NCBI GenBank assembly: GCA_022013695.1
Contig: JAKLPS010000024.1
Location: 1 to 64,000, forward strand
From: Weeksellaceae bacterium
GTDB lineage: Bacteria > Bacteroidota > Bacteroidia > Flavobacteriales > Weeksellaceae
Direction: 5' to 3'
DNA: 64,000 bases
In this document: one piece after another, positions 1 through 64,000 of the stretch
Layout: the number at the start of each line of letters is the position of its first letter
How positions within the stretch are numbered: the first letter of the stretch is position 1
Made by a program: the position numbers and the translations under genes
Notes under the pieces: model-generated
What the model was told of the DNA's origin: nothing
Seen by the model: the letters and a program-made list of their open reading frames with translations, nothing else
The model's database searches: none

Positions 1-282
1 TGGCAATATCAGATGAAAGCCTATCAGATGCTTTTGAAAAAAAAAGGAATCGTGCAGAGTATGTCGAGAAAAGGAAACTGTCTGGACAATGCGGTGATAG
101 AGAACTTCTTCGGAACCTTAAAATCCGAGATGTTTTATACCAAGAAGTTTAGAACAATTGATGAACTTAAGAAAGAAATAAAAGAATACATCAATTATTA
201 CAACCACGACAGAATAAGACTCAATTTAAAAGGAAAGAGTCCGGTACAGTACCGAACTCTTTCCTCTAATAATATTGTTTAA
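1..282 (+). CDS. IS3-family transposase (OrfB, DDE integrase core), C-terminal part, truncated by window edge
   Basis: Frame is open to base 1 (WQYQMKAYQ...). Motif SMSRKGNCLDNAVIENFFGTLKSEM...YINYYNHDRIRLNLKGKSPVQYR is typical of the IS3/IS150 OrfB C-terminus. Confidence 0.9.
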   Translation, partial: WQYQMKAYQMLLKKKGIVQSMSRKGNCLDNAVIENFFGTLKSEMFYTKKFRTIDELKKEIKEYINYYNHDRIRLNLKGKSPVQYRTLSSNNIV

Positions 283-311
283 TTTTGTCTAATCTTTTGG
301 GGGCAGTCTAT
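1..311 (+). mobile_element. Right end of an IS3-family insertion sequence (partial)
   Basis: Transposase C-terminus followed by a short tail and gtctaatcttttgggggcagtcta, a plausible right terminal repeat. Exact boundary not determined. Confidence 0.65.
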
Positions 312-344
312 TGCAGCGGATCTTTTCTATTTCAAAACAAATGA

Positions 345-1364
345 TTATTCTTTTATCAATTTAGTAACTTTCGTTAAATCATTGCTTTTGATTTTCAGCA
401 TATAGGTTCCCTTTGCAAGACCAGAAACGTCAAACTCATCCGCGCCTTTCAAAATTTTAACTATTCTTCCGGATATATCCAACACTTCTACACTCGTAAT
501 CTGCAATTTTTCTGGATTGTTGATTCGGAATGTTGATTTTACAGGATTTGGATAGACTTGCATTCTGTTGTCATATTGCAGCGTTTCCGTTACTCCCAAA
601 GTAGTTTTGATATATGTAATAACAAAGGGCATATCGGAAATATAGTCTGGCGCGGTAGCTGGATTTCCAGCATCCACTAGGGTGACCCAAATGTCGTTGG
701 TCAAATCATATTGCTGTGCGTTGAAACTAGGCAGTCCTCTTGAGCCAATCACTGTAACAGGTGGTAAAAATCCTGCGTTGGCCGTCACAACATTCTGCAA
801 TTGGTATTTGACCCAATAAGTACCAGCGGATAAGGTTACCGGTGTATTGGCAGTGACTTTCCAGACTTTCCTGTTGGTAAGCGGTGCCGGCACTGTTGTA
901 GGCACTTTTGAATTTGATATTCTATAAATTTTGGAGTCCACAGTTGAGGCAAATCTGTTGGTAGTATCATCTCCATAAACACTTACAGCACCAGAAACAG
1001 AAGGATTGGAACTGTAAATATTAACTCTCGCAGTATTGAAAGGTGAGGTAGTTCCTGCATAGTTGCTTTGATAAGCAAAAAAATCTATGGTGCTAATCTC
1101 CCACTTTTCATTTAAAGGAACTGTAAAATCGTCTGCCAAAAAATAACTTGCGGTGGAAGAAGAATAGGTACCTCCCCAGCCAATAGTAGTATTTGCTTCA
1201 GTGGTGTTGCCAGTATTATTCTGAAGTTCAGACCAAGTATAGCCTGCAGGTGCGGCGGCTCCGCTGTTTGAGGTAGCCCCAGTTGATAGTCCACCGTTCG
1301 CAAATGATTGTGCATAGTTGAATCCCATTATTAAAGATGCAACAAGTAGTAAAGTTTTTTTCAT
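345..1364 (-). CDS. Secreted protein with T9SS type A sorting domain
   Basis: Signal peptide MKKTLLLVASLIMGFNYAQ and C-terminal VYPNPVKSTFRINNPEKLQ...DISGRIVK...LAKGTYMLKIKS...TKLIKE. Confidence 0.85.
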   Translation of the reverse strand: MKKTLLLVASLIMGFNYAQSFANGGLSTGATSNSGAAAPAGYTWSELQNNTGNTTEANTTIGWGGTYSSSTASYFLADDFTVPLNEKWEISTIDFFAYQSNYAGTTSPFNTARVNIYSSNPSVSGAVSVYGDDTTNRFASTVDSKIYRISNSKVPTTVPAPLTNRKVWKVTANTPVTLSAGTYWVKYQLQNVVTANAGFLPPVTVIGSRGLPSFNAQQYDLTNDIWVTLVDAGNPATAPDYISDMPFVITYIKTTLGVTETLQYDNRMQVYPNPVKSTFRINNPEKLQITSVEVLDISGRIVKILKGADEFDVSGLAKGTYMLKIKSNDLTKVTKLIKE

Positions 1365-1503
1365 AATGTTTATTTTTTTAAAAATTTATTAAGCAAAGAT
1401 AATAATTTTTAAATATAAAATAACAAAAAAGAGATATGATGTATTATTTATTAAAAACCATTTTCAAAAAAATTAAGTTTCTTATAGTTGGCAGCGTTTC
1501 TAC

Positions 1504-2679
1504 CTAAATTCTATTAGTTTTTCTCCTTTTCAATTCTTTGTCAATCAGACCAAGTTCTCTGCCCGTCTGGCCCGCAACCGAAGTATTTTCCTGAGCCCGT
1601 CGCGTTAGGTAAGGTACCACGTCTTTCACCGGACCATACGGGAGATATTTGGCGACATTGTAATGTTTATCAGCAAGATAATACGTGATGTTGTCGCTCA
1701 TTCCGTAAAGCTGTCCGAAATAAATATGCGGATTGTTGTGCTCAAATTGATCGTTTCTCATTCGATCGATGATCAATTCAGAAGATTTCTCGTTGTGCGT
1801 TCCGAAAAACCCAGAAATCCTGTCGATATTGGCCATCACAAAATCAATCGCAGAATTGTAGTTGTCATCAGTTGCTTCTTTGCTCGGCTGGATGGGATCG
1901 GGATATTTCATTTTAGAAGCACGTTCTCTTTCTTTCTCCATATAGGCACCGCGAACGATCTTATAACCAATGAAATAGCCCTGTTTCTTAGCTCTTTCAA
2001 GATGCTCATTCATATAATCGAGGCGGCCGATCCTGTACATTTGGAGCGTATTCCAGACGATGGGTTTTTCACGATTGTATTTTTCCATCATCTCTTCGCA
2101 AAGCTGGTCGGCTGCGTCTTGCATCCACGATTCTTCAGCATCCACCATCACTTTTTTGTCGTGCTCAAAGCAAAGTCTGCAAACTTCGTCAAAACGTTGC
2201 ACTACTCTATTCCACTCTTCTTTTTGGCTCGCTGTAAGTTCTTTTCCTTTCCCGACTTCTTCATAAATACCAATTCTACCGAACGCCGTAGGTTTGAAAA
2301 CGATAAATGGAATGGCAGGATTGCCGACAGAAAATTTTACAATATTTTTGATCTCATTGCAAACCGCGTCAAAGGTCTGCTCCTCTTCTTTTCCTTCAAT
2401 AGAGTAATCGAAGATGCTGCCCACGCCCCGCCGGAACATCTGTCGCACCACAGCCGTACTTTCTTCTCTGGTTTCGCCGCCGCAAAACTGTTCGAACAGC
2501 GTCTGCTTCACGATTTTATCAACAAAAGGGAAATGATGCTTAACGGTAAAATTAAGGAGTGAAACGCCAATATTCGTGAGCGCCGGCCGCTCGATCGCTT
2601 TGAACATCCAATATGCTTTTCTGAGCTGAGCGTCGGTTTTATCGGCAAATGCCAGCTTTGTATCATCGAAAATCCCCAT
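1504..2679 (-). CDS. Proline dehydrogenase
   Basis: 391 aa; motifs KVMVDAEESWMQDAADQL, GYKIVRGAYMEKERERA, FGTHNEKSS, QLYGMSDNITYYLA, YLPYGPVKDVVPYLTRRAQENTSV match the PRODH fold. Confidence 0.9.
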   Translation of the reverse strand: MGIFDDTKLAFADKTDAQLRKAYWMFKAIERPALTNIGVSLLNFTVKHHFPFVDKIVKQTLFEQFCGGETREESTAVVRQMFRRGVGSIFDYSIEGKEEEQTFDAVCNEIKNIVKFSVGNPAIPFIVFKPTAFGRIGIYEEVGKGKELTASQKEEWNRVVQRFDEVCRLCFEHDKKVMVDAEESWMQDAADQLCEEMMEKYNREKPIVWNTLQMYRIGRLDYMNEHLERAKKQGYFIGYKIVRGAYMEKERERASKMKYPDPIQPSKEATDDNYNSAIDFVMANIDRISGFFGTHNEKSSELIIDRMRNDQFEHNNPHIYFGQLYGMSDNITYYLADKHYNVAKYLPYGPVKDVVPYLTRRAQENTSVAGQTGRELGLIDKELKRRKTNRI

Positions 2680-2830
2680 TCTTTAAATTTTGTCCCAAAA
2701 GTAAATATAATTTGAAAGCCGACCGATTTTTATGAAGCTGAATTTTGTCCGGATTTTCCAAAAAATATTCGATATTTTTTTAAGAATTTTCACTTCGGGA
2801 AGGATCAGTAATTTAAGGATTGATTTAAAA

Positions 2831-4348
2831 TCAATGCAGAAAATGTCTCATTCCTGTGAACAGCATAGGGATTTGATGCTCGTTTGCCGCTTCTATCGAA
2901 TCGTTGTCTCTCATACTTCCGCCCGGCTGAATGATCGCTTTGATGCCTTCCTGCGCACAAAAATCGACCACATCTCTGAACGGGAAAAACGCGTCTGAAG
3001 CCAACACCAGCTCGCCGTCAAACTTCTCTTTTGCCCTTTCTATCGCTTGCTGCGTTGCCCAAATCCTGTTCACTTGTCCGCCACCGATTCCGATTGCCTG
3101 AACACCGTTTGAAACCACGATGGCATTGGATTTTACATATTTCACCACTCTTTGTGAGAATAGCAAGGCTTTTTTTTGTGCTTCTGTGGGAGCGGTTTTG
3201 GTCATTAGCCTGATATCTTCGGAGAACTGGTTGTCCGCGCTCTGCACCAGCATTCCACCGTCTATTTTTACCCAAGTTTGCTTGTCTGTGACCGGATTTT
3301 TGATTTTAATGATTCGTAGATTTTTCTTTTTTCTTAAGATTTCCAAAGCCTCATCATCGAAGTCGGTTGCCATTACGATTTCGAGGAAGGTTTTGTTCAG
3401 TTCCTCAGCCGTCTCGGCATCTACTTTATAATTCATCCCGATGATGCCTCCAAAAATCGAAACCGGATCGCATTCAAACGTTTTTACATAAGTTTCCAGA
3501 GCCGAACTTCCAACCGCAACGCCGCAAGGCGTCGAATGTTTTACGGCGCAACACGCCATTTCCTCTTTGAATTCATTCACCACTTTCCAACACAAATCCA
3601 TATCTCTCAAATTATTGAAAGACAGTTCCTTGCCTCCCAAAATTTCGAAATCTTTCATCGCGCCATTTTCGAAAGTCGAAGTATAATAAGCCGCCGTCTG
3701 ATGCGGATTTTCGCCATATCGCAAATCTGAAACCTTTTTGAAAGAGGCATTCAAATACGTTGGATATTCTTCATCCAAAAGCATTTGGGAGATTGCGGCA
3801 TCGTACGCAGCGGTCAAGTTGAAGACTTTCCCTGCGAGTTTCTTTCTGGTTTCAAACGTTGATTCGCCGTTTTCTGACATTTCTTTTTTCACGATTTCGT
3901 AGTCATTCACATCTGTTAGAACCACCACAGAATTGAAATTCTTAGCCGCAGAGCGCAACATCGAAGGGCCGCCGATGTCGATGAATTCTACTTTTTCGTC
4001 GAGCGAAATATCTTTGTTTACATTTTCAAAAAACGGATAAAGATTCACGATCACCATATCAATCAGACCAATGCCGTGCTCCCGAACCGTTTTCATATGC
4101 GCTTCGTTGGAACGGACGGCCAGCAGTCCACCGTGAACTTTGGGGTGCAAAGTTTTCACTCTGCCATCCAGCATTTCGGGAAAATCGGTTATTTCATCGA
4201 TTTGAATCGGACTTAATCCTGCGTCTTTCAGATGCTTGAAGGTGCCGCCTGTGGAGATCAATTCGTAGTTTCGTTCTTCGAGAAATCTTGCGAAATCTAC
4301 CAGACCATTTTTATCAGAAACGCTTATAAGTGCTCTCTTTTTGCTCAT
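2831..4348 (-). CDS. purH: Bifunctional AICAR formyltransferase/IMP cyclohydrolase
   Basis: 505 aa; MSKKRALISVSDKNGLVDFARFL, STGGTFKHLKDAG, LDGRVKTLHPKVHGGLLA, RYGENPHQTAAYY, KHSTPCGVAVG, SDAFFPFRD. Confidence 0.97.
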   Translation of the reverse strand: MSKKRALISVSDKNGLVDFARFLEERNYELISTGGTFKHLKDAGLSPIQIDEITDFPEMLDGRVKTLHPKVHGGLLAVRSNEAHMKTVREHGIGLIDMVIVNLYPFFENVNKDISLDEKVEFIDIGGPSMLRSAAKNFNSVVVLTDVNDYEIVKKEMSENGESTFETRKKLAGKVFNLTAAYDAAISQMLLDEEYPTYLNASFKKVSDLRYGENPHQTAAYYTSTFENGAMKDFEILGGKELSFNNLRDMDLCWKVVNEFKEEMACCAVKHSTPCGVAVGSSALETYVKTFECDPVSIFGGIIGMNYKVDAETAEELNKTFLEIVMATDFDDEALEILRKKKNLRIIKIKNPVTDKQTWVKIDGGMLVQSADNQFSEDIRLMTKTAPTEAQKKALLFSQRVVKYVKSNAIVVSNGVQAIGIGGGQVNRIWATQQAIERAKEKFDGELVLASDAFFPFRDVVDFCAQEGIKAIIQPGGSMRDNDSIEAANEHQIPMLFTGMRHFLH

Positions 4349-4462
4349 ACTTTTTTCTTTGATTTTTACTTTTTACAGCTTATTCAAACTGTGACTCACC
4401 GGTTCTTTCACCTCCGGATTTCTACTTTTATTGACTTAGATTTTATTTTTAATCTATTCATA

Positions 4463-5026
4463 TCATCTATTCAAAACCAAATCAATTGCTTTTGGAAAAA
4501 TATCGTATTCTACTTGATGAACTTTTTCGGCTAAAGTTTCTGGCGTGTCATTCTCATCAATTTCAAATTTTCTTTGTAGAATAATCTCGCCCTCATCGAT
4601 GCCCGACGTCACGAAATGGACCGTTGCGCCACTTTCTTTTTCACCTGCTTCAATCACTGCATTGTGAACGTGATGTCCCCACATGCCTTTGCCGCCGAAT
4701 TTTGGCAATAAGGCCGGATGAATATTGATGATTTTGCCCTTCCATTTTTCGCAGAATTCTGGTTTCAGAATGGATAAAAAACCGGCAAGCACAATCAAAT
4801 CGGTATTTTGCGGGATGGCTTTATCAAGTTCTTGCGAAAAATTTTTTCCTCTTTTTATCAATCGGGTCGGAATGCGATGCTTTTCGGCTCTTTGCAGTCC
4901 GTAACATTCTCGGTCAGCAATGACCTGGATGATTCTTGCCTTTCTAATTTCGCCGCTATCAATACAATCGATAATGCGTTGAAGGTTGGTTCCCGAGCCT
5001 GAAATTAAAATGGTAATGTTCTTCAT
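4463..5026 (-). CDS. purN: Phosphoribosylglycinamide formyltransferase
   Basis: ILISGSGTNLQRIID, LAGFLSILKPEF, INIHPALLPKFGGKGMWGHHVHNAVIEAGEKESGATVHFV. Confidence 0.96.
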   Translation of the reverse strand: MKNITILISGSGTNLQRIIDCIDSGEIRKARIIQVIADRECYGLQRAEKHRIPTRLIKRGKNFSQELDKAIPQNTDLIVLAGFLSILKPEFCEKWKGKIINIHPALLPKFGGKGMWGHHVHNAVIEAGEKESGATVHFVTSGIDEGEIILQRKFEIDENDTPETLAEKVHQVEYDIFPKAIDLVLNR

Positions 5027-5101
5027 TAAATTAATGTAACAATGTATCAGTTTAACAATTTAACAATGAATTAATGGGTACCCTGATACAATATTAAATT
5101 G

Positions 5102-6094
5102 TTAGATTGATAATTTTATTTTCTCTCTTCCTTCTGTAATTTCTCCTACTTCATAGGCATCTTCTAAAAGATCGAGAATTTTTTCGCTATGCTCGGCGTC
5201 TGCTACCAAAACCATTCCCACACCCATATTGAAGGTGCCAAACATCTCTTGACGGGCGATATTTCCACGTTTTTCCAGTTCCAGCATTATGGTCGGGATT
5301 TTTATTTTAGAAGCATCGATTGTGGCGCAAAGGCCTTCCGGAATGATTCTTGGAACGTTTTCGTACAATCCGCCGCCGGTGATATGCGCTATTCCGCAGA
5401 GGGGCGCCTCTTCCAGAACTTTGTGAATGTCCTGATAATACAATCTGGTAGGCACCAAGAGTGTTTCGTACAAAGGCTTTCCTTCAAATTCTTCTTCAAA
5501 ATCTGAGAATATTTTCCTGACCAAAGAAAATCCGTTGGAATGAAAGCCTGAACTTGGGATCACAATGATCTTATTTCCTTTTTGAATCTTGGAGCCGTCG
5601 ATGATTTGGTCTTTTTCCACGATGCCCACGCAGAATCCCGCAACATCATAATCACCGGGTTGATACATTCCCGGCATTTCAGCCGTTTCGCCACCGATTA
5701 AGGCACAGTTGTTGTCTTTGCAGGCTTTTACCATTCCCAAAACGATCTGAGCCGCAATTTCTGAATCGAGCTTTCCGCAAGCCAGATAATCCAGAAAAAA
5801 CAGGGGTTTTGCGCCGTGGCAGAGAATATCGTTGGCGCACATCGCGAAACAATCGATGCCGATAGAATCGTATTGCTTGGTGTCCAAAGCGATTTTCAAC
5901 TTGGTGCCAACGCCATCGGTTCCGGAAACCAAAACTGGGTTTTTGTAGCCCGCAATTTCGTAGAAAGCGCCAAAGCTGCCCAGCGAATTGAGGACGTTTT
6001 TATTATGCGTTTCGGCCACGGCAGATTTGATTTTATCTACGGTTTTGTAGCCTTCTTCTTTATCGACTCCGGCAGATTTGTAGGTATTGCTCAT
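5102..6094 (-). CDS. purM: Phosphoribosylformylglycinamidine cyclo-ligase
   Basis: SGTDGVGTKLKIA, GIDCFAMCANDILCHGAKPLFFLDYLA, LIGGETAEMPGMY, HITGGGLYENVPRIIP. Confidence 0.97.
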   Translation of the reverse strand: MSNTYKSAGVDKEEGYKTVDKIKSAVAETHNKNVLNSLGSFGAFYEIAGYKNPVLVSGTDGVGTKLKIALDTKQYDSIGIDCFAMCANDILCHGAKPLFFLDYLACGKLDSEIAAQIVLGMVKACKDNNCALIGGETAEMPGMYQPGDYDVAGFCVGIVEKDQIIDGSKIQKGNKIIVIPSSGFHSNGFSLVRKIFSDFEEEFEGKPLYETLLVPTRLYYQDIHKVLEEAPLCGIAHITGGGLYENVPRIIPEGLCATIDASKIKIPTIMLELEKRGNIARQEMFGTFNMGVGMVLVADAEHSEKILDLLEDAYEVGEITEGREKIKLSI

Positions 6095-6156
6095 TTTAAT
6101 TTTTTGATCGGATTAAAGGCCGATAGTATTCATTTTTCAGCGGTCAATAGTCAAAC

Positions 6157-6188
6157 AAAAAAAGCCGACAATCGTAGAGATTATCGGC
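6157..6188 (-). terminator. Rho-independent terminator upstream of purM
   Basis: Minus-strand hairpin GCCGATAATC-TCTAC-GATTGTCGGC (one wobble) followed by T7. Confidence 0.8.
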
Positions 6189-6331
6189 CGCTATTTTTTT
6201 TCACAAATTCAGAGGTGTTTTTGCAATTCTCTTGGCAAGAATTAGGAAATTTCTCTATCTGAACTTGTTGAATTTTCATTATCCTTATTTGATGACAAAG
6301 TTATGCATTCTGACAATAACATTCCAAAGGC

Positions 6332-6575
6332 TTACCGAAAAAAGTTTTTAACAAGCTCCAATTTTTCTTCGAATTCGGCTTTCTTTTCCTGGTCCGAAAT
6401 CCCTTTTTCCGTATCAAAACTGTCTTTGAATTTCGGTAAAACAAAGCTTTGCATGATTTGCGCTCCGCCAAAAGGGTCTATTGCTTCCAAAGCAGCAAGC
6501 ACATTTTTGCCGCCGCCTGGGGCGGTTGCCGTTGCTAACAGGAACACTGGCTTCTCACCAAAATTTTGAACTGCA
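6332..6575 (-). pseudogene. NAD(P)H-dependent FMN reductase-like gene, 5'-truncated remnant
   Basis: Reads VQNFGEKPVFLLATATAPGGGKNVLAALEAIDPFGGAQIMQSFVLPKFKDSFDTEKGISDQEKKAEFEEKLELVKNFFR*. Resembles only the C-terminal half of the family; upstream sequence loses coding character. Confidence 0.6.
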
Positions 6576-6721
6576 AATTAAAAAAAAACTCGATGTCAGA
6601 TAGAATTAAACATAGATATTTTTTTTTGCTACACGACTTCACAAAAGCTTGGTCTGCAAATTGATGTGGAAAAATTAGACAATTCTTAATATGCATTTAA
6701 AACTTAACCAATTAATCAATC

Positions 6722-7102
6722 ATGGTTTTTAATAAAAATTTTTCGAAAACAAGTAGTCATACAATTTATCCAATCTATAATGAAGAGGCGGAAAAGGCAG
6801 ATTACGTTGATCCTTATAATGACAGCCCTTATCTGATAAGTTCTCTACAGAAATTGAGAAAAAAAACCAGTTGCAAGAAAAAAAGAAAAATCATCAAAGA
6901 ATTTTTGGAAAATTACGAAGATGAAATAGCACAAAAACCGGCAACCAATATTTCGACAAAAATTGATGACCGGAAAATAACTTCCTCATTTGCAGACTAT
7001 GCCAGAGCATCGTATAACAAAGTTTTGAAAGACTTGGAAAATATTCAAACGCTGCTCGACCGACTGGATGTGAACGAGCCCGATACCATCAAAATAATTT
7101 AA
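6722..7102 (+). CDS. Hypothetical protein (126 aa)
   Basis: Isolated ORF with ATG and charged, protein-like composition; no family recognised. Confidence 0.55.
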   Translation: MVFNKNFSKTSSHTIYPIYNEEAEKADYVDPYNDSPYLISSLQKLRKKTSCKKKRKIIKEFLENYEDEIAQKPATNISTKIDDRKITSSFADYARASYNKVLKDLENIQTLLDRLDVNEPDTIKII

Positions 7103-7232
7103 TACCGTTTCTTGGTTTTTCCTGAAATAATGAGTCTGAAACTTATCAGATTTTTGTTTTAACTATTCTAAAAACATGTCAAGGTTTGCATAAAATTTTC
7201 TATTTTCTCACAGCGAGATAATAAAGTTTTAT

Positions 7233-7240
7233 TACATTTG
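7233..7240 (+). promoter_or_regulatory. Candidate Bacteroidota -7 box TACATTTG upstream of GH3 gene
   Basis: Matches TAnnTTTG, 24 nt before the ATG at 7265; no clear -33 element. Confidence 0.4.
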
Positions 7241-7264
7241 TGAATACCCATTAAAAAAAGTTTT

Positions 7265-9526
7265 ATGTTGAAGAAATTTGTCTTTCTAAGCCTTCTATCC
7301 CTCACATATTCAGCTTCAAAAGCTCAAAATAAAACACTTCCCATTTATTTGGATGACTCTAAACCTGTGGAGCAAAGAGTTCAAGATGCGCTTTCACGGA
7401 TGACGCTGGAAGAAAAAGTGGCAATGCTCCACGCACAATCTAAGTTCAGTTCTGCCGGCGTCCCAAGACTGGGAATCCCAGAATTTTGGACAACAGACGG
7501 CCCACACGGCGTAAGAGCAGAAGTGAAATGGGATGAGTGGGATCAAGCCGGCTGGACAAACGATTCAATAATAGCCTATCCCGCACTGACCGCATTGTCA
7601 GCAACCTGGAACAAGAAAATGTCTTGGAGTTACGGAAAAGCTTTAGGAGAAGAAGCTCGGTACCGTAAAAAAGATATTCTCTTGGGACCAGGCGTCAACA
7701 TTTACCGAACACCACTGAATGGCAGAAACTTCGAATATATGGGAGAAGATCCTTACCTGACTTCCAAAATGGCAGTGCCATATATTCAAGGCGTTCAGTC
7801 AAATGGTGTCGCCACTTCTGTGAAGCATTTTGCATTTAATAATCAGGAAATGTTTAGACACACTAGTAATGTCAAAGTGGACGACAGAGCAATGTACGAG
7901 ATCTATTTACCTGCTTTTAAAGCAGCAGTTACCGAAGGCGATTCGTGGACCATAATGGGCGCCTATGATAAATACAAAGACCAGTATTCCAGCCAAAATC
8001 AATATTTGCTCAATGACATTCTTAAAGGCGAATGGAACTACAAAGGCGTCGTGATCTCCGATTGGGGCGCTGTGAACAATACAGAGCAAGCCATCAAAAA
8101 CGGTTTGGATCTCGAATTTGGTAGCTGGACGAACGGACTTTCTGCAGGAACCAAAAATGCCTACGATAATTATTATCTGGCGCAACCCTATCTCAATTTG
8201 ATTAAATCAGGAAAAGTTGGCACAAAAGAACTGGACGACAAGGTCAGCAGACTCCTGAATTTAGCTTACAAAACCACGATGAACAAGAACAAGCCCTTGG
8301 GCAGCATCGCTTCTGAAGAGCACAAGGCTGTTGCAAAACACATCGGTGAGGAAGGAATTGTCTTGCTGAAAAACGATAGAAATGTTCTTCCGATAGCCCT
8401 CAACAAAGTCAAAACCATAGCTGTAATCGGTGAGAATGCCATCAAAATGATGACCGTTGGCGGTGGATCTTCCTCCCTGAAAGCAAAGTACGAAACCTTG
8501 CCGATAGACGGGATCAAATCTAGATTTGGGAAGCAAGCGGAAGTGAAATTTGCAAGAGGTTACGTTGGCGATCCGGGCGGGGAATACAACGGTGTAAAGT
8601 CGGGACAAAATTTGAAAGACGATCGCTCTGCCGACGTTCTGTTGAACGAAGCGGTCGATTTGGCAAAAAAGTCGGATTTTGTAATCTTCATCGGTGGTCT
8701 TAATAAATCTGACCATCAAGATGCAGAAGGAGCCGATAGAAAAAGCTACGGCTTGCCTTATAATCAGGATAATGTGATCGCTGCTTTGGCGAAAGCCAAC
8801 AGAAATCTAGCCGTTGTCTTGGTTTCTGGAAATGCGGTTGCAATGCCTTGGGTCCAGGATGTGCCGGGGATTGTAGAAGCCTGGTATTTGGGTTCGGAAG
8901 CCGGGCATTCGCTGGCCTCGGTGCTTTCAGGCGATACAAATCCTTCTGGCAAATTACCATTTACATTTCCCGTCAAGTTAGAAGACAATGCTGCGCACCG
9001 CCTTGGAGAGTATCCGGGAAATAAAGAAGAGCTGGCGGCCGGAAAAGGAAAAAATCAAGAAAACCCGATTAATATTTCCTACAATGAAGGAATCTTTGTT
9101 GGTTACCGCTGGCACGATACGCAGAAGATCAAGCCGCTTTTCAGCTTCGGTCACGGACTGAGTTATACCACATTTGATTTTGGAAAAGCCAAGGCGGATA
9201 AAACCACCATGACGCAAGGTGATAAGATCACCTTCACTTTTACGGTGAAGAATACGGGTAAAAAAGCAGGCGCAGAAGTCGCTCAACTTTACATTTCGGA
9301 TTTGAAATCTTCTCTTCCCCGACCTCTAAAGGAGCTGAAAGGATTTGAAAAAATATTCCTTAATCCCGGCGAGGAGAAAGAAGTGAGCATCACCATTGAC
9401 AAGGCTGCATTGAGCTTTTTCGATGCCGATAAACACGCTTGGGTAGCAGAACCAGGAGATTTTGAAGCGCTAATCGGAAATTCGTCTGACAACATCAAAA
9501 CTAAAGTGAAATTCACATTGAAATAG
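7265..9526 (+). CDS. Glycoside hydrolase family 3 beta-glucosidase, secreted
   Basis: Signal peptide; GH3 motifs VATSVKHFAFNNQE, GVVISDWGAV, LLKNDRNVLPI, fibronectin III-like C-terminus (AGAEVAQLYISD...LKELKGFEKIFLNPGEEKEV). Confidence 0.93.
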   Translation: MLKKFVFLSLLSLTYSASKAQNKTLPIYLDDSKPVEQRVQDALSRMTLEEKVAMLHAQSKFSSAGVPRLGIPEFWTTDGPHGVRAEVKWDEWDQAGWTNDSIIAYPALTALSATWNKKMSWSYGKALGEEARYRKKDILLGPGVNIYRTPLNGRNFEYMGEDPYLTSKMAVPYIQGVQSNGVATSVKHFAFNNQEMFRHTSNVKVDDRAMYEIYLPAFKAAVTEGDSWTIMGAYDKYKDQYSSQNQYLLNDILKGEWNYKGVVISDWGAVNNTEQAIKNGLDLEFGSWTNGLSAGTKNAYDNYYLAQPYLNLIKSGKVGTKELDDKVSRLLNLAYKTTMNKNKPLGSIASEEHKAVAKHIGEEGIVLLKNDRNVLPIALNKVKTIAVIGENAIKMMTVGGGSSSLKAKYETLPIDGIKSRFGKQAEVKFARGYVGDPGGEYNGVKSGQNLKDDRSADVLLNEAVDLAKKSDFVIFIGGLNKSDHQDAEGADRKSYGLPYNQDNVIAALAKANRNLAVVLVSGNAVAMPWVQDVPGIVEAWYLGSEAGHSLASVLSGDTNPSGKLPFTFPVKLEDNAAHRLGEYPGNKEELAAGKGKNQENPINISYNEGIFVGYRWHDTQKIKPLFSFGHGLSYTTFDFGKAKADKTTMTQGDKITFTFTVKNTGKKAGAEVAQLYISDLKSSLPRPLKELKGFEKIFLNPGEEKEVSITIDKAALSFFDADKHAWVAEPGDFEALIGNSSDNIKTKVKFTLK

Positions 9527-9546
9527 ATCTTTGCTGCTTACCTATA

Positions 9547-9575
9547 ACAAAGCCCGAGAAATTCTCGGGCTTTGT
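9547..9575. terminator. Rho-independent terminator after GH3 gene
   Basis: acaaagcccgagaa-a-ttctcgggctttgt perfect inverted repeat, 20 bp after the stop codon. Confidence 0.85.
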
Positions 9576-9641
9576 AATTATTATCTAAAAAATACGACCT
9601 TTTTTAGAGTTGAAGTAAATCTTGTTAGAAAATTGATGTTT

Positions 9642-9857
9642 CTAGTAGGCGTAAACCGACTTATTTTGAAAAACATTCAGCGCTGCAATCCTGTTATTCT
9701 TGCTATAGACAATCTCCACTGAGAAAGATGAAATCTCATAGAGAACAAACTTTAACTCGTCTTTTACTGTTTCATTCATCAGTTGACCTTGATTCAGAAC
9801 AATGTCACATTGGGAATGATTGGGTAGATTTTTAAAATCATAGTAAGAAATGCTCAT
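9642..9857 (-). CDS. Small conserved-type hypothetical protein (71 aa)
   Basis: MSISYYDFKNLPNHSQCDIVLNQGQLMNETVKDELKFVLYEISSFSVEIVYSKNNRI... resembles small soluble proteins common in Chryseobacterium-like genomes (recalled, not searched). Confidence 0.6.
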   Translation of the reverse strand: MSISYYDFKNLPNHSQCDIVLNQGQLMNETVKDELKFVLYEISSFSVEIVYSKNNRIAALNVFQNKSVYAY

Positions 9858-10110
9858 AGTGATCCATTTTTTAAAGTTAGCTTAATATTTACTGATACAC
9901 AATTTCTTTGCCACTATTTGAAAAGCATTGGTTTCGCAGTTTACAGATGATGAATGATTTACAAAGTATCAATTTCCGCCGGATTTATTCAATTATCGGA
10001 AATTTGAGGAACTCAGAATCGATCCAATACTATTTAACACGTCACCAAATAATTTAAAAATATCGAACCTTTTGTAAAGCGGAAATCCTAAAAATTTCCT
10101 GGATAATAAT

Positions 10111-10118
10111 TATATTTG
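10111..10118 (+). promoter_or_regulatory. Candidate -7 box TATATTTG upstream of histidine kinase
   Basis: Matches TAnnTTTG, 20 nt before the ATG at 10138; -33 element not convincing. Confidence 0.4.
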
Positions 10119-10137
10119 TATCATATTTTTAGTCTTA

Positions 10138-12138
10138 ATGAATTCGCCCAATTACATAAAACCCGAGCATTTACTCAGCGTACTTTTTCAGTCGCCGAAC
10201 GCTACTGCTGTGTACAGTGGCGAGGAAATAAAAATCATCAGCGCCAACGAAGCCATGCTGAAATTATGGGGGAAAGACAGAGCAGTAGTTGGCAAAGATT
10301 TTCATGAGGCCCTTCCCGAGTTGTCGGGACAGCCTTTTCTCCGTATCTTAAAGGAAGTTTGGCATTCCGGCGAAACCTACTTTGCAAAAGATTATCCTGC
10401 AATTCTGGAGATAGACGGTGTGCTTCAAAATTTTTATTTTGATTTTCAGTACAAAGCGATTTTGGATGAAAACGGGAAAACTGCTTACATTCTTCATACG
10501 GCGTTCGAAGTTTCCGAGAGAATGGAAGCTAGAAAGATGGTCATAGAAAAAGCTGCGGCGGAAGAGAAATTGACAAGAGATCTTGGCGAATTGAATGAAG
10601 AATATCAAATAACAAACGAGGAGCTTTTATCTATCAATACAAAGCTGGAAAATGCTAATAAAGAGCTTATCAAATTCAAGATTCAGCTGGAACAGCTCAA
10701 TAATACTTTGGCCGAGAGCGAAAACCGTTTCAGAACTCTTGTGGAGCATTCGCCAGTACCAATGGCCTCTCTTAAAGGCAAAAATTTTGAAATTGACATC
10801 GTTAATGATGCCATTCTGAACATTTGGGGCAAAGACAAATCTGTGATTGGGATGCCCCTCAACGCTGCTCTTCCCGAAATCAAAGAACAGCTGTTCCTGA
10901 ATATTTTGGCAGATGTTTATAAATCTGGTAAAGCTTATTATGGAAAAGAATATAAAGCAGTTCTACGAAACGATGGAATATTGACCGACCGCTATCTCAA
11001 CTTTGTTTACAAACCGATTTGCGACTCCAAGGGGAAAAGCAATGCTATTCTGGTGGTGGCAACAGACGTAACAGACGAGGTCAACTCCCGAGAAACGCTC
11101 AATGAGATCAATACCCGTCTGCAGATTGCTCAGGATGCGAGCAGCCTAGGATCTACGGAAGTCGACTTTACAACAGGAAAAATGCAGAGCAGCGACCAGT
11201 TCAAAAGAAATTTCGGATTCTCCCCGGAAGAAGAATTTACTTACGGCGATCTTTTCGGCGCGATGTTGCCCGAGCACCACGAGCGGGTGCGAAATTTGGT
11301 TCAGGAATCCATCAAGAACAACAGCATCTATAAAACCGAATATCCCGTGAAGTGGCGCAACGGCTCGATCCACTGGATCCAGGCGCACGGACGACCGAGA
11401 TACAATGCCAACGGCGTGGCAGACCGAATGGTGGGGATGACCGCCGACATTACGGAAAAAAAATTATTCGATCAGCGCAAAGATGACTTCCTCAGCATCG
11501 CAAGCCACGAGCTGAAAACACCGCTTACTATCTTGAAAGCGTCGATACAATTGCTAGATCGGCTGAAGGAAAAACCATTCTCGGAAACACACCGCAAACT
11601 CATAGAGCAGTCTGCAAAAAGCGTAGACACTATGGTCAATTTGATAGATGAACTACTCAATATGAGAAGAATGAATGAGGATCAGCTGAAACTGGAGAAA
11701 ACAAAATTCAACTTGTTCCAGATGCTTTCCAACAGTTGCAATCACATCAGAATGGAGGGAAAATATAAAATTCTAATTCACGGCGACCAAAATTTGGAAG
11801 TGTATGCAGACGAAAACCGCATCGAACAAGTGATCATCAATTTGGTCAATAATGCGGTAAAATACGCCTCCGATTCCACCGAAATCCACATCAATATAGA
11901 ATCCCTAAAAAATGAAGTAAAAGTATCTGTGAAAGATTTCGGAGAAGGCATTGAAGCCGCCATTCTTCCCCAGCTTTTTGACCGCTACTTCCGGGCCGAT
12001 CACTCGGGCAAATCCTATTCAGGCCTCGGATTGGGACTGTACATCTGCGCCGAGATCATCAAAAAACACAACGGAAAAATCGGGGCGGAGAGCAAAATCG
12101 GACAAGGAAGCACGTTTTGGTTTATGCTGCCCTTATAA
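10138..12138 (+). CDS. Multi-PAS sensor histidine kinase
   Basis: Repeated PAS-like segments (IWGKDKSVIGMPLNAALPE...), H-box SIASHELKTPLTILKASIQLL, N-box VINLVNNAVKYA, G-boxes DFGEGIE / GLGLGLYICAEIIKKHNGKIGAESKIGQGSTFWFMLPL. Confidence 0.95.
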   Translation: MNSPNYIKPEHLLSVLFQSPNATAVYSGEEIKIISANEAMLKLWGKDRAVVGKDFHEALPELSGQPFLRILKEVWHSGETYFAKDYPAILEIDGVLQNFYFDFQYKAILDENGKTAYILHTAFEVSERMEARKMVIEKAAAEEKLTRDLGELNEEYQITNEELLSINTKLENANKELIKFKIQLEQLNNTLAESENRFRTLVEHSPVPMASLKGKNFEIDIVNDAILNIWGKDKSVIGMPLNAALPEIKEQLFLNILADVYKSGKAYYGKEYKAVLRNDGILTDRYLNFVYKPICDSKGKSNAILVVATDVTDEVNSRETLNEINTRLQIAQDASSLGSTEVDFTTGKMQSSDQFKRNFGFSPEEEFTYGDLFGAMLPEHHERVRNLVQESIKNNSIYKTEYPVKWRNGSIHWIQAHGRPRYNANGVADRMVGMTADITEKKLFDQRKDDFLSIASHELKTPLTILKASIQLLDRLKEKPFSETHRKLIEQSAKSVDTMVNLIDELLNMRRMNEDQLKLEKTKFNLFQMLSNSCNHIRMEGKYKILIHGDQNLEVYADENRIEQVIINLVNNAVKYASDSTEIHINIESLKNEVKVSVKDFGEGIEAAILPQLFDRYFRADHSGKSYSGLGLGLYICAEIIKKHNGKIGAESKIGQGSTFWFMLPL

Positions 12139-12159
12139 CATTGCTTTTAGCTCATATTT

Positions 12160-14529
12160 TTAAAAAGGATATCCGATCGCAATGTTGAGAATCAGATTAT
12201 CTTTTCTCCAAGCGCTATCGCCAAAATTAATCCTGTCGAAGACCCATCGGTCGCCTTTTTCGTAATAAGGAATCCGCAGTGGCATCGCGAGATCCAGCCT
12301 CAGGATCAGGATAGAAAAGTCGAGTCTCAAACCCACTCCGGCACCAACGGCAAGTTCGCTCAAGAAATCTTTTGAGAATTTTCCGCCGGGTCTTGTGATA
12401 ACGCCATTTTCGTCGATATCGTCATTTATTAACCAAATATTCCCGGCATCTACGAAGGCTGCCACATTCAGGAATTTATAAAGGTTGGCTCTGTATTCCG
12501 CATTCATTTCCAACTTGATATCCCCCGATTGATCAAAATAGAATGTTGCATTTTGCGAAGTGGGATCATAACTTCCTGGCCCCAATGTTCTTGCTCTGAA
12601 AGCCCGGATGCTGTTGCTGCCACCCACAAAAAATTGCTTGGAATATGGTACATACTCCGAATTTCCATAGGGATAGGCCACCCCGGCGATGATTCGCGTT
12701 GCAAGACTTGTTTTTTCATTGAATTTGTGATAGTATCTGAAATCGTGTTCCGTCTTTGCGTATTGGCTAAACGGAACGCCAAAAAGTTCTTTTTGATCGC
12801 CTTTTTTCACATTGCCACCACTTAGAAGTCCCGTAATATTCCCGGCGAGATCTAGCATTCCGCGGTAATAGATGGTATTGGTCTTTGGCGAAATCGTGTT
12901 GGTAAAAGTATAGGCATAAGTAGGTCCGAAAATCAACTGCTTTTCCACAACCCTCCCAAGGGTAGGATTGGCCGGAATTCCCAACTCGGGATTGCCGTCA
13001 ATCTGTTCCTGATATTTTTCGGTCACGGTTTGCGGGGCTACCATCGTGACTTCCAGTAGTTTAAGATCGTGTTCCTTCCGCACATTCTCTTTCCAAACGT
13101 ATCCAAAAGAAGCATTGAAGTTGCTAAGCGTGTACAACTGCGTGCGGCTTTGGTACTCGTAGCCCAATTTCATATTGGTTCTGGGAACAAACGCGCTGGA
13201 AGAATTAAAACGGAAAGGCGCCACGATTCTGGGGATAGAAAGTTCTGTATTGGCACCTACGCGCACGATGTTGTTGGCGTCTTTTGGCCCGCCAAGTTGC
13301 ACGTCGAAAGCGCCATAGATTGAGGCTTTGAACTGCTCGGCACCTCGGAAAAAGTTGCGATGCGTATAGTTCAGATTCACTTCGCCGCCACCATAATTTG
13401 CAGAATTCGTTCTTCCCAAAGTTTCCAACCGAAGGGATTGGAATTGTCTGGGTGTCAAGAGGTAGTAGGCATCAAATTGATGATTCAGAGAATCGGTCAC
13501 TACGAACTCGTTTTTTACAAATTTGAAAACTCCCAAACTGATCAGTCTATTCAAGGTGAGATTATGATCTTTGCGGTTGTAGATATCTCCTCTTTTGAAG
13601 TATAAAGCGCGGTCAAAAATTTTGGGTTTGAATTTTTGTTGGGGATCGATTACATAAATATCCTCATAAGCATATTTCGACAGAGAATCCTTATCGATTG
13701 GGATTTTATACTTTCCTTTTTTCACATCGCGGATGTTATAATTTGGAAAAACAACCACTTTATCGATGGAAAATTGTTGCGTGGCCAACTCGGGCGTCTG
13801 CTCTTTTAGTTTGACATTGAGTTCCACTTTATGAGTCTTCGCCACCGTACTGTCTGCCTGCACAATGATATTGTCGGGATGGAAATAATAAAAGCCTTTC
13901 TCCTTCAATCCGTTATCAATTCTTTCTCTCTCTGCTTTGATGACGGCCAAATCAAACGGATTTCCCACTTTCAGCAATGACTTGTCTTTCAAATTCTGAA
14001 TTTCTTTATTGACCAAAGTCGAATCTTCCTGGAATTTGACTTGACTAATAAGATACTGGTTTCCTGGCTTGACATCATAAATCACTTGTGCCTTTTTGTT
14101 CTTCGATACGGTATCGTAAGTGGCCTGCGCATTGAAATAGCCCTTGTTTTCGGAATAATTAATTAGAATATCTTTATTGAATTCTCTATCCACATCGCCC
14201 AGCAGAACGGGTTTTTCTCCAAACTTGTACTTCAACCAATACCTGAATCCCTTGTATTTCTTGGGTTCTTTGGTACTGTTGTAGGCGTACAATTTGGGTC
14301 TTAAACCGAAAAACGTTGAGTTTGGTTTCGGAGTCAGATTTTCCTCCAGTTCTGCTTGCAATGCTTTTTTCTGCTTTTTTGGAAGGCTGTCGTTTTTGAT
14401 TTTCACTTCCGCGCCTGTGTACAGCATTTGTCCTTCTTTGAGGAATTTTGTATTGCTGCACGAGGAAATCATCATACAAAATGAGGCGGCGATGAGGGAT
14501 TTGAAATGGTTTGAAAATCGGCTCTTCAT
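12160..14529 (-). CDS. BamA/TamA-family outer membrane protein, TamL-like (lipoprotein signal)
   Basis: Lipobox-like MISSCSNTKFLKEGQ; POTRA-like repeats; C-terminal bacterial surface antigen barrel (FFVGGSNSIRAFRARTLGPGSYDP...LNIAIGYPF). Adjacent to tamB-like gene. Confidence 0.9.
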   Translation of the reverse strand: MKSRFSNHFKSLIAASFCMMISSCSNTKFLKEGQMLYTGAEVKIKNDSLPKKQKKALQAELEENLTPKPNSTFFGLRPKLYAYNSTKEPKKYKGFRYWLKYKFGEKPVLLGDVDREFNKDILINYSENKGYFNAQATYDTVSKNKKAQVIYDVKPGNQYLISQVKFQEDSTLVNKEIQNLKDKSLLKVGNPFDLAVIKAERERIDNGLKEKGFYYFHPDNIIVQADSTVAKTHKVELNVKLKEQTPELATQQFSIDKVVVFPNYNIRDVKKGKYKIPIDKDSLSKYAYEDIYVIDPQQKFKPKIFDRALYFKRGDIYNRKDHNLTLNRLISLGVFKFVKNEFVVTDSLNHQFDAYYLLTPRQFQSLRLETLGRTNSANYGGGEVNLNYTHRNFFRGAEQFKASIYGAFDVQLGGPKDANNIVRVGANTELSIPRIVAPFRFNSSSAFVPRTNMKLGYEYQSRTQLYTLSNFNASFGYVWKENVRKEHDLKLLEVTMVAPQTVTEKYQEQIDGNPELGIPANPTLGRVVEKQLIFGPTYAYTFTNTISPKTNTIYYRGMLDLAGNITGLLSGGNVKKGDQKELFGVPFSQYAKTEHDFRYYHKFNEKTSLATRIIAGVAYPYGNSEYVPYSKQFFVGGSNSIRAFRARTLGPGSYDPTSQNATFYFDQSGDIKLEMNAEYRANLYKFLNVAAFVDAGNIWLINDDIDENGVITRPGGKFSKDFLSELAVGAGVGLRLDFSILILRLDLAMPLRIPYYEKGDRWVFDRINFGDSAWRKDNLILNIAIGYPF

Positions 14530-17500
14530 TATTTAAAATCTACAACTTGGTTATTGGTCTTTTCTTTTTCTCTTTTTCGTTTCTCCTTTTTCGAGCTTTG
14601 GAAGATTTCTCGAAATTTATCATAATCCAAAGTGATGATAAAGCCCACGCCTGTTTCTACGATCTGGCCTTGCAAAGCCACTTGGTATTCATTTTTGCGA
14701 TACGCTCTCAGCATATATCTGCCATCTTTTGAAAGGCTGTAATCTACCGAAACGTCGCCGGCGATGTTGGTCGTATTTTCATTGGGTCTCGCATCTCCTT
14801 CTAAGCCGAAATTGCTTCCCACAGAAACTTTCAGACGGTCGTTCAGTAATTTTTTACTCAGACCCACGTTTAGATCTGTTCGGGTATTTTGAGTTCCTGT
14901 AGAATAATCTTCGGAGGACTCCAAATCAAAATTAAGGTCAACCCCTTTGATGAGATCCGATGCCATATTGTTTAATTGCTGAGACAAAATTCTGCTCACG
15001 CTTTGTCTCGCCATCGTCTCGGTGGAGAGTCCGGCACTATTTTCAAAAGGATTATCTCCAATAAAACGATTGAGCAGCAGCAAAGCAAAGACCTGCTTAT
15101 TCATTTCGTTTTCATCGGTTCTCAATTGTGTAAGTTTTTGATCCACAATATCTTTCACGTCGGAGGAAACAGAATTATCTTTTTCTTCTGTCGTAATGTC
15201 AAACGTAATAACCGGTTTCAGCAATTCGCCTTTCATTTGAAGCAAGGTATTGAATTCCATTCTCTGTTTGTACTGATTAAGCGCGGCTACACTTTCTCCG
15301 CTGATCTGCTGTTCCACCAGATCCAAGGGTGCCGCCTGCGTTTTGTAAACAGCAGTGAGATCCAAAATAGCAGCGGTAGGCTCGCCAGTCCAAGTGATGG
15401 TGCTACCCTTTTGGATGTCGAATTTGCGTTTCAGAAGACTGACGCTCATCTCATAGCTTCCCTTCTCCACTTCGTAAACACCGACCAAAGTTGTTTTTCC
15501 AGATGGATCTACGCCGCCTGTAAGTTGGGCGTCACCTTGCAGTTTTACAAAATCTCCATTGGCTTTATCAATGATGATGGACATTTTGGCTTCTTTGCTC
15601 ACTTCGATATTCACGCTCACGTCCATTCCTTTGATCTTGCTTTTGGCACTAAGAGAATCTGCGACAATGGTTTTATTTAATGCCAACTGATCTTGATCTA
15701 TAAACTCTACTATGCCATCTCTTTCCTGCAATGACGGGCTGGACTGTGGCAAAACAAATGTAAAATCTGTATCGTCGGCGACTGCTAAACTGCCGTCCAC
15801 CTTCGGTAAATCTAAGTTTCCTCGAACTTGCAAAGCCGCATCGATGGATAGAATGCCGTACATCAATGCATCATCTGATTTTTCTGAATTCACAACTTTG
15901 AAATCTTTGGCATTGACATCGAGATTGAAATCAAAATCGCGGTAATTCTGCGTCAAAACTTGCCCGTCTATTTTAAGCGAATTTCCGTCCTTGTCATTGA
16001 TTTTGAAATTATCGAACTCAATTCCGCGATTGGTAAATGAAATTTTATCATTGATTTTCCGAAAATCGCTTCCGGTCTGGACAATCATCATTCCCACATT
16101 ATTCATCATTACATCGCCAATAATTTTGGGCTCGGTTGCCGTTCCGCTGATCTTCAATTTACTGGAAAGATAGCCTTCCGCATTGGTTATTGCATTCATC
16201 GTAAAACCTTGTAGGGTTTTCATCTGCAGCTTGTTCATTGCCAAATTCAAATCAAAACGGCTTGCTGCGGTGTTGTAATTTCCCGTAATTTTCACATCAT
16301 TTTCATTCCCGGAAAGCGCAATATCGGCATTAATCACATCTGCAGAAGTATTCTTGGCCTTCACAGACAAATTGCCGACCGGACTTCCGTACACAAATAA
16401 ATCGGCAATATTTATATCCGATGTGAAGGTCATTTTTTTGCTTAGATCCCGCAGTTGAGCAGTTCCGTTGATCGTTCCTTTTGCAAGCAACGAGTCTTTT
16501 TTGATGATCTCCGTAATGGTCTCGATTTTAAAATCCTTCAAAGAAATATTCAGCGGACTGTTCGGTGAATTGTTTTCCGACTGTACCAAAATCTCGCTCC
16601 CACCGTTCGTCAGCCGAAAATTATCCGCAAAAATACCCTGGCTGCTAAGTTGAATTTTATTTCCCTCGGCAACTGCCCAATCCGCATAATTTAACTTCAA
16701 GCCGTTTGGATTTAGAGAAATTTCCGTAATGTCGTTCAAGGATTTTGCATTGCCAGAAATCAAGAATTGCGTGTCATCTTTTTCGTCTTTTGTCGATATA
16801 TTATAAGTAATGATATTCTCCGCGACATCGCCATTGATATTCACTTTAGTGAGAGAGAAACTCTCGCTTTTCAAAGCGGCGACATCCAGATTGTACTGCA
16901 CAGCTTGATTTCCATTGGTGATTTTAAGAGCCGTCCTTTCCAAAGAATTGGCGCCATACATAATTTGAGGAAGCTGGGCTTCGAGTTCTATTTTTTGAGA
17001 ATCGGCGTTGTAATTTCCTGTAATGTTGATGGTTTCAAAGCTCTTCAAATCGGGAACGAATTTCCTTATCAGATCATCATTTTTAATTTTTGCATTCAGT
17101 GTGAAGTATTGTTCTGCGTCTATCTTAGCCGCTTTCCCCGGTTTTTGGAATTGGTAATACTGATTCACCGTCTGGGACAATGAACCAAAAATTTGAGTTA
17201 ACTTATATTTCCCTTTCAGCTCCAGATTGGCAATTTGCGAATTAAACTTGATCTGCGTAGAATCTGCTGTTGAAACCGCCACCAGATTCATTTCTTGAAC
17301 CGGATACACTTCTTTGGTATCAGAAATGGCGAAGTTTTTCAGCGTCAGATATCCGTTGAGATCATCCGGATTCAGGTTTTTGAAATCACCGTCAATCAAA
17401 CCAGCCAATATCATCGGCGAACTGTAAAATCTAAGCTTGTAGAGATCCAATTTGGTGATATTTCCATTCAGTTTAACGGTTGGATTCTTATCATTGTAAA

Positions 17501-19565
17501 GGCCAGAAGCCGTCAATTTTAAGTTGGCATTCGGATCTTTTGATGTGAGAACTATCTGGTAAACGCCGCGATTGATCTTGCCAACGAGGTTCATATTTTG
17601 ATAACGATAACCGTTGTAAGTCGCGGACCGAACGGTTCCCACAAGATTGGCATTGGCCCTTTTGAAATCGAAACTTTCGCCTTTTGCAGAAATTTGAGCC
17701 GTAACGCCGCCGATGTCTTTGTTCTGAATGAATTTCCCAACCTGAAGATTCTGCAAGTTGGCTTTCACATCGTACAACTCGCGATTCTTGCGCCGCATAT
17801 CTAATTTTGCACTGATTGCTGCATTTCCGAGCGTAGAATAGAGCGTCAAATTGGTATTGACGACTTTCGTAGTTCCTTTCGCAAAACCCTTGATGCTGAA
17901 ATGCGACGGTAAGGAAATATTTGGCGGAATCGTGCCTTTCGGTATCAAATTAAAAACCGTTTTTCCGGATGAAGCCAATTCTCCGATTTTCAAATCGTAG
18001 TACAACTGGTCAGGATTCATCGCATTTTTGATTCTTCCGGAAGCAATCACTCGCAATTGATCCAGACCTGAAATTTTCAGTTCATTGATCAAAAGATCGT
18101 TCACCAAACCGTTAAGATTGGCATTGATGTCAAGCGTAGCGTTTGGATATTTATCGAAAGGTGCTGTATTTCTGAGCGTTGGCACCAAGTTCAAAATATC
18201 GGCAAAACCGATTTTTGAGTTTTTGATATTTGCCAAGAGTCGCACTGCGCCTGGATTCGAAGATAGTTGCTCCACCGAATTATAATTCAGTATCACTTCA
18301 TCCCGCAAAATCGACTTCGAAGTTTGAAGATACAGATCTTTGAGGTAAGCTTCTCGATCGGAATAAACAAAATCTGTATTGAATTTCTGAACATCCAATC
18401 CACTTTTTTCCTGGATTTCCGCAGATTTTACGCTACCGGCAACCCCATTGTTTTCCATCTTGAAATCGCGAACATTCACATTTAATTTGGCAAAATTGAG
18501 ATGATTAAAATCCATACCGGTCTTCGTTGGCGCAACGGCCGTGTTGTTGTAGGCGATTTTCACATCATCCAAGATCAGTTTTCCAAGCAGCACTTTCATC
18601 GCTTTTTCCTGAGTCGATTTTTTTGCAACTTCCGGTTTATTTTCGTTTTTGGGATTCGCATTGGCTGCGGGCAGATACAGATTTGCACTGATGTTTGCCC
18701 CTGTCAATAGGACGTTTTCCACATCATAAAAATTATTTTGAAGATCCAGCTTGTTAACTTTCGTGCTCAATCTTTTGAAGAGAATTTTTGCAAAGGTTTT
18801 GGTATTATCGTCGCCATAGTCGATGTTAAAATTAGTCAGTTTGATGCCGCTGAGTCCCAACTGCATCGGCTTTTTCTGATTGAGAGAATCTACTTTTTGC
18901 TCCACATTTTTGGAAACTTCTTGCACCAAATCCTGCTTCAGTTTCAATTTCAAACCATCCAGCGTGATGTCTTTCACCGCATATTTATTATTCTGAAGGT
19001 CAAAAGTTTTCACTCTTGTATCAAAAAATTTGAAATAAATCTGGAGATCATTTCTGGATTGTTGATCGTTGAAAGTAACGCCAATATCTTTCAACTTAAT
19101 CTTGTCGAGCGAAATGATAAAAGGCTTAGACGGACTTTCCTCCTTTTCCGACGTTGCAAAAGCATTGATAATATAATCGAAATTGAATTGACCCTTTGGA
19201 TCTCGCACCACGTTGGCACGCACGCCTTCCAAATCGATCGAAGTTAGTTCTGCCTTAGAATGGAGAAGTTGCCACATATCCAATCCAACATCGAATTTCT
19301 TGACCGCTAAAAGTGTATCAACTTTTTGACCCTGCAAATAAAGATTTTCCATTACTAAACTGTTTGGAAAGCCGATGTAAACCCGATCGAGGCTCACTTT
19401 GGTTTTGATTTTTCTTTCCAGGTAGACAATCAATCGGTCTTTGACAAAATTTTGGACAAACGGCAACTGTAAACTCAAAATCAGTAAGAGCAGCAAAACA
19501 AAAACGGCAACGATGGTTCTGATCAATCGTCTAATAATCTTCCCTCTGTTTAGTTTAATTTTCAA
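14529..19565 (-). CDS. TamB-like translocation/assembly module protein (DUF490)
   Basis: 1678 aa, N-terminal TM anchor, repetitive beta architecture, C-terminal TamB-like region (LTGGVDPSGKTTLVGVYEVEKGSYEMSVSLLKRKFDIQKGSTITWTGEPTAAILDLTAVY). Confidence 0.9.
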   Translation of the reverse strand: MKIKLNRGKIIRRLIRTIVAVFVLLLLLILSLQLPFVQNFVKDRLIVYLERKIKTKVSLDRVYIGFPNSLVMENLYLQGQKVDTLLAVKKFDVGLDMWQLLHSKAELTSIDLEGVRANVVRDPKGQFNFDYIINAFATSEKEESPSKPFIISLDKIKLKDIGVTFNDQQSRNDLQIYFKFFDTRVKTFDLQNNKYAVKDITLDGLKLKLKQDLVQEVSKNVEQKVDSLNQKKPMQLGLSGIKLTNFNIDYGDDNTKTFAKILFKRLSTKVNKLDLQNNFYDVENVLLTGANISANLYLPAANANPKNENKPEVAKKSTQEKAMKVLLGKLILDDVKIAYNNTAVAPTKTGMDFNHLNFAKLNVNVRDFKMENNGVAGSVKSAEIQEKSGLDVQKFNTDFVYSDREAYLKDLYLQTSKSILRDEVILNYNSVEQLSSNPGAVRLLANIKNSKIGFADILNLVPTLRNTAPFDKYPNATLDINANLNGLVNDLLINELKISGLDQLRVIASGRIKNAMNPDQLYYDLKIGELASSGKTVFNLIPKGTIPPNISLPSHFSIKGFAKGTTKVVNTNLTLYSTLGNAAISAKLDMRRKNRELYDVKANLQNLQVGKFIQNKDIGGVTAQISAKGESFDFKRANANLVGTVRSATYNGYRYQNMNLVGKINRGVYQIVLTSKDPNANLKLTASGLYNDKNPTVKLNGNITKLDLYKLRFYSSPMILAGLIDGDFKNLNPDDLNGYLTLKNFAISDTKEVYPVQEMNLVAVSTADSTQIKFNSQIANLELKGKYKLTQIFGSLSQTVNQYYQFQKPGKAAKIDAEQYFTLNAKIKNDDLIRKFVPDLKSFETINITGNYNADSQKIELEAQLPQIMYGANSLERTALKITNGNQAVQYNLDVAALKSESFSLTKVNINGDVAENIITYNISTKDEKDDTQFLISGNAKSLNDITEISLNPNGLKLNYADWAVAEGNKIQLSSQGIFADNFRLTNGGSEILVQSENNSPNSPLNISLKDFKIETITEIIKKDSLLAKGTINGTAQLRDLSKKMTFTSDINIADLFVYGSPVGNLSVKAKNTSADVINADIALSGNENDVKITGNYNTAASRFDLNLAMNKLQMKTLQGFTMNAITNAEGYLSSKLKISGTATEPKIIGDVMMNNVGMMIVQTGSDFRKINDKISFTNRGIEFDNFKINDKDGNSLKIDGQVLTQNYRDFDFNLDVNAKDFKVVNSEKSDDALMYGILSIDAALQVRGNLDLPKVDGSLAVADDTDFTFVLPQSSPSLQERDGIVEFIDQDQLALNKTIVADSLSAKSKIKGMDVSVNIEVSKEAKMSIIIDKANGDFVKLQGDAQLTGGVDPSGKTTLVGVYEVEKGSYEMSVSLLKRKFDIQKGSTITWTGEPTAAILDLTAVYKTQAAPLDLVEQQISGESVAALNQYKQRMEFNTLLQMKGELLKPVITFDITTEEKDNSVSSDVKDIVDQKLTQLRTDENEMNKQVFALLLLNRFIGDNPFENSAGLSTETMARQSVSRILSQQLNNMASDLIKGVDLNFDLESSEDYSTGTQNTRTDLNVGLSKKLLNDRLKVSVGSNFGLEGDARPNENTTNIAGDVSVDYSLSKDGRYMLRAYRKNEYQVALQGQIVETGVGFIITLDYDKFREIFQSSKKEKRKREKEKTNNQVVDFK

Positions 19566-19854
19566 TGGCGGATTTTTTTAAAAAAAATGATAGCAAATAC
19601 TGTACTATAAATATTTCTTGCAATAAAAATACTTTAAATTTTGTATTTCGACGTTACCAAAAATAGTTTTCGGGAATTCTAAAACCTATAATTTCAATTA
19701 GAATCTAAGGGCAAAAAATTTGAAATTCAGTTGGTGAATTTGATTTTTCATCACCTTTTTTTATATAATTGCCATCAGGATTTTCTATTTTTAAGGCCTG
19801 CTTCTTGTTATATTAATTTCGTAAATTGTCATTAGCAAAATTAGATTTATATTT

Positions 19855-20997
19855 ATGAGAAACAGACCGCCTGACTTCCAGCAAGGTTTGACCTTCAGCA
19901 AGCATACACCCGAAGAAATATCAAATTTCGATCGGGTTTTCGACGTCTTTAAGGACTTGCTCACGCATACTTCCGGCGATATCGAAGAGGCCTTTGAATG
20001 GCTCGATATTCTGGATAAAGAATACGACATCTTCAACGATGACTATACACTGGAAGATTTTGAAGAAGATCTTAGAAAACGCGGATACATCAAAAAAGAA
20101 GAGGATTCACAAGAGGGAGACAAAGGAACCGGCAAGGGAAAAAACATCCTCACGGCCAAGCTGGAAGCCGCTTTGCGAGAATATGCGTTGGATCAAATAT
20201 TCGGAAAACTGAAAAAAAGCGGCATCGGAAACCACCGAACCCATAAAACCGGCCTTGGTGACGAGCGCGAAGGCGAAAACCGAAATTTCCAATATGGGGA
20301 CGACCTATCGGCCGTCAATATGACCGAAAGCATGAAAAATGCGCAAATCAACAACGGAATTTCTGAACTGAAAATCACGGAGGACGACCTCATCGTAGAA
20401 GAAACCAAGCACAAAGCGCAGATGAGCACCGTTCTGATGATCGACATCAGCCACTCGATGATTTTGTACGGCGAAGACAGAATCACGCCGGCCAAAAAAG
20501 TGGCGATGGCTTTGGTAGAACTTATCAAGAGAAAATATCCGAAAGACACCATAGACATCATCGTTTTCGGTAACGAAGCTTGGCCAATTCAAATCAAAGA
20601 TCTCCCGTATTTGCAAGTGGGTCCATACCACACCAATACGGTTGCAGGACTGGAATTGGCAATGGACATTCTTCGCAGAAAAAGAAATACCAACAAGCAA
20701 ATCTTTATGATAACCGATGGGAAGCCCAGTTGCATCAAGCTACCGAATGGCGAATTTTATATGAACAGCATCGGTCTGGACGAAAAAATCGTTGGCCAAT
20801 GCCTCAACAAAGCGGCGCAAGCCCGAAAACTGAAAATTCCCATCACCACTTTTATGATTGCCCAAGACCCTTACCTTCGGAGGTTTGTGGAAGATTTTAC
20901 CGCACAGAACAAAGGAAAAGCTTTCCTCACCGGACTTTCCGGCTTGGGCGAAATGATTTTTGAGGATTACGAAAAAAATAGAATAAAGAGAATTTAA
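19855..20997 (+). CDS. VWA domain-containing protein
   Basis: MIDAS-like segment VLMIDISHSMILYGEDRITPAKKVAMAL, ...IFMITDGKPSCIKL; 5 bp upstream of an AAA+ gene. Confidence 0.88.
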   Translation: MRNRPPDFQQGLTFSKHTPEEISNFDRVFDVFKDLLTHTSGDIEEAFEWLDILDKEYDIFNDDYTLEDFEEDLRKRGYIKKEEDSQEGDKGTGKGKNILTAKLEAALREYALDQIFGKLKKSGIGNHRTHKTGLGDEREGENRNFQYGDDLSAVNMTESMKNAQINNGISELKITEDDLIVEETKHKAQMSTVLMIDISHSMILYGEDRITPAKKVAMALVELIKRKYPKDTIDIIVFGNEAWPIQIKDLPYLQVGPYHTNTVAGLELAMDILRRKRNTNKQIFMITDGKPSCIKLPNGEFYMNSIGLDEKIVGQCLNKAAQARKLKIPITTFMIAQDPYLRRFVEDFTAQNKGKAFLTGLSGLGEMIFEDYEKNRIKRI

Positions 20998-21002
20998 AAA
21001 AT

Positions 21003-22457
21003 ATGAAAAACGATATTACATTCAAAGAATTAAAAAAGTCGGCATATGCCGATAAAACAATCAGTCAGGAACTTCAGGCCAATTTAATGTCAAAAATCAG
21101 GGCTAATGAACCAGTTTTTGAAGGCCTTTGGGGCTACGAAGACACGGTGATTCCGCAACTCAAAAAAGCAATCTTGGCCGGGCATCACATCAATCTTTTG
21201 GGATTGCGCGGACAGGCAAAAACCCGCATAGCGAGAAGTATGGTTAACCTTCTGGACGAGTATATGCCCGTTGTAAAAGGTTCCGAAATCAATGACAGTC
21301 CGTTTCAGCCCATATCGAAATATGCCAGGGACTTGCTTGCAGAATTGGGCGACGAAACGCCTATTTCTTGGGTGCATCGGTCGGATCGTTTTTTTGAAAA
21401 GCTGGCAACGCCCGATGTAAATGTGGCCGATCTGATTGGCGACATCGATCCTATAAAAGCGGCAACTCTCAAGCTGCCTTACTCAGACGAGCGCGTTTTG
21501 CATTACGGAATGATTCCCAGAGCCAACCGTTGCATTTTTGTCTTGAATGAACTTCCAGATTTACAAGCTAGAATCCAAGTTTCTCTTTTTAATATTTTGC
21601 AGGAAGGCGACATTCAGATTCGCGGTTTCCAATTGAGAATGCCGCTGGATCTTCAATTTATTTTCACGGCCAATCCGGAAGATTATACCAATCGGGGAAG
21701 CATTGTGACACCGTTGAAAGACAGAATCGGATCGCAAATTTTCACCCATTATCCCAAAACGATTGAACTTGCAAGACAAATTACCGAACAAGAAGCTGCA
21801 ATATCAGATGATGACAAATCGCAAATTAAAATTCCCGATTTAGCAAAAAATCTCTTGGAAGAAGTCGCCTTTGCGGCACGCGAGAGCGAATATGTGGATG
21901 CCAAAAGCGGCGTGAGCGCGCGGCTTACCATCAGTGCGATGGAGAACCTGACGGCTGCTGCAAAACTGCGTTTGATAGAAACAAGTGCGGCGCAGACGAG
22001 TATTCGGTTGTTAGATTTCATGTCTATCATCCCTTCGATCACGGGAAAAATCGAGTTGGTGTATGAGGGCGAACAAGAAGGCGCCGATTATGTTGCAAAA
22101 ATATTAATCGACAAAGCGGTGATGACGCAGTTTGAAAGCCTATTTCCACGAATATCCAAGCTGGAAAAAGAAGGGATTAAAAACGCCTATTCCGATCTCA
22201 TTCAATGGTTTCACAAAAATCATCTGGAGCTGAATTATAATGATACCGACGAAGAATTTTATGCTAAGTTGGACAGCATCAATCCGCTGGTGAAAATTGT
22301 GGAAGACAATGTTTCGGAACTCGACAAAGCGGATCAAAATTTCTGCAAAGAATTGATTTTATGGGCTTTGACTATTAACAAAAAATTGGATCGATCTGAA
22401 AATTCCACCGCATACACTTTTGATTCTGCCGGAATCAATCCGTTTTTCAGAGACTAA
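21003..22457 (+). CDS. AAA+ ATPase, MoxR/magnesium-chelatase-like
   Basis: GHHINLLGLRGQAKTRIARSMV (Walker A-like), RCIFVLNELPDLQARIQVSLFNILQEGDIQIRGFQLRMPLDLQFIFTANPEDYTNRG. Confidence 0.88.
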   Translation: MKNDITFKELKKSAYADKTISQELQANLMSKIRANEPVFEGLWGYEDTVIPQLKKAILAGHHINLLGLRGQAKTRIARSMVNLLDEYMPVVKGSEINDSPFQPISKYARDLLAELGDETPISWVHRSDRFFEKLATPDVNVADLIGDIDPIKAATLKLPYSDERVLHYGMIPRANRCIFVLNELPDLQARIQVSLFNILQEGDIQIRGFQLRMPLDLQFIFTANPEDYTNRGSIVTPLKDRIGSQIFTHYPKTIELARQITEQEAAISDDDKSQIKIPDLAKNLLEEVAFAARESEYVDAKSGVSARLTISAMENLTAAAKLRLIETSAAQTSIRLLDFMSIIPSITGKIELVYEGEQEGADYVAKILIDKAVMTQFESLFPRISKLEKEGIKNAYSDLIQWFHKNHLELNYNDTDEEFYAKLDSINPLVKIVEDNVSELDKADQNFCKELILWALTINKKLDRSENSTAYTFDSAGINPFFRD

Positions 22458-22617
22458 ACCTCGCGGAATTAAGAGTAAAGACAATTCTTCGACTTAAAAG
22501 ATAAAGTTTTGATTATTTGCTAAAATAGGTGAAGGGGCATAGGTATGTATTATTCGAAACACTATTTATCTGATTTTTAGCACATCTTTTGCTTAAACCT
22601 ATTTTAGATATTTCAGA

Positions 22618-24990
22618 GTGAAGAATGTCCTTAATATTTTACTACTTCCATTGATAGGAAGCCCCTCATTTTTTGGTCAATCGGCAGGAGGAAATGTGAA
22701 TAATTTACCCGTTCACGAATATACCTTGACCATAAAAAAAGAAATGGTTCAAAAAGCCGGCAAAAAAGTGCTGGGGATGACGATCAATGGAACTATTCCG
22801 GGACCGACGCTTGGGTTTAAGGAAGGCGAGTATGCCAGCATCTACATTAAAAACGAAATGGATGAGGAAACGTCTATCCATTGGCACGGCATCCTCATTC
22901 CCAATTACTACGACGGCGTTCCTTATTTGACCACCCCGCCCATAAAGCCCGGAACCACTTTTAAATACGAGTTCCCCATCCGCCAATCGGGTACGTATTG
23001 GTACCACTCGCATACGATGCTTCAGGAGCAGAGCGGCGTTTTCGGTGCCATCGCAATCCAGCCCAAAGCGAAAACTCTTCAATATGATAAGGATTTGGTT
23101 TTGATGCTGTCTGACTGGACGGACGAAAAACCAGAAAACATCATGCGAAATCTAAAACGTGGCAATGAATGGTACAATATAAAAAAAGGAACGTCCGTAC
23201 CGCTGAACAAGGTGATCGGTCGGGGTGCCTTTGCTGCGCAACTCAATTTTTGGAAACAGCGGATGGAAGAAGCAGATATAGCGGACGTCTATTATCCGGC
23301 TTTTCTAATCAATGGCGAAAAATCAGTTGAATATCCTCACTTAGAGCCCGGCGAAAAAATTCGTTTGCGAATCATCGACGGCTCGTCTTCCACTTCATTT
23401 TGGATGACATTTGGGGGCGAAACGCCGCTGTTGGTCTCTGCAGACGGGCAAAACGTGGTTCCGATCTCTCAGAACAAAACCTTTATCGGTATTGCCGAGA
23501 CCTATAACTTCATCATCACCATTCCGAAGAGCGGCAAGATCGAATTCAGGGCAATGGCGCAGGACGGTTCGGGAACCACTACCGCCTATTTCGGAAAAGG
23601 AAAAGTGCTGCCGGCGATGGTTTTGCCACGACCCGACAAAATTGAAATGATGCAGGAAATGGTAAAGATGGACATGAAGATGGGCGCACCTGCATTGAAA
23701 TACCGACCCAAAAAAGACGAACGTTACAAAATGGAAAAAAAGTACGGGATGAAGATGGATCATACGAAAATGGCAAAAGATTCCGTTCAAACGGGTGAGG
23801 AAAAGATGAATATGACGGACAGCGGGATGGAGCATACCTCCCATAAAATGCAGATGAACCATTCGCAGACAGATCACATCGCGGTAAAAAAAGACACCAT
23901 TCCTGCGATGAACGAAATGAAAATGGAACATAAAGCCGGGAAAAAAGAAATGCCGACGGACGGAATGAATATGTACTCGGAATATAATTACGACTATCTG
24001 AAATCGACCGAAAAAACGTCTTACCCAAAAGATATCCCGGTTAAAAATATCTTACTAAACCTGACGGGCAATATGAACCGCTATATTTGGAGTTTCAATG
24101 GCGTGCCATTGAACGAAGCGGACAAGATAAAAATAAGTGCCGACACCATCACAAGGATGACCTTCAACAACCTCACAATGATGCACCATCCGATGCACTT
24201 GCACGGCCATTTTTTTAGAGTTCTCAATAAAAATAACGACTACTCGCCTCTGAAACATACGGTTAACGTGCCTCCAATGAGCAAAGTAACCATCGAATTT
24301 TACAGAAATGGCGGCGACGAATATGGCGACTGGTTTTTCCACTGCCACACCCTCTATCATATGATGAGTGGCATGGCAAGAATCGTGAGCTATGACACAC
24401 CTAGAGATCCGCGAATGTCGCCATATCCGAGTACCGTTTTAAAAAAGGAAGCGAACATGTATTACGCTTGGTCCTTACTCGATGTTGCATCCAATATGGC
24501 CGCATATAATCTGGTAGTGTCCAACATCCGCAATCAATTCAATATTTCGGGGGAATATGGATGGAATAAAAACATGGAAGCGGAAGGAACTTATGAATAT
24601 TATTTATATGATTATCTCAGAATTTTCGCAGGCGTTCAATTGGAAAATAAACAGGAAGATGAATTGGATGATATTACAACGACCGCTGTTGCCGGCATTC
24701 GATATTTGACACCATATCTGTTCAATCTTGATGTCCGCATAGACAATAAACTGCGCCCACAAATAAGTTTGAGCCGCCAGCTCATGATTTTTCCAAGAAC
24801 CTCAATTTTTGGAATGTATCAATATCAAGCAGATTTTGGTTGGGTAGACCAGTTAGAAAATGGAGATGAGTATGAAAAAGAGGTGGTTTGGAATGCGGGT
24901 ATAGAATATTTTTTATCCCGAAATTTCTCCTTAATGATAAATTATGACAATCGTTTTGGTGCAGGTGGTGGACTTTCTATGAGATTTTAA
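22618..24990 (+). CDS. Multicopper oxidase (CopA-like) with Met/His-rich insert and C-terminal barrel-like extension; GTG start
   Basis: Copper ligand motifs SIHWHGI, YWYHSHT, HPMHLHGHFF, WFFHCHTLYHMMSGMARI. After about residue 600 a separate segment, GEYGWNKNMEAEGTYEYYLYDYLRIFAGVQLENK...GGGLSMRF, resembles an outer-membrane beta-barrel. Confidence 0.92.
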   Translation: MKNVLNILLLPLIGSPSFFGQSAGGNVNNLPVHEYTLTIKKEMVQKAGKKVLGMTINGTIPGPTLGFKEGEYASIYIKNEMDEETSIHWHGILIPNYYDGVPYLTTPPIKPGTTFKYEFPIRQSGTYWYHSHTMLQEQSGVFGAIAIQPKAKTLQYDKDLVLMLSDWTDEKPENIMRNLKRGNEWYNIKKGTSVPLNKVIGRGAFAAQLNFWKQRMEEADIADVYYPAFLINGEKSVEYPHLEPGEKIRLRIIDGSSSTSFWMTFGGETPLLVSADGQNVVPISQNKTFIGIAETYNFIITIPKSGKIEFRAMAQDGSGTTTAYFGKGKVLPAMVLPRPDKIEMMQEMVKMDMKMGAPALKYRPKKDERYKMEKKYGMKMDHTKMAKDSVQTGEEKMNMTDSGMEHTSHKMQMNHSQTDHIAVKKDTIPAMNEMKMEHKAGKKEMPTDGMNMYSEYNYDYLKSTEKTSYPKDIPVKNILLNLTGNMNRYIWSFNGVPLNEADKIKISADTITRMTFNNLTMMHHPMHLHGHFFRVLNKNNDYSPLKHTVNVPPMSKVTIEFYRNGGDEYGDWFFHCHTLYHMMSGMARIVSYDTPRDPRMSPYPSTVLKKEANMYYAWSLLDVASNMAAYNLVVSNIRNQFNISGEYGWNKNMEAEGTYEYYLYDYLRIFAGVQLENKQEDELDDITTTAVAGIRYLTPYLFNLDVRIDNKLRPQISLSRQLMIFPRTSIFGMYQYQADFGWVDQLENGDEYEKEVVWNAGIEYFLSRNFSLMINYDNRFGAGGGLSMRF

Positions 24991-25239
24991 AATTTAAAAA
25001 TATCTCCTTTTCTGCTGAGAAAGAAAATCATTACAATATTTTATGGTACTTTCTTACCAAAGAAAAAGAACTATTCCAGAAATCTTATAAAAAAGGAGAT
25101 AAACCATTTTTTAATTGAATGTTACCAAAAAATTAAGTTTCTTGCTACACAAAATTATTGGGTTTGCGAAAATTATAAAAAAGCTAAGTTTGACAAATTT
25201 TTGAACAACAACCACAATGCAAAATTAAAAATTTGAATA

Positions 25240-25802
25240 ATGAAAAATGTGACAAAATCCGTACTGTGCGGACTTCTTCTATGCGCACTATCTTGCAATA
25301 AAAACGGCGACAAGCAAAAGGTTCAAAACCAAGACAGCACCAAAGCCGCACCAGTACACACGGCACAAACCGGTAATTCTTCAACCTTCGATATCAATAC
25401 TATTCCTTTTTCGGATTATCCGTTAGGAGAATTTCCCTTCTTCACTCTACCGGCCGGCCTCGCTGAACAAAATGAACCAGTTGAGCGACATTATGATAGG
25501 ATATTTTTTGCCATAAAGGGCAAGATGATTCCGATAGATGGCAAAGTTTGGAAAGCAAATATCACCACCAAATCCGGAAATTATGATGATTGGAGCCTGC
25601 CATTTTTTGAGAAAAGCTACGACGAAGCCATCAAAGCAGTGGGCGGGGTGAAAATCTTCGACGGGAAAATAACGCCTGAGGAATACGACAAATATCACGA
25701 GCAAGCCGCCTACTTGGGCGAAGATGGATCTATTGGATATCCTGACGAGGTCATCAAAACCTATGTTATCCGGCGGCGGGATGGCGGCGATCTTTACTTA
25801 AA
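25240..25802 (+). pseudogene. OmpA-family-like lipoprotein, apparently truncated (ORF continues to 25854 through antisense esterase sequence)
   Basis: Lipobox ALSCNKNG; DYPLGEFPFFTLPAGLAEQNEPVERHYDRIFFAIKGKM...SYDEAIKAVGGVKIFDGKITPEEYDKYH...YVIRRRDGGDLYLKI resembles the N-terminal region of flavobacterial OmpA-family proteins, but no OmpA peptidoglycan-binding domain follows. Confidence 0.55.
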
Positions 25803-26951
25803 GATCTGCGGGGCAAACTGGTACAGACATCGTCGCCACGTGAGCCATTCGTGATAGGTTTGCGGCGATTGGTACTGAGAGTAGCTGTAGTTATTTTGTT
25901 TAAGATAATTAATTATCAGATCATTAAATTCGAAAAATCGACCATTTTCTTTTTCGCCGACTCCGATGAAGAAAATCGGTTTTTTCTTGGCTTTTAAAAG
26001 ATTGCTGATGGGCAATTCTTTGAAAGGCTCCGCCGCTGTTCCTTCATAAATTACCGGACTGAAAGCGCCAATTGCGGAAAACAAATCGGGGTGATTTGCC
26101 CCAATAAGCATCGCCTGATAACTGCCGCGAGATAGCCCTGCGATGGCTTTTTGGCCGTTGGTTTTATATTTATTTTCTATATAGGGAATGAGTTCCTGGG
26201 TGACAACTTTGTCCAAGTTTTTGGAAGACACCACGGTTCTTGGAAAATCGTCGGGTCGCTTTTGTTCCACTGGATTGAGTGCAACGCCATAATCCAAGAC
26301 AACGATCATCTCTTTGGCTTTTTTTTCTGCGAAGAGATTATCTAGAATATTGACGATGTATCCTTGCTTTTCCCAGCCCGTGATGTCCTCGCCCGTTCCG
26401 TGGTAAAGGTAGAGCACGGGCAATTTTTTGTGGCCATAATTAGCCGGAAGATATACTTTGAACTCTCTTTTTCCTTTGGTGATTTCTGAATAAAGACTGT
26501 CATTAAGAATCTTCCCGTGTTTTACATTTTTTTTGAAGAAAAAATCTTCTCCAGAAGGAATTTCTATGCCGCTGGTGGGCTGGCTGTAACCAAAGTAGAG
26601 TTCTGTGTTGGGATCGGTCGTCCGCTTCCCATCCACGTTGAACCAATAGTAATGAAAGCCGATTTCCATCGGGGATGTCTTGATGTTCCAATAGCCTTTC
26701 GGATCTTTGAACGCGGTTGATTTCAAATTTTTCACAGCATCACCGCCATCCAGAACGACAGATTTTGCATCGGGAAAATATACCTTGAACTGAACGCTGT
26801 CGTTCTTATCAATTTTAGGAAATTCTTTGCCTGGCTTTGCTGTTGCAGAAACATCTGCAGATTGCGAAAAAACAATCGATGAAGAGAAAACGAGGAGCGA
26901 AGCTATTTTTTTTAAATGAATCATGGGGTAAAGTTGTAATTTATTTTTCAT
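25794..26951 (-). CDS. Secreted alpha/beta-hydrolase esterase (enterochelin/feruloyl esterase-like) with N-terminal E-set domain
   Basis: Signal peptide; VQFKVYFPDAKSVVLDGGDAV... E-set; REFKVYLPANYGHKKLPVLYLYHGTGEDITGW; nucleophile AIAGLSRGSYQAM; HEWLTWRR. Confidence 0.88.
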   Translation of the reverse strand: MKNKLQLYPMIHLKKIASLLVFSSSIVFSQSADVSATAKPGKEFPKIDKNDSVQFKVYFPDAKSVVLDGGDAVKNLKSTAFKDPKGYWNIKTSPMEIGFHYYWFNVDGKRTTDPNTELYFGYSQPTSGIEIPSGEDFFFKKNVKHGKILNDSLYSEITKGKREFKVYLPANYGHKKLPVLYLYHGTGEDITGWEKQGYIVNILDNLFAEKKAKEMIVVLDYGVALNPVEQKRPDDFPRTVVSSKNLDKVVTQELIPYIENKYKTNGQKAIAGLSRGSYQAMLIGANHPDLFSAIGAFSPVIYEGTAAEPFKELPISNLLKAKKKPIFFIGVGEKENGRFFEFNDLIINYLKQNNYSYSQYQSPQTYHEWLTWRRCLYQFAPQIFK

Positions 26952-27094
26952 CTATAAAAGACTGGATTTCATCATCAATATTAATGAAAATAATTATTAT
27001 ATCCGGTATTTTTGAATGAGCCAATCCTATCTTTCTTTAAGTAATGCATTTCCATCAAAATTAGATTAAAATTTGACAGGGAATGCTTCTTCTG

Positions 27095-29614
27095 TTAAGT
27101 GATAAACTTCGATTTTTTCATTCTCCTAAGGAATTTATATATTTCAAACCATAAGACTGAGACGGCTGCTATTAAAAATGCAACGACTAATTCCTTTAAA
27201 TTTAATCCAGCTATGCGAAAGAAATGGGCAATCGGCGAAACATATAGTATGGCAAAAAGTAAAACCAAAGTAATACCAATCATCAATGGGAAAAGGCGGT
27301 TTCTATTCTTGAAACTATCGAACATACTGTAATAGAAAGAGCGGTTTACCAGGCTCAACAATATGTTGGCCGTGATCAAGGTGGTAAAAACCATAGCTCT
27401 CGTTTTTTCTTCGCTGCCGCCGTTCTGAACAGTCCACTGATAAGAAAATAAAACCCCTGCTGTGATAACTAATCCCTGAATAATACTGAGGGATAACTCG
27501 CGAAGGTTCAGAAAGGTATCAGTCATTGTTCTAGGGGGTTCTTGCATTGTATTTTTCTCCATCGGTTCGTTTTCGTAAACAATAGAGCAAGTAGGTCCCA
27601 TCACCAATTCGAGAAAGATCACATGCACTGGCGTAAAGATCTCCGGAAATATCCAGCCTAAAAATAAGGGTAAAGAGACGGTAAGGATAATGGGAATATG
27701 AATAGAAATGATGTACTGCACGGCCTTTTTGATATTCTTATAAATCCTTCTGCCGGCAGCAATACCAATTACCAATTTTTCCAAATCATCGTTGGTAATA
27801 ACCAAAGACGCAGCAGCTTTTGCAATCTCTGTTCCTTTGTTGCCCATCGCCACACCTATATGCGCTGCTTTGAGAGCAGGGCCGTCGTTCACGCCATCAC
27901 CCAGCATTGCTACCACTTCGCCGTTCTTTTTCAGCGCATTCACGACACGAAGTTTAGCCTCGGGAAACATTCGAGTGAACAAAACTGTGCGTTCAGCAAT
28001 CGGCATCAATTCCTCTTCTGAATAGGCCGCCACGTCATTTCCATTTAGAATTTCCGCTTTATTTACGATGCCGGCTTGGGCGGCGATGCTGCCTGTGGTA
28101 TCGGCATTATCTCCTGTAATTACTTTTACCTTTATACCTGCTTGATAAATGTGCCGAATCACTTCTTGTATTCCTTTCTTCGGAGGATCGTAGAACACTA
28201 CCATTCCCAGAAATTCAAATTCAAAATCCTGCTGTCTTTTCGGAAAATCCTGACCTTCGAAGCAGGATTTAGCTACTCCTAACACCCGATATCCCTGCTG
28301 CCCGAACTTCCTAACAAGACCTCTGATTTTATCTCTTTCTGTATTTGACAGGGTGGCGACAGCCAAAATTGCTTCGGCAGCGCCCTTGGCGGCGATGATT
28401 CTTTCTTTTTTGTCATTTTCAAAGATATGCGTCATCATGGGCGGCTTACCTTCCAAAGGATACTCGTGCAACATTTGGTAATCTTTTCTTGCATCGCTTT
28501 TTTGTGTCTCTTCATAGACCTTGTGAAGCGTTTTCTCCATCGGGTCAAACGCAACTGGTTCGCTGCTCCACATCGCATAGTCTATCAACGTTGAAAGTGC
28601 AGGCTTGTTGAATTCTTTTTCATCATAAATCTTGTTGGAGTGGTAATCATACAACTGTTTAAGCTGCATAGAATTTTCTGTAATAGTGCCTGTCTTATCG
28701 GTACAGATTACCGTGGTGCTGCCTAATGTTTCCACAATACTGCTTCTTTTGATGATGATGCCCTCGCGCATCAGCTTCCAGGCACCCAAAGCCATAAAAG
28801 TGGTAAATGCAACGGGAATTTCTTCTGGAAGAACAGACATCGCCAAGGTAAGTCCATTCAGCAGACTATCGATAAAATTGCCAGTTTGTAGAAAGCTAAA
28901 GATCCAGACCAGCAGAAAAATGACGATTCCTGCTACAGCCATCCACTTTACGAATTTTGTAATCTGAATCTGCAAGGGCGAGACTTCTTCTTTTATAGAC
29001 GAGATCGATTCTCCGATTTTACCGATTTGCGTTTGTTTTCCAATTTGTTCTACCTCAAAAACTGCCAGGCCGGAGACGGCTACCGTGCCGCTGAAAACTT
29101 TATTATTGCCAGGCTCGGGGCTTTTAAATACCGAAAAACTCTCGCCCGTCAAAGAGGCTTCATTCACCGAAAAATCGTTGCTGTGAACAATAGTCCCATC
29201 AGCATTGATGATTCTTCCTTCTTCGATAATGCACAAATCACCCACGACGATATCGTGCGTCGGAATTTGGATGGCTTCAGAATTTCTTATTACCGTACTC
29301 AGCGGTTCATTTAGTTTTTCTAATTCCTCCAGCGCTTTTCTACTTCGATTGTCTTGATAAAACGAGATAGCAGAAACGGCAATGATGGAAAGAAACATAA
29401 ACGCAGCTTCGCCATAATCGCCGACAATAACGTAAATGATCGAGATGGCGAAGAGCAAGATGAGCATCGGCTCTTTCAAGATGCTGAGTACCATATCCAG
29501 CAGAGAGCTTTTGCCGACCGGCTCCATCCGGTTGTTGCCGTTCCGCTCTCTGGACGCCTTCACTTCGTTGTCCGTCAAACCTTTTAGATGCTCGGGAAGA
29601 TTATATGTGGTCAT
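27095..29614 (-). CDS. Cation-translocating P-type ATPase (P2-like; no CPC motif or HMA domain)
   Basis: DKTGTITEN phosphorylation site, TGES, VKVITGDNADT, MLGDGVNDGPALKAAHIGVAMG; M4 motif VLPEEIPVAFTTFMALG. Confidence 0.93.
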   Translation of the reverse strand: MTTYNLPEHLKGLTDNEVKASRERNGNNRMEPVGKSSLLDMVLSILKEPMLILLFAISIIYVIVGDYGEAAFMFLSIIAVSAISFYQDNRSRKALEELEKLNEPLSTVIRNSEAIQIPTHDIVVGDLCIIEEGRIINADGTIVHSNDFSVNEASLTGESFSVFKSPEPGNNKVFSGTVAVSGLAVFEVEQIGKQTQIGKIGESISSIKEEVSPLQIQITKFVKWMAVAGIVIFLLVWIFSFLQTGNFIDSLLNGLTLAMSVLPEEIPVAFTTFMALGAWKLMREGIIIKRSSIVETLGSTTVICTDKTGTITENSMQLKQLYDYHSNKIYDEKEFNKPALSTLIDYAMWSSEPVAFDPMEKTLHKVYEETQKSDARKDYQMLHEYPLEGKPPMMTHIFENDKKERIIAAKGAAEAILAVATLSNTERDKIRGLVRKFGQQGYRVLGVAKSCFEGQDFPKRQQDFEFEFLGMVVFYDPPKKGIQEVIRHIYQAGIKVKVITGDNADTTGSIAAQAGIVNKAEILNGNDVAAYSEEELMPIAERTVLFTRMFPEAKLRVVNALKKNGEVVAMLGDGVNDGPALKAAHIGVAMGNKGTEIAKAAASLVITNDDLEKLVIGIAAGRRIYKNIKKAVQYIISIHIPIILTVSLPLFLGWIFPEIFTPVHVIFLELVMGPTCSIVYENEPMEKNTMQEPPRTMTDTFLNLRELSLSIIQGLVITAGVLFSYQWTVQNGGSEEKTRAMVFTTLITANILLSLVNRSFYYSMFDSFKNRNRLFPLMIGITLVLLFAILYVSPIAHFFRIAGLNLKELVVAFLIAAVSVLWFEIYKFLRRMKKSKFIT

Positions 29615-29644
29615 TTTTTAAAACTGTTTTTTAAGGATTGGTGA

Positions 29645-30220
29645 TTAACGTCCTCCAATCATTTTGGACACAATGCCTTTTTTGTCGGTCAGTTCTGCTA
29701 TTATGATGCCGCCAAAATGCAATAGAATGAATATTGGGAACCAATAGATCGCCCATTTGTGAACGGTTTCCATCGGCTCCTTCCATTCGCCGTCGATCAG
29801 TTTCAGATAAAATCCCGTCACAATGGAAACGGCTACGAAAAGGTATAAAATTACATAAATTAGTCCTTGCATTTTCTCTTTTACGGCTTGATTTTTTACA
29901 AATGGATTTGGAAACTTAATTCCTTTTGCTAACATATAAATAACTCGGATCAGAAAGGCAGCCAACACCAGATAGGCAGTATATTCGTGCCATTCCCACA
30001 TCGGTTTCTGAATGCTTTTGACGATGGGCAGGATCTTTTCTTTTTCGAGGTTGATATTTTGGCTTTGCAGTTGAGTTTCTACCGCATTTATAATGGTGTT
30101 CTTGCTCATCCAGTACATCCTTAAAAATCCGGTGATAAATAAAACGACCATTAATATTGCCAAAGACCAATGTAGAACTCTGTGAATCGTCGTGAATTTA
30201 TTTTTGTTTTCTGTTTCCAT
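29645..30220 (-). CDS. Cytochrome b/b6 (b561-type) membrane protein
   Basis: TTIHRVLHWSLAILMVVLFITGFLRM, EWHEYTAYLVLAAFLIRVIYM, ETVHKWAIYWFPIFILLHFGGII; four TM helices with conserved His. Confidence 0.85.
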   Translation of the reverse strand: METENKNKFTTIHRVLHWSLAILMVVLFITGFLRMYWMSKNTIINAVETQLQSQNINLEKEKILPIVKSIQKPMWEWHEYTAYLVLAAFLIRVIYMLAKGIKFPNPFVKNQAVKEKMQGLIYVILYLFVAVSIVTGFYLKLIDGEWKEPMETVHKWAIYWFPIFILLHFGGIIIAELTDKKGIVSKMIGGR

Positions 30221-30265
30221 AATTTTTAATAAGCTAAAGTTAATAATCCCGATTGCGCCGGCGTT

Positions 30266-31444
30266 TTACTCTTCATCTTCGGTGTTTTTGAGTTTCATCA
30301 GAAGCGTGTAGGCATTTTTGGATACAATATTTTTGCCTGCAAAATCTGCGTCATTGATCACTTGAACAAATCCCTTCTCTTTCGCTCCCACCGTTACGGG
30401 CAACATTTTATAGCTTAGTTTTCCGGTTTGCACAAACACGTAATCCTTGCCCTCAAAATTGACGACGCTTTCCTCCGGCACGGCATTGGCAAAGGAAATT
30501 TTCGTGGCTATTTCGGCATTCATATACATTCCCGGCAACAGGCTTTTGGAATAGGTCTCAAAATGGCAATGCACTTCCGAGATACCATCATTGCTCACGT
30601 CTTTGCTAATGAGGATAATTTCGCCATTATATTTCTTGTTCGGTTCCGCGTTGCTATACGCGATTAGTTTTTGACCGATTTTTAGCTTATCGATGTCATT
30701 TTCATAGACTTTCAAATTGAGGTGCAAATCGTTGGGGTTGACCAATTCAAACAGGACATCCGAAGGATTGACATATTTCCCGATGTTGACATTCACCTTG
30801 CTCACAAAACCATTGATAGAACTGTACACCGGAATGCTTTTAGTGATGGTGCCGGCATTTAGCCGCTCGGGATTGATGTTGATTAGGCGTAATTGCTGCG
30901 CCAGTGCATTCATCATAATCTGCTGATTGTTCGCTTCCGCTTGTGCTGCCTGCATCACTTTATCGCTGCTGGCTTGACTTTGGTTCAGCGCTTTCTGCCG
31001 TTGGTAATCAAGCTGGGCAAAATGGTATTTTGATTTGGCTTGCAAATAATCCTGTTGCAACGTGATATATTGCGGATCTTCCATCACAGCAATCGTTTCT
31101 CCCTTCCGCACAAACATTCCTGGCAGCAAGTGGGTGCTTTTCAAAAATCCTCCCAAAGGCACGCTTACTGAAATCAGGTTTTGGGGCGGAACATCGATTT
31201 TTCCGTTTAATTTTAAGACGGTCGCAATATTTTTTTCGGAAAGGCGTACCGTTGCAACATCCGCATTTTTCAATTGGGCATCGGTCAATACGACGGTGTT
31301 GCTTTCGTTGGCAACTTTGGTTTGGGCTTGATCCTGAGGTTTTTCCTGAGGTTTTTCCCGGCATTGAGCCAACAATAGTAGTCCCAAAACAGAGAGCATT
31401 GTTAGCTTGCCATGGTTTTTATTTTTTATATCGAATGAATACAT
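30266..31444 (-). CDS. Efflux RND transporter periplasmic adaptor subunit (CusB/CzcB-like)
   Basis: Lipobox LLLLAQCRE; LKLNGKIDVPPQNLISVSVPLGGFLKSTHLLPGMFVRKGETIAVMEDPQYI; immediately downstream of the RND pump gene. Confidence 0.92.
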   Translation of the reverse strand: MYSFDIKNKNHGKLTMLSVLGLLLLAQCREKPQEKPQDQAQTKVANESNTVVLTDAQLKNADVATVRLSEKNIATVLKLNGKIDVPPQNLISVSVPLGGFLKSTHLLPGMFVRKGETIAVMEDPQYITLQQDYLQAKSKYHFAQLDYQRQKALNQSQASSDKVMQAAQAEANNQQIMMNALAQQLRLININPERLNAGTITKSIPVYSSINGFVSKVNVNIGKYVNPSDVLFELVNPNDLHLNLKVYENDIDKLKIGQKLIAYSNAEPNKKYNGEIILISKDVSNDGISEVHCHFETYSKSLLPGMYMNAEIATKISFANAVPEESVVNFEGKDYVFVQTGKLSYKMLPVTVGAKEKGFVQVINDADFAGKNIVSKNAYTLLMKLKNTEDEE

Positions 31445-31456
31445 TGTGATTAGAAT

Positions 31457-34400
31457 TTAATTAAGATAATTGATTTGAATAATGGTATCGTTCAGCGATT
31501 TTACCGCATCGGCATAATTACTTTGAATGCTGATTGCCTGATTGACGAGCATCACAAAATCCAGGTAATTAATTTCGCCGTTGAGGAATTGCTTTTGCGC
31601 AGTCTCGGTCACGACGGTGGCGTTTTTCAGCCCTTCGGTTTCGTAGTCATTCACGATTTCCATCTGGCGCTGATAGCTTTCCGATAGTTGTTTGTACCGA
31701 TTCTGCAAATACATATTTGTAGCTTTCAATTGGTTGTCTGCGATACTTTCCGAGATTCGCGCAGCTGTTAATCTCGCTTTTTGCGACTGCGAGAATATAG
31801 GAATAGAAACGCCCACTTGCACGGAATGGAATTGTGGCGAGGCATTGTACAACTTATTATCGGCGCCTGTTCCCTTGAAACTGTTGAGATTGTAAGCCAC
31901 CATCAAGCCTGGCAACAGTTTGGATTTTTCTAATTGGGTTTGGCTCGCTGCCATATTTTTCTGCTGTTCCAAGAGTTGCAATACAGGATTTTTGCCGGGT
32001 TCGGTGGTAAGCAGCGGCATTATTTTTTCGTTTGATTCTGCCAGATACATTACATCCGAATTGAGCAACCATTGCCATTGCAACTTTGCGCTTTCCAATT
32101 CCTGCTGCACTTGTTTCAGTTGAATGGTGATTGCGGCTTTTTGGTTTTGGGCCGTGGTTTTCTCCAAAATATTGCTTTCTCCTTTTTGCAGGCGCAATAA
32201 AGCTTTGGCATAAAAATCAGTGTATAAAGCATCAGCAGTCCGCAATAGTTTTTCTTTTTCCTGCCAATACAAAATGGCGTAATAAGTTTGGGCAACGGCT
32301 TTTTTTAATTCATATTCCTTCATCGAGACATTCAATAGACTGTATTTCCATTCTTGTGTGAAACGTTCCTTCTGCCTTTTATAAACCGTCGGGAAAGCGA
32401 TATTCTGCGAAATCCCGAACTTGGTATCGTTGTAAGCACTGTTGATCTGTCCGTAATCTGCTGTGATGCCGGTTTGCGGAATATCTGCCGAAGTTCTGAT
32501 GATGGCTTTGGCATAATCGGCTTTCAGTTTTTCCGTTTTCAGATTTTGATTATTCTGAATAGCCATCTCAATCGCCCGGTCTAAGGTGAGGGTTTGCTGT
32601 GCTTTCAAAGAACCCGTTCCCATTAATGAAATTCCTAAAACAACTAATAATGGGATGTGTTTTTTCTTAAATAAATTCATTTTTAAACCTTTTTCAAATG
32701 CAATAAATAATATTGGAAGAACGAACAAAGTGAGAAATGTAGCACCCAGAAGTCCGCCAATGACCACTGTTGCCAGCGGACGTTGCACTTCGGCACCTGC
32801 TCCAGTGCTCACCGCCATCGGAATGAAACCCAAAGAAGCTACAGACGCGGTCATCAGCACGGGGCGCAGTCGGGATTCCGTCCCATCTACCACGATGCGA
32901 ACAATGTTCTTGATGCCCGATTTTTTCAAACGGTTAAATTCGGCGACCAAAACAATTCCGTTCAAAACGGCTACGCCGAAAAGTGCTATGAAACCTATGG
33001 CTGCACTGATGCTGAAAGGCATACCGCGAAGCGCTAAAAAGAAAACACCACCTATTGCCGACAGAGGAATGGCGGAGTAAATCAAGAGGCTTTCTCGTAC
33101 GGAGTTGAAAGCGAAAAACAACAGAATATATATCAGCGCCAGCGAGATGGGAACTGCCACCATCAGACGGCTTTTGGCTTGGTTCAGATTTTCAAAAGAA
33201 CCACCGTAGGTGACAATGTATCCCACCGGGAGCTTGATTTGCTTGTCCACTTTGGCTTGCAATTCTTGCACAATACTTTGCACATCCCGACCCTTGATAT
33301 TGAAGCCGACAATGATTCTGCGTTGGGTGTTCTCCCGCTGAATTTGATTGGGACCGTTTTTTATCTGCACTTCTGCCAATTGCGATAATGGAATCTGTTG
33401 TCCGGCAGGTGTCGGAATCAGCAAATTACGAACGTCCTCTAAATTTTTTCGGGCGTCTTCGTCCAGCTTCACCACCATATCAAAACGCTTTTCACCTTCG
33501 AAAACCAATCCTGTGCTTTGTCCGGCAAACGCCGTATTGACCACCTTATTGATGCCGGCTACCGATAAATGATATTGGGCAAGGATGGGGCGTTTATAGC
33601 TGATGATTACCTGAGGCATTCCGGTGATGGGTTCTATATAAAGATTTTGGACACCGTCCACCGTATTGATTATTTTACCCAATTTGGCGGCGGTAGCTGC
33701 CAGCACATCGAGATCGTCTCCGAAAACCTTCAGCACCACGTCCTGCCGCGCACCGGTCATCAACTCGTTGAAACGCATATTGACCGGATACTGGAAACCG
33801 GCGGTAATGCCAGGCACATCTTCCAAAGCCTTGCTCATTTTCTCCGATAGTTCCGGAAAAGTCTTGGCAGAGGTCCACTCGCTTTTGTCTTTCAAAATCA
33901 CCATCATATCGCTGGCATCCATAGGCATCGGGTCGGTTGGCACCTCTCCGCTGCCTATTTTGGTCACCACTTTTATCACTTCTGGAAAGCGCGTTTTCAG
34001 GATGTGAGCGGCTTTTTGGGTGCTTTCGATGGTGGTATTGAGATTGCTTCCTGTTAAAACTCTGGTATCTACGGCAAAATCGCCTTCTTCCAACGACGGG
34101 ATAAACTCACCTCCTAATCTAGACATCACGAAAACGGCTACAAAGAATAAAATAGAAACCAAAGCGATAATGAGTTTTGGTATGCGGATGGCTTTCAACA
34201 GATATTTTTGGTAGAAGGCTTCCACGCGCCGCATCACTCTATCTGAAAGATTGTGCGCAGCGCTAATTTCCCTGCTTAGTACCAGCGAAGTCATCATTGG
34301 AATATAGGTGAGCGACAACAAGAAGGCGCCCAGCAATGCAAAGGCAACCGTCTGAGCCATCGGTCGGAACATTTTGCCTTCTATACCTTGCAGACTCAGA

Positions 34401-35797
34401 ATAGGCAGATAAACGATCAGAATGATGATTTGCCCGAAGACTGCGCTGTTCATCATTTTGCCCGCAGAACTGATGACCGTCTGGTTCATTTGTTTTTTGG
34501 ATAGACTGGTCAATTGCTGGAAGCGGGCGTTGTGCGAGAGCTGGTGCATCACCGATTCTACGATGATGACAGCGCCATCGATAATGAGTCCGAAATCGAG
34601 AGCGCCAAGGCTCATCAAGTTGCCACTCACGCCAAAGAGATTCATCATACAAACGGCAAAAAGCATCGCCAAAGGGATGACCGAAGCCACGAGCAATCCC
34701 GCCCTGAAATTCCCAAGGAACAAAACCAGAACGAGAACTACAATCAGTGCGCCTTCCTTCAGGTTTCTTTGCACTGTGCTTATGGCATTATTGACCATTT
34801 TGGTACGGTCCAAGAACGGTTCTAGGACAACACCTTCGGGCAGGGTTTTCTGGATTTGAGCCACTTTAGCCTTTACATTTTTGATCACCTCGCTGCTGTT
34901 AGCACCTTTCAGCATCATCACGACGGCGCCGGAAACTTCGCCTTGGTCATTGTAGGTCATTGCTCCGTATCTGGTGGCATAGCCGATTTTTACGGTTGCG
35001 ATATCTCGGATGAACAAGGGTGTTTCGTTGTTTTTATTGGTGACGGAAATATTACCGATATCTTCAGTTGTACCGATCAGGCCTTCGCTGCGAACATAGA
35101 GAACGGTTGGTCCTTTCTCGATATATGCGCCCCCGGTATTCTGGTTGTTCTCTTCTAAAGCCGAAAAGACATCGTTGATGCTAATCCCGTAGGCATTGAG
35201 TTTGTCTGGATCTACCGCAATTTCGTACTGTTTGAGCTTGCCACCGAAACTGCTCACTTCAGCGACGCCTTTGACACCCAACAACTGCCTGCGCACAATC
35301 CAGTCCTGAATGGTGCGAAGTTCTGTGACATCATATTTTTGTTCGTAGCCTTTTTTGGGGCGGACTACGTATTGATATATTTCGCCCAAGCCACTAGATA
35401 TGGGGCCTAATGCAGGCGTTCCAATTCCTTTTGGGATTTGGCCTTGAACCTGTTGCAGGCGTTCAGCGACTTGTTGTCTGGCCCAATAAACGTCTATATC
35501 GTCATCAAAAACAATGGTGACGAGTGAGAGTCCAAAACGGGAAAAGCTGCGTATTTCTTTGGTGCCGGAAATGTTTCCCGTAGCTTGTTCTATGGGGAAG
35601 GTTACGAGCCGTTCTATATCGGTCGCGCCAAAAGAAGGAGCGATAGTGATTACCTGTACCTGATTGTTGGTGATATCGGGGACGGCATCGATAGGCAATT
35701 TCGTGGTTTGGTAGGCGCCAAATCCGATGAGCGCTATCACCAAAAGCCCGATAATGAGTTTGTTCCTTACGGAAAACGCGATTATTCTGGTAAGCAT
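31457..35797 (-). CDS. CusA/CzcA-family RND metal efflux pump fused to TolC-family outer membrane protein
   Basis: First part: PIDAVPDITNNQVQV, RFGLSLVTIVFDDDIDVYWARQQV, GEFIPSLEEGDFAVD. After about residue 1040: MNLFKKKHIPLLVVLGISLMGTGSLKAQQTLTLDRAIEMAIQNNQNLKT..., a signal-peptide-like segment plus TolC-like domain. Confidence 0.94.
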   Translation of the reverse strand: MLTRIIAFSVRNKLIIGLLVIALIGFGAYQTTKLPIDAVPDITNNQVQVITIAPSFGATDIERLVTFPIEQATGNISGTKEIRSFSRFGLSLVTIVFDDDIDVYWARQQVAERLQQVQGQIPKGIGTPALGPISSGLGEIYQYVVRPKKGYEQKYDVTELRTIQDWIVRRQLLGVKGVAEVSSFGGKLKQYEIAVDPDKLNAYGISINDVFSALEENNQNTGGAYIEKGPTVLYVRSEGLIGTTEDIGNISVTNKNNETPLFIRDIATVKIGYATRYGAMTYNDQGEVSGAVVMMLKGANSSEVIKNVKAKVAQIQKTLPEGVVLEPFLDRTKMVNNAISTVQRNLKEGALIVVLVLVLFLGNFRAGLLVASVIPLAMLFAVCMMNLFGVSGNLMSLGALDFGLIIDGAVIIVESVMHQLSHNARFQQLTSLSKKQMNQTVISSAGKMMNSAVFGQIIILIVYLPILSLQGIEGKMFRPMAQTVAFALLGAFLLSLTYIPMMTSLVLSREISAAHNLSDRVMRRVEAFYQKYLLKAIRIPKLIIALVSILFFVAVFVMSRLGGEFIPSLEEGDFAVDTRVLTGSNLNTTIESTQKAAHILKTRFPEVIKVVTKIGSGEVPTDPMPMDASDMMVILKDKSEWTSAKTFPELSEKMSKALEDVPGITAGFQYPVNMRFNELMTGARQDVVLKVFGDDLDVLAATAAKLGKIINTVDGVQNLYIEPITGMPQVIISYKRPILAQYHLSVAGINKVVNTAFAGQSTGLVFEGEKRFDMVVKLDEDARKNLEDVRNLLIPTPAGQQIPLSQLAEVQIKNGPNQIQRENTQRRIIVGFNIKGRDVQSIVQELQAKVDKQIKLPVGYIVTYGGSFENLNQAKSRLMVAVPISLALIYILLFFAFNSVRESLLIYSAIPLSAIGGVFFLALRGMPFSISAAIGFIALFGVAVLNGIVLVAEFNRLKKSGIKNIVRIVVDGTESRLRPVLMTASVASLGFIPMAVSTGAGAEVQRPLATVVIGGLLGATFLTLFVLPILFIAFEKGLKMNLFKKKHIPLLVVLGISLMGTGSLKAQQTLTLDRAIEMAIQNNQNLKTEKLKADYAKAIIRTSADIPQTGITADYGQINSAYNDTKFGISQNIAFPTVYKRQKERFTQEWKYSLLNVSMKEYELKKAVAQTYYAILYWQEKEKLLRTADALYTDFYAKALLRLQKGESNILEKTTAQNQKAAITIQLKQVQQELESAKLQWQWLLNSDVMYLAESNEKIMPLLTTEPGKNPVLQLLEQQKNMAASQTQLEKSKLLPGLMVAYNLNSFKGTGADNKLYNASPQFHSVQVGVSIPIFSQSQKARLTAARISESIADNQLKATNMYLQNRYKQLSESYQRQMEIVNDYETEGLKNATVVTETAQKQFLNGEINYLDFVMLVNQAISIQSNYADAVKSLNDTIIQINYLN

Positions 35798-35836
35798 AAA
35801 TTTTACTTGTTAATCAAAAATTATTATTTAAGAACA

Positions 35837-35868
35837 TTACATAAAAGTACAGCAGTACTTATTGTAAA
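35837..35868. promoter_or_regulatory. Dyad-symmetric candidate operator upstream of the RND fusion gene
   Basis: TTACATAAAAGTAC-agca-GTACTTATTGTAAA: inner arms AAGTAC/GTACTT perfect, outer TTACA/TGTAA with one-base offset. Confidence 0.4.
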
Positions 35869-36094
35869 TGAAATAACAGGATTAACCAAGAGGCTGCGAT
35901 TATATAATCTGCACGGTAAACAATATTGTGATTACGGTTTATTCGGATTTCTAATAATTGCTTAGCAAAAATGTCTTTGGGAAATCCAAGGAACAACCTA
36001 AGAAATGATCGACAGGGCATTCTCGTTAAATAAAGCAGAAATTCAGAATGCGAGGTGCAATAGAAATAATCAAAAACCTATTGGTCAAAAAGAA

Positions 36095-36493
36095 TTAACA
36101 AAATCGTGGAGGCTGCCAGATTGTGGAAAGAAAATGGTTGGATAAAAAAGAATCATCAAAAGACATGACTTTGGAGGATTCTACCATAACAATTTTATGA
36201 AAAGATTCGAAAAAAACAGGTTGCGGATGCACGAAGCAAAAATTTAATACGTCGCTGTGTATGATGAAAGGTAGCTTTTGATCCTCGTCATAATCTTTGT
36301 TGTGGTGCCGGTTTTTGGAATGGCTCCCTTCGTAGTGAAGTACCAAAAATTGGATCACGGAAATTTGAGGATTTTGTTCTTTGTGCTCGATATAATGCTC
36401 TACCAAAGTCGGAAACTTCAGCAACTGACTTAATTCTGTTGTCGAAATAAGATAGGTAGTAAGAAAAAATAGGGCGAACACTCTTTTCATCAA
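36095..36493 (-). CDS. Small exported His-rich hypothetical protein associated with metal efflux operon
   Basis: Signal-like N-terminus MMKRVFALFFLTTYLISTTEL; HYIEHKEQ...HYEGSHSKNRHHNKDYDED; upstream of and co-directional with the cusA-like gene. Confidence 0.65.
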   Translation of the reverse strand: MMKRVFALFFLTTYLISTTELSQLLKFPTLVEHYIEHKEQNPQISVIQFLVLHYEGSHSKNRHHNKDYDEDQKLPFIIHSDVLNFCFVHPQPVFFESFHKIVMVESSKVMSFDDSFLSNHFLSTIWQPPRFC

Positions 36494-36580
36494 TACAAAG
36501 GTAAGTAAAACTACATTTGATATGACACTACAAAGTAATTTATACTGTGTCTATATAAGAAACAGATTGTCCTGAAAATA

Positions 36581-36612
36581 AAAAACGCTGTAAACATTGA
36601 TGTTTACAGCGG
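36581..36612. terminator. Rho-independent terminator downstream of tRNA-Ser
   Basis: CGCTGTAAACAT/ATGTTTACAGCG inverted repeat; on the minus strand followed by a T-tract. Confidence 0.8.
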
Positions 36613-36636
36613 TTTAGCTTATTTTGGTTCCCCAAC

Positions 36637-36724
<88 letters not shown>

Positions 36725-36823
36725 ATTACCTCGCACGATCTCTCATTTTCGGTGGTGCAAATATAAAAAGCTTTTGTCTTGCGACCAAATTAATTATGAG
36801 AAAAAACTGCAAATATTTGTTTG

Positions 36824-37204
36824 TCAAAGGGGAAAAACTTGATTCCTAAGCATTTGGAAACCTAGAAAAACCATTAATAACCCAACGGCAAAACTTGCGA
36901 ATGCATAAAAAACCAAAATAGCATAATTCCCGCTTTGCCAAAGGGAAAAATTTTCGGAAGAAAATGCGGAAAATGTCGTGTAACCGCCGCAAAACCCTGT
37001 TATCAGTAGATATTTCAGAGAATTGTCTACCTTCATAAAATAGGCGGATAAGAGACCAATGAAAAAACAACCTGTCATATTGACCACAAATGTTCCGACC
37101 GGAAAAGCATTGATGCTCCACCACTTCTGAGTATAATTTGAAATCAGAAAGCGCATAACGCTGCCAAAACCACCTCCTAAAAAAATGTAAATTAAGGTTC
37201 TCAT
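36824..37204 (-). CDS. crcB: Fluoride efflux transporter CrcB/FluC
   Basis: [55 protein letters not shown]. Confidence 0.95.
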
Positions 37205-37244
37205 TCTGCTAAATTATAAAAAATTAGCCATTAGATTTTTCTAA

Positions 37245-38213
37245 CTACCGCTCCACCCAAGTATGATTTTCTCCAGCCAATTCCCCAATATATTTTTCTG
37301 CATCCATCGCTGCCATACAACCGCTGCCTGCCGCCGTAATGGCTTGCCTGTAATGATGATCCTGAACATCGCCTGCTGCAAAAATACCAGGAAGATTTGT
37401 CCTTGCAGATTTTCCTTCTGTGATGATATATTCGTTTTCATCAAGGTCAATTTGACCTTTGAAAATTCCTGTATTTGGTCTGTGACCGATGGCGATGAAG
37501 ATGCCATGAACATCGATCGTGGAAACTTCGTCCGTCAAATTATTCACCACTTTTGCCCGTTCTACCAAAGCATTTTCCCCTTCGATGCCGATGAGCTCGT
37601 GGTTGTACTTCACTTCGATGTTGGGCGTATTCAAAACTCTGTCAACCATCACTTTGGAAGCCCGGAAATGGTCTTTTCTCACGAGCAATGTTACTTTTTT
37701 GCAAATATTGGCGAGGTATGTGGCCTCCTCTGCAGCGGTATCGCCCGCTCCTACGACGACGACGTCTTGCCCTCGGTAGAAAAATCCGTCACAAGTGGCG
37801 CAGGCAGAAACGCCTCCTCCGGAATATTTTTTTTCGTCTGGCAAACCCAGATATTTTGCCGTTGCTCCGGTGGAAATAATCACACTTTTAGCCAGAATCT
37901 CGCGCGAACCAGTACTCAATTTGTGAATGCCACCTCTCTTCTGGGAAAACTCTACTTTGGTAATCATCTCGTAATGCACTTTGGTATCGAATCGTTCTGC
38001 TTGTTTTTGAAGCAGGAGCATCATTTCCGGCCCCGAGATCCCGTCGGGAAATCCGGGAAAATTTTCCACATCTGTAGTGGTGGTAAGTTGCCCCCCAGGT
38101 TCCAGACCTGTAAAGAGCTCGGGTTTCAGATTCGCCCGGGCTGCATATATCGCGGCCGTAAAACCTGCCGGTCCCGATCCTACGATGACACAATCTAAGA
38201 TATTGCTTTCCAT
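37245..38213 (-). CDS. trxB: Thioredoxin-disulfide reductase
   Basis: IVGSGPAGFTAAIYAARANL, GVSACATCDGFFYRGQDVVVVGAGDTAAEEATYL, FAAGDVQDHHYRQAITAAGSGCMAAMDAEKYI. Confidence 0.97.
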   Translation of the reverse strand: MESNILDCVIVGSGPAGFTAAIYAARANLKPELFTGLEPGGQLTTTTDVENFPGFPDGISGPEMMLLLQKQAERFDTKVHYEMITKVEFSQKRGGIHKLSTGSREILAKSVIISTGATAKYLGLPDEKKYSGGGVSACATCDGFFYRGQDVVVVGAGDTAAEEATYLANICKKVTLLVRKDHFRASKVMVDRVLNTPNIEVKYNHELIGIEGENALVERAKVVNNLTDEVSTIDVHGIFIAIGHRPNTGIFKGQIDLDENEYIITEGKSARTNLPGIFAAGDVQDHHYRQAITAAGSGCMAAMDAEKYIGELAGENHTWVER

Positions 38214-38423
38214 TTTTAGATTATTTTTTTTATACTAAATATCCTTGACTTTCTTCCACAAAAATCGGACTGTCAAATATAAATCTTTATGGGAAAAAGC
38301 GAGACAAATTTCCGAAATTAATTATTCAAGACCTATCTAAAGTATCAATTCCATTGATATGAATAGTGAATTATCTTAAGTTATTATAAGCTGATGCAGG
38401 GAAAGGACAACTTCTACTCCATC

Positions 38424-39461
38424 TTAAACTTTCACTTTCAGTTCATCTACTTTTAGGATTTTGTAAACCATCTCGGTATAGATTTCATCATCATCCATTT
38501 GACGCACGCCGAGACCTTTGGATTTGAGATCCATCTCGCGCAGAATGGAAATTACTCTGGTTGCATGTTTCAAGGGATAAAAACGTGCTGCTTCCGAATA
38601 ATCCTTGATGGCGTATGGACTGACGCCCAAGGTTGAAGCAATGCTTTGCGGCGACTGGCCGGCTAAAGTGTGGTACATAATGATATTCGAAAAGAAATTA
38701 TAAAGTATGCCGAAAGACATCTGTACAGGATTTGATTTTTTATTTTTCCCCATATAATAGGCAATAGATAAGGCTTTTTCCTGATTTTTCGTGGCCAGCG
38801 CCCTCTGCAGTTCGAAGACATTAAAATCCTTGCTGATGCCGATATGCTCCTCTACCATTTTCCCGTCGAGCACGGCACCGTCTTTCAAAATGATTTTCAA
38901 TTTGTTGAGTTCATTGGCGATTCTTGAAAGATCGTTTCCCAGATATTCTGCCAATAGATGGCTGATGTTGGGCGCCGCCTTGATGCCCATCGCGGTCATT
39001 TCGCCTTGGATCCACGCCGGAAGTTGATAGTCCTTTATCTTATCAAATGCGAAAATCATTTTGGAGTTGTCCAAAATTTTTACAAATTTCCTTCGGGCAT
39101 CCAGCTTCTTGCTCTTGTGGGCAACGACTAAAATCGTAGAAGATACCGGATTTTCGAAATAAGTTTCCAGCGCTTTGGGCTCTTCATCATTCAGCTTGAT
39201 ATCTTGCGCTTCTTTCACGATGACGAGTTGCTTATCGCCCATCATCGGATATTGCCTTGCCAAGGCTAAAACTTCTAAATAGTTGGTATCCCGACCGTAA
39301 ACCACCGTCAGGTTGAAGGCTTTCTCATCTTCATCCAAAACATCTTGCTCCAAATGCTTGACAGCCAGATCTATGTAAAATGACTCCTCGCCGTGTAAAA
39401 AATAAACAGGCAAGAGTTCTTTATTTTTAATATTTTTGAGGATAGTATCTATTTCTTTCAT
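38424..39461 (-). CDS. holA: DNA polymerase III subunit delta
   Basis: LLPVYFLHGEESFYIDLAVKHLEQ..., LAEYLGNDLSRIANELNKLKI; start placed at ATG 39461 rather than the GTG used by the ORF track. Confidence 0.9.
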   Translation of the reverse strand: MKEIDTILKNIKNKELLPVYFLHGEESFYIDLAVKHLEQDVLDEDEKAFNLTVVYGRDTNYLEVLALARQYPMMGDKQLVIVKEAQDIKLNDEEPKALETYFENPVSSTILVVAHKSKKLDARRKFVKILDNSKMIFAFDKIKDYQLPAWIQGEMTAMGIKAAPNISHLLAEYLGNDLSRIANELNKLKIILKDGAVLDGKMVEEHIGISKDFNVFELQRALATKNQEKALSIAYYMGKNKKSNPVQMSFGILYNFFSNIIMYHTLAGQSPQSIASTLGVSPYAIKDYSEAARFYPLKHATRVISILREMDLKSKGLGVRQMDDDEIYTEMVYKILKVDELKVKV

Positions 39462-39469
39462 CACGAGGT

Positions 39470-39904
39470 ATGCAGGTTCCGAAACTTAATTTTGAAAACG
39501 ATTTTGATTTTCAAATCAAACAAGACAAAGATACATTTTTTATCTATGATCTGGTGCGCAAAATATGGCTTGTGCTGACGCCAGAAGAATGGGTAAGACA
39601 GCATTGGCTGCATTATTTCAGGTTTGTGAAGAAGAAAAACCTCTCCTCTTTAATCCTAGAAAAAAAACTGGAACTGAACGGAACCACGAAAAGAATTGAT
39701 CTCTTGGTAACCGAAAAAACCAAGCCCAAAATCCTAGTAGAGTGCAAGGCGCCAAGTATCGTTTTGAAAGAAAGCCATTTTGAGCAGATTGCGCGGTACA
39801 ACAGTATGATCGGTGCAGAGCAAATCATCATCAGCAATGGTCTGCAGCACGTTTTCGCAGAGTACGACGATGGGAAATATAGCTTCCGTAGACTTAAACT
39901 TTGA
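39470..39904 (+). CDS. Type I restriction enzyme HsdR N-terminal-domain-like protein (stand-alone)
   Basis: 144 aa; RKIWLVLTPEEWVRQHWLHYF, RIDLLVTEKTKPKILVECKAPSIVL, nuclease-like D-ECK core; no hsdM/hsdS nearby. Confidence 0.85.
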   Translation: MQVPKLNFENDFDFQIKQDKDTFFIYDLVRKIWLVLTPEEWVRQHWLHYFRFVKKKNLSSLILEKKLELNGTTKRIDLLVTEKTKPKILVECKAPSIVLKESHFEQIARYNSMIGAEQIIISNGLQHVFAEYDDGKYSFRRLKL

Positions 39905-39978
39905 GAAAAGAGGTCGTATTCTTTAGTTTGGATTGATGTTTTTTGACTTAGGCAGGAGATTAAATAACATCGAAAATA

Positions 39979-41322
39979 TTATTCATCATTTTTCGGTTTC
40001 TCAGGGTTTTTATTGAGAATAAGATAACCGATGACTCCGCCAAGAATCGAGGCTGCGAAAATACCGATCTTAGCCTGCGTCTGATATTCGGGATGACTGA
40101 AGGCAAGCGAGGTGATGAAAAGAGACATCGTAAACCCAATAGATGCGAGAAAACCAAGCCCTAAAAGATTTCGAAGATTCATCCCATCGGGCAGTTTTGC
40201 AATCTTGAGTTTGGTAAAAATTGCTGTAAACCCAACCACGCCCAGTACTTTGCCGACGACCAATCCAAGAGCAACGCCAATGGCGATGTTCGTATTGAAA
40301 AGGCTCGTGAAATCGATATTAAGATCGACGCCGGCATTCGCGATCGCAAAAATGGGTATGATGACGATGGTCACCACGGGATGCAGCGCGTGCTCCAGTC
40401 GCTGCAAAGGCGGTGTTGCCGCTAATGTTGCCACGTTTATTTTTTCCAAAACGTGCAGTTGATCGTTCGTGAGTGTCGGAGTATGTTCAGTGGGATCTAT
40501 ATTTTTAAATTGCTCGAGATATTTACTAATTGCGGAAATAAACACAGTTTCTTTAATTTTCACATCGGCAGGAATGGTAAAAGCGGCCAGCACAGCCGCA
40601 ATGGTGGCGTGAACACCGGAAATGACGAAGCAAGTCCAGACGCCGCAGATGCCGAGCAAAGCGTAAAAAGCAATCGATCTGATTCCCAATCTATTCCCAA
40701 GATACATCAGACCTAAAATCAATAAGCCCGCTGAAAGGTAGAGTAATTGTATATCTGCTGTATAAAAAAATGCGATAACCAAAACCGCTCCCAGATCATC
40801 GACGATGGCTAATGCCGTGAGAAAAACCTTCAAAGAAAGTGGGATCTTTTTCCCAAGGAGAAATAGAACGCCGAGCGCAAAAGCAATGTCCGTTGCCATC
40901 GGGATTCCCCAGCCTTTGTGCATTTCCCCGGAGGGATTGAGAAGCAGAAAAATCAAGGCCGGCATCAGCATTCCGCCGACTGCAGCCACAATAGGAAGAA
41001 GTGCCTTTCGCGGGTTCGATAATTCGCCACCGATGATTTCTCGTTTCAGCTCCAGTCCAACTACGAAAAAGAAGACCGCCATCAAGCCGTCATTAATCCA
41101 ATGATGAATGCTGAAATTAAAAAAACCAGTGCCATTCCACGTGAATCCGAAAGTTTGCTCCAAAATGTGGTGATACCCCTCTCGCAATGGCGAATTGGCC
41201 AACAGCAATGCGATGATGACACTGATTCCCAGGAGCAATCCGCCCGACTTCTCCTGCTGGATAAAACGCTGGAAAGGTTGCGCAATCTTGTCGATAGGCT
41301 TCAACTCGTATTTTTCATTCAT
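39979..41322 (-). CDS. nhaA: Na+/H+ antiporter NhaA
   Basis: HHWINDGLMAVFFFVVGLELKREIIGGEL, GWGIPMATDIAFALGVL, LTALAIVDDLGAVLVIAFFY, LGFLASIGFTMSLFI. Confidence 0.97.
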   Translation of the reverse strand: MNEKYELKPIDKIAQPFQRFIQQEKSGGLLLGISVIIALLLANSPLREGYHHILEQTFGFTWNGTGFFNFSIHHWINDGLMAVFFFVVGLELKREIIGGELSNPRKALLPIVAAVGGMLMPALIFLLLNPSGEMHKGWGIPMATDIAFALGVLFLLGKKIPLSLKVFLTALAIVDDLGAVLVIAFFYTADIQLLYLSAGLLILGLMYLGNRLGIRSIAFYALLGICGVWTCFVISGVHATIAAVLAAFTIPADVKIKETVFISAISKYLEQFKNIDPTEHTPTLTNDQLHVLEKINVATLAATPPLQRLEHALHPVVTIVIIPIFAIANAGVDLNIDFTSLFNTNIAIGVALGLVVGKVLGVVGFTAIFTKLKIAKLPDGMNLRNLLGLGFLASIGFTMSLFITSLAFSHPEYQTQAKIGIFAASILGGVIGYLILNKNPEKPKNDE

Positions 41323-41385
41323 AATTTGCCAAAGATAGTAAGTTCAAATTTATGAATTTGCTAAAAGTGAAAAGCGGTTTTTTCG

Positions 41386-42396
41386 CTAAATATTAAAATC
41401 TTTTTTCGGATTGAAAAGGTAAATCATGAAGAAAAACAGAATAGAAACGGCTAAGAAATATTGGTAATAATGCACAGCAGACTGGGAACTCACTGTGGTG
41501 GTGGTGCTGCCCGTCGATTTTTCCAATTCTGCTTCCAGCTCGGTGATTGCGGCATCCAGATTATTTCCGTCGATGTAGGATCCGCCCGTCGATGAAGCTA
41601 TGTTTTTGAGTGCTTTCGTCTGCAATCGGGAAACGACTGTCTCGCCAAACATATCGGTTTTGTAGCCCATCAATTGTCCGTAGTAATATTCGGGGATTGG
41701 TGCGCCTTCTTCCGTTCCCACGCCTATGGTCGTCACTTTGATGCCTTCCTTATTGGCTAGATCGATAGCATCGTCTTCGTGGCCTTCATTATCTTCGCCA
41801 TCGCTTATTAAGACAGCATTTTTGGACCCTTTGCGGATCTTATTAAGTTTTTGAGCGGCCACTTCCATTGCTTTCAGAAAATCGGTTCCCTGGTTTTGCA
41901 CCACGCTGGTTTCGATGCCGGAAAGATAAGTTTCTGCCGCAGAATAATCGGTGGACAAAGGCATTACCGAATAGGCATCGCCGGCAAAAACAACAATTCC
42001 CACTCTATCATTGCTCATTTTTTGAAGCGCATTAATGATGATATTTTTAGCTTGATCCAATCGGCTTGGTGGGATGTCTTGCGCGTTCATCGAGTTGGAA
42101 ACATCCAGAACAAAGATCGTATTGCTGACAGTCTGCGTGACGCTGATCTCCTCTCTACCACCCAGCAGATCGATGATTGCAAAAATTAAAAACAAAAGAC
42201 CCAAGAGATACAGAATCGGAAAAATCCTGGCAAATCCGGAAGTTTTTTCGAACAAAACCTCCTGAAATCGGTCTTCTGCAAAGATATTTCTGCGTTTATT
42301 TTTCCACCGAAAATAATGAATGATAAAATAACCGATGACAGGCAGCAACAGCAGCAACAGCAGATACCAGTAATTTCCTAAATACCAATTCATCAT
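41386..42396 (-). CDS. VWA domain membrane protein (BatB-like)
   Basis: FVLDVSNSMNAQDIPPSRLDQAKNII, MIDAS motif, N- and C-terminal TM helices; bat-type operon. Confidence 0.88.
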   Translation of the reverse strand: MMNWYLGNYWYLLLLLLLPVIGYFIIHYFRWKNKRRNIFAEDRFQEVLFEKTSGFARIFPILYLLGLLFLIFAIIDLLGGREEISVTQTVSNTIFVLDVSNSMNAQDIPPSRLDQAKNIIINALQKMSNDRVGIVVFAGDAYSVMPLSTDYSAAETYLSGIETSVVQNQGTDFLKAMEVAAQKLNKIRKGSKNAVLISDGEDNEGHEDDAIDLANKEGIKVTTIGVGTEEGAPIPEYYYGQLMGYKTDMFGETVVSRLQTKALKNIASSTGGSYIDGNNLDAAITELEAELEKSTGSTTTTVSSQSAVHYYQYFLAVSILFFFMIYLFNPKKDFNI

Positions 42397-42404
42397 CTAA
42401 TTTC

Positions 42405-43394
42405 TTAATTCAAAATTTTAAAAAATACCCAGCGAAATAAGGCATCCAACACCAGAAATCCTAAAGCAATCCAAAGAAAAATCCTGAAATATTCTTCATA
42501 ATTATAAAGTTTACTTGTTTTCACATCCGATCTTTCCAATTGGTCGATCTCATCATAAACGCTTTGAAGGCTGCTGTTGTCCGTTGCACGGAAGTATTTT
42601 CCACCGGTCAATTGGGCAATATCCATCAACGTATTTTCATCAATTTGCGTTTTCTGTTCTGTAAAAACGATGTCTCCAAAAATATTGGTTCCTGTGGGGA
42701 AAGCAGCAAATCCGTTGCTTCCGATTCCGATTGTATAGACCTTGATTCCGTTATTCTTAGCAAGTTCAGCGGCTATTTGTGGGGGCATCGCATTGACGAT
42801 TGTGTTCACACCATCGGTCATCAGGATGATAATTTTACTTTTGGCTTTACTGTTTTTGAGGTGATTGACTGCGACAGACAAGCCTTCTCCAATGGCAGTT
42901 CCGGCTTGCAACTCCAACGGATTCAGTTGATTAATTTCGTCCACAACCACTTGATGATCTGTGGTAAGCGGCACTTTGGTGTAAGCTTCGCCGGAGTAAG
43001 CCACGAGACCAATTCTGTCATTTTCTCTTTTGTTCACAAAATCGATGGCGATTTTTTTCAATGCGTCCAGCCGATCGGGATCCAAATCTTTGGCGAGCAT
43101 ACTGAGCGAAACGTCCACCGCAAGCATAATATCGATCCCTTTGGTCTCATCCCGATCTTGCGAAATCGTATAAGTTCTTGGCCTTGCCAAAGCGATGATC
43201 AATGCTGTCAGGATAAAATATTTCGAAACCTTTAGGAATGTCATTACCAAAGAAATATTCGCACTCGGCCGCATATTCTGCACCGAAGGCACAGCTATCC
43301 CCCGACTCTTTTTTTTGCCCGCATCCCGAATGAAAAGCGGAATAAACAAAATAAAAAGCAGTAAAAACCAAGGACTGTAGAACTCGAAATTCAC
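42405..43394 (-). CDS. VWA domain membrane protein (BatA-like)
   Basis: IDIMLAVDVSLSMLAKDLDPDRLDALKKIAIDFVNKRENDRIGLVAYSGEAYTKVPLTTD. Confidence 0.9.
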   Translation of the reverse strand: MNFEFYSPWFLLLFILFIPLFIRDAGKKKSRGIAVPSVQNMRPSANISLVMTFLKVSKYFILTALIIALARPRTYTISQDRDETKGIDIMLAVDVSLSMLAKDLDPDRLDALKKIAIDFVNKRENDRIGLVAYSGEAYTKVPLTTDHQVVVDEINQLNPLELQAGTAIGEGLSVAVNHLKNSKAKSKIIILMTDGVNTIVNAMPPQIAAELAKNNGIKVYTIGIGSNGFAAFPTGTNIFGDIVFTEQKTQIDENTLMDIAQLTGGKYFRATDNSSLQSVYDEIDQLERSDVKTSKLYNYEEYFRIFLWIALGFLVLDALFRWVFFKILN

Positions 43395-43450
43395 GGGTAA
43401 ATTATAATTGATAAATGTTGATTGATAAATGATGATTGATAAAGCATTTC

Positions 43451-44368
43451 CTACTGCATTGTTCTCAGGTTTTCTGCCTCAACATCTTTGGTAGACCGTT
43501 TGACAAACTCTCTTATTTCCGTAAAATCTTTTGACATAATTTCTTGATTCGGGATTGTTTTTGCAAATTTAACCAAATCCCCGCGCAGGAATATTTCTTC
43601 CACAATTTTTTCGTTTTCTTGCGAAATGGCGTTGGTAGATTTCATATAAGCAATCAAATCGTCCGTCAGCAGAACGTCTGCCGGAATCTGATATTGCTTG
43701 GTGATGAATGCTCTCGAAATTTCTATTAATTCTACATAAAAAGCGCGGAAATTCTCGTTCTCGATGTAGTTTTTCTTCCGCAATTTTTCCAGATCTTTCA
43801 AGGTCTGATTGGTCGTGACCACGGGACTGCTTTTGCGCTTTTTCCCATATCTGACGATGCCAATGATCAAAATAATGAGGGCAATAATCAATATGGCGAG
43901 CAGAACATAGAATTTGTAGAGTTCCCAATAATCTTGGATGTCCAGCTTCACCTCCTTATTCTTCATAATGTCATTGATCTGATCGCCTTTTTGGGCAGTA
44001 TTGATGACTTCTACTTCGTACGGAATCGTTTTCAGAACTTGATCGCCCACTTTGACTTCGATTTCCGGAATGGTAAATTTACCTTCTTGGAAAACCGCAA
44101 ATTTTACCGACCTCAGATAGACATCTTTTTGGATCGCAATACTGTCATTCACTACTTCGAAATGGAAAGGCAGAAGTTCGTTTCTCGGAGCCATCTGAAC
44201 ATCTTTGCCCTGAAGATCCACGATTTGAATTTTATAAATAGCCACTTCGCCCAGAGCTAAAGTGGTCTTATCGAGACTGGAAGATAAGGTTTGAGAAAAT
44301 CCTAAAAATGATGAGAGGATAAAAAAGAAAAAATATAATTGATATGATTTGAATCTTTGCATTTGCAA
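43451..44368 (-). CDS. BatD-like exported/membrane protein
   Basis: Signal peptide, beta-rich periplasmic region, central TM (FYVLLAILIIALIILIIGIVRYGKK), position between DUF58 and batA-like genes. Confidence 0.65.
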   Translation of the reverse strand: MQMQRFKSYQLYFFFFILSSFLGFSQTLSSSLDKTTLALGEVAIYKIQIVDLQGKDVQMAPRNELLPFHFEVVNDSIAIQKDVYLRSVKFAVFQEGKFTIPEIEVKVGDQVLKTIPYEVEVINTAQKGDQINDIMKNKEVKLDIQDYWELYKFYVLLAILIIALIILIIGIVRYGKKRKSSPVVTTNQTLKDLEKLRKKNYIENENFRAFYVELIEISRAFITKQYQIPADVLLTDDLIAYMKSTNAISQENEKIVEEIFLRGDLVKFAKTIPNQEIMSKDFTEIREFVKRSTKDVEAENLRTMQ

Positions 44369-44407
44369 TTTCTAACTTCTAAATTTCTAATTTCTAACTT
44401 CTAAAAA

Positions 44408-45268
44408 CTACTTCTTAAAATATTGATACAAAAACTTACTGTAATCATCCGAGGTCTTGATATCCAAAAAATGCGCCGACGAATTCTCAAATTCCTCTTT
44501 GATTTGTCGCATTTTTCGCTTCTGCAATTCTCCAAATTCGTACCGCCATCTTGCGCTGGAAGTGTTTGCCCAAACTTGCTGCCCGGTTTCAGCATCCCGA
44601 AAAAGCGCATAGCCGATATCCGGGATTTCCATATCCTTCTCGTCAAAAACCCGAAGTCCCAGCAACTGATGTTTTCTGGCCGTGACATTCAGGATTTTTT
44701 GGTCAAATTCATCTTCAAAATCCGAAAAAAGAAATATGAGCGATTTTCTTTTGAAGACGCTCATCATATAATTAAAAGCCGCATCCAGATTGGATTTTGT
44801 CGGAACATAATCGGCGGTCAAAATATTACTGATGAGCGACAAAACGTGCTTTCTTCCCTTTTGAGGCGGAACCACTTTTAGGACTTTGTCGGCATACAAA
44901 ATCAATCCGACTTTGTCATTATTTCCGGCGGCAAAAAATCCCAGTGAGGCGCAGATTTCGGCTACATATTCCCTTTTTAGCTGAGTCTTCGTTCCGTAAT
45001 CCATTGAGGCAGAAATATCTACGACAAGCATCATCGTCAATTCGCGCTCTTCCTCCATCACTTTTACGAATGGCTCGCGGAATCGAGCCGTTTTGTTCCA
45101 GTCCATTCTCCTCGTATCGTCGCCAAATTGATATTGTCGAACTTCGGAAAACGTCATTCCCTGACCTTTGAAAGCGCTGTGATATTGCCCCATCAGTGAT
45201 GCTTCCGTCTTCTTGCGGGTTCGGATTTCTATTTGCTTTACTTTTTTGACAATATCCTGTATGTTCAA
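44408..45268 (-). CDS. DUF58 domain-containing protein
   Basis: YHSAFKGQGMTFSEVRQYQFGDDTRRMDWNKTARFREPFVKVMEEERELTMMLVVDISASM. Confidence 0.93.
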   Translation of the reverse strand: MNIQDIVKKVKQIEIRTRKKTEASLMGQYHSAFKGQGMTFSEVRQYQFGDDTRRMDWNKTARFREPFVKVMEEERELTMMLVVDISASMDYGTKTQLKREYVAEICASLGFFAAGNNDKVGLILYADKVLKVVPPQKGRKHVLSLISNILTADYVPTKSNLDAAFNYMMSVFKRKSLIFLFSDFEDEFDQKILNVTARKHQLLGLRVFDEKDMEIPDIGYALFRDAETGQQVWANTSSARWRYEFGELQKRKMRQIKEEFENSSAHFLDIKTSDDYSKFLYQYFKK

Positions 45269-45454
45269 GATTATGGGTTTTTAAGATTTTTAAAAATAAG
45301 ATTAAGTCTTATTTAAACTTTAAACAATTTCGTTTCTTGGCGGTCATCGGTTGATAGTTTTCAGACCTCTTAGTTTTTTCAAAAACAATACGACGAGTGA
45401 CCACTATCAAAAGATTAACCAAATTTTGAGGATTTAAAAACCTCTTTTATAAAT

Positions 45455-45910
45455 TTAATTTAATTCAATAGAAACATTAATCCATTCGTCATCAAACTTC
45501 GTCTCATATTTTTTATAAAAATTGATCGCAGGCTCATTCCAGTTCAAAACCTGAAAAACAATTCCGGAATAATTTTTGGATTTTGCATAATCCAAAGTTT
45601 TATCGAACAGAGATTTTCCGATGCCGTTTCCTCTCAATTTTTCTGTCACAATAAGGTCTTCCAGATATAATCTTTGCCCTTTCCAAGTAGAATATCTGAC
45701 GTAATATAAAGAAAGTCCTACAATCTCATCTTCGCGCTCTGCTACAAAAGCGCCCCAAACCGGTTGACTTCCAAAACCAGCATCTACGAATTCTTGCAAG
45801 GTAACGGTGACTTCTTCCGGCGCCTTTTCATATGCTGCCAGTTCTTTGATAAGATCCAGCATCGCCAGGCAATCCTCAGGAATGGCTTGTCTGATGATCA
45901 AATTTTTCAT
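45455..45910 (-). CDS. GNAT family N-acetyltransferase
   Basis: IRQAIPEDCLAMLDLIKELAAYEKAPEEV..., LYLEDLIVTEKLRGNGIGKSLFDKTLDYAK, VLNWNEPAINFYKKY. Confidence 0.93.
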   Translation of the reverse strand: MKNLIIRQAIPEDCLAMLDLIKELAAYEKAPEEVTVTLQEFVDAGFGSQPVWGAFVAEREDEIVGLSLYYVRYSTWKGQRLYLEDLIVTEKLRGNGIGKSLFDKTLDYAKSKNYSGIVFQVLNWNEPAINFYKKYETKFDDEWINVSIELN

Positions 45911-46914
45911 TAAGGCGCCTGTATTTTGGCTAGAATTTTATTCACAATATCATCTTGAGTCACTTCCTCGGCCTCCGCCTCGAAGCTTAAACCAATCCTA
46001 TGTCTTAGAACATCTTTTGCGATCGCTTTCACATCTTCTGGGATTACGAAAGCTCTTCCTTTGATAAATGCATAAGCTCTAGAAGCGATTGCCAGGTTGA
46101 TACTCGCTCTGGGGGATGCACCGAAACTGATATAATTTTTGATTTCGGACAAGCCGTGTTTTTCGGGATATCGGGTTGCGAAGACCATATCGAGAATATA
46201 TTTTTCGATTTTTTCGTCGAGGTAAATTTGGTTGATGAGTTTCTTGGCTTCCAGAATTTGATTAAGATCCACGACTTTTCTGATTTGCGGAATATCCTGT
46301 GTAGAAACCATTCTCATTACCTTTCTCTCATCCTCAAATTCCGGATAATCGATTTTGCATTTGAGCATAAAACGGTCGGTTTGAGCTTCTGGCAACAGAT
46401 AAGTTCCTTCCTGATCAATTGGGTTTTGAGTGGCCAATACAAGAAACGGTTTTGGCAAAGGCATCGTGTCATCGCCGATAGTGACTTGTTTTTCTTGCAT
46501 CACTTCCAGCAGTGCGGACTGTACTTTTGCGGGCGCGCGGTTGATCTCATCGGCCAAAACGAAATTGGCAAAAACGGGACCTCTTTTGATGCTGAAATCG
46601 TTGTCTTTGACATTATAAATCATCGTCCCGACAACGTCTGCCGGCAACAGGTCGGGCGTAAACTGTATTCTGGAAAATTTCCCATCTACTGCTTCGGCTA
46701 AGGTTTTGATGGCTAAGGTTTTTGCCAAGCCCGGAACGCCTTCCAAAAGAACGTGTCCGTTGCCGAGAAGTCCGATGAGCAGGCGGTCTATCATATATTC
46801 CTGACCGATGATAGCTCGGTTGATTTCTTGTTTTAAAATGGAAAAAAAGTAATTCTGTTCTTTTACTTTTTCGGTAAGCTGCTTGATATCTTCTGCTTGA
46901 TTCAATTCTGACAT
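45910..46914 (-). CDS. MoxR family AAA+ ATPase
   Basis: GNGHVLLEGVPGLAKTLAIKTLAEAV, FVLADEINRAPAKVQSALLEVMQEKQVTIGD, LATQNPIDQEGTYLLPEAQTDRFMLK. Confidence 0.96.
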   Translation of the reverse strand: MSELNQAEDIKQLTEKVKEQNYFFSILKQEINRAIIGQEYMIDRLLIGLLGNGHVLLEGVPGLAKTLAIKTLAEAVDGKFSRIQFTPDLLPADVVGTMIYNVKDNDFSIKRGPVFANFVLADEINRAPAKVQSALLEVMQEKQVTIGDDTMPLPKPFLVLATQNPIDQEGTYLLPEAQTDRFMLKCKIDYPEFEDERKVMRMVSTQDIPQIRKVVDLNQILEAKKLINQIYLDEKIEKYILDMVFATRYPEKHGLSEIKNYISFGASPRASINLAIASRAYAFIKGRAFVIPEDVKAIAKDVLRHRIGLSFEAEAEEVTQDDIVNKILAKIQAP

Positions 46915-47135
46915 AGTAAATCTTAAAATAATTGGTAAATTTCACATAAAATCCAGCAAATGCAAACATAAGAATTGCCAATGTTGCGTTAAATATTTGT
47001 TAAATCGATAGAAGTTGACTTGTGGCAAACGGAGGTTTGTTCCGCATCGTTTCAACTATCTCGAATAAATGTGGATGTTTTGCCGTTTATTTATAATTGA
47101 ATTAACTTTGAACATCATAAAATCGATCCTAAAAA

Positions 47136-47612
47136 ATGAATTATCATTTTGCCAACCATAGACAGGTCCGAAAAAATCTGTTGAATATCCTCAAAACCAC
47201 CTCGGAAAAAGACCTCCTTGCCATTCCGGACGGTTTCAACAACAATATCTATTGGAACATTGCCCATTGCGTGGCGCAGCAACAATTGCTTTGCTATTAC
47301 CTGAGCGGAAATCATTTCCGAATCGATAAATATTGGGTAGAAACTTATAAGAAAGGAACCTTTGCCAACGTGGATGTGGATCAATCCGAAATGGAGGATT
47401 TGGCCTTCCTCCTTATCGAAACTTCAAAAATATTGATGAAAGATTATGATGATGATTTTTTCACGGATTACACGCCATACTCTACAAGTTTTGGAGTTGA
47501 TTTGAAAAATATTCAGGACGCGATCATTTTCAACAATATGCACGAGAGCATCCATTACGGCTACATTCTTGCGCAGAAACGGTCTTTGATTGCGGAAGGT
47601 TTAAGTTTGTGA
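47136..47612 (+). CDS. DinB family protein
   Basis: IYWNIAHCVAQQQLLCYYLSG and HESIHYGYILAQKRSL, DinB-like metal-binding His pattern. Confidence 0.8.
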   Translation: MNYHFANHRQVRKNLLNILKTTSEKDLLAIPDGFNNNIYWNIAHCVAQQQLLCYYLSGNHFRIDKYWVETYKKGTFANVDVDQSEMEDLAFLLIETSKILMKDYDDDFFTDYTPYSTSFGVDLKNIQDAIIFNNMHESIHYGYILAQKRSLIAEGLSL

Positions 47613-47625
47613 TCGTCATATAATT

Positions 47626-47658
47626 AAACCTTCAAGGTTTCTAAAACCTTGAAGGTTT
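47626..47658. repeat. Nested palindrome, copy 1
   Basis: AAACCTTCAAGGTTT-cta-AAACCTTGAAGGTTT; the same 15-bp arms occur at 56932-56964. Confidence 0.85.
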
Positions 47659-47676
47659 GAAAAATTTAAACAGCAA

Positions 47677-48111
47677 ATGTATCTCCGATCTCTTTTCCCT
47701 ATTTTTCTGTTACTTATTTTATCATTTTCAAAATCGGAGAATGAACGGTTTCAATATTATAAACCCATCAGCAAAACCCAAGAAATAGAAGTTCTTTATT
47801 TGACTTGGGAAGATACGAATCTACCAAACTTCGTAAAGGTTTCTGATTATAAAAAATTTGGCGACAAGGCAGAACTGATTGAGTATTGTTTCTATGTAGA
47901 TTCCAAAGATCCTGAGAAAAGAAAGTTCAAAATCCCTGTGACGACGGATAAACTAATCAAGAAAATACCGTTAAAAATCAAAGGAAAATTCTACAAAACC
48001 AAACAATTTGACGACACCTTTCCCACGCCACTCTTCGAAGATCTCAGAAAAACCGGCGACCTAAAATTCAAACCAAAAAATGACGAGTTTTTGGTATTTG
48101 TGCTGGATTAA
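47677..48111 (+). CDS. Exported hypothetical protein
   Basis: ATG ORF with hydrophobic N-terminus (MYLRSLFPIFLLLILSFSKS); no family recognised. Confidence 0.6.
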   Translation: MYLRSLFPIFLLLILSFSKSENERFQYYKPISKTQEIEVLYLTWEDTNLPNFVKVSDYKKFGDKAELIEYCFYVDSKDPEKRKFKIPVTTDKLIKKIPLKIKGKFYKTKQFDDTFPTPLFEDLRKTGDLKFKPKNDEFLVFVLD

Positions 48112-48296
48112 GTCCTTAAAATCACAAAAGTTTTACTTATTTTTTTAAGACTTAAAGTATTGCCGCATTTTTTGCTTTTTTTCAATGTTTAATATCAATT
48201 TCTTTTGTGCCTTTTGTGGTTCGACATAGAACTTTACAATTTTGTTGAGCTAAAATTAATCTCAAAAGACTACTTTTGCAAAACAAAATCTCATCG

Positions 48297-49043
48297 ATGA
48301 ATCCAGAGAAAAAAGACGATTTCATATTCGGCTTAAGACCAGTGATGGAAGCCATAGAAGCCGGCAAAACCGTTGATAAAATATTTTTGCAAAACGCATT
48401 AACCGGCGAGATTTATTTAGAATTGAAACAACTTTTGGCGAAGCACAATCTCCGTCCCAATTACGTTCCTGTAGAAAAACTCAACCGTTTCACGCGCAAA
48501 AACCACCAGGGCGTGGTTGCCTTCATTTCCGACGTTCCTTTCCATAAAATCGAGGATGTTTTGCCTCAGCTTTTTGAGGAAGGAAAAACACCTTTGCTAT
48601 TAATTCTTGATAGATTAACCGATGTTCGAAACTTCGGAGCGATCTGCAGAACGGCAGAATGCGTGGGCGTGGATGCGGTTTTGATCCCCGAAAAAGGCGG
48701 CGCACCCATCAATTCGGATGCGATTAAAACTTCGGCAGGCGCGATTTATAATATTAAAATTTGCAAAGAAAAAAATCTGGCACATTCGGTAGATTTTCTC
48801 CAGCAAAGTGGTTTGAAAGTCTTCGCCGCCACCGAAAAGGCTCAAAAATTGATATACGATGTAGATTTCACAGAACCGTGCGCCATCGTGATGGGAAATG
48901 AGGAAACCGGGATTTCGAAAGAAGTGCTTCATCATTCTGACGAAAAAATGAAACTGCCAATAACAGGTAAAACCCAATCCTTGAACGTCTCTGTAGCCTG
49001 CGGCGCCATTCTTTATGAAGCTGTGAGACAGAAGTTAAATTAA
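48297..49043 (+). CDS. rlmB: 23S rRNA (guanosine(2251)-2'-O)-methyltransferase (SpoU family)
   Basis: FGLRPVMEAIEAGKTVDKIFLQ, LDRLTDVRNFGAICRTAECVGVDAVLIP, IVMGNEETGIS, LNVSVACGAILYEAVRQK; start placed at MNPEKKDDF. Confidence 0.95.
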   Translation: MNPEKKDDFIFGLRPVMEAIEAGKTVDKIFLQNALTGEIYLELKQLLAKHNLRPNYVPVEKLNRFTRKNHQGVVAFISDVPFHKIEDVLPQLFEEGKTPLLLILDRLTDVRNFGAICRTAECVGVDAVLIPEKGGAPINSDAIKTSAGAIYNIKICKEKNLAHSVDFLQQSGLKVFAATEKAQKLIYDVDFTEPCAIVMGNEETGISKEVLHHSDEKMKLPITGKTQSLNVSVACGAILYEAVRQKLN

Positions 49044-49091
49044 AAAACAAGAATCGAGAACAAAGAGAAAAGATTCTATAAATCAAATTAA

Positions 49092-50132
49092 ATGAAAAAA
49101 TTAACAGCGTTTGCGCTTATTGCCTTGGCTTTGATCGCCTGTAAAAAGGAGACGAAAACCATTACCAAAGTGGATCCAAAAACAGGGAAAACAGAAACTG
49201 TAACCGTAGAAGTTTCTCCGGAAGAATCAGCAAAACCGAAAGCCATCGCAGACAGCAGCGGCGTTTACAAGCAGAAATTCATTTTGGAAAAAGGCGCAAC
49301 TTATCCTTTGGTGTCCTATCAAAGAGAAATCCAATCTCTGACAGCGCCCGACGGAAAAACAATGTCTGCAACAAATGAAACGACGGACGAAATGTCCGTA
49401 ACCGTCAATGATTTTAAAGATAATATCTACAGTTTGACCTTGAATATGACTGGAAAAAGAATGTCCAATTCTGCAAACGGAAAAACGATGGTCATCGATA
49501 CCAAACAAGCTGCGCCGAAAGAAGATGCCCTGAAAATGGATTATCTTGTAAGCAAAGGCTTAGCTGGCAACAAATTGAATGTAAAAATGGATGCTTTCGG
49601 AAATATTAAAACTGTTTCAGGATTTGATGTCGTTTATAACAATCTGAAAAAAGCCATCGCAGGAACCGTGAAAGATAAAAAACAGCAAGATGCTTTTATA
49701 GAAAGCTTCAAAGCAGGATTCAACGAAAATATGATGAAAGAACAATTGGGTAAAAATCTGAAACTTCTTCCTTCAAAAGGGGCAAAAATTGGTGATAAGT
49801 GGACTGATTCTGAAGATATCGTTCCAGGAAAAGTGAAACAAAATCTGACTTTCACGTTGCTAAAAGTCGAAGACGGAAAAGCAGAAATCGGCTTGACGGG
49901 CGTAATTCCTTCGAAATCTGACAAGCAGACGCAAAACGGAATGACCCACACGATGAGTGTGGGAGGAACAGAAAGCGGAAAAATTATTATTGACGAAAAT
50001 ACAGGCTGGCTTCTGAACCAAAACCTGAACATCAAAACCACTCAGAAAGAAAGCGTGACCGACGGAAAACAGACGCAAACGATGAGCAAAAACTCGACGA
50101 CGTCTATCATCATCAATCCGGCCTATAAATAA
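49092..50132 (+). CDS. Lipoprotein, DUF6263-like
   Basis: Lipobox ALALIACKKETK; family label from general resemblance only. Confidence 0.7.
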   Translation: MKKLTAFALIALALIACKKETKTITKVDPKTGKTETVTVEVSPEESAKPKAIADSSGVYKQKFILEKGATYPLVSYQREIQSLTAPDGKTMSATNETTDEMSVTVNDFKDNIYSLTLNMTGKRMSNSANGKTMVIDTKQAAPKEDALKMDYLVSKGLAGNKLNVKMDAFGNIKTVSGFDVVYNNLKKAIAGTVKDKKQQDAFIESFKAGFNENMMKEQLGKNLKLLPSKGAKIGDKWTDSEDIVPGKVKQNLTFTLLKVEDGKAEIGLTGVIPSKSDKQTQNGMTHTMSVGGTESGKIIIDENTGWLLNQNLNIKTTQKESVTDGKQTQTMSKNSTTSIIINPAYK

Positions 50133-50157
50133 AAGCATTCAACAAAACCCAAAGAAA

Positions 50158-50385
50158 ATGAAGTACATTTTCGAACTCATCATTACAACCATCATTATAT
50201 TCTTCGTCTGGAATATTTTGAAAAGGCTGTTTTATAGCGCCTTTTACAAAAACTTCCCTACGCTCAATCCAAAGAATAAGCCGCAAAACGAAGCCTCAAA
50301 TTCGACAAAAACTCCCACGCAAAAAGTAAATTGGGATGCCGAAACAATTGATTATGAGGAAGTAAAAGACGAAGAAAAAAATTAG
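50158..50385 (+). CDS. Small membrane protein, DUF4834-like
   Basis: Single N-terminal TM, C-terminal WDAETIDYEEVKDEEKN tail; upstream of the yfhO-like gene. Confidence 0.65.
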   Translation: MKYIFELIITTIIIFFVWNILKRLFYSAFYKNFPTLNPKNKPQNEASNSTKTPTQKVNWDAETIDYEEVKDEEKN

Positions 50386-50410
50386 TTGACATCTTTTTCA
50401 AAATAAGGAC

Positions 50411-50446
50411 AAAACCTTTCAGATTATTGAGTCTGAAAGGTTTTTT
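50411..50446. terminator. Rho-independent terminator
   Basis: aaaacctttcaga-ttattga-gtctgaaaggtttttt. Confidence 0.85.
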
Positions 50447-50565
50447 AATATTAAATTTGGAATTTAAAATTTGAAAGCAAATTTGTAATTAATATTGATC
50501 AATTTCAATTTTTAATATATTGATTTTAAATCTAATATCTAAAGTCTAATATCTATCCTCTGTTT

Positions 50566-53118
50566 ATGTTCAAAAACAATAAAAATCTGATATTCATTCT
50601 CGCAAGTTTGGTCGTTTTCGTCCTATTGGCCGTGGTTTATGCCAATCCTGTGATCTCCGGTAAACGCCTGATGCAGCACGACATTGTTTATTATAAAGGC
50701 GGCGCCGAAGAACTCTTGCAATACCGCGCCAACACTGGAAAAGAAACCTACTGGAGCGACGCGATGTTCGGCGGAATGCCAACTTACCAAACCGGCGCAC
50801 AGTTCCGTGGCGATGTCATCAAAAAAATAGACGATTTGTTTTTGTTCCTGCCAAAACCTGCGAATTATCTATTCCTTTTATTTGCCGGATTTTTCTTTCT
50901 AGGAATGGTGGCGGTTAGAAACTGGAAGTACGCTTTGCTGGGGGCAACATTCTTTGGATTGTCCACCTATTTTTACATTATTATCGCCGCCGGACACAAC
51001 GGCAAAGTGCATACAATTGCTTATTTTGCACCACTTTTAGCCGGCATTTTGCTGGTCTATTTTCGGAAAAAATACATTCTCGGATTCGTCACTACTACCC
51101 TGTTTATGGGACTTCAAATCAGTGCGAACCATCCGCAAATGACTTATTATCTGTTCATCGGGTTAGGATTTCTGTTCCTTTCTGAATTGATAAGAGCCAT
51201 CCAAGGAAAAATCGAATGGAAACACTTCCTGATCTCGACGGGAATCGTTGCAGTCGCCGGCATCATCGGCGTTGGGATGAACTCGCAAAGAATAATGGCC
51301 AACGCCGAATATGTGAAAGAAACCGTTCGTGGCAAGCAAATCCTGAATACCGGTTCTCCAACATCCGAACAATCTGGAATGGACAAAGAAAGCATCACGA
51401 TGTGGAGCTACGGGAAGTTGGAAACACTTAACTTATTCATCCCCAGATTGATGGGTGGCGGAAGCCAAGAAGAAGGTTCCGAAAAAATGATGGAACATAT
51501 TCAGGAGATGGCTCAGGAGAATATCAAATCTCAGCAAGAATACGATATGTTTCTGAAAGGCTTCGGAAGTCCGACGTATTGGGGCGATCAGCCGAGCACT
51601 TCGGGGCCGGCTTATCAAGGTGCTGTGGTTTGTTTTTTGGCGATTTTGGGATTTTTCTTTGCAGCAAAACAGTACCGATATTGGGTTTTGGGTGCATCAA
51701 TTTTGACCATCTTTTTAGCTTGGGGTAGCAATTTCTCGTTGTTGACAGATTTTTTTATTGATTATGTTCCGATGTACAACAAATTCCGCGCACCATCCTC
51801 CATTTTGGTGATTGTGGAACTTCTGCTTCCGTTGATTGCAATTCTTGGACTTTATAAATTCTTCGCCGATGATTCTTCGAATCCGCTCAGAATGACAGAC
51901 GCATACAAAAAGAAAATTCTGCTATACGTTTCGGGAACAGTTCTGGGAATGACATTGATTCTGGCTCTTTTTGGTAAAGGAATTTTAGGTTTTTATACCG
52001 CGAATGAGAAAACCTATCTTCCGCCTTATCTGCTGGATTATTTGATAGATGAAAGATGGAAAATGTTCCAAACCGACGCCTTCAAAGCGGTTGCTTACGT
52101 CGCGATTACAGCCGGCGTTTTGTTTTCAGGATTAAAGAAAAAACTAAGTACCAACATCGTTCTATTAATTATCGGATTCGTTAGTTTGTTTGATCTTTGG
52201 ACGGTTGACAGGCGGTATCTCAACGATGATAACTTCGTCGATAAAACCTTTGCCGATTATCCATTTCAAACCGAAAATTCGGAATATCTGATGAGCAAAG
52301 CCGGCGACAATGCTTTTGTTCAAAGCCTTTTGCAACAGACCGAGGTGAATAAAGCCCTGCAAACCATCGCCGACAAAGACAAAGACCATTACAGGATTTT
52401 CAATAACATTTTGCCAACTTTCAGCGAGACGAACACGTCTTACTTCAAATCTTCGATTGGCGGATATCACGCGGTTAAACTGCGACGGTACGATGACTTG
52501 ATCAACAAATATTTCTCGACAACAGACCAAATCAAAACCGTCCGAATCCTGAATATGCTCAACACCAAATATTTCTTGGTGGGCGACCTGCAAAAACCGG
52601 AAATCACGCCAAACCCTGAAGCCAACGGCAATGCGTGGTTTGTTTCTGACATCAAATTTGTTGACAATCCAAACGAAGAACTGAACGAAACAGGAAATGT
52701 TGATACCAAAAAAGTCGCTGTGATTTCTAAAGATGACAAAGCTTATTTCAATGGGAAAAATCTGGTAAAAGATTCAACCGCGTTTTTGGCTTTGAAATCT
52801 TATCAGCCCAACGAATTGTCATTTGATTCATCTTCCAAAACGCCTCAATTGGCGGTCTTTTCCGAGGTTTATTATCCTCACGGCTGGAATGTTTACCTGG
52901 ACGGAAACAAAGTCGATTACATCAAAGCCAATTACCTTTTGAGAGCGCTTTACGTCCCAGCAGGAAAGCATAAGATTGAAATGAAATTCGAGCCAGCCGT
53001 TATCGAAACAGGAAAAATATTTTCTTTGATAAGTTTTGGATTGTTTGTTTTGTTGAGTTTAGTTGGAATTTATTTTCTGTTTAGGGATTCTCGGAAGTCT
53101 GAGATTGCGAAAGCTTAA
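50566..53118 (+). CDS. YfhO family membrane protein
   Basis: 850 aa, multiple TM helices; AGGAEELLQYRANTGKETYWSDAMFGGMPTYQ, FRAPSSILVIVELLLPL, PQLAVFSEVYYPHGWNVYLDGNKVDYIKANYLLRALYVPAGKHKIEMKFEP. Confidence 0.92.
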   Translation: MFKNNKNLIFILASLVVFVLLAVVYANPVISGKRLMQHDIVYYKGGAEELLQYRANTGKETYWSDAMFGGMPTYQTGAQFRGDVIKKIDDLFLFLPKPANYLFLLFAGFFFLGMVAVRNWKYALLGATFFGLSTYFYIIIAAGHNGKVHTIAYFAPLLAGILLVYFRKKYILGFVTTTLFMGLQISANHPQMTYYLFIGLGFLFLSELIRAIQGKIEWKHFLISTGIVAVAGIIGVGMNSQRIMANAEYVKETVRGKQILNTGSPTSEQSGMDKESITMWSYGKLETLNLFIPRLMGGGSQEEGSEKMMEHIQEMAQENIKSQQEYDMFLKGFGSPTYWGDQPSTSGPAYQGAVVCFLAILGFFFAAKQYRYWVLGASILTIFLAWGSNFSLLTDFFIDYVPMYNKFRAPSSILVIVELLLPLIAILGLYKFFADDSSNPLRMTDAYKKKILLYVSGTVLGMTLILALFGKGILGFYTANEKTYLPPYLLDYLIDERWKMFQTDAFKAVAYVAITAGVLFSGLKKKLSTNIVLLIIGFVSLFDLWTVDRRYLNDDNFVDKTFADYPFQTENSEYLMSKAGDNAFVQSLLQQTEVNKALQTIADKDKDHYRIFNNILPTFSETNTSYFKSSIGGYHAVKLRRYDDLINKYFSTTDQIKTVRILNMLNTKYFLVGDLQKPEITPNPEANGNAWFVSDIKFVDNPNEELNETGNVDTKKVAVISKDDKAYFNGKNLVKDSTAFLALKSYQPNELSFDSSSKTPQLAVFSEVYYPHGWNVYLDGNKVDYIKANYLLRALYVPAGKHKIEMKFEPAVIETGKIFSLISFGLFVLLSLVGIYFLFRDSRKSEIAKA

Positions 53119-53152
53119 TTAAATTTTTAATTCAATAATCACAAACAACCAA

Positions 53153-53827
53153 TTGAAATTAGAAAAATTTAATATCGGAATATTATTAATCATACTAAGT
53201 TTTATCGCAAGTGTGATTAGTTTTTATCTCTTAATTTTTACTATTCCAGTTTTTCTAATTGGTTGTATTTGTATCATAAAATCAAAAGAAAAAATTATTT
53301 TAAAAGTTTTAAGTATTTTAATTCCGTTGATTGTATACTTTCCTGCAACTTTTCTTTTTTTAAGTCTTTACAATTATACAAATCCAAAAGAATTTCTAAT
53401 TCCAGAAAATTATGCTGGCCCTCTTCGAATCATCTATGAAGAAGATTGTGGTCAAAAACTTATTAAAGAAAACGGAAGTGAAATATTTAAATTTCCAAAA
53501 AATGGAATTATTATTTTATCCTCTGAATTTGATGGTGGAATAAATCACAAATATTTTTTCATTGACAAAGCCGGAAACAAAAAGCAGATTCCTGAAGCAA
53601 ATATTGATGGACAAAATCTAAAATTTCCTAATGTATCAATTCAAGGAGCAGGTACAATGAGTAATGGAGAAGTGAAAATTGGAGTTAACTCCAGTGATGA
53701 TAAAGATAATATAAAGTATTCAGAATTTTATGTAAATCGAAATAGCGTAGATGATTTTGATTATAAGAAACAGCAAATATTTGATTCATTAACAATAGCA
53801 ATTGTTAATGAATGTCGAAAAAGATAG
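53153..53827 (+). CDS. Membrane-anchored hypothetical protein (DUF6843-like), TTG start
   Basis: Two N-terminal hydrophobic stretches; FLIPENYAGPLRIIYEEDCGQKLIKENGSEIFKFPKNGIIILSSEF; strongly AT-biased codons. Confidence 0.6.
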   Translation: MKLEKFNIGILLIILSFIASVISFYLLIFTIPVFLIGCICIIKSKEKIILKVLSILIPLIVYFPATFLFLSLYNYTNPKEFLIPENYAGPLRIIYEEDCGQKLIKENGSEIFKFPKNGIIILSSEFDGGINHKYFFIDKAGNKKQIPEANIDGQNLKFPNVSIQGAGTMSNGEVKIGVNSSDDKDNIKYSEFYVNRNSVDDFDYKKQQIFDSLTIAIVNECRKR

Positions 53828-53840
53828 ATTTATACCCACC

Positions 53841-53876
53841 AAAAAAAGCAACCCAAATTGAGTTGCTTTTGTTTTT
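53841..53876. terminator. Bidirectional rho-independent terminator between convergent genes
   Basis: aaaaaaagcaac-ccaaattga-gttgcttttgtttttt. Confidence 0.8.
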
Positions 53877-53892
53877 TGCTTGAAAGCGGAAA

Positions 53893-54162
53893 TTATTTTC
53901 TGATTCCCAATTCAGCGATGATCGCTCTATATCTGGAAATATCTTTCTGTTTCAAATAATCGAGAAGAGACTTTCTCTTTCCAACCAATTTTACCAATGA
54001 TCTCTCGGTTGCGAAATCGTGGCGATTGGCTTTCAAATGTTCCGAAAGGTGGTTGATTCTATAAGTGAATAGAGCCACTTGTCCTTCAGCGCTTCCTGTG
54101 TCGTTTGCAGATTTTCCGTGCTTTGCGAAAATTTCTGACTTTTTTTCTGGTGTTAGATACAT
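53893..54162 (-). CDS. rpsO: 30S ribosomal protein S15
   Basis: 89 aa; KHGKSANDTGSAEGQVALFTYRINHLSEHLKANRHDFATERSLVKLVGKRKSLLDYLKQKDISRYRAIIAELGIRK. Confidence 0.98.
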   Translation of the reverse strand: MYLTPEKKSEIFAKHGKSANDTGSAEGQVALFTYRINHLSEHLKANRHDFATERSLVKLVGKRKSLLDYLKQKDISRYRAIIAELGIRK

Positions 54163-54276
54163 TCCAATATTATTTAAATGATTATTATGTAATTCGGGTG
54201 CAAAGATAGGATTTTATTTGAGATTAGAAACGGTGTGTCAAACAATTTTTAGTAGAAATCACTTTTAAACCTATTT

Positions 54277-55599
54277 CTATTCCATCAAAAATTCTTTCAC
54301 CAACTCAAAATCCACAGCAAATTCCACCGATTGTTTCTCCTTTTTACTAAACGCTTCCAGCTTTTCCGGTATTTCGATTTTCTCCTTCAAGACATTTTCT
54401 ACTACTTCTACAAACTTTGCAGGATGAGCGGTTTCCAATAAAACCCCAATAAAATTTTTATCTAATAGGTCATTTTTGTCATCCGGAACACAGTCAAAGG
54501 ACTTCCTAAAAGTTTCCAGTCCCAAATAAGCAACCGCGCCGTGCGGATCCAAAGTATAACCGAAATCCTTTTTCACCTTTATCATCGCCTCTTTCGTTTC
54601 GTCATCCGAAAAAGAATAGGACTCAATCTCTTTTCTGAATTCTAAAACATCATCATTGAAAAGACTTTTCATTCTTTCAAAATTGCTTGGGTTTCCGACG
54701 TCCATTGCGTTGCTGATAGTTTGTTTTGATGGTTTTGCTTCGTAATTCCCGGTTTCTAAAAACTTTGGAACCACATCATTTGAGTTTGTCGAAGCGATGA
54801 ATTGATGAATTGGCAAGCCCATTTTCTTAGCAAAAAGTCCGGCTGTTAAGTTTCCAAAATTCCCGCTCGGAACTGAGAAAACAATCGGTTTTCCTAATTT
54901 TTGTAATTGAGCAAATGCCCAGAAATAATAAAATGACTGCGGAATTAACCTTGCGATATTGATGCTGTTCGCCGATGTCAAAGTGAATTTTTGATTCAGT
55001 TCTTCGTCGGACAAAATTTGTTTTGCTAAGGTCTGACAATCATCAAAAGTGCCATCGATTTCCAAAACTTTGATATTTCCGCCCCAAGTCGTGAGTTGTT
55101 TTTCTTGCAACGGACTCACTTTTCCTTTTGGATAAAGAATGTAAACCTCAATTCCAGGAACATTGAAAAACCCCGATGCCACCGCACTTCCCGTGTCGCC
55201 GGAAGTTGCAGCGATCACTTTCATTGGTTTTCCTTCGGAGAAATAAGCCATCATTCTCGCCATAAATCTCGCACCAACATCTTTGAAAGCCATCGTTGGA
55301 CCGTGAAATAGCTCCAAAGAATAGACATTCTCCGAAATTTTCACAGCCGGAATCTCGAAGTTCAAAACTTCATCGATGATTTCTTTTAAGTTGTCATCAG
55401 AAATGGATTCTCCGAGAAATTCTTTTGCTACCCGGAAACCGATTTCCTGCAAACTTAGATTGGGCAAAATTTCGAAAAAATCCGCTTCCAGTTGCGGAAT
55501 ATATTCTGGCATAAAAAGTCCACCGTCGTCGGCCAAACCTTTTAGAATGGCAGTTTTGATGTTGGTTTCTTCCTGTTTTCTTGTTGATATATATTTCAT
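54277..55599 (-). CDS. thrC: Threonine synthase
   Basis: MKYISTRKQEE, ELFHGPTMAFKDVGARFMARMMAYF, VIAATSGDTGSAVASGFFNVPGIEVYILYPKGKVSPLQEKQL. Confidence 0.97.
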   Translation of the reverse strand: MKYISTRKQEETNIKTAILKGLADDGGLFMPEYIPQLEADFFEILPNLSLQEIGFRVAKEFLGESISDDNLKEIIDEVLNFEIPAVKISENVYSLELFHGPTMAFKDVGARFMARMMAYFSEGKPMKVIAATSGDTGSAVASGFFNVPGIEVYILYPKGKVSPLQEKQLTTWGGNIKVLEIDGTFDDCQTLAKQILSDEELNQKFTLTSANSINIARLIPQSFYYFWAFAQLQKLGKPIVFSVPSGNFGNLTAGLFAKKMGLPIHQFIASTNSNDVVPKFLETGNYEAKPSKQTISNAMDVGNPSNFERMKSLFNDDVLEFRKEIESYSFSDDETKEAMIKVKKDFGYTLDPHGAVAYLGLETFRKSFDCVPDDKNDLLDKNFIGVLLETAHPAKFVEVVENVLKEKIEIPEKLEAFSKKEKQSVEFAVDFELVKEFLME

Positions 55600-55975
55600 T
55601 TTCTGAATGATGGATAATTGATAATTGATTAAAAATTAATGATTGCTTATGATTAACAAAAAAAATTAACGCAAAGTCCGCAAAGATTTTTTTTTAATCT
55701 TATTGAAAATATTTTTAAGGCTCGCAAAGGCGCTTAAGCTCAGCAAGAAATTAAATTTTAAGCTCTTTTGGGTTTAATAACAAAACTTGTTTTACGTCGA
55801 ATCTGCAGCCCGACTTATCTCATCTTTTTTATTTTATTTATTTGAATCGATGAACCACTTCGTTAGGTTTGAGTGGAAATCCTTTTTTGCTTCATACTTA
55901 ATTTCTTATTAAACGAAAATCTTGTGCAAAAAAGATTGGGAACGGAAAGCGGAAAAAGCTGCCCAAAAAATGATT

Positions 55976-56911
55976 TTAATTCATAACCCTCGCGCCTTCG
56001 CCATTGATTTTTGTAACAAAAGATTCGCTTTCTATATTTTTTTTGTTGAGTAATTCTTTGATTTTAAGGGAAATAGTTTGCGCAATTTCCTTTTTTTCAC
56101 ACAAAGCAAAAACCGACGGTCCTGAACCGGAAATTCCAAATCCAATTGCGCCGCTGTCCAAAGCGAGCTGTTTCATCTCGTAAAAATAGGGAATCAACAT
56201 CGCGCGAACCGGCTCTATAATGACATCTTCTAGACTTCGGCTGACTAAACCGAGATCGTTGGTGCAAAATCCGGCAACCAAGCCGGCGATATTTCCCCAT
56301 TGCTGAACGGCAGATTTCAGGCTGATTCTCTCCTTTATGATTTTCCGCGCCTCGCCCGTGGGAACGTCCACAAACGGATGGACGCAAACTACCGATAAAT
56401 CCTTTGGATAAGGCAGTTTGAGCGCATCCAACGGCTCATAACTTCGGACCAAAACCAATCCGCCCAACAGGGCTGGCGCCACATTATCGGCGTGGGCATT
56501 GCCGCAAGCAATGCGTTCTCCCTCCATTGCGAGCGGAAGCAATTCTTGTCGGGAAAATGGCGCTCCCATCAGCTCGTTGATGGCAACCAAAGCAGCAACA
56601 CTGCTTGCTGCACTAGAACCCATTCCGCTGTTGAGAGGCATTTTTTTGTAGAGTTCGATGTCAATTCCTTGATCTGCATTTATTTTTTTCAGAAATAAAT
56701 TGACGACGTGCGAAACTACATTTTTGTCCGGATCTTTTGGCAATTTTCCGCCGTCGCCTTCGATGTTGGTAATGGTTATTTGACCAGAATTATTTTTGCT
56801 TAAGATGATTTCGTCGCCCGGTTCATCGATGGCAAAACCGAGAATATCATAACCGCAAACCACGTTGGCGACGGTTGCCGGAGCGAAAACTTTTATTGTT
56901 TTTAAAGACAT
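55976..56911 (-). CDS. thrB: Homoserine kinase
   Basis: VFAPATVANVVCGYDILGFAI, KKMPLNSGMGSSAASSVAALVAIN, IGFGISGSGPSVFAL. Confidence 0.97.
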   Translation of the reverse strand: MSLKTIKVFAPATVANVVCGYDILGFAIDEPGDEIILSKNNSGQITITNIEGDGGKLPKDPDKNVVSHVVNLFLKKINADQGIDIELYKKMPLNSGMGSSAASSVAALVAINELMGAPFSRQELLPLAMEGERIACGNAHADNVAPALLGGLVLVRSYEPLDALKLPYPKDLSVVCVHPFVDVPTGEARKIIKERISLKSAVQQWGNIAGLVAGFCTNDLGLVSRSLEDVIIEPVRAMLIPYFYEMKQLALDSGAIGFGISGSGPSVFALCEKKEIAQTISLKIKELLNKKNIESESFVTKINGEGARVMN

Positions 56912-56931
56912 ATTTTCTTTAGTATTTAGTT

Positions 56932-56964
56932 AAACCTTCAAGGTTTTTGAAACCTTGAAGGTTT
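56932..56964. repeat. Nested palindrome, copy 2 (thrA-thrB intergenic)
   Basis: AAACCTTCAAGGTTT-ttg-AAACCTTGAAGGTTT; same arms as 47626-47658. Confidence 0.85.
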
Positions 56965-56979
56965 GAATGAAAATTAAAA

Positions 56980-59424
56980 TTATTGAGCCGTAACTCGTAC
57001 CACATCTGCGAAAACGCCAGCTGCGGTAACTTCTGCTCCGGCGCCCGGACCTTTTACAACCAAAGGTGTGTTTCGGTATCGTGAAGTGGTGAACGAAATA
57101 ATATTATCGCTGCCCGAAAGGCTGAAAAAAGGATGGTTGGCATCAACCATTTTTACTTCGATGCTGATTTTTCCATCTTCCAGAATTCCGATGAGCCTGA
57201 GTTTTTTGCCAGAACTTTCTGCTTCATTTTTGAATGATAAAAAGTACGGTTCGTTCTTTTCCAGCTCTTCATAAAAACTTGGAATCGAATCTGCTTTTAG
57301 GCAAGCTTTCGGCAGAAAATCTTTGATGTTGACATCTAGCATTTCCAAAGGTAAGCCAATTTCTCTTCCCAGAATTAGCATCTTTCTGGAGAAATCCATT
57401 CCGTTCAGGTCATCCCTTGGATCGGGTTCTGTGAAGCCTAATTCTTGTGCTGTCATCACGACTTCTGCAAAAGTTTTTTCGCCCACATAATTATTAAAAA
57501 TATAGGAAATCGTTCCGGATAAAATGGCTTCTATTTTTAGGATTTCGTCTCCTGAAATCCAAAGGTCGTTGAGTGTTTTGATGATCGGAAGGCCTGCGCC
57601 CACATTGGTTTCGTACAAAAAACTAACGTTGTTTTTCTTCGCGAGTTTTTTGAATTGGCTGTACTGCTGGTAGCCGGAAGAATTCCCTTTTTTATTACAA
57701 GTTACGACTGAAATATTGTTATTAAACAACTGCGGATAAAGCTGCACTACCTCGTCGCTTGAGGTATTGTCCACGAAGACCAGATTGGGTAGATTTTTTT
57801 CAGAAACCAAACTTATAAACAATTCAAGATTAGCAGCTTGCAAGTTTTGATCTAATATTTGATTCAAATTAAAATTCAGACTTTCCTTTTCGGAAATGAT
57901 CATCTTGCGACTATTGATAACGCCAACCACATTGATTTTGATCTGATGATTTTTCTCAAGATTCTCTGCTTCTCTTTCCAACTGTCGGAATAAGGCTTTG
58001 CCGATATTTCCGGTTCCGGCAAACATCACATTGAAGGTTTTCACAGGTGAAAGCAAAAGTGAATCGTGAACCACATTCAAGGCTTTTGAAAGTTCATTTC
58101 GTTCAATTACGGCCGAAATATTAAGTTCCGATGAACCTTGCGCGATGGCGATGATATTGATGCCATTTTTGCCCAAAGCACTGAAAAATTGGCCGCTGAT
58201 GCCGCGCGTTTTTTTCATATTCTCGCCAACGACGGACAAAATACTGAGCTCGTTATCGATTTGTGGTTCATCGATTTTATTGGCGGTGATTTCAAAATAA
58301 AATTCTTCCTGGATGGCCTTCTCCGCTTTTTTCTCGTCATCCAAATTGACCACAAACGAGATGCTGTGTTCCGAACTGGCTTGTGTAATCAAGATTACAT
58401 TGACATTATATCTCCCCAACGCATTGAACAATCTGCCGCTGAAACCCTTCATCCCAATCATTCCGTTTCCGGTGATATTAATGAGACAAGTTTTCTCTAT
58501 GGAGACGATTCCTTTGATTAAACCTTTGGAAACTTCGGATTTTTGATGAATTAACGTGCCTTGATTTTCCGGATTGAAAGTATTCTTGATATAAATTGGA
58601 ATTTGGCTTTCGATTGCCGGGATCATTGTGGGCGGATAGATCACTTTGGCGCCAAAATAGGACATTTCCATCGCTTCCTGATAGCTGAGTTCGGGCTGGG
58701 AAAAAGCATTCTTGACCAAACGCGGGTCGGCGGTCATAAAACCATCGACGTCGGTCCAAATTTGGATTTCCTCGGCTTGCAAACCCGCTGCCAACACTGC
58801 GGCCGTGTAATCGGAGCCGCCTCTGCCAAGGGTTGTGGTGTCGTTATTTTTGTCTTGTGCGATGAAACCTGTGACGACATAAATTTGATTTTCCAAGTTC
58901 CAATTTCTTAGATTTTCATTGGTTTTAATAAAATCGACCGCTGCATTTCCGAAGTTGGAATCGGTGACAATCAGTTCTCTTGCATCTTGGTAATTCGCGG
59001 GGAAATCCTCCGATTGCAGATAAGTCGCAATGATTTTGGTCGACAATTGTTCGCCGTACGCCAGCAGTCTGTCTTTGATTCTACCCGACAATTCTCCGAG
59101 ATTTTTGATGCTGAAAAGAATATCTTCGACCTCGTTGAAACTCACTTTTACCATCATTAATGAAGGATTTTGCAAAGTTCTTGGAACTAATCCCGAGATG
59201 ATTTGGTAATGTTTGGCTTCTGCCTTTTTAAGAATCTCTGCAAATTCACTTTGCGCTAAAGCCGCTTCGGCAGCCGATAAAAGAGCATTTGTAACTCCGG
59301 AAAAGGCCGAACAAACCATAAGTAAAGGTTCTTTTTTACTGAATTCCTTTTCAACGATTAGTTTTACATTGTTTACAGCGTCCAAACTTCCGATGGAAGT
59401 TCCTCCAAATTTTAGTATTTTCAT
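56980..59424 (-). CDS. thrA: Bifunctional aspartate kinase/homoserine dehydrogenase I
   Basis: MKILKFGGTSIGSLDAVNNV, TLGRGGSDYTAAVLAAGLQAEEIQIWTDVDGFMTADPR, two ACT segments, MFAGTGNIGKALFRQL, ETNVGAGLPIIKTLNDL. Confidence 0.98.
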   Translation of the reverse strand: MKILKFGGTSIGSLDAVNNVKLIVEKEFSKKEPLLMVCSAFSGVTNALLSAAEAALAQSEFAEILKKAEAKHYQIISGLVPRTLQNPSLMMVKVSFNEVEDILFSIKNLGELSGRIKDRLLAYGEQLSTKIIATYLQSEDFPANYQDARELIVTDSNFGNAAVDFIKTNENLRNWNLENQIYVVTGFIAQDKNNDTTTLGRGGSDYTAAVLAAGLQAEEIQIWTDVDGFMTADPRLVKNAFSQPELSYQEAMEMSYFGAKVIYPPTMIPAIESQIPIYIKNTFNPENQGTLIHQKSEVSKGLIKGIVSIEKTCLINITGNGMIGMKGFSGRLFNALGRYNVNVILITQASSEHSISFVVNLDDEKKAEKAIQEEFYFEITANKIDEPQIDNELSILSVVGENMKKTRGISGQFFSALGKNGINIIAIAQGSSELNISAVIERNELSKALNVVHDSLLLSPVKTFNVMFAGTGNIGKALFRQLEREAENLEKNHQIKINVVGVINSRKMIISEKESLNFNLNQILDQNLQAANLELFISLVSEKNLPNLVFVDNTSSDEVVQLYPQLFNNNISVVTCNKKGNSSGYQQYSQFKKLAKKNNVSFLYETNVGAGLPIIKTLNDLWISGDEILKIEAILSGTISYIFNNYVGEKTFAEVVMTAQELGFTEPDPRDDLNGMDFSRKMLILGREIGLPLEMLDVNIKDFLPKACLKADSIPSFYEELEKNEPYFLSFKNEAESSGKKLRLIGILEDGKISIEVKMVDANHPFFSLSGSDNIISFTTSRYRNTPLVVKGPGAGAEVTAAGVFADVVRVTAQ

Positions 59425-59447
59425 TGGTACTTAGTTATATTTTTAAT

Positions 59448-59485
59448 AAAAAAAAGCCTTTCTGGAACATTCAGAAAGGCTTTTT
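59448..59485 (-). terminator. Attenuator (intrinsic terminator) between thr leader peptide and thrA
   Basis: Perfect 14-bp stem AAAAAGCCTTTCTG-7 nt-CAGAAAGGCTTTTT; on the minus strand followed by a T-run; 24 nt upstream of the thrA start. Confidence 0.92.
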
Positions 59486-59507
59486 GTATTGTTGCAATAT
59501 TTAATTT

Positions 59508-59579
59508 TCACATACACACCTTTCTGCGAACTGCGGCGGCAGTCGTAGTAGAAGCGGTTGTGGTGGTTGTAAAATTCAT
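59508..59579 (-). CDS. thr operon leader peptide MNFTTTTTASTTTAAAVRRKVCM (transcription attenuation)
   Basis: Not in the ORF track. ATG AAT TTT ACA ACC ACC ACA ACC GCT TCT ACT ACG ACT GCC GCC GCA GTT CGC AGA AAG GTG TGT ATG TGA; 8 Thr of 23 residues, followed by terminator then thrA. Confidence 0.9.
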   Translation of the reverse strand: MNFTTTTTASTTTAAAVRRKVCM

Positions 59580-59895
59580 TTCTTTGTTATAAATCTTTCA
59601 CGAAAATAAGAAAACATTTAAGACTGACCAATTCAAAACGCTTTTTTTCGATAATATTTCTAAAAATAGGCTAGTTATTAAGGCAAACGTTTCTTAAGTT
59701 ACCATTTAAAAAAAAATTTAACTCTGAAAATCAATACATTAACTATTTTATTTAAAAATATTTGGTACTTTGTATTGCACAATACCTTTTAGTTTATATA
59801 TCTTTGCAATGTAAAGTTAGAGAATGGTGTTTTTGATGGAAGATTTGAAAAAAACATTTGCGAAAACTTCGAAATTTGAACCAAACCAATTTAAT

Positions 59896-60231
59896 ATGAA
59901 TACCGAGAACACAAAAGCGCAAATGCGCAAAGGAATTCTGGAATTCTGTATTTTGAGCCTGATCCAACAGCGCGAAATGTATGTTTCGGATCTGATAGAA
60001 TCTCTCAAAAAAGGAAAACTGGATGTGGTAGAAGGCACACTTTATCCCCTTCTTACCAGGCTTAAAAACGGCGAATTCCTCGCTTACAGATGGGAAGAAT
60101 CCACGAGCGGACCGCCCAGAAAGTACTATCAGATCACGGAAAAAGGAAGCACTTTCCTCAATGAACTGAAAATGACTTGGCAAGAACTGACAGATTCTGT
60201 AAACCAAATAATCTCAAACTCTCAAAACTAA
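59896..60231 (+). CDS. PadR family transcriptional regulator
   Basis: AQMRKGILEFCILSLIQQREMYVSDLIESLKKGKLDVVEGTLYPLLTRLKNGEFLAYRWEESTSGPPRKYYQITEKG; start at MNTENTK preferred over 59824. Confidence 0.93.
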   Translation: MNTENTKAQMRKGILEFCILSLIQQREMYVSDLIESLKKGKLDVVEGTLYPLLTRLKNGEFLAYRWEESTSGPPRKYYQITEKGSTFLNELKMTWQELTDSVNQIISNSQN

Positions 60232-60235
60232 TATT

Positions 60236-61954
60236 ATGAACAAAACAATTTCAATAGCGCTGGCCGGTTTTTCCTTTACGATAGACGAGCTGGCTTACAT
60301 AAAACTTAGCGATTATCTCAGCGCGCTTCGCAATTCTCTGGACGCCTCGGAAGCAGAGGAAGTGATGCACGACATCGAAATCAGAATGGTGGAGATCTTC
60401 AAAGAAACGCTCGGAAAGAGAGAAGTCATCAATGATTCTGATGTTGAAAAAGTAATTGCTCAAATTGGAACGCCGGAGCAAATTGACGAACAGGAAGAAG
60501 CCTATTTCTCGGAAGGGAAACAAAAAAAATCCAAAACGGGCGGTGCTTTTTCCTACAGCAACAATGCTCAAAAGCAGTTGTTCCGTGATCCGGAAAGACA
60601 AAAGATTGCGGGCGTTTGCGCAGGTTTAGCCGCCTATTTTGGGATGGAAATCAGCTGGATGAGATTGATCTGGATAGCGGCGTTTCTTTTTCTTTGGGTT
60701 GCGCCAGGTTCTTCATTTTTAGTTGTGATCCTCTATTTTATTCTTTGGGCAGTTTTACCAAAAGCAGAATCAGCTTCGGATTTTCTGAAAATGAAAGGGA
60801 AACCTTTGAACTTCGATAATCTGAAAGAAGAATCCGGAAAAATCGTGCAGTTTGCCAACGAAACCACTACCAGAGCGGGCGAGATCTATAATGAGAACAA
60901 ACCGAAAATAAACTCTGCAGGAGATACCATCGTCAAAATTCTTAAATATTGTCTTGCTATATGGCTGGCACTGATGGCTGCAGGCTGTTTTATCGGATTA
61001 TTTGCGATGACTTTTGCTTACGGAAGTGGGAAATTCGGGATCGACAACAACTTGGGCTTCTATCTTGAAGAAAATAATATGGGCTATCTGATTCTCGCCA
61101 TCGCAGCACTTCCTACCATCATCTTTGGAGTTGCATTCTTACTCTTATCAATCAAATTATTCTCGCCGAGAACAAAATTCAATTATGTTGGTCCAGTTTT
61201 AGGATCTCTGGGAATTATTTGGCTGGTTTTGATCGGCGTATTAGCGGCAAACGCCTCCAGATTCAACTTTGCTTACAGCGGCGACAATGAGGATTATGAA
61301 AACATCTCCATCCTCGCTCCCAATGCAACCGACACCATCTATATCGACAGCAAAAAAGTGACAATTCCTGAGAACTTCAAAACCTATTTCGACAATATCT
61401 ATTCTGATAAGTCCACGATTTACAAAAAAGATTTTCCGCACGTAGAAATCACGAGAAAAGATGATATCAAAACGCCTTATCTAATCGTAAAAAGAGAAGC
61501 AGACGGTTACAACCAGCCTCTTAAAATGAAAGTACCGGTGGAAATTGTTGGAAACAAAATCATCTTCCCCAATTACTTCGAATATCCTTATGAATATCGT
61601 TTCAGAAATTACAGACTGGATTATGAACTGGTAGTTCCTAGAAACACGAAGGTCATTAATGAAAAAGAATATCAAGTCGATGTCAGCGATGATAATGATG
61701 ACGATGATTCTGACAATGATAATAATAACGGAATCACAGTAGAGAAAAACAAAATCAACATCAACGGAACGACGATCGAGTACAATTCTGACGAAAGCGA
61801 CAGCGTCAAAATCAACGGAAAATACTATTCTCAAGATTCGGCAGATGCTGTTTTAAACCGATTGAAAGTTGACGAAAAAGTAAAGAAATCCATCGAAGAT
61901 CTCAACATCAACATCAAAGATGGCAAGAAAGAGATTAACATTAAAACCAAATAA
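60236..61954 (+). CDS. PspC domain-containing membrane protein
   Basis: LFRDPERQKIAGVCAGLAAYFGMEISWMRLIWIAAFLF PspC motif; N-terminal HAAS-like region (LSDYLSALRNSLDASEAEEVMHDIEIRMVEIF); Asp/Asn-rich tract near the C-terminus. Confidence 0.9.
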   Translation: MNKTISIALAGFSFTIDELAYIKLSDYLSALRNSLDASEAEEVMHDIEIRMVEIFKETLGKREVINDSDVEKVIAQIGTPEQIDEQEEAYFSEGKQKKSKTGGAFSYSNNAQKQLFRDPERQKIAGVCAGLAAYFGMEISWMRLIWIAAFLFLWVAPGSSFLVVILYFILWAVLPKAESASDFLKMKGKPLNFDNLKEESGKIVQFANETTTRAGEIYNENKPKINSAGDTIVKILKYCLAIWLALMAAGCFIGLFAMTFAYGSGKFGIDNNLGFYLEENNMGYLILAIAALPTIIFGVAFLLLSIKLFSPRTKFNYVGPVLGSLGIIWLVLIGVLAANASRFNFAYSGDNEDYENISILAPNATDTIYIDSKKVTIPENFKTYFDNIYSDKSTIYKKDFPHVEITRKDDIKTPYLIVKREADGYNQPLKMKVPVEIVGNKIIFPNYFEYPYEYRFRNYRLDYELVVPRNTKVINEKEYQVDVSDDNDDDDSDNDNNNGITVEKNKININGTTIEYNSDESDSVKINGKYYSQDSADAVLNRLKVDEKVKKSIEDLNINIKDGKKEINIKTK

Positions 61955-61972
61955 TTTGAGAGTGGATTAGTC

Positions 61973-62014
61973 GAAAAGCGGGTTCAAGATCTTCGGATTT
62001 CCGCTTTTCTTCTA
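61973..62014. terminator. Candidate terminator hairpin after PspC gene
   Basis: GAAAAGCGG...CCGCTTTTC inverted repeat then cttct; T-tract weak. Confidence 0.55.
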
Positions 62015-62099
62015 GTTCTCAAAAAAATATGGTCTTTAATATAATTTAAGATTTAATATAATTTTAACTTTAACAAAAATAATTTCGCAAAATTATTAG

Positions 62100-62107
62100 T
62101 AAATTTG
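62100..62107 (+). promoter_or_regulatory. Candidate -7 box TAAATTTG for the small transcription unit
   Basis: Matches TAnnTTTG, 41 nt upstream of the short ORF at 62148. Confidence 0.4.
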
Positions 62108-62147
62108 TCTAAGAAATTAATTTTCTAACGCCAAAACCAACTCGACA

Positions 62148-62210
62148 ATGATACAATTAGTTTTAGAAATCGCCATCAAATTAGTCGATTTTTTCACCAG
62201 CCTTTTTTGA
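62148..62210 (+). CDS. Putative 20-aa amphipathic peptide MIQLVLEIAIKLVDFFTSLF
   Basis: ATG ATA CAA TTA GTT TTA GAA ATC GCC ATC AAA TTA GTC GAT TTT TTC ACC AGC CTT TTT TGA. Polar residues Q3/E7/K11/D14/S18 fall on one helical face; candidate promoter before, terminator after. Confidence 0.4.
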   Translation: MIQLVLEIAIKLVDFFTSLF

Positions 62211-62255
62211 ATGTAAAGAATACCCAGATATTTCTTAGAACATAAACATATTTTG

Positions 62256-62263
62256 TAAATTTG
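62256..62263 (+). promoter_or_regulatory. Candidate -7 box TAAATTTG upstream of acyltransferase gene
   Basis: Matches TAnnTTTG, 39 nt before ATG 62303, but overlaps the 5' flank of a terminator-like hairpin. Confidence 0.3.
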
Positions 62264-62264
62264 T

Positions 62265-62299
62265 AAAGTATAGCTTTGTAGCTGTACTTTATTTTTTTG
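62265..62299 (+). terminator. Terminator-like hairpin directly upstream of acyltransferase ATG
   Basis: AAAGTATAGC-TTTGTA-GCTGTACTTT (10-bp stem, one wobble) followed by A-T7. Confidence 0.65.
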
Positions 62300-62302
62300 T
62301 CT

Positions 62303-62875
62303 ATGAAAAAATTCTTGGGAAAGGCAATCTTGAAATTACTGGGTTGGAAGATAGTACTCCAGGGCGATGTTGATAATCTCGACAGGTGTATCTTGGTTGT
62401 TGCGCCTCATACCGACAATTCGGAATATCTGCTCGGAAATTTGGCTTATTGGGCTCTCGGAAAGAAGCTAAAAATCATCATCAAAGATGCGCACACAAAG
62501 GCTTTCTACGGTGGCATCGTGACAAGTCTCGGTGGCATCGGGATCGATCGGTCACAGAAAAATGATTTGGTGAATTTTGTAGCCAACGAGTTCAAAAAGG
62601 ATGATTTCAGCCTTGTGATTACGCCAGAGGGAACGCGAAGCTGGGTTCCCAAATGGAGAAAAGGGTTTTATCATATGGCGATGGCCGCAAAAGTACCAAT
62701 CGTTTTGTCCGGCGGCGACTACAAAAGGAAAACCATCAATTTGGGATATATCATTCCTTACGAAAAATTGCAGACGCATTCTTTCGAAGAAATTATGCAA
62801 GAAATTCAGGATTTCTACATCAACTATGATATTACCCCCAAACATCCAGAAAAATGGAATCCGCAAATATATTAG
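62303..62875 (+). CDS. 1-acyl-sn-glycerol-3-phosphate acyltransferase family protein
   Basis: ILVVAPHTDNSEYLLGNLAYW, GGIVTSLGGIGIDRSQKNDLV, LVITPEGTRSWVPKWRKGFYHMAMAAKVPIVLSGGDYKRKTINLG. Confidence 0.88.
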   Translation: MKKFLGKAILKLLGWKIVLQGDVDNLDRCILVVAPHTDNSEYLLGNLAYWALGKKLKIIIKDAHTKAFYGGIVTSLGGIGIDRSQKNDLVNFVANEFKKDDFSLVITPEGTRSWVPKWRKGFYHMAMAAKVPIVLSGGDYKRKTINLGYIIPYEKLQTHSFEEIMQEIQDFYINYDITPKHPEKWNPQIY

Positions 62876-62920
62876 CAAAATATCATAAATACTGATTATC
62901 AAAATCTTATAAATCAAGTT

Positions 62921-63352
62921 ATGAACGACGCAAAAAAAAAAGAAATATTGGCGCATCTGAACAAAGCAAGTCATAATACTTTGGCCGAAACCGTAAGCAT
63001 CGTCTACACCGATGTTTCGGAAGATTCTCTTACGGCAACGATGCCCGTAACGCCGACGGTTCATCAGCCTTATGGCATTATGCACGGCGGAGCAACTTGT
63101 GTCTTGGCCGAGACTTTAGGCTCTTGTCTTTCATTAATTGATCTCGACATTACTAAATCTGTACCCGTCGGCATCAACATCAACAGCAATCATCTGCGGG
63201 CGATACGGGAGGGCGTGGTCACGGGAACTGCCACTTTCATCCGGAAAGGCAGTACACTGCACGTTTCGCAAATCGAAATCCGAGATGAAAAAGGACATCT
63301 CATCAGCCATACCACGATGACAAATAGTATCATCCCTGTCGGCAAAGTTTAA
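62921..63352 (+). CDS. PaaI-type hotdog thioesterase (possibly DHNA-CoA thioesterase)
   Basis: TMPVTPTVHQPYGIMHGGATCVLAETLGSCLSLI...VPVGININSNHLRAIREGVVTGTATFIRKGSTLHVSQIEIRDEKGHLISHTTMT; immediately upstream of an isochorismate-synthase-like gene. Confidence 0.9.
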   Translation: MNDAKKKEILAHLNKASHNTLAETVSIVYTDVSEDSLTATMPVTPTVHQPYGIMHGGATCVLAETLGSCLSLIDLDITKSVPVGININSNHLRAIREGVVTGTATFIRKGSTLHVSQIEIRDEKGHLISHTTMTNSIIPVGKV

Positions 63353-63367
63353 TTTTTTACTTCATAG

Positions 63368-64000
63368 ATGCTCATTTTTAGATTGCCCAATTCCGAAATT
63401 TTTCATACTCTGGAAAACGCTCAGGAAAAGAAAGTTTCCTTCGTCAGTTTTGATTCTAAAACCGTTTTGGACTTCAAAGGTTCTATAAAAGAGATTGAGA
63501 GAGATCAAATTGCACAGCTAAATCTTGCTCCGAAAAATAAAAGTTCGTTGATAGAAATCGGGAAAGAAATCCAAGAATCCTACGCTTTGAAGATCGCTCA
63601 GGCAAAGGATTTTATTGAGAAAAATGAACTTAGGAAACTGGTACTTTCGCGGAGAAAATTACTGATGTACCTGGACATCGATGCTCAGCGGAAATTGTCT
63701 TTGACGAAAAGTTTCCTAAAGTTCTGCGACAGCTTCCCTACTGCATTTTGTTATCTTTTCGAAAAAAACAACGAAATATGGATGGGCGGGTTTTCGGAAA
63801 TATTGGGAAAATTCGACAAGAGAACCAATGCTTTTGAAACGATGAGCATTGCCGGAACCCTTCCGCTGGATGAAATCTGGACGGATAAAGAAATCGAGGA
63901 GCAAAAAGCCGTCACAGATTATATTCAGTCGATTTTAAGAAAATTCGCCTCCAATCTGAAAATTTCTTCTACAAAAGATTTAATCTCAGGCCATCTCAAA
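63368..64000 (+). CDS. Chorismate-binding enzyme, probable isochorismate synthase, N-terminal part (runs off window)
   Basis: Open frame from ATG 63368: MLIFRLPNSEIFHTLENAQEKKVSFVSFDSK...KNELRKLVLSRRKLL...WMGGFSEILGKFDKRTNAFETMSIAGTLPLDE...; not in the ORF track because no stop is reached. Confidence 0.8.
   Translation, partial: MLIFRLPNSEIFHTLENAQEKKVSFVSFDSKTVLDFKGSIKEIERDQIAQLNLAPKNKSSLIEIGKEIQESYALKIAQAKDFIEKNELRKLVLSRRKLLMYLDIDAQRKLSLTKSFLKFCDSFPTAFCYLFEKNNEIWMGGFSEILGKFDKRTNAFETMSIAGTLPLDEIWTDKEIEEQKAVTDYIQSILRKFASNLKISSTKDLISGHLK

What the first reader, a model, noticed from the sequence alone, without database searches (positions are those of the whole stretch)
59448..59579. Threonine-operon attenuator with Thr-rich leader peptide, missed by the ORF track
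Minus strand upstream of thrA encodes MNFTTTTTASTTTAAAVRRKVCM* (Thr runs of 5 and 3). It is followed by a perfect 14-bp terminator stem with a U-tract, then the thrA ATG. Leader RNA CAGAAAGG (59526-59519) is perfectly complementary to CCUUUCUG in the 5' arm of the terminator (59479-59472) and identical to the 3' arm. Antiterminator and terminator are therefore mutually exclusive. The antiterminator strand lies about 15 nt past the last Thr codon and would be covered by a ribosome at the leader stop codon. This is classical ribosome-stalling attenuation, best known from proteobacterial thr operons, here in a Bacteroidota genome. The leader has no Ile codon, suggesting a threonine-only response.
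Basis: partly seen in the sequence, partly recalled or inferred. Interest (0 to 1): 0.82.

Follow-up and report, generated by a model that had tools for sequence, protein, structure and literature searches.

The report
Threonine-sensing switch before thrABC operon
A tiny threonine-rich decoy gene and an RNA hairpin in front of the threonine-making genes form a classical starvation switch, here in a Bacteroidota bacterium, and its codons change with the bacterium's metabolism: relatives that make isoleucine also carry isoleucine codons, while those that lost the isoleucine pathway, like this one, do not.

Summary
The minus strand carries MNFTTTTTASTTTAAAVRRKVCM* (59579-59508), an 8-nt arm (59526-59519), a 14-bp U-tract terminator (59485-59448) and thrA (59424). 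It is the only Thr-rich short ORF in the window; 60 shuffles gave none. All 23 genus leaders read carry 8-10 Thr codons with fixed geometry. In six other lineages arm and terminator are rewritten but still pair. In all 15 leaders tested, a ribosome at the stop would cover the arm and one on most Thr codons would leave it free. Best explanation: classical ribosome-stalling attenuation. Nothing here is experimental.

Two additions. (1) ilvA, ilvC and ilvD are missing from this genome and six congeners. The six of these seven that keep thrA all lack Ile codons after residue 4, while 16 of 17 ilv+ leaders have them (p=7e-5, not tree-corrected; at least two independent losses). So the Thr-only reading holds here, but most relatives have Thr+Ile leaders. 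(2) A terminator-less thrA leader sits on another ThrA clade across Bacteroidota; mechanism open.

Verdict: new thr member of a known kind; Bacteroid-trp (RF01692) is the phylum precedent.

The parts
59601..59631 (-). putative Bacteroidota-type promoter: TTGG (59631-59628), 19-nt spacer, TATTTTCG (59608-59601, near TAnnTTTG)
   Evidence: sequence; equivalent TTTGC...TA(C/T)TTTCG blocks lie in front of the leader ATG in the relatives; the promoter consensus is from memory; inferred
59508..59579 (-). leader peptide ORF MNFTTTTTASTTTAAAVRRKVCM* with 8 Thr codons; contains region 1 (about 59572-59565)
   Evidence: conserved in 23 leaders of the genus
59519..59526 (-). region 2, antiterminator strand CAGAAAGG, overlapping leader codons R-R-K-V
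59472..59485 (-). region 3, 5' arm of the terminator, which pairs either with region 2 or with region 4
59448..59464 (-). region 4 (59464-59451), 3' arm of the intrinsic terminator, and U-tract
56980..59424 (-). thrA, fused aspartokinase-homoserine dehydrogenase, first structural gene
   Evidence: Pfam AA_kinase, ACT, NAD_binding_3, Homoserine_dh
55976..56911 (-). thrB, homoserine kinase (GHMP kinase)
   Evidence: Pfam GHMP_kinases_N and _C; the name homoserine kinase is inferred from its place between thrA and thrC
54277..55599 (-). thrC, threonine synthase; 376 nt downstream of thrB
   Evidence: Pfam Thr_synth_N and PALP; TIGR00260

Best explanation
This is a classical ribosome-mediated transcription attenuator of thrABC. 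RNA polymerase starts just upstream and a ribosome follows it through the 23-codon leader. If charged tRNA-Thr is short, the ribosome stalls in the ACN run (59570-59541), region 2 (CAGAAAGG) stays free, pairs with region 3 (CCUUUCUG), and the terminator cannot form, so thrABC is transcribed. If threonine is plentiful, the ribosome reaches the UGA and covers region 2, regions 3 and 4 form the 14-bp terminator, and transcription stops near 59448. Without translation, a weak helix between the first Thr codons and GGU/UGUGA would also leave the terminator free to form. In this species the signal is threonine alone, because the Ile codons of its relatives are gone along with ilvA, ilvC and ilvD. 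Shown here: the sequence elements, their conservation, covariation between lineages, geometry, and the ilv correlation. Inferred: the promoter, stalling, termination and the direction of the response.
For: Exact elements and rarity by chance. All 23 leaders read in the genus keep 8-10 Thr codons. In 19 measured leaders the arm-to-stop distance is always 8 nt and arm-to-terminator start 43-48 nt, while terminator-to-thrA spacing ranges from about 46 to 290 nt with repeats inserted, as expected of a terminator rather than a translational block. Arm and terminator co-change in seven lineages, for example CAGAAAGG/CCTTTCTG, TAGAGAGG/CCTCTCTA, GAGGGAGG/CCTTCCTC, TTAGAAGA/TCTTCTAA: 61 of 63 positions pair, equalled by 2 of 5040 permutations (arms chosen by eye). 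An unbiased duplex search recovers the same pairing with p of about 0.003-0.05 per locus in most loci. In all 15 leaders tested a ribosome at the stop covers 6-9 of 9 nt of the arm while a ribosome on most Thr codons leaves it free. RNAalifold finds the terminator and a 1:2 helix. Leader Ile codons follow the presence of ilv genes.
Against: There is no expression, Term-seq or reporter data. Within the genus the terminator 5' arm is invariant, so compensatory change is seen only between genera. In some distant loci the antiterminator pairing is weak or not better than chance by the duplex test (L085 p=0.09, L121 p=0.08, L122 p=0.22). One close relative of the gene, L065 (G172), has lost the leader, so it is not indispensable. 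Tight ribosome-polymerase coupling in Bacteroidota is assumed, not shown here.
Confidence: 0.91

Rival explanations
1. The terminator simply ends an upstream or leader-only transcript (a small-protein gene or sRNA), and thrA has its own promoter after it; the Thr-rich peptide is incidental.
For: The hairpin is also a good stand-alone terminator. In a few relatives repeats lie between terminator and thrA, leaving room for a second promoter.
Against: It does not explain the 8-10 Thr codons, the fixed arm-stop-terminator spacing, the covarying arm in seven lineages or the Ile-codon correlation. In the window only about 24 nt separate the U-tract from the thrA ATG.
Confidence: 0.04
2. The leader controls translation of thrA (hairpin or reinitiation) rather than transcription termination.
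For: Leader ORFs can act by reinitiation, and Bacteroidetes are included in the survey that proposes it (PMC4833913).
Against: The hairpin does not include the thrA start, is followed by a T-run, and lies from about 46 to 290 nt from thrA in relatives.
Confidence: 0.03
3. The leader is a metabolite-binding riboswitch or a protein-bound RNA, and the ORF is fortuitous.
For: It is a structured leader in front of a biosynthetic operon.
Against: No Rfam riboswitch or T-box matches at gathering score; the conserved part is the Thr codon run in frame with a stop at fixed distance; nucleotide and peptide sequence differ between lineages while Thr/Ile content persists.
Confidence: 0.01

Closest known systems
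Proteobacterial threonine operon leader, Rfam Thr_leader RF00506 (E. coli thrL-thrABC)
   Same: Thr-codon leader peptide, mutually exclusive antiterminator and U-tract terminator, upstream of thrA(BC); the sub-threshold hit covers 59581-59448 over the whole model (24.4 bits).
   Different: Far below the gathering score (55 bits), unrelated sequence, another phylum, Bacteroidota-type promoter. The E. coli leader also has Ile codons (from memory; PMC7041290 mentions isoleucine codons with the thr operon); this one has none.
Bacteroid-trp, Rfam RF01692 (Bacteroidete tryptophan peptide leader)
   Same: Same phylum, same logic: an example in a genome of the same order (L160) has leader ORF MNNTWWWKNLRQTS followed by a U-tract terminator.
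   Different: Senses tryptophan; different sequence and structure; our region scores 23.6 bits against a gathering score of 49.
Type A thrA leaders of Pedobacter antarcticus (L023), Weeksellaceae TAE3-ERU29 (L034), Splendidivirga (L022) and genera g21, g23 and family f41
   Same: Same architecture with lineage-specific covarying arms; most lie on the same ThrA clade as the window.
   Different: Shorter Thr runs mixed with 2-7 Ile codons; different peptides and terminator sequences.

Membership tests
Classical ribosome-mediated (leader-peptide) transcription attenuator | Short translatable ORF rich in codons for the operon's end product | tested here: met
   8 of 23 codons Thr; 0 such ORFs in 60 shuffles; 8-10 Thr in 23 leaders of the genus
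Classical ribosome-mediated (leader-peptide) transcription attenuator | Intrinsic terminator between the ORF and the first structural gene | tested here: met
Classical ribosome-mediated (leader-peptide) transcription attenuator | Antiterminator mutually exclusive with the terminator, conserved by covariation | tested here: met
   (between lineages); within the genus one-sided changes only
Classical ribosome-mediated (leader-peptide) transcription attenuator | Stall position frees, and stop position masks, the antiterminator strand | tested here: met
   with an assumed footprint of 18 nt upstream and 12 nt downstream of the A-site codon start
Classical ribosome-mediated (leader-peptide) transcription attenuator | Operon encodes synthesis of the sensed amino acid | tested here: met
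   thrA, thrB, thrC by Pfam; thrC by TIGR00260
Classical ribosome-mediated (leader-peptide) transcription attenuator | Read-through depends on the amino acid in vivo | not testable with these tools
   needs Term-seq, RNA-seq or a reporter
Rfam Thr_leader RF00506 | Score at or above the gathering threshold of 55 bits | tested here: not met
   24.4 bits, E=0.02 in a 471-base scan; no hit at gathering
Rfam Bacteroid-trp RF01692 | Score at or above 49 bits, with Trp codons | tested here: not met
   23.6 bits; no Trp codon in the leader

The most novel reading that the evidence does not exclude
Bacteroidota use two mechanistically different threonine leaders, each tied to its own ThrA lineage. Type A, in the window, is classical attenuation. 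Type B (Flavobacteriaceae, families f33, f13 and f16, genus g20 and others) has a Thr/Ile or Thr/Met leader whose stop codon or last codons lie in a small GC hairpin, in Flavobacteriales followed by UUUUCACAUAU, with no U-tract terminator, and would sense the stalled ribosome by an undescribed route, perhaps by the ribosome directly blocking a pause or NusG/Rho-dependent termination hairpin. In both types the leader's codons would be edited by evolution when a branch pathway such as isoleucine synthesis is lost.
Probability: 0.4. Interest if true: 0.7.

Novelty: new member of a known kind. Interest (0 to 1): 0.52.

Why it matters
It extends amino-acid attenuation of the thr operon, textbook in enterobacteria, to a phylum where control of amino-acid synthesis is poorly documented, with enough comparative evidence to guide a direct test. 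The tie between loss of isoleucine genes and loss of Ile codons is a natural experiment suggesting that a leader's codons report what the operon's product is used for, and it gives a way to predict the signal from sequence alone. The terminator-less sister design (type B), which has no Rfam match at gathering in the examples scanned, is a candidate new mechanism. I could not read the one comparative survey most likely to list Bacteroidota attenuators (Lopatovskaya et al. 2010, Mol Biol 44:128, cited in PMC4833913), so priority for type A is uncertain.

Tried and rejected
Rfam: the best sub-threshold hit to the region was an Enterococcus sRNA, RefA9 (34 bits, gathering 49), driven by the terminator hairpin and rejected. 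Type B leaders and distant type A loci gave no Rfam match at gathering. MAFFT alignment across genera misplaced the arms, so inter-genus pairing was counted on hand-chosen segments with an unbiased duplex search as a check. Within-genus RNAalifold gave no compensatory pairs because the terminator arm is invariant. A pattern for the type B hairpin plus CACATAT found no copy in the window's genome and one, at thrA, in 60 family genomes, so it is not a general element. RF01692 was found in 1 of 60 class genomes and not in the window's own. Paper searches found no report of a Bacteroidota thr attenuator. A first script for counting covariation failed on a pattern and was redone.

Full report
What is there. 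The minus strand holds, in order, a promoter-like pair (TTGG, TATTTTCG), a 23-codon leader ORF MNFTTTTTASTTTAAAVRRKVCM*, a short spacer, a 14-bp hairpin with a T-run, and thrA about 24 nt further on. thrB and thrC follow; Pfam confirms aspartokinase-homoserine dehydrogenase, a GHMP kinase and threonine synthase. The terminator folds at -18.0 kcal/mol, the competing leader helix at -15.4 kcal/mol, so the antiterminator can form first and hold if the ribosome is out of the way. The leader is the only ORF of its kind among 511 short ORFs in the window; 60 shuffled windows gave none, and the complementary 8-mer appears in 4 of 20000 shuffled leaders.

Conservation within the genus. 47 loci were fetched with ThrA and 200 family genomes searched. 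The genus of the window (named members: Epilithonimonas and some Chryseobacterium records) carries the same device in all 23 leaders that could be read: 8-10 Thr codons, C-terminus RKVC(M/L) or a near variant, terminator arm GCCTTTCTG. In 19 of them the arm ends exactly 8 nt before the stop, starts 43-48 nt before the terminator arm and lies 8-14 nt after the last Thr codon, whereas the distance from terminator to thrA varies widely because repeats have been inserted. This separates a transcription terminator from a translational element. Within the genus the arm changes only in ways that keep pairing in all but one cell, mostly A-U to G-U (99.3% of cells paired against 29-66% when slid). RNAalifold adds a helix between the first Thr codons and the region before the stop, the usual protector helix.

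Conservation between lineages. Other families carry the same architecture with different letters: L034 TAGAGAGG/CCTCTCTA, Pedobacter L023 GAGGGAGG/CCTTCCTC, Splendidivirga L022 GGGAATGG/CCGTTCCC, genus g23 L076 CAGAAGGG/CCTTTCTG, genus g21 L086 TTAGAAGA/TCTTCTAA, family f41 L123 GGAGGAAG/CTTCCTCC. Over seven lineages 61 of 63 positions pair, reached by 2 of 5040 re-dealings. The segments were picked by eye, so this is an upper estimate; the unbiased duplex search recovers them in most loci but not convincingly in L085, L121 and L122. With an assumed ribosome footprint, all 15 leaders examined free the arm when the ribosome sits on most Thr codons and mask 6-9 of its 9 nt at the stop.

Thr alone or Thr plus Ile. 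Most relatives do have them, typically TTTTTISTTTTI(N/S/R)S. I therefore asked which genomes can make isoleucine. ilvD, ilvC and the strong ilvA hit are missing from the same 7 of 24 genomes of the genus, including the window's (99.94% complete); thrC is kept in all but one of them, G079, which also has no full thrA match. All six ilv-minus genomes with thrA lack Ile after residue 4 of the leader (two keep one Ile at residue 4, ahead of the Thr run), while 16 of 17 ilv-plus leaders have it (Fisher p=7e-5; counting any Ile, p=0.002). The cut at residue 4 was chosen after seeing the data. The exception is a 73% complete MAG, G156. The ThrA tree requires at least two separate origins of the ilv-minus state, so the p value overstates independence but the pattern has repeated. 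In the other leader design one further pair agrees: ilvD-minus G178 ends VTTTTTTTTPFLG, its ilvD-plus congener G164 ends SIIITITITTPFLG. Against generality, a few ilv-plus g20 leaders also lack Ile in the last 14 codons (G186, G195, G183). The simplest reading is that Ile codons serve a purpose only while threonine is drawn on for isoleucine.

A second design. Many Bacteroidota thrA genes have another leader (type B): about 19-37 codons, ending in Thr/Ile, or with Thr and Met in f16 and f33 loci, so that the last codons and stop lie in a GC hairpin (ACCCC-nnnn-GGGGU, or rewritten as ACGGG-GUAA-CCCGU in f16), with UUUUCACAUAU after it in Flavobacteriales and no terminator found near thrA in nearly all of them. 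The ThrA tree divides by leader type: 17 type A rows (with 3 leaderless) in one clade (100/100), 14 type B rows in another (100/97), with Splendidivirga (A) and f16 (B) unplaced. The window's family holds both, so operon and leader seem to have moved or been retained together. Genus g16 has type A-like ThrA and no leader.

Status of knowledge. Rfam's proteobacterial Thr_leader and Bacteroid-trp score 24.4 and 23.6 bits here, well below their gathering scores. Bacteroid-trp in a genome of the same order is a Trp-leader attenuator of the same logic, so the mechanism is not new to the phylum. I found no paper on a Bacteroidota thr attenuator in the library, but the most relevant survey is not held. 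Taxonomic names for the anonymous handles are inferred from matching contig lengths or left as codes.

Judgement. The device is a well-supported new member of a known kind. What lifts it is the evolutionary test with the isoleucine genes and the terminator-less sister design that the search exposed.

Noticed in passing
L089, L090, L092-L095, L097, L098, L100, L107-L111, L126, L128, L133, L135, L136, L142-L147, L152-L159, L026-L042: Type B thrA leader: Thr/Ile or Thr/Met leader ORF whose stop lies in a small GC hairpin, no U-tract terminator near thrA, UUUUCACAUAU downstream in Flavobacteriales; a second hairpin inside the ORF with some compensatory pairs in the window's family; no Rfam match at gathering in the ten examples scanned.
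   Followed up: partly
G000 whole genome: The window's genome and six congeners lack ilvA (strong hit), ilvC and ilvD, predicting branched-chain amino acid auxotrophy in about a quarter of the genus.
   Followed up: yes
L065 (G172, genus g26), upstream of thrA: A thrA 84% identical to the window's sits in another genus without the leader, behind a transposase-like reading frame and a short stretch also seen upstream of E. hungarica thrA: likely horizontal transfer that left the attenuator behind.
   Followed up: partly
L009, L012, L016, L017, L039, L066 between terminator and thrA: Repeated palindromic AGCTCCGTAGGAGCG-like elements inserted between terminator and thrA in several Epilithonimonas genomes.
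   Followed up: no
L120 (G233, family f36): Leader MIARAFRITGRIGMTTIMSIMGDVQSWR mixing Met, Ile and Thr codons before a GGCCTTCCTC hairpin and a GTG-start thrA: a possible Thr/Ile/Met-responsive version.
   Followed up: no
window 54160-54208: S15-Flavobacteria ribosomal protein leader (RF03161, 62 bits) on the minus strand, downstream of thrC and just before the 89-aa ORF 54162-53893.
   Followed up: no
window 55600-55975: Long 376-nt gap between thrB and thrC without a plausible ORF or leader; thrC may have its own promoter.
   Followed up: no
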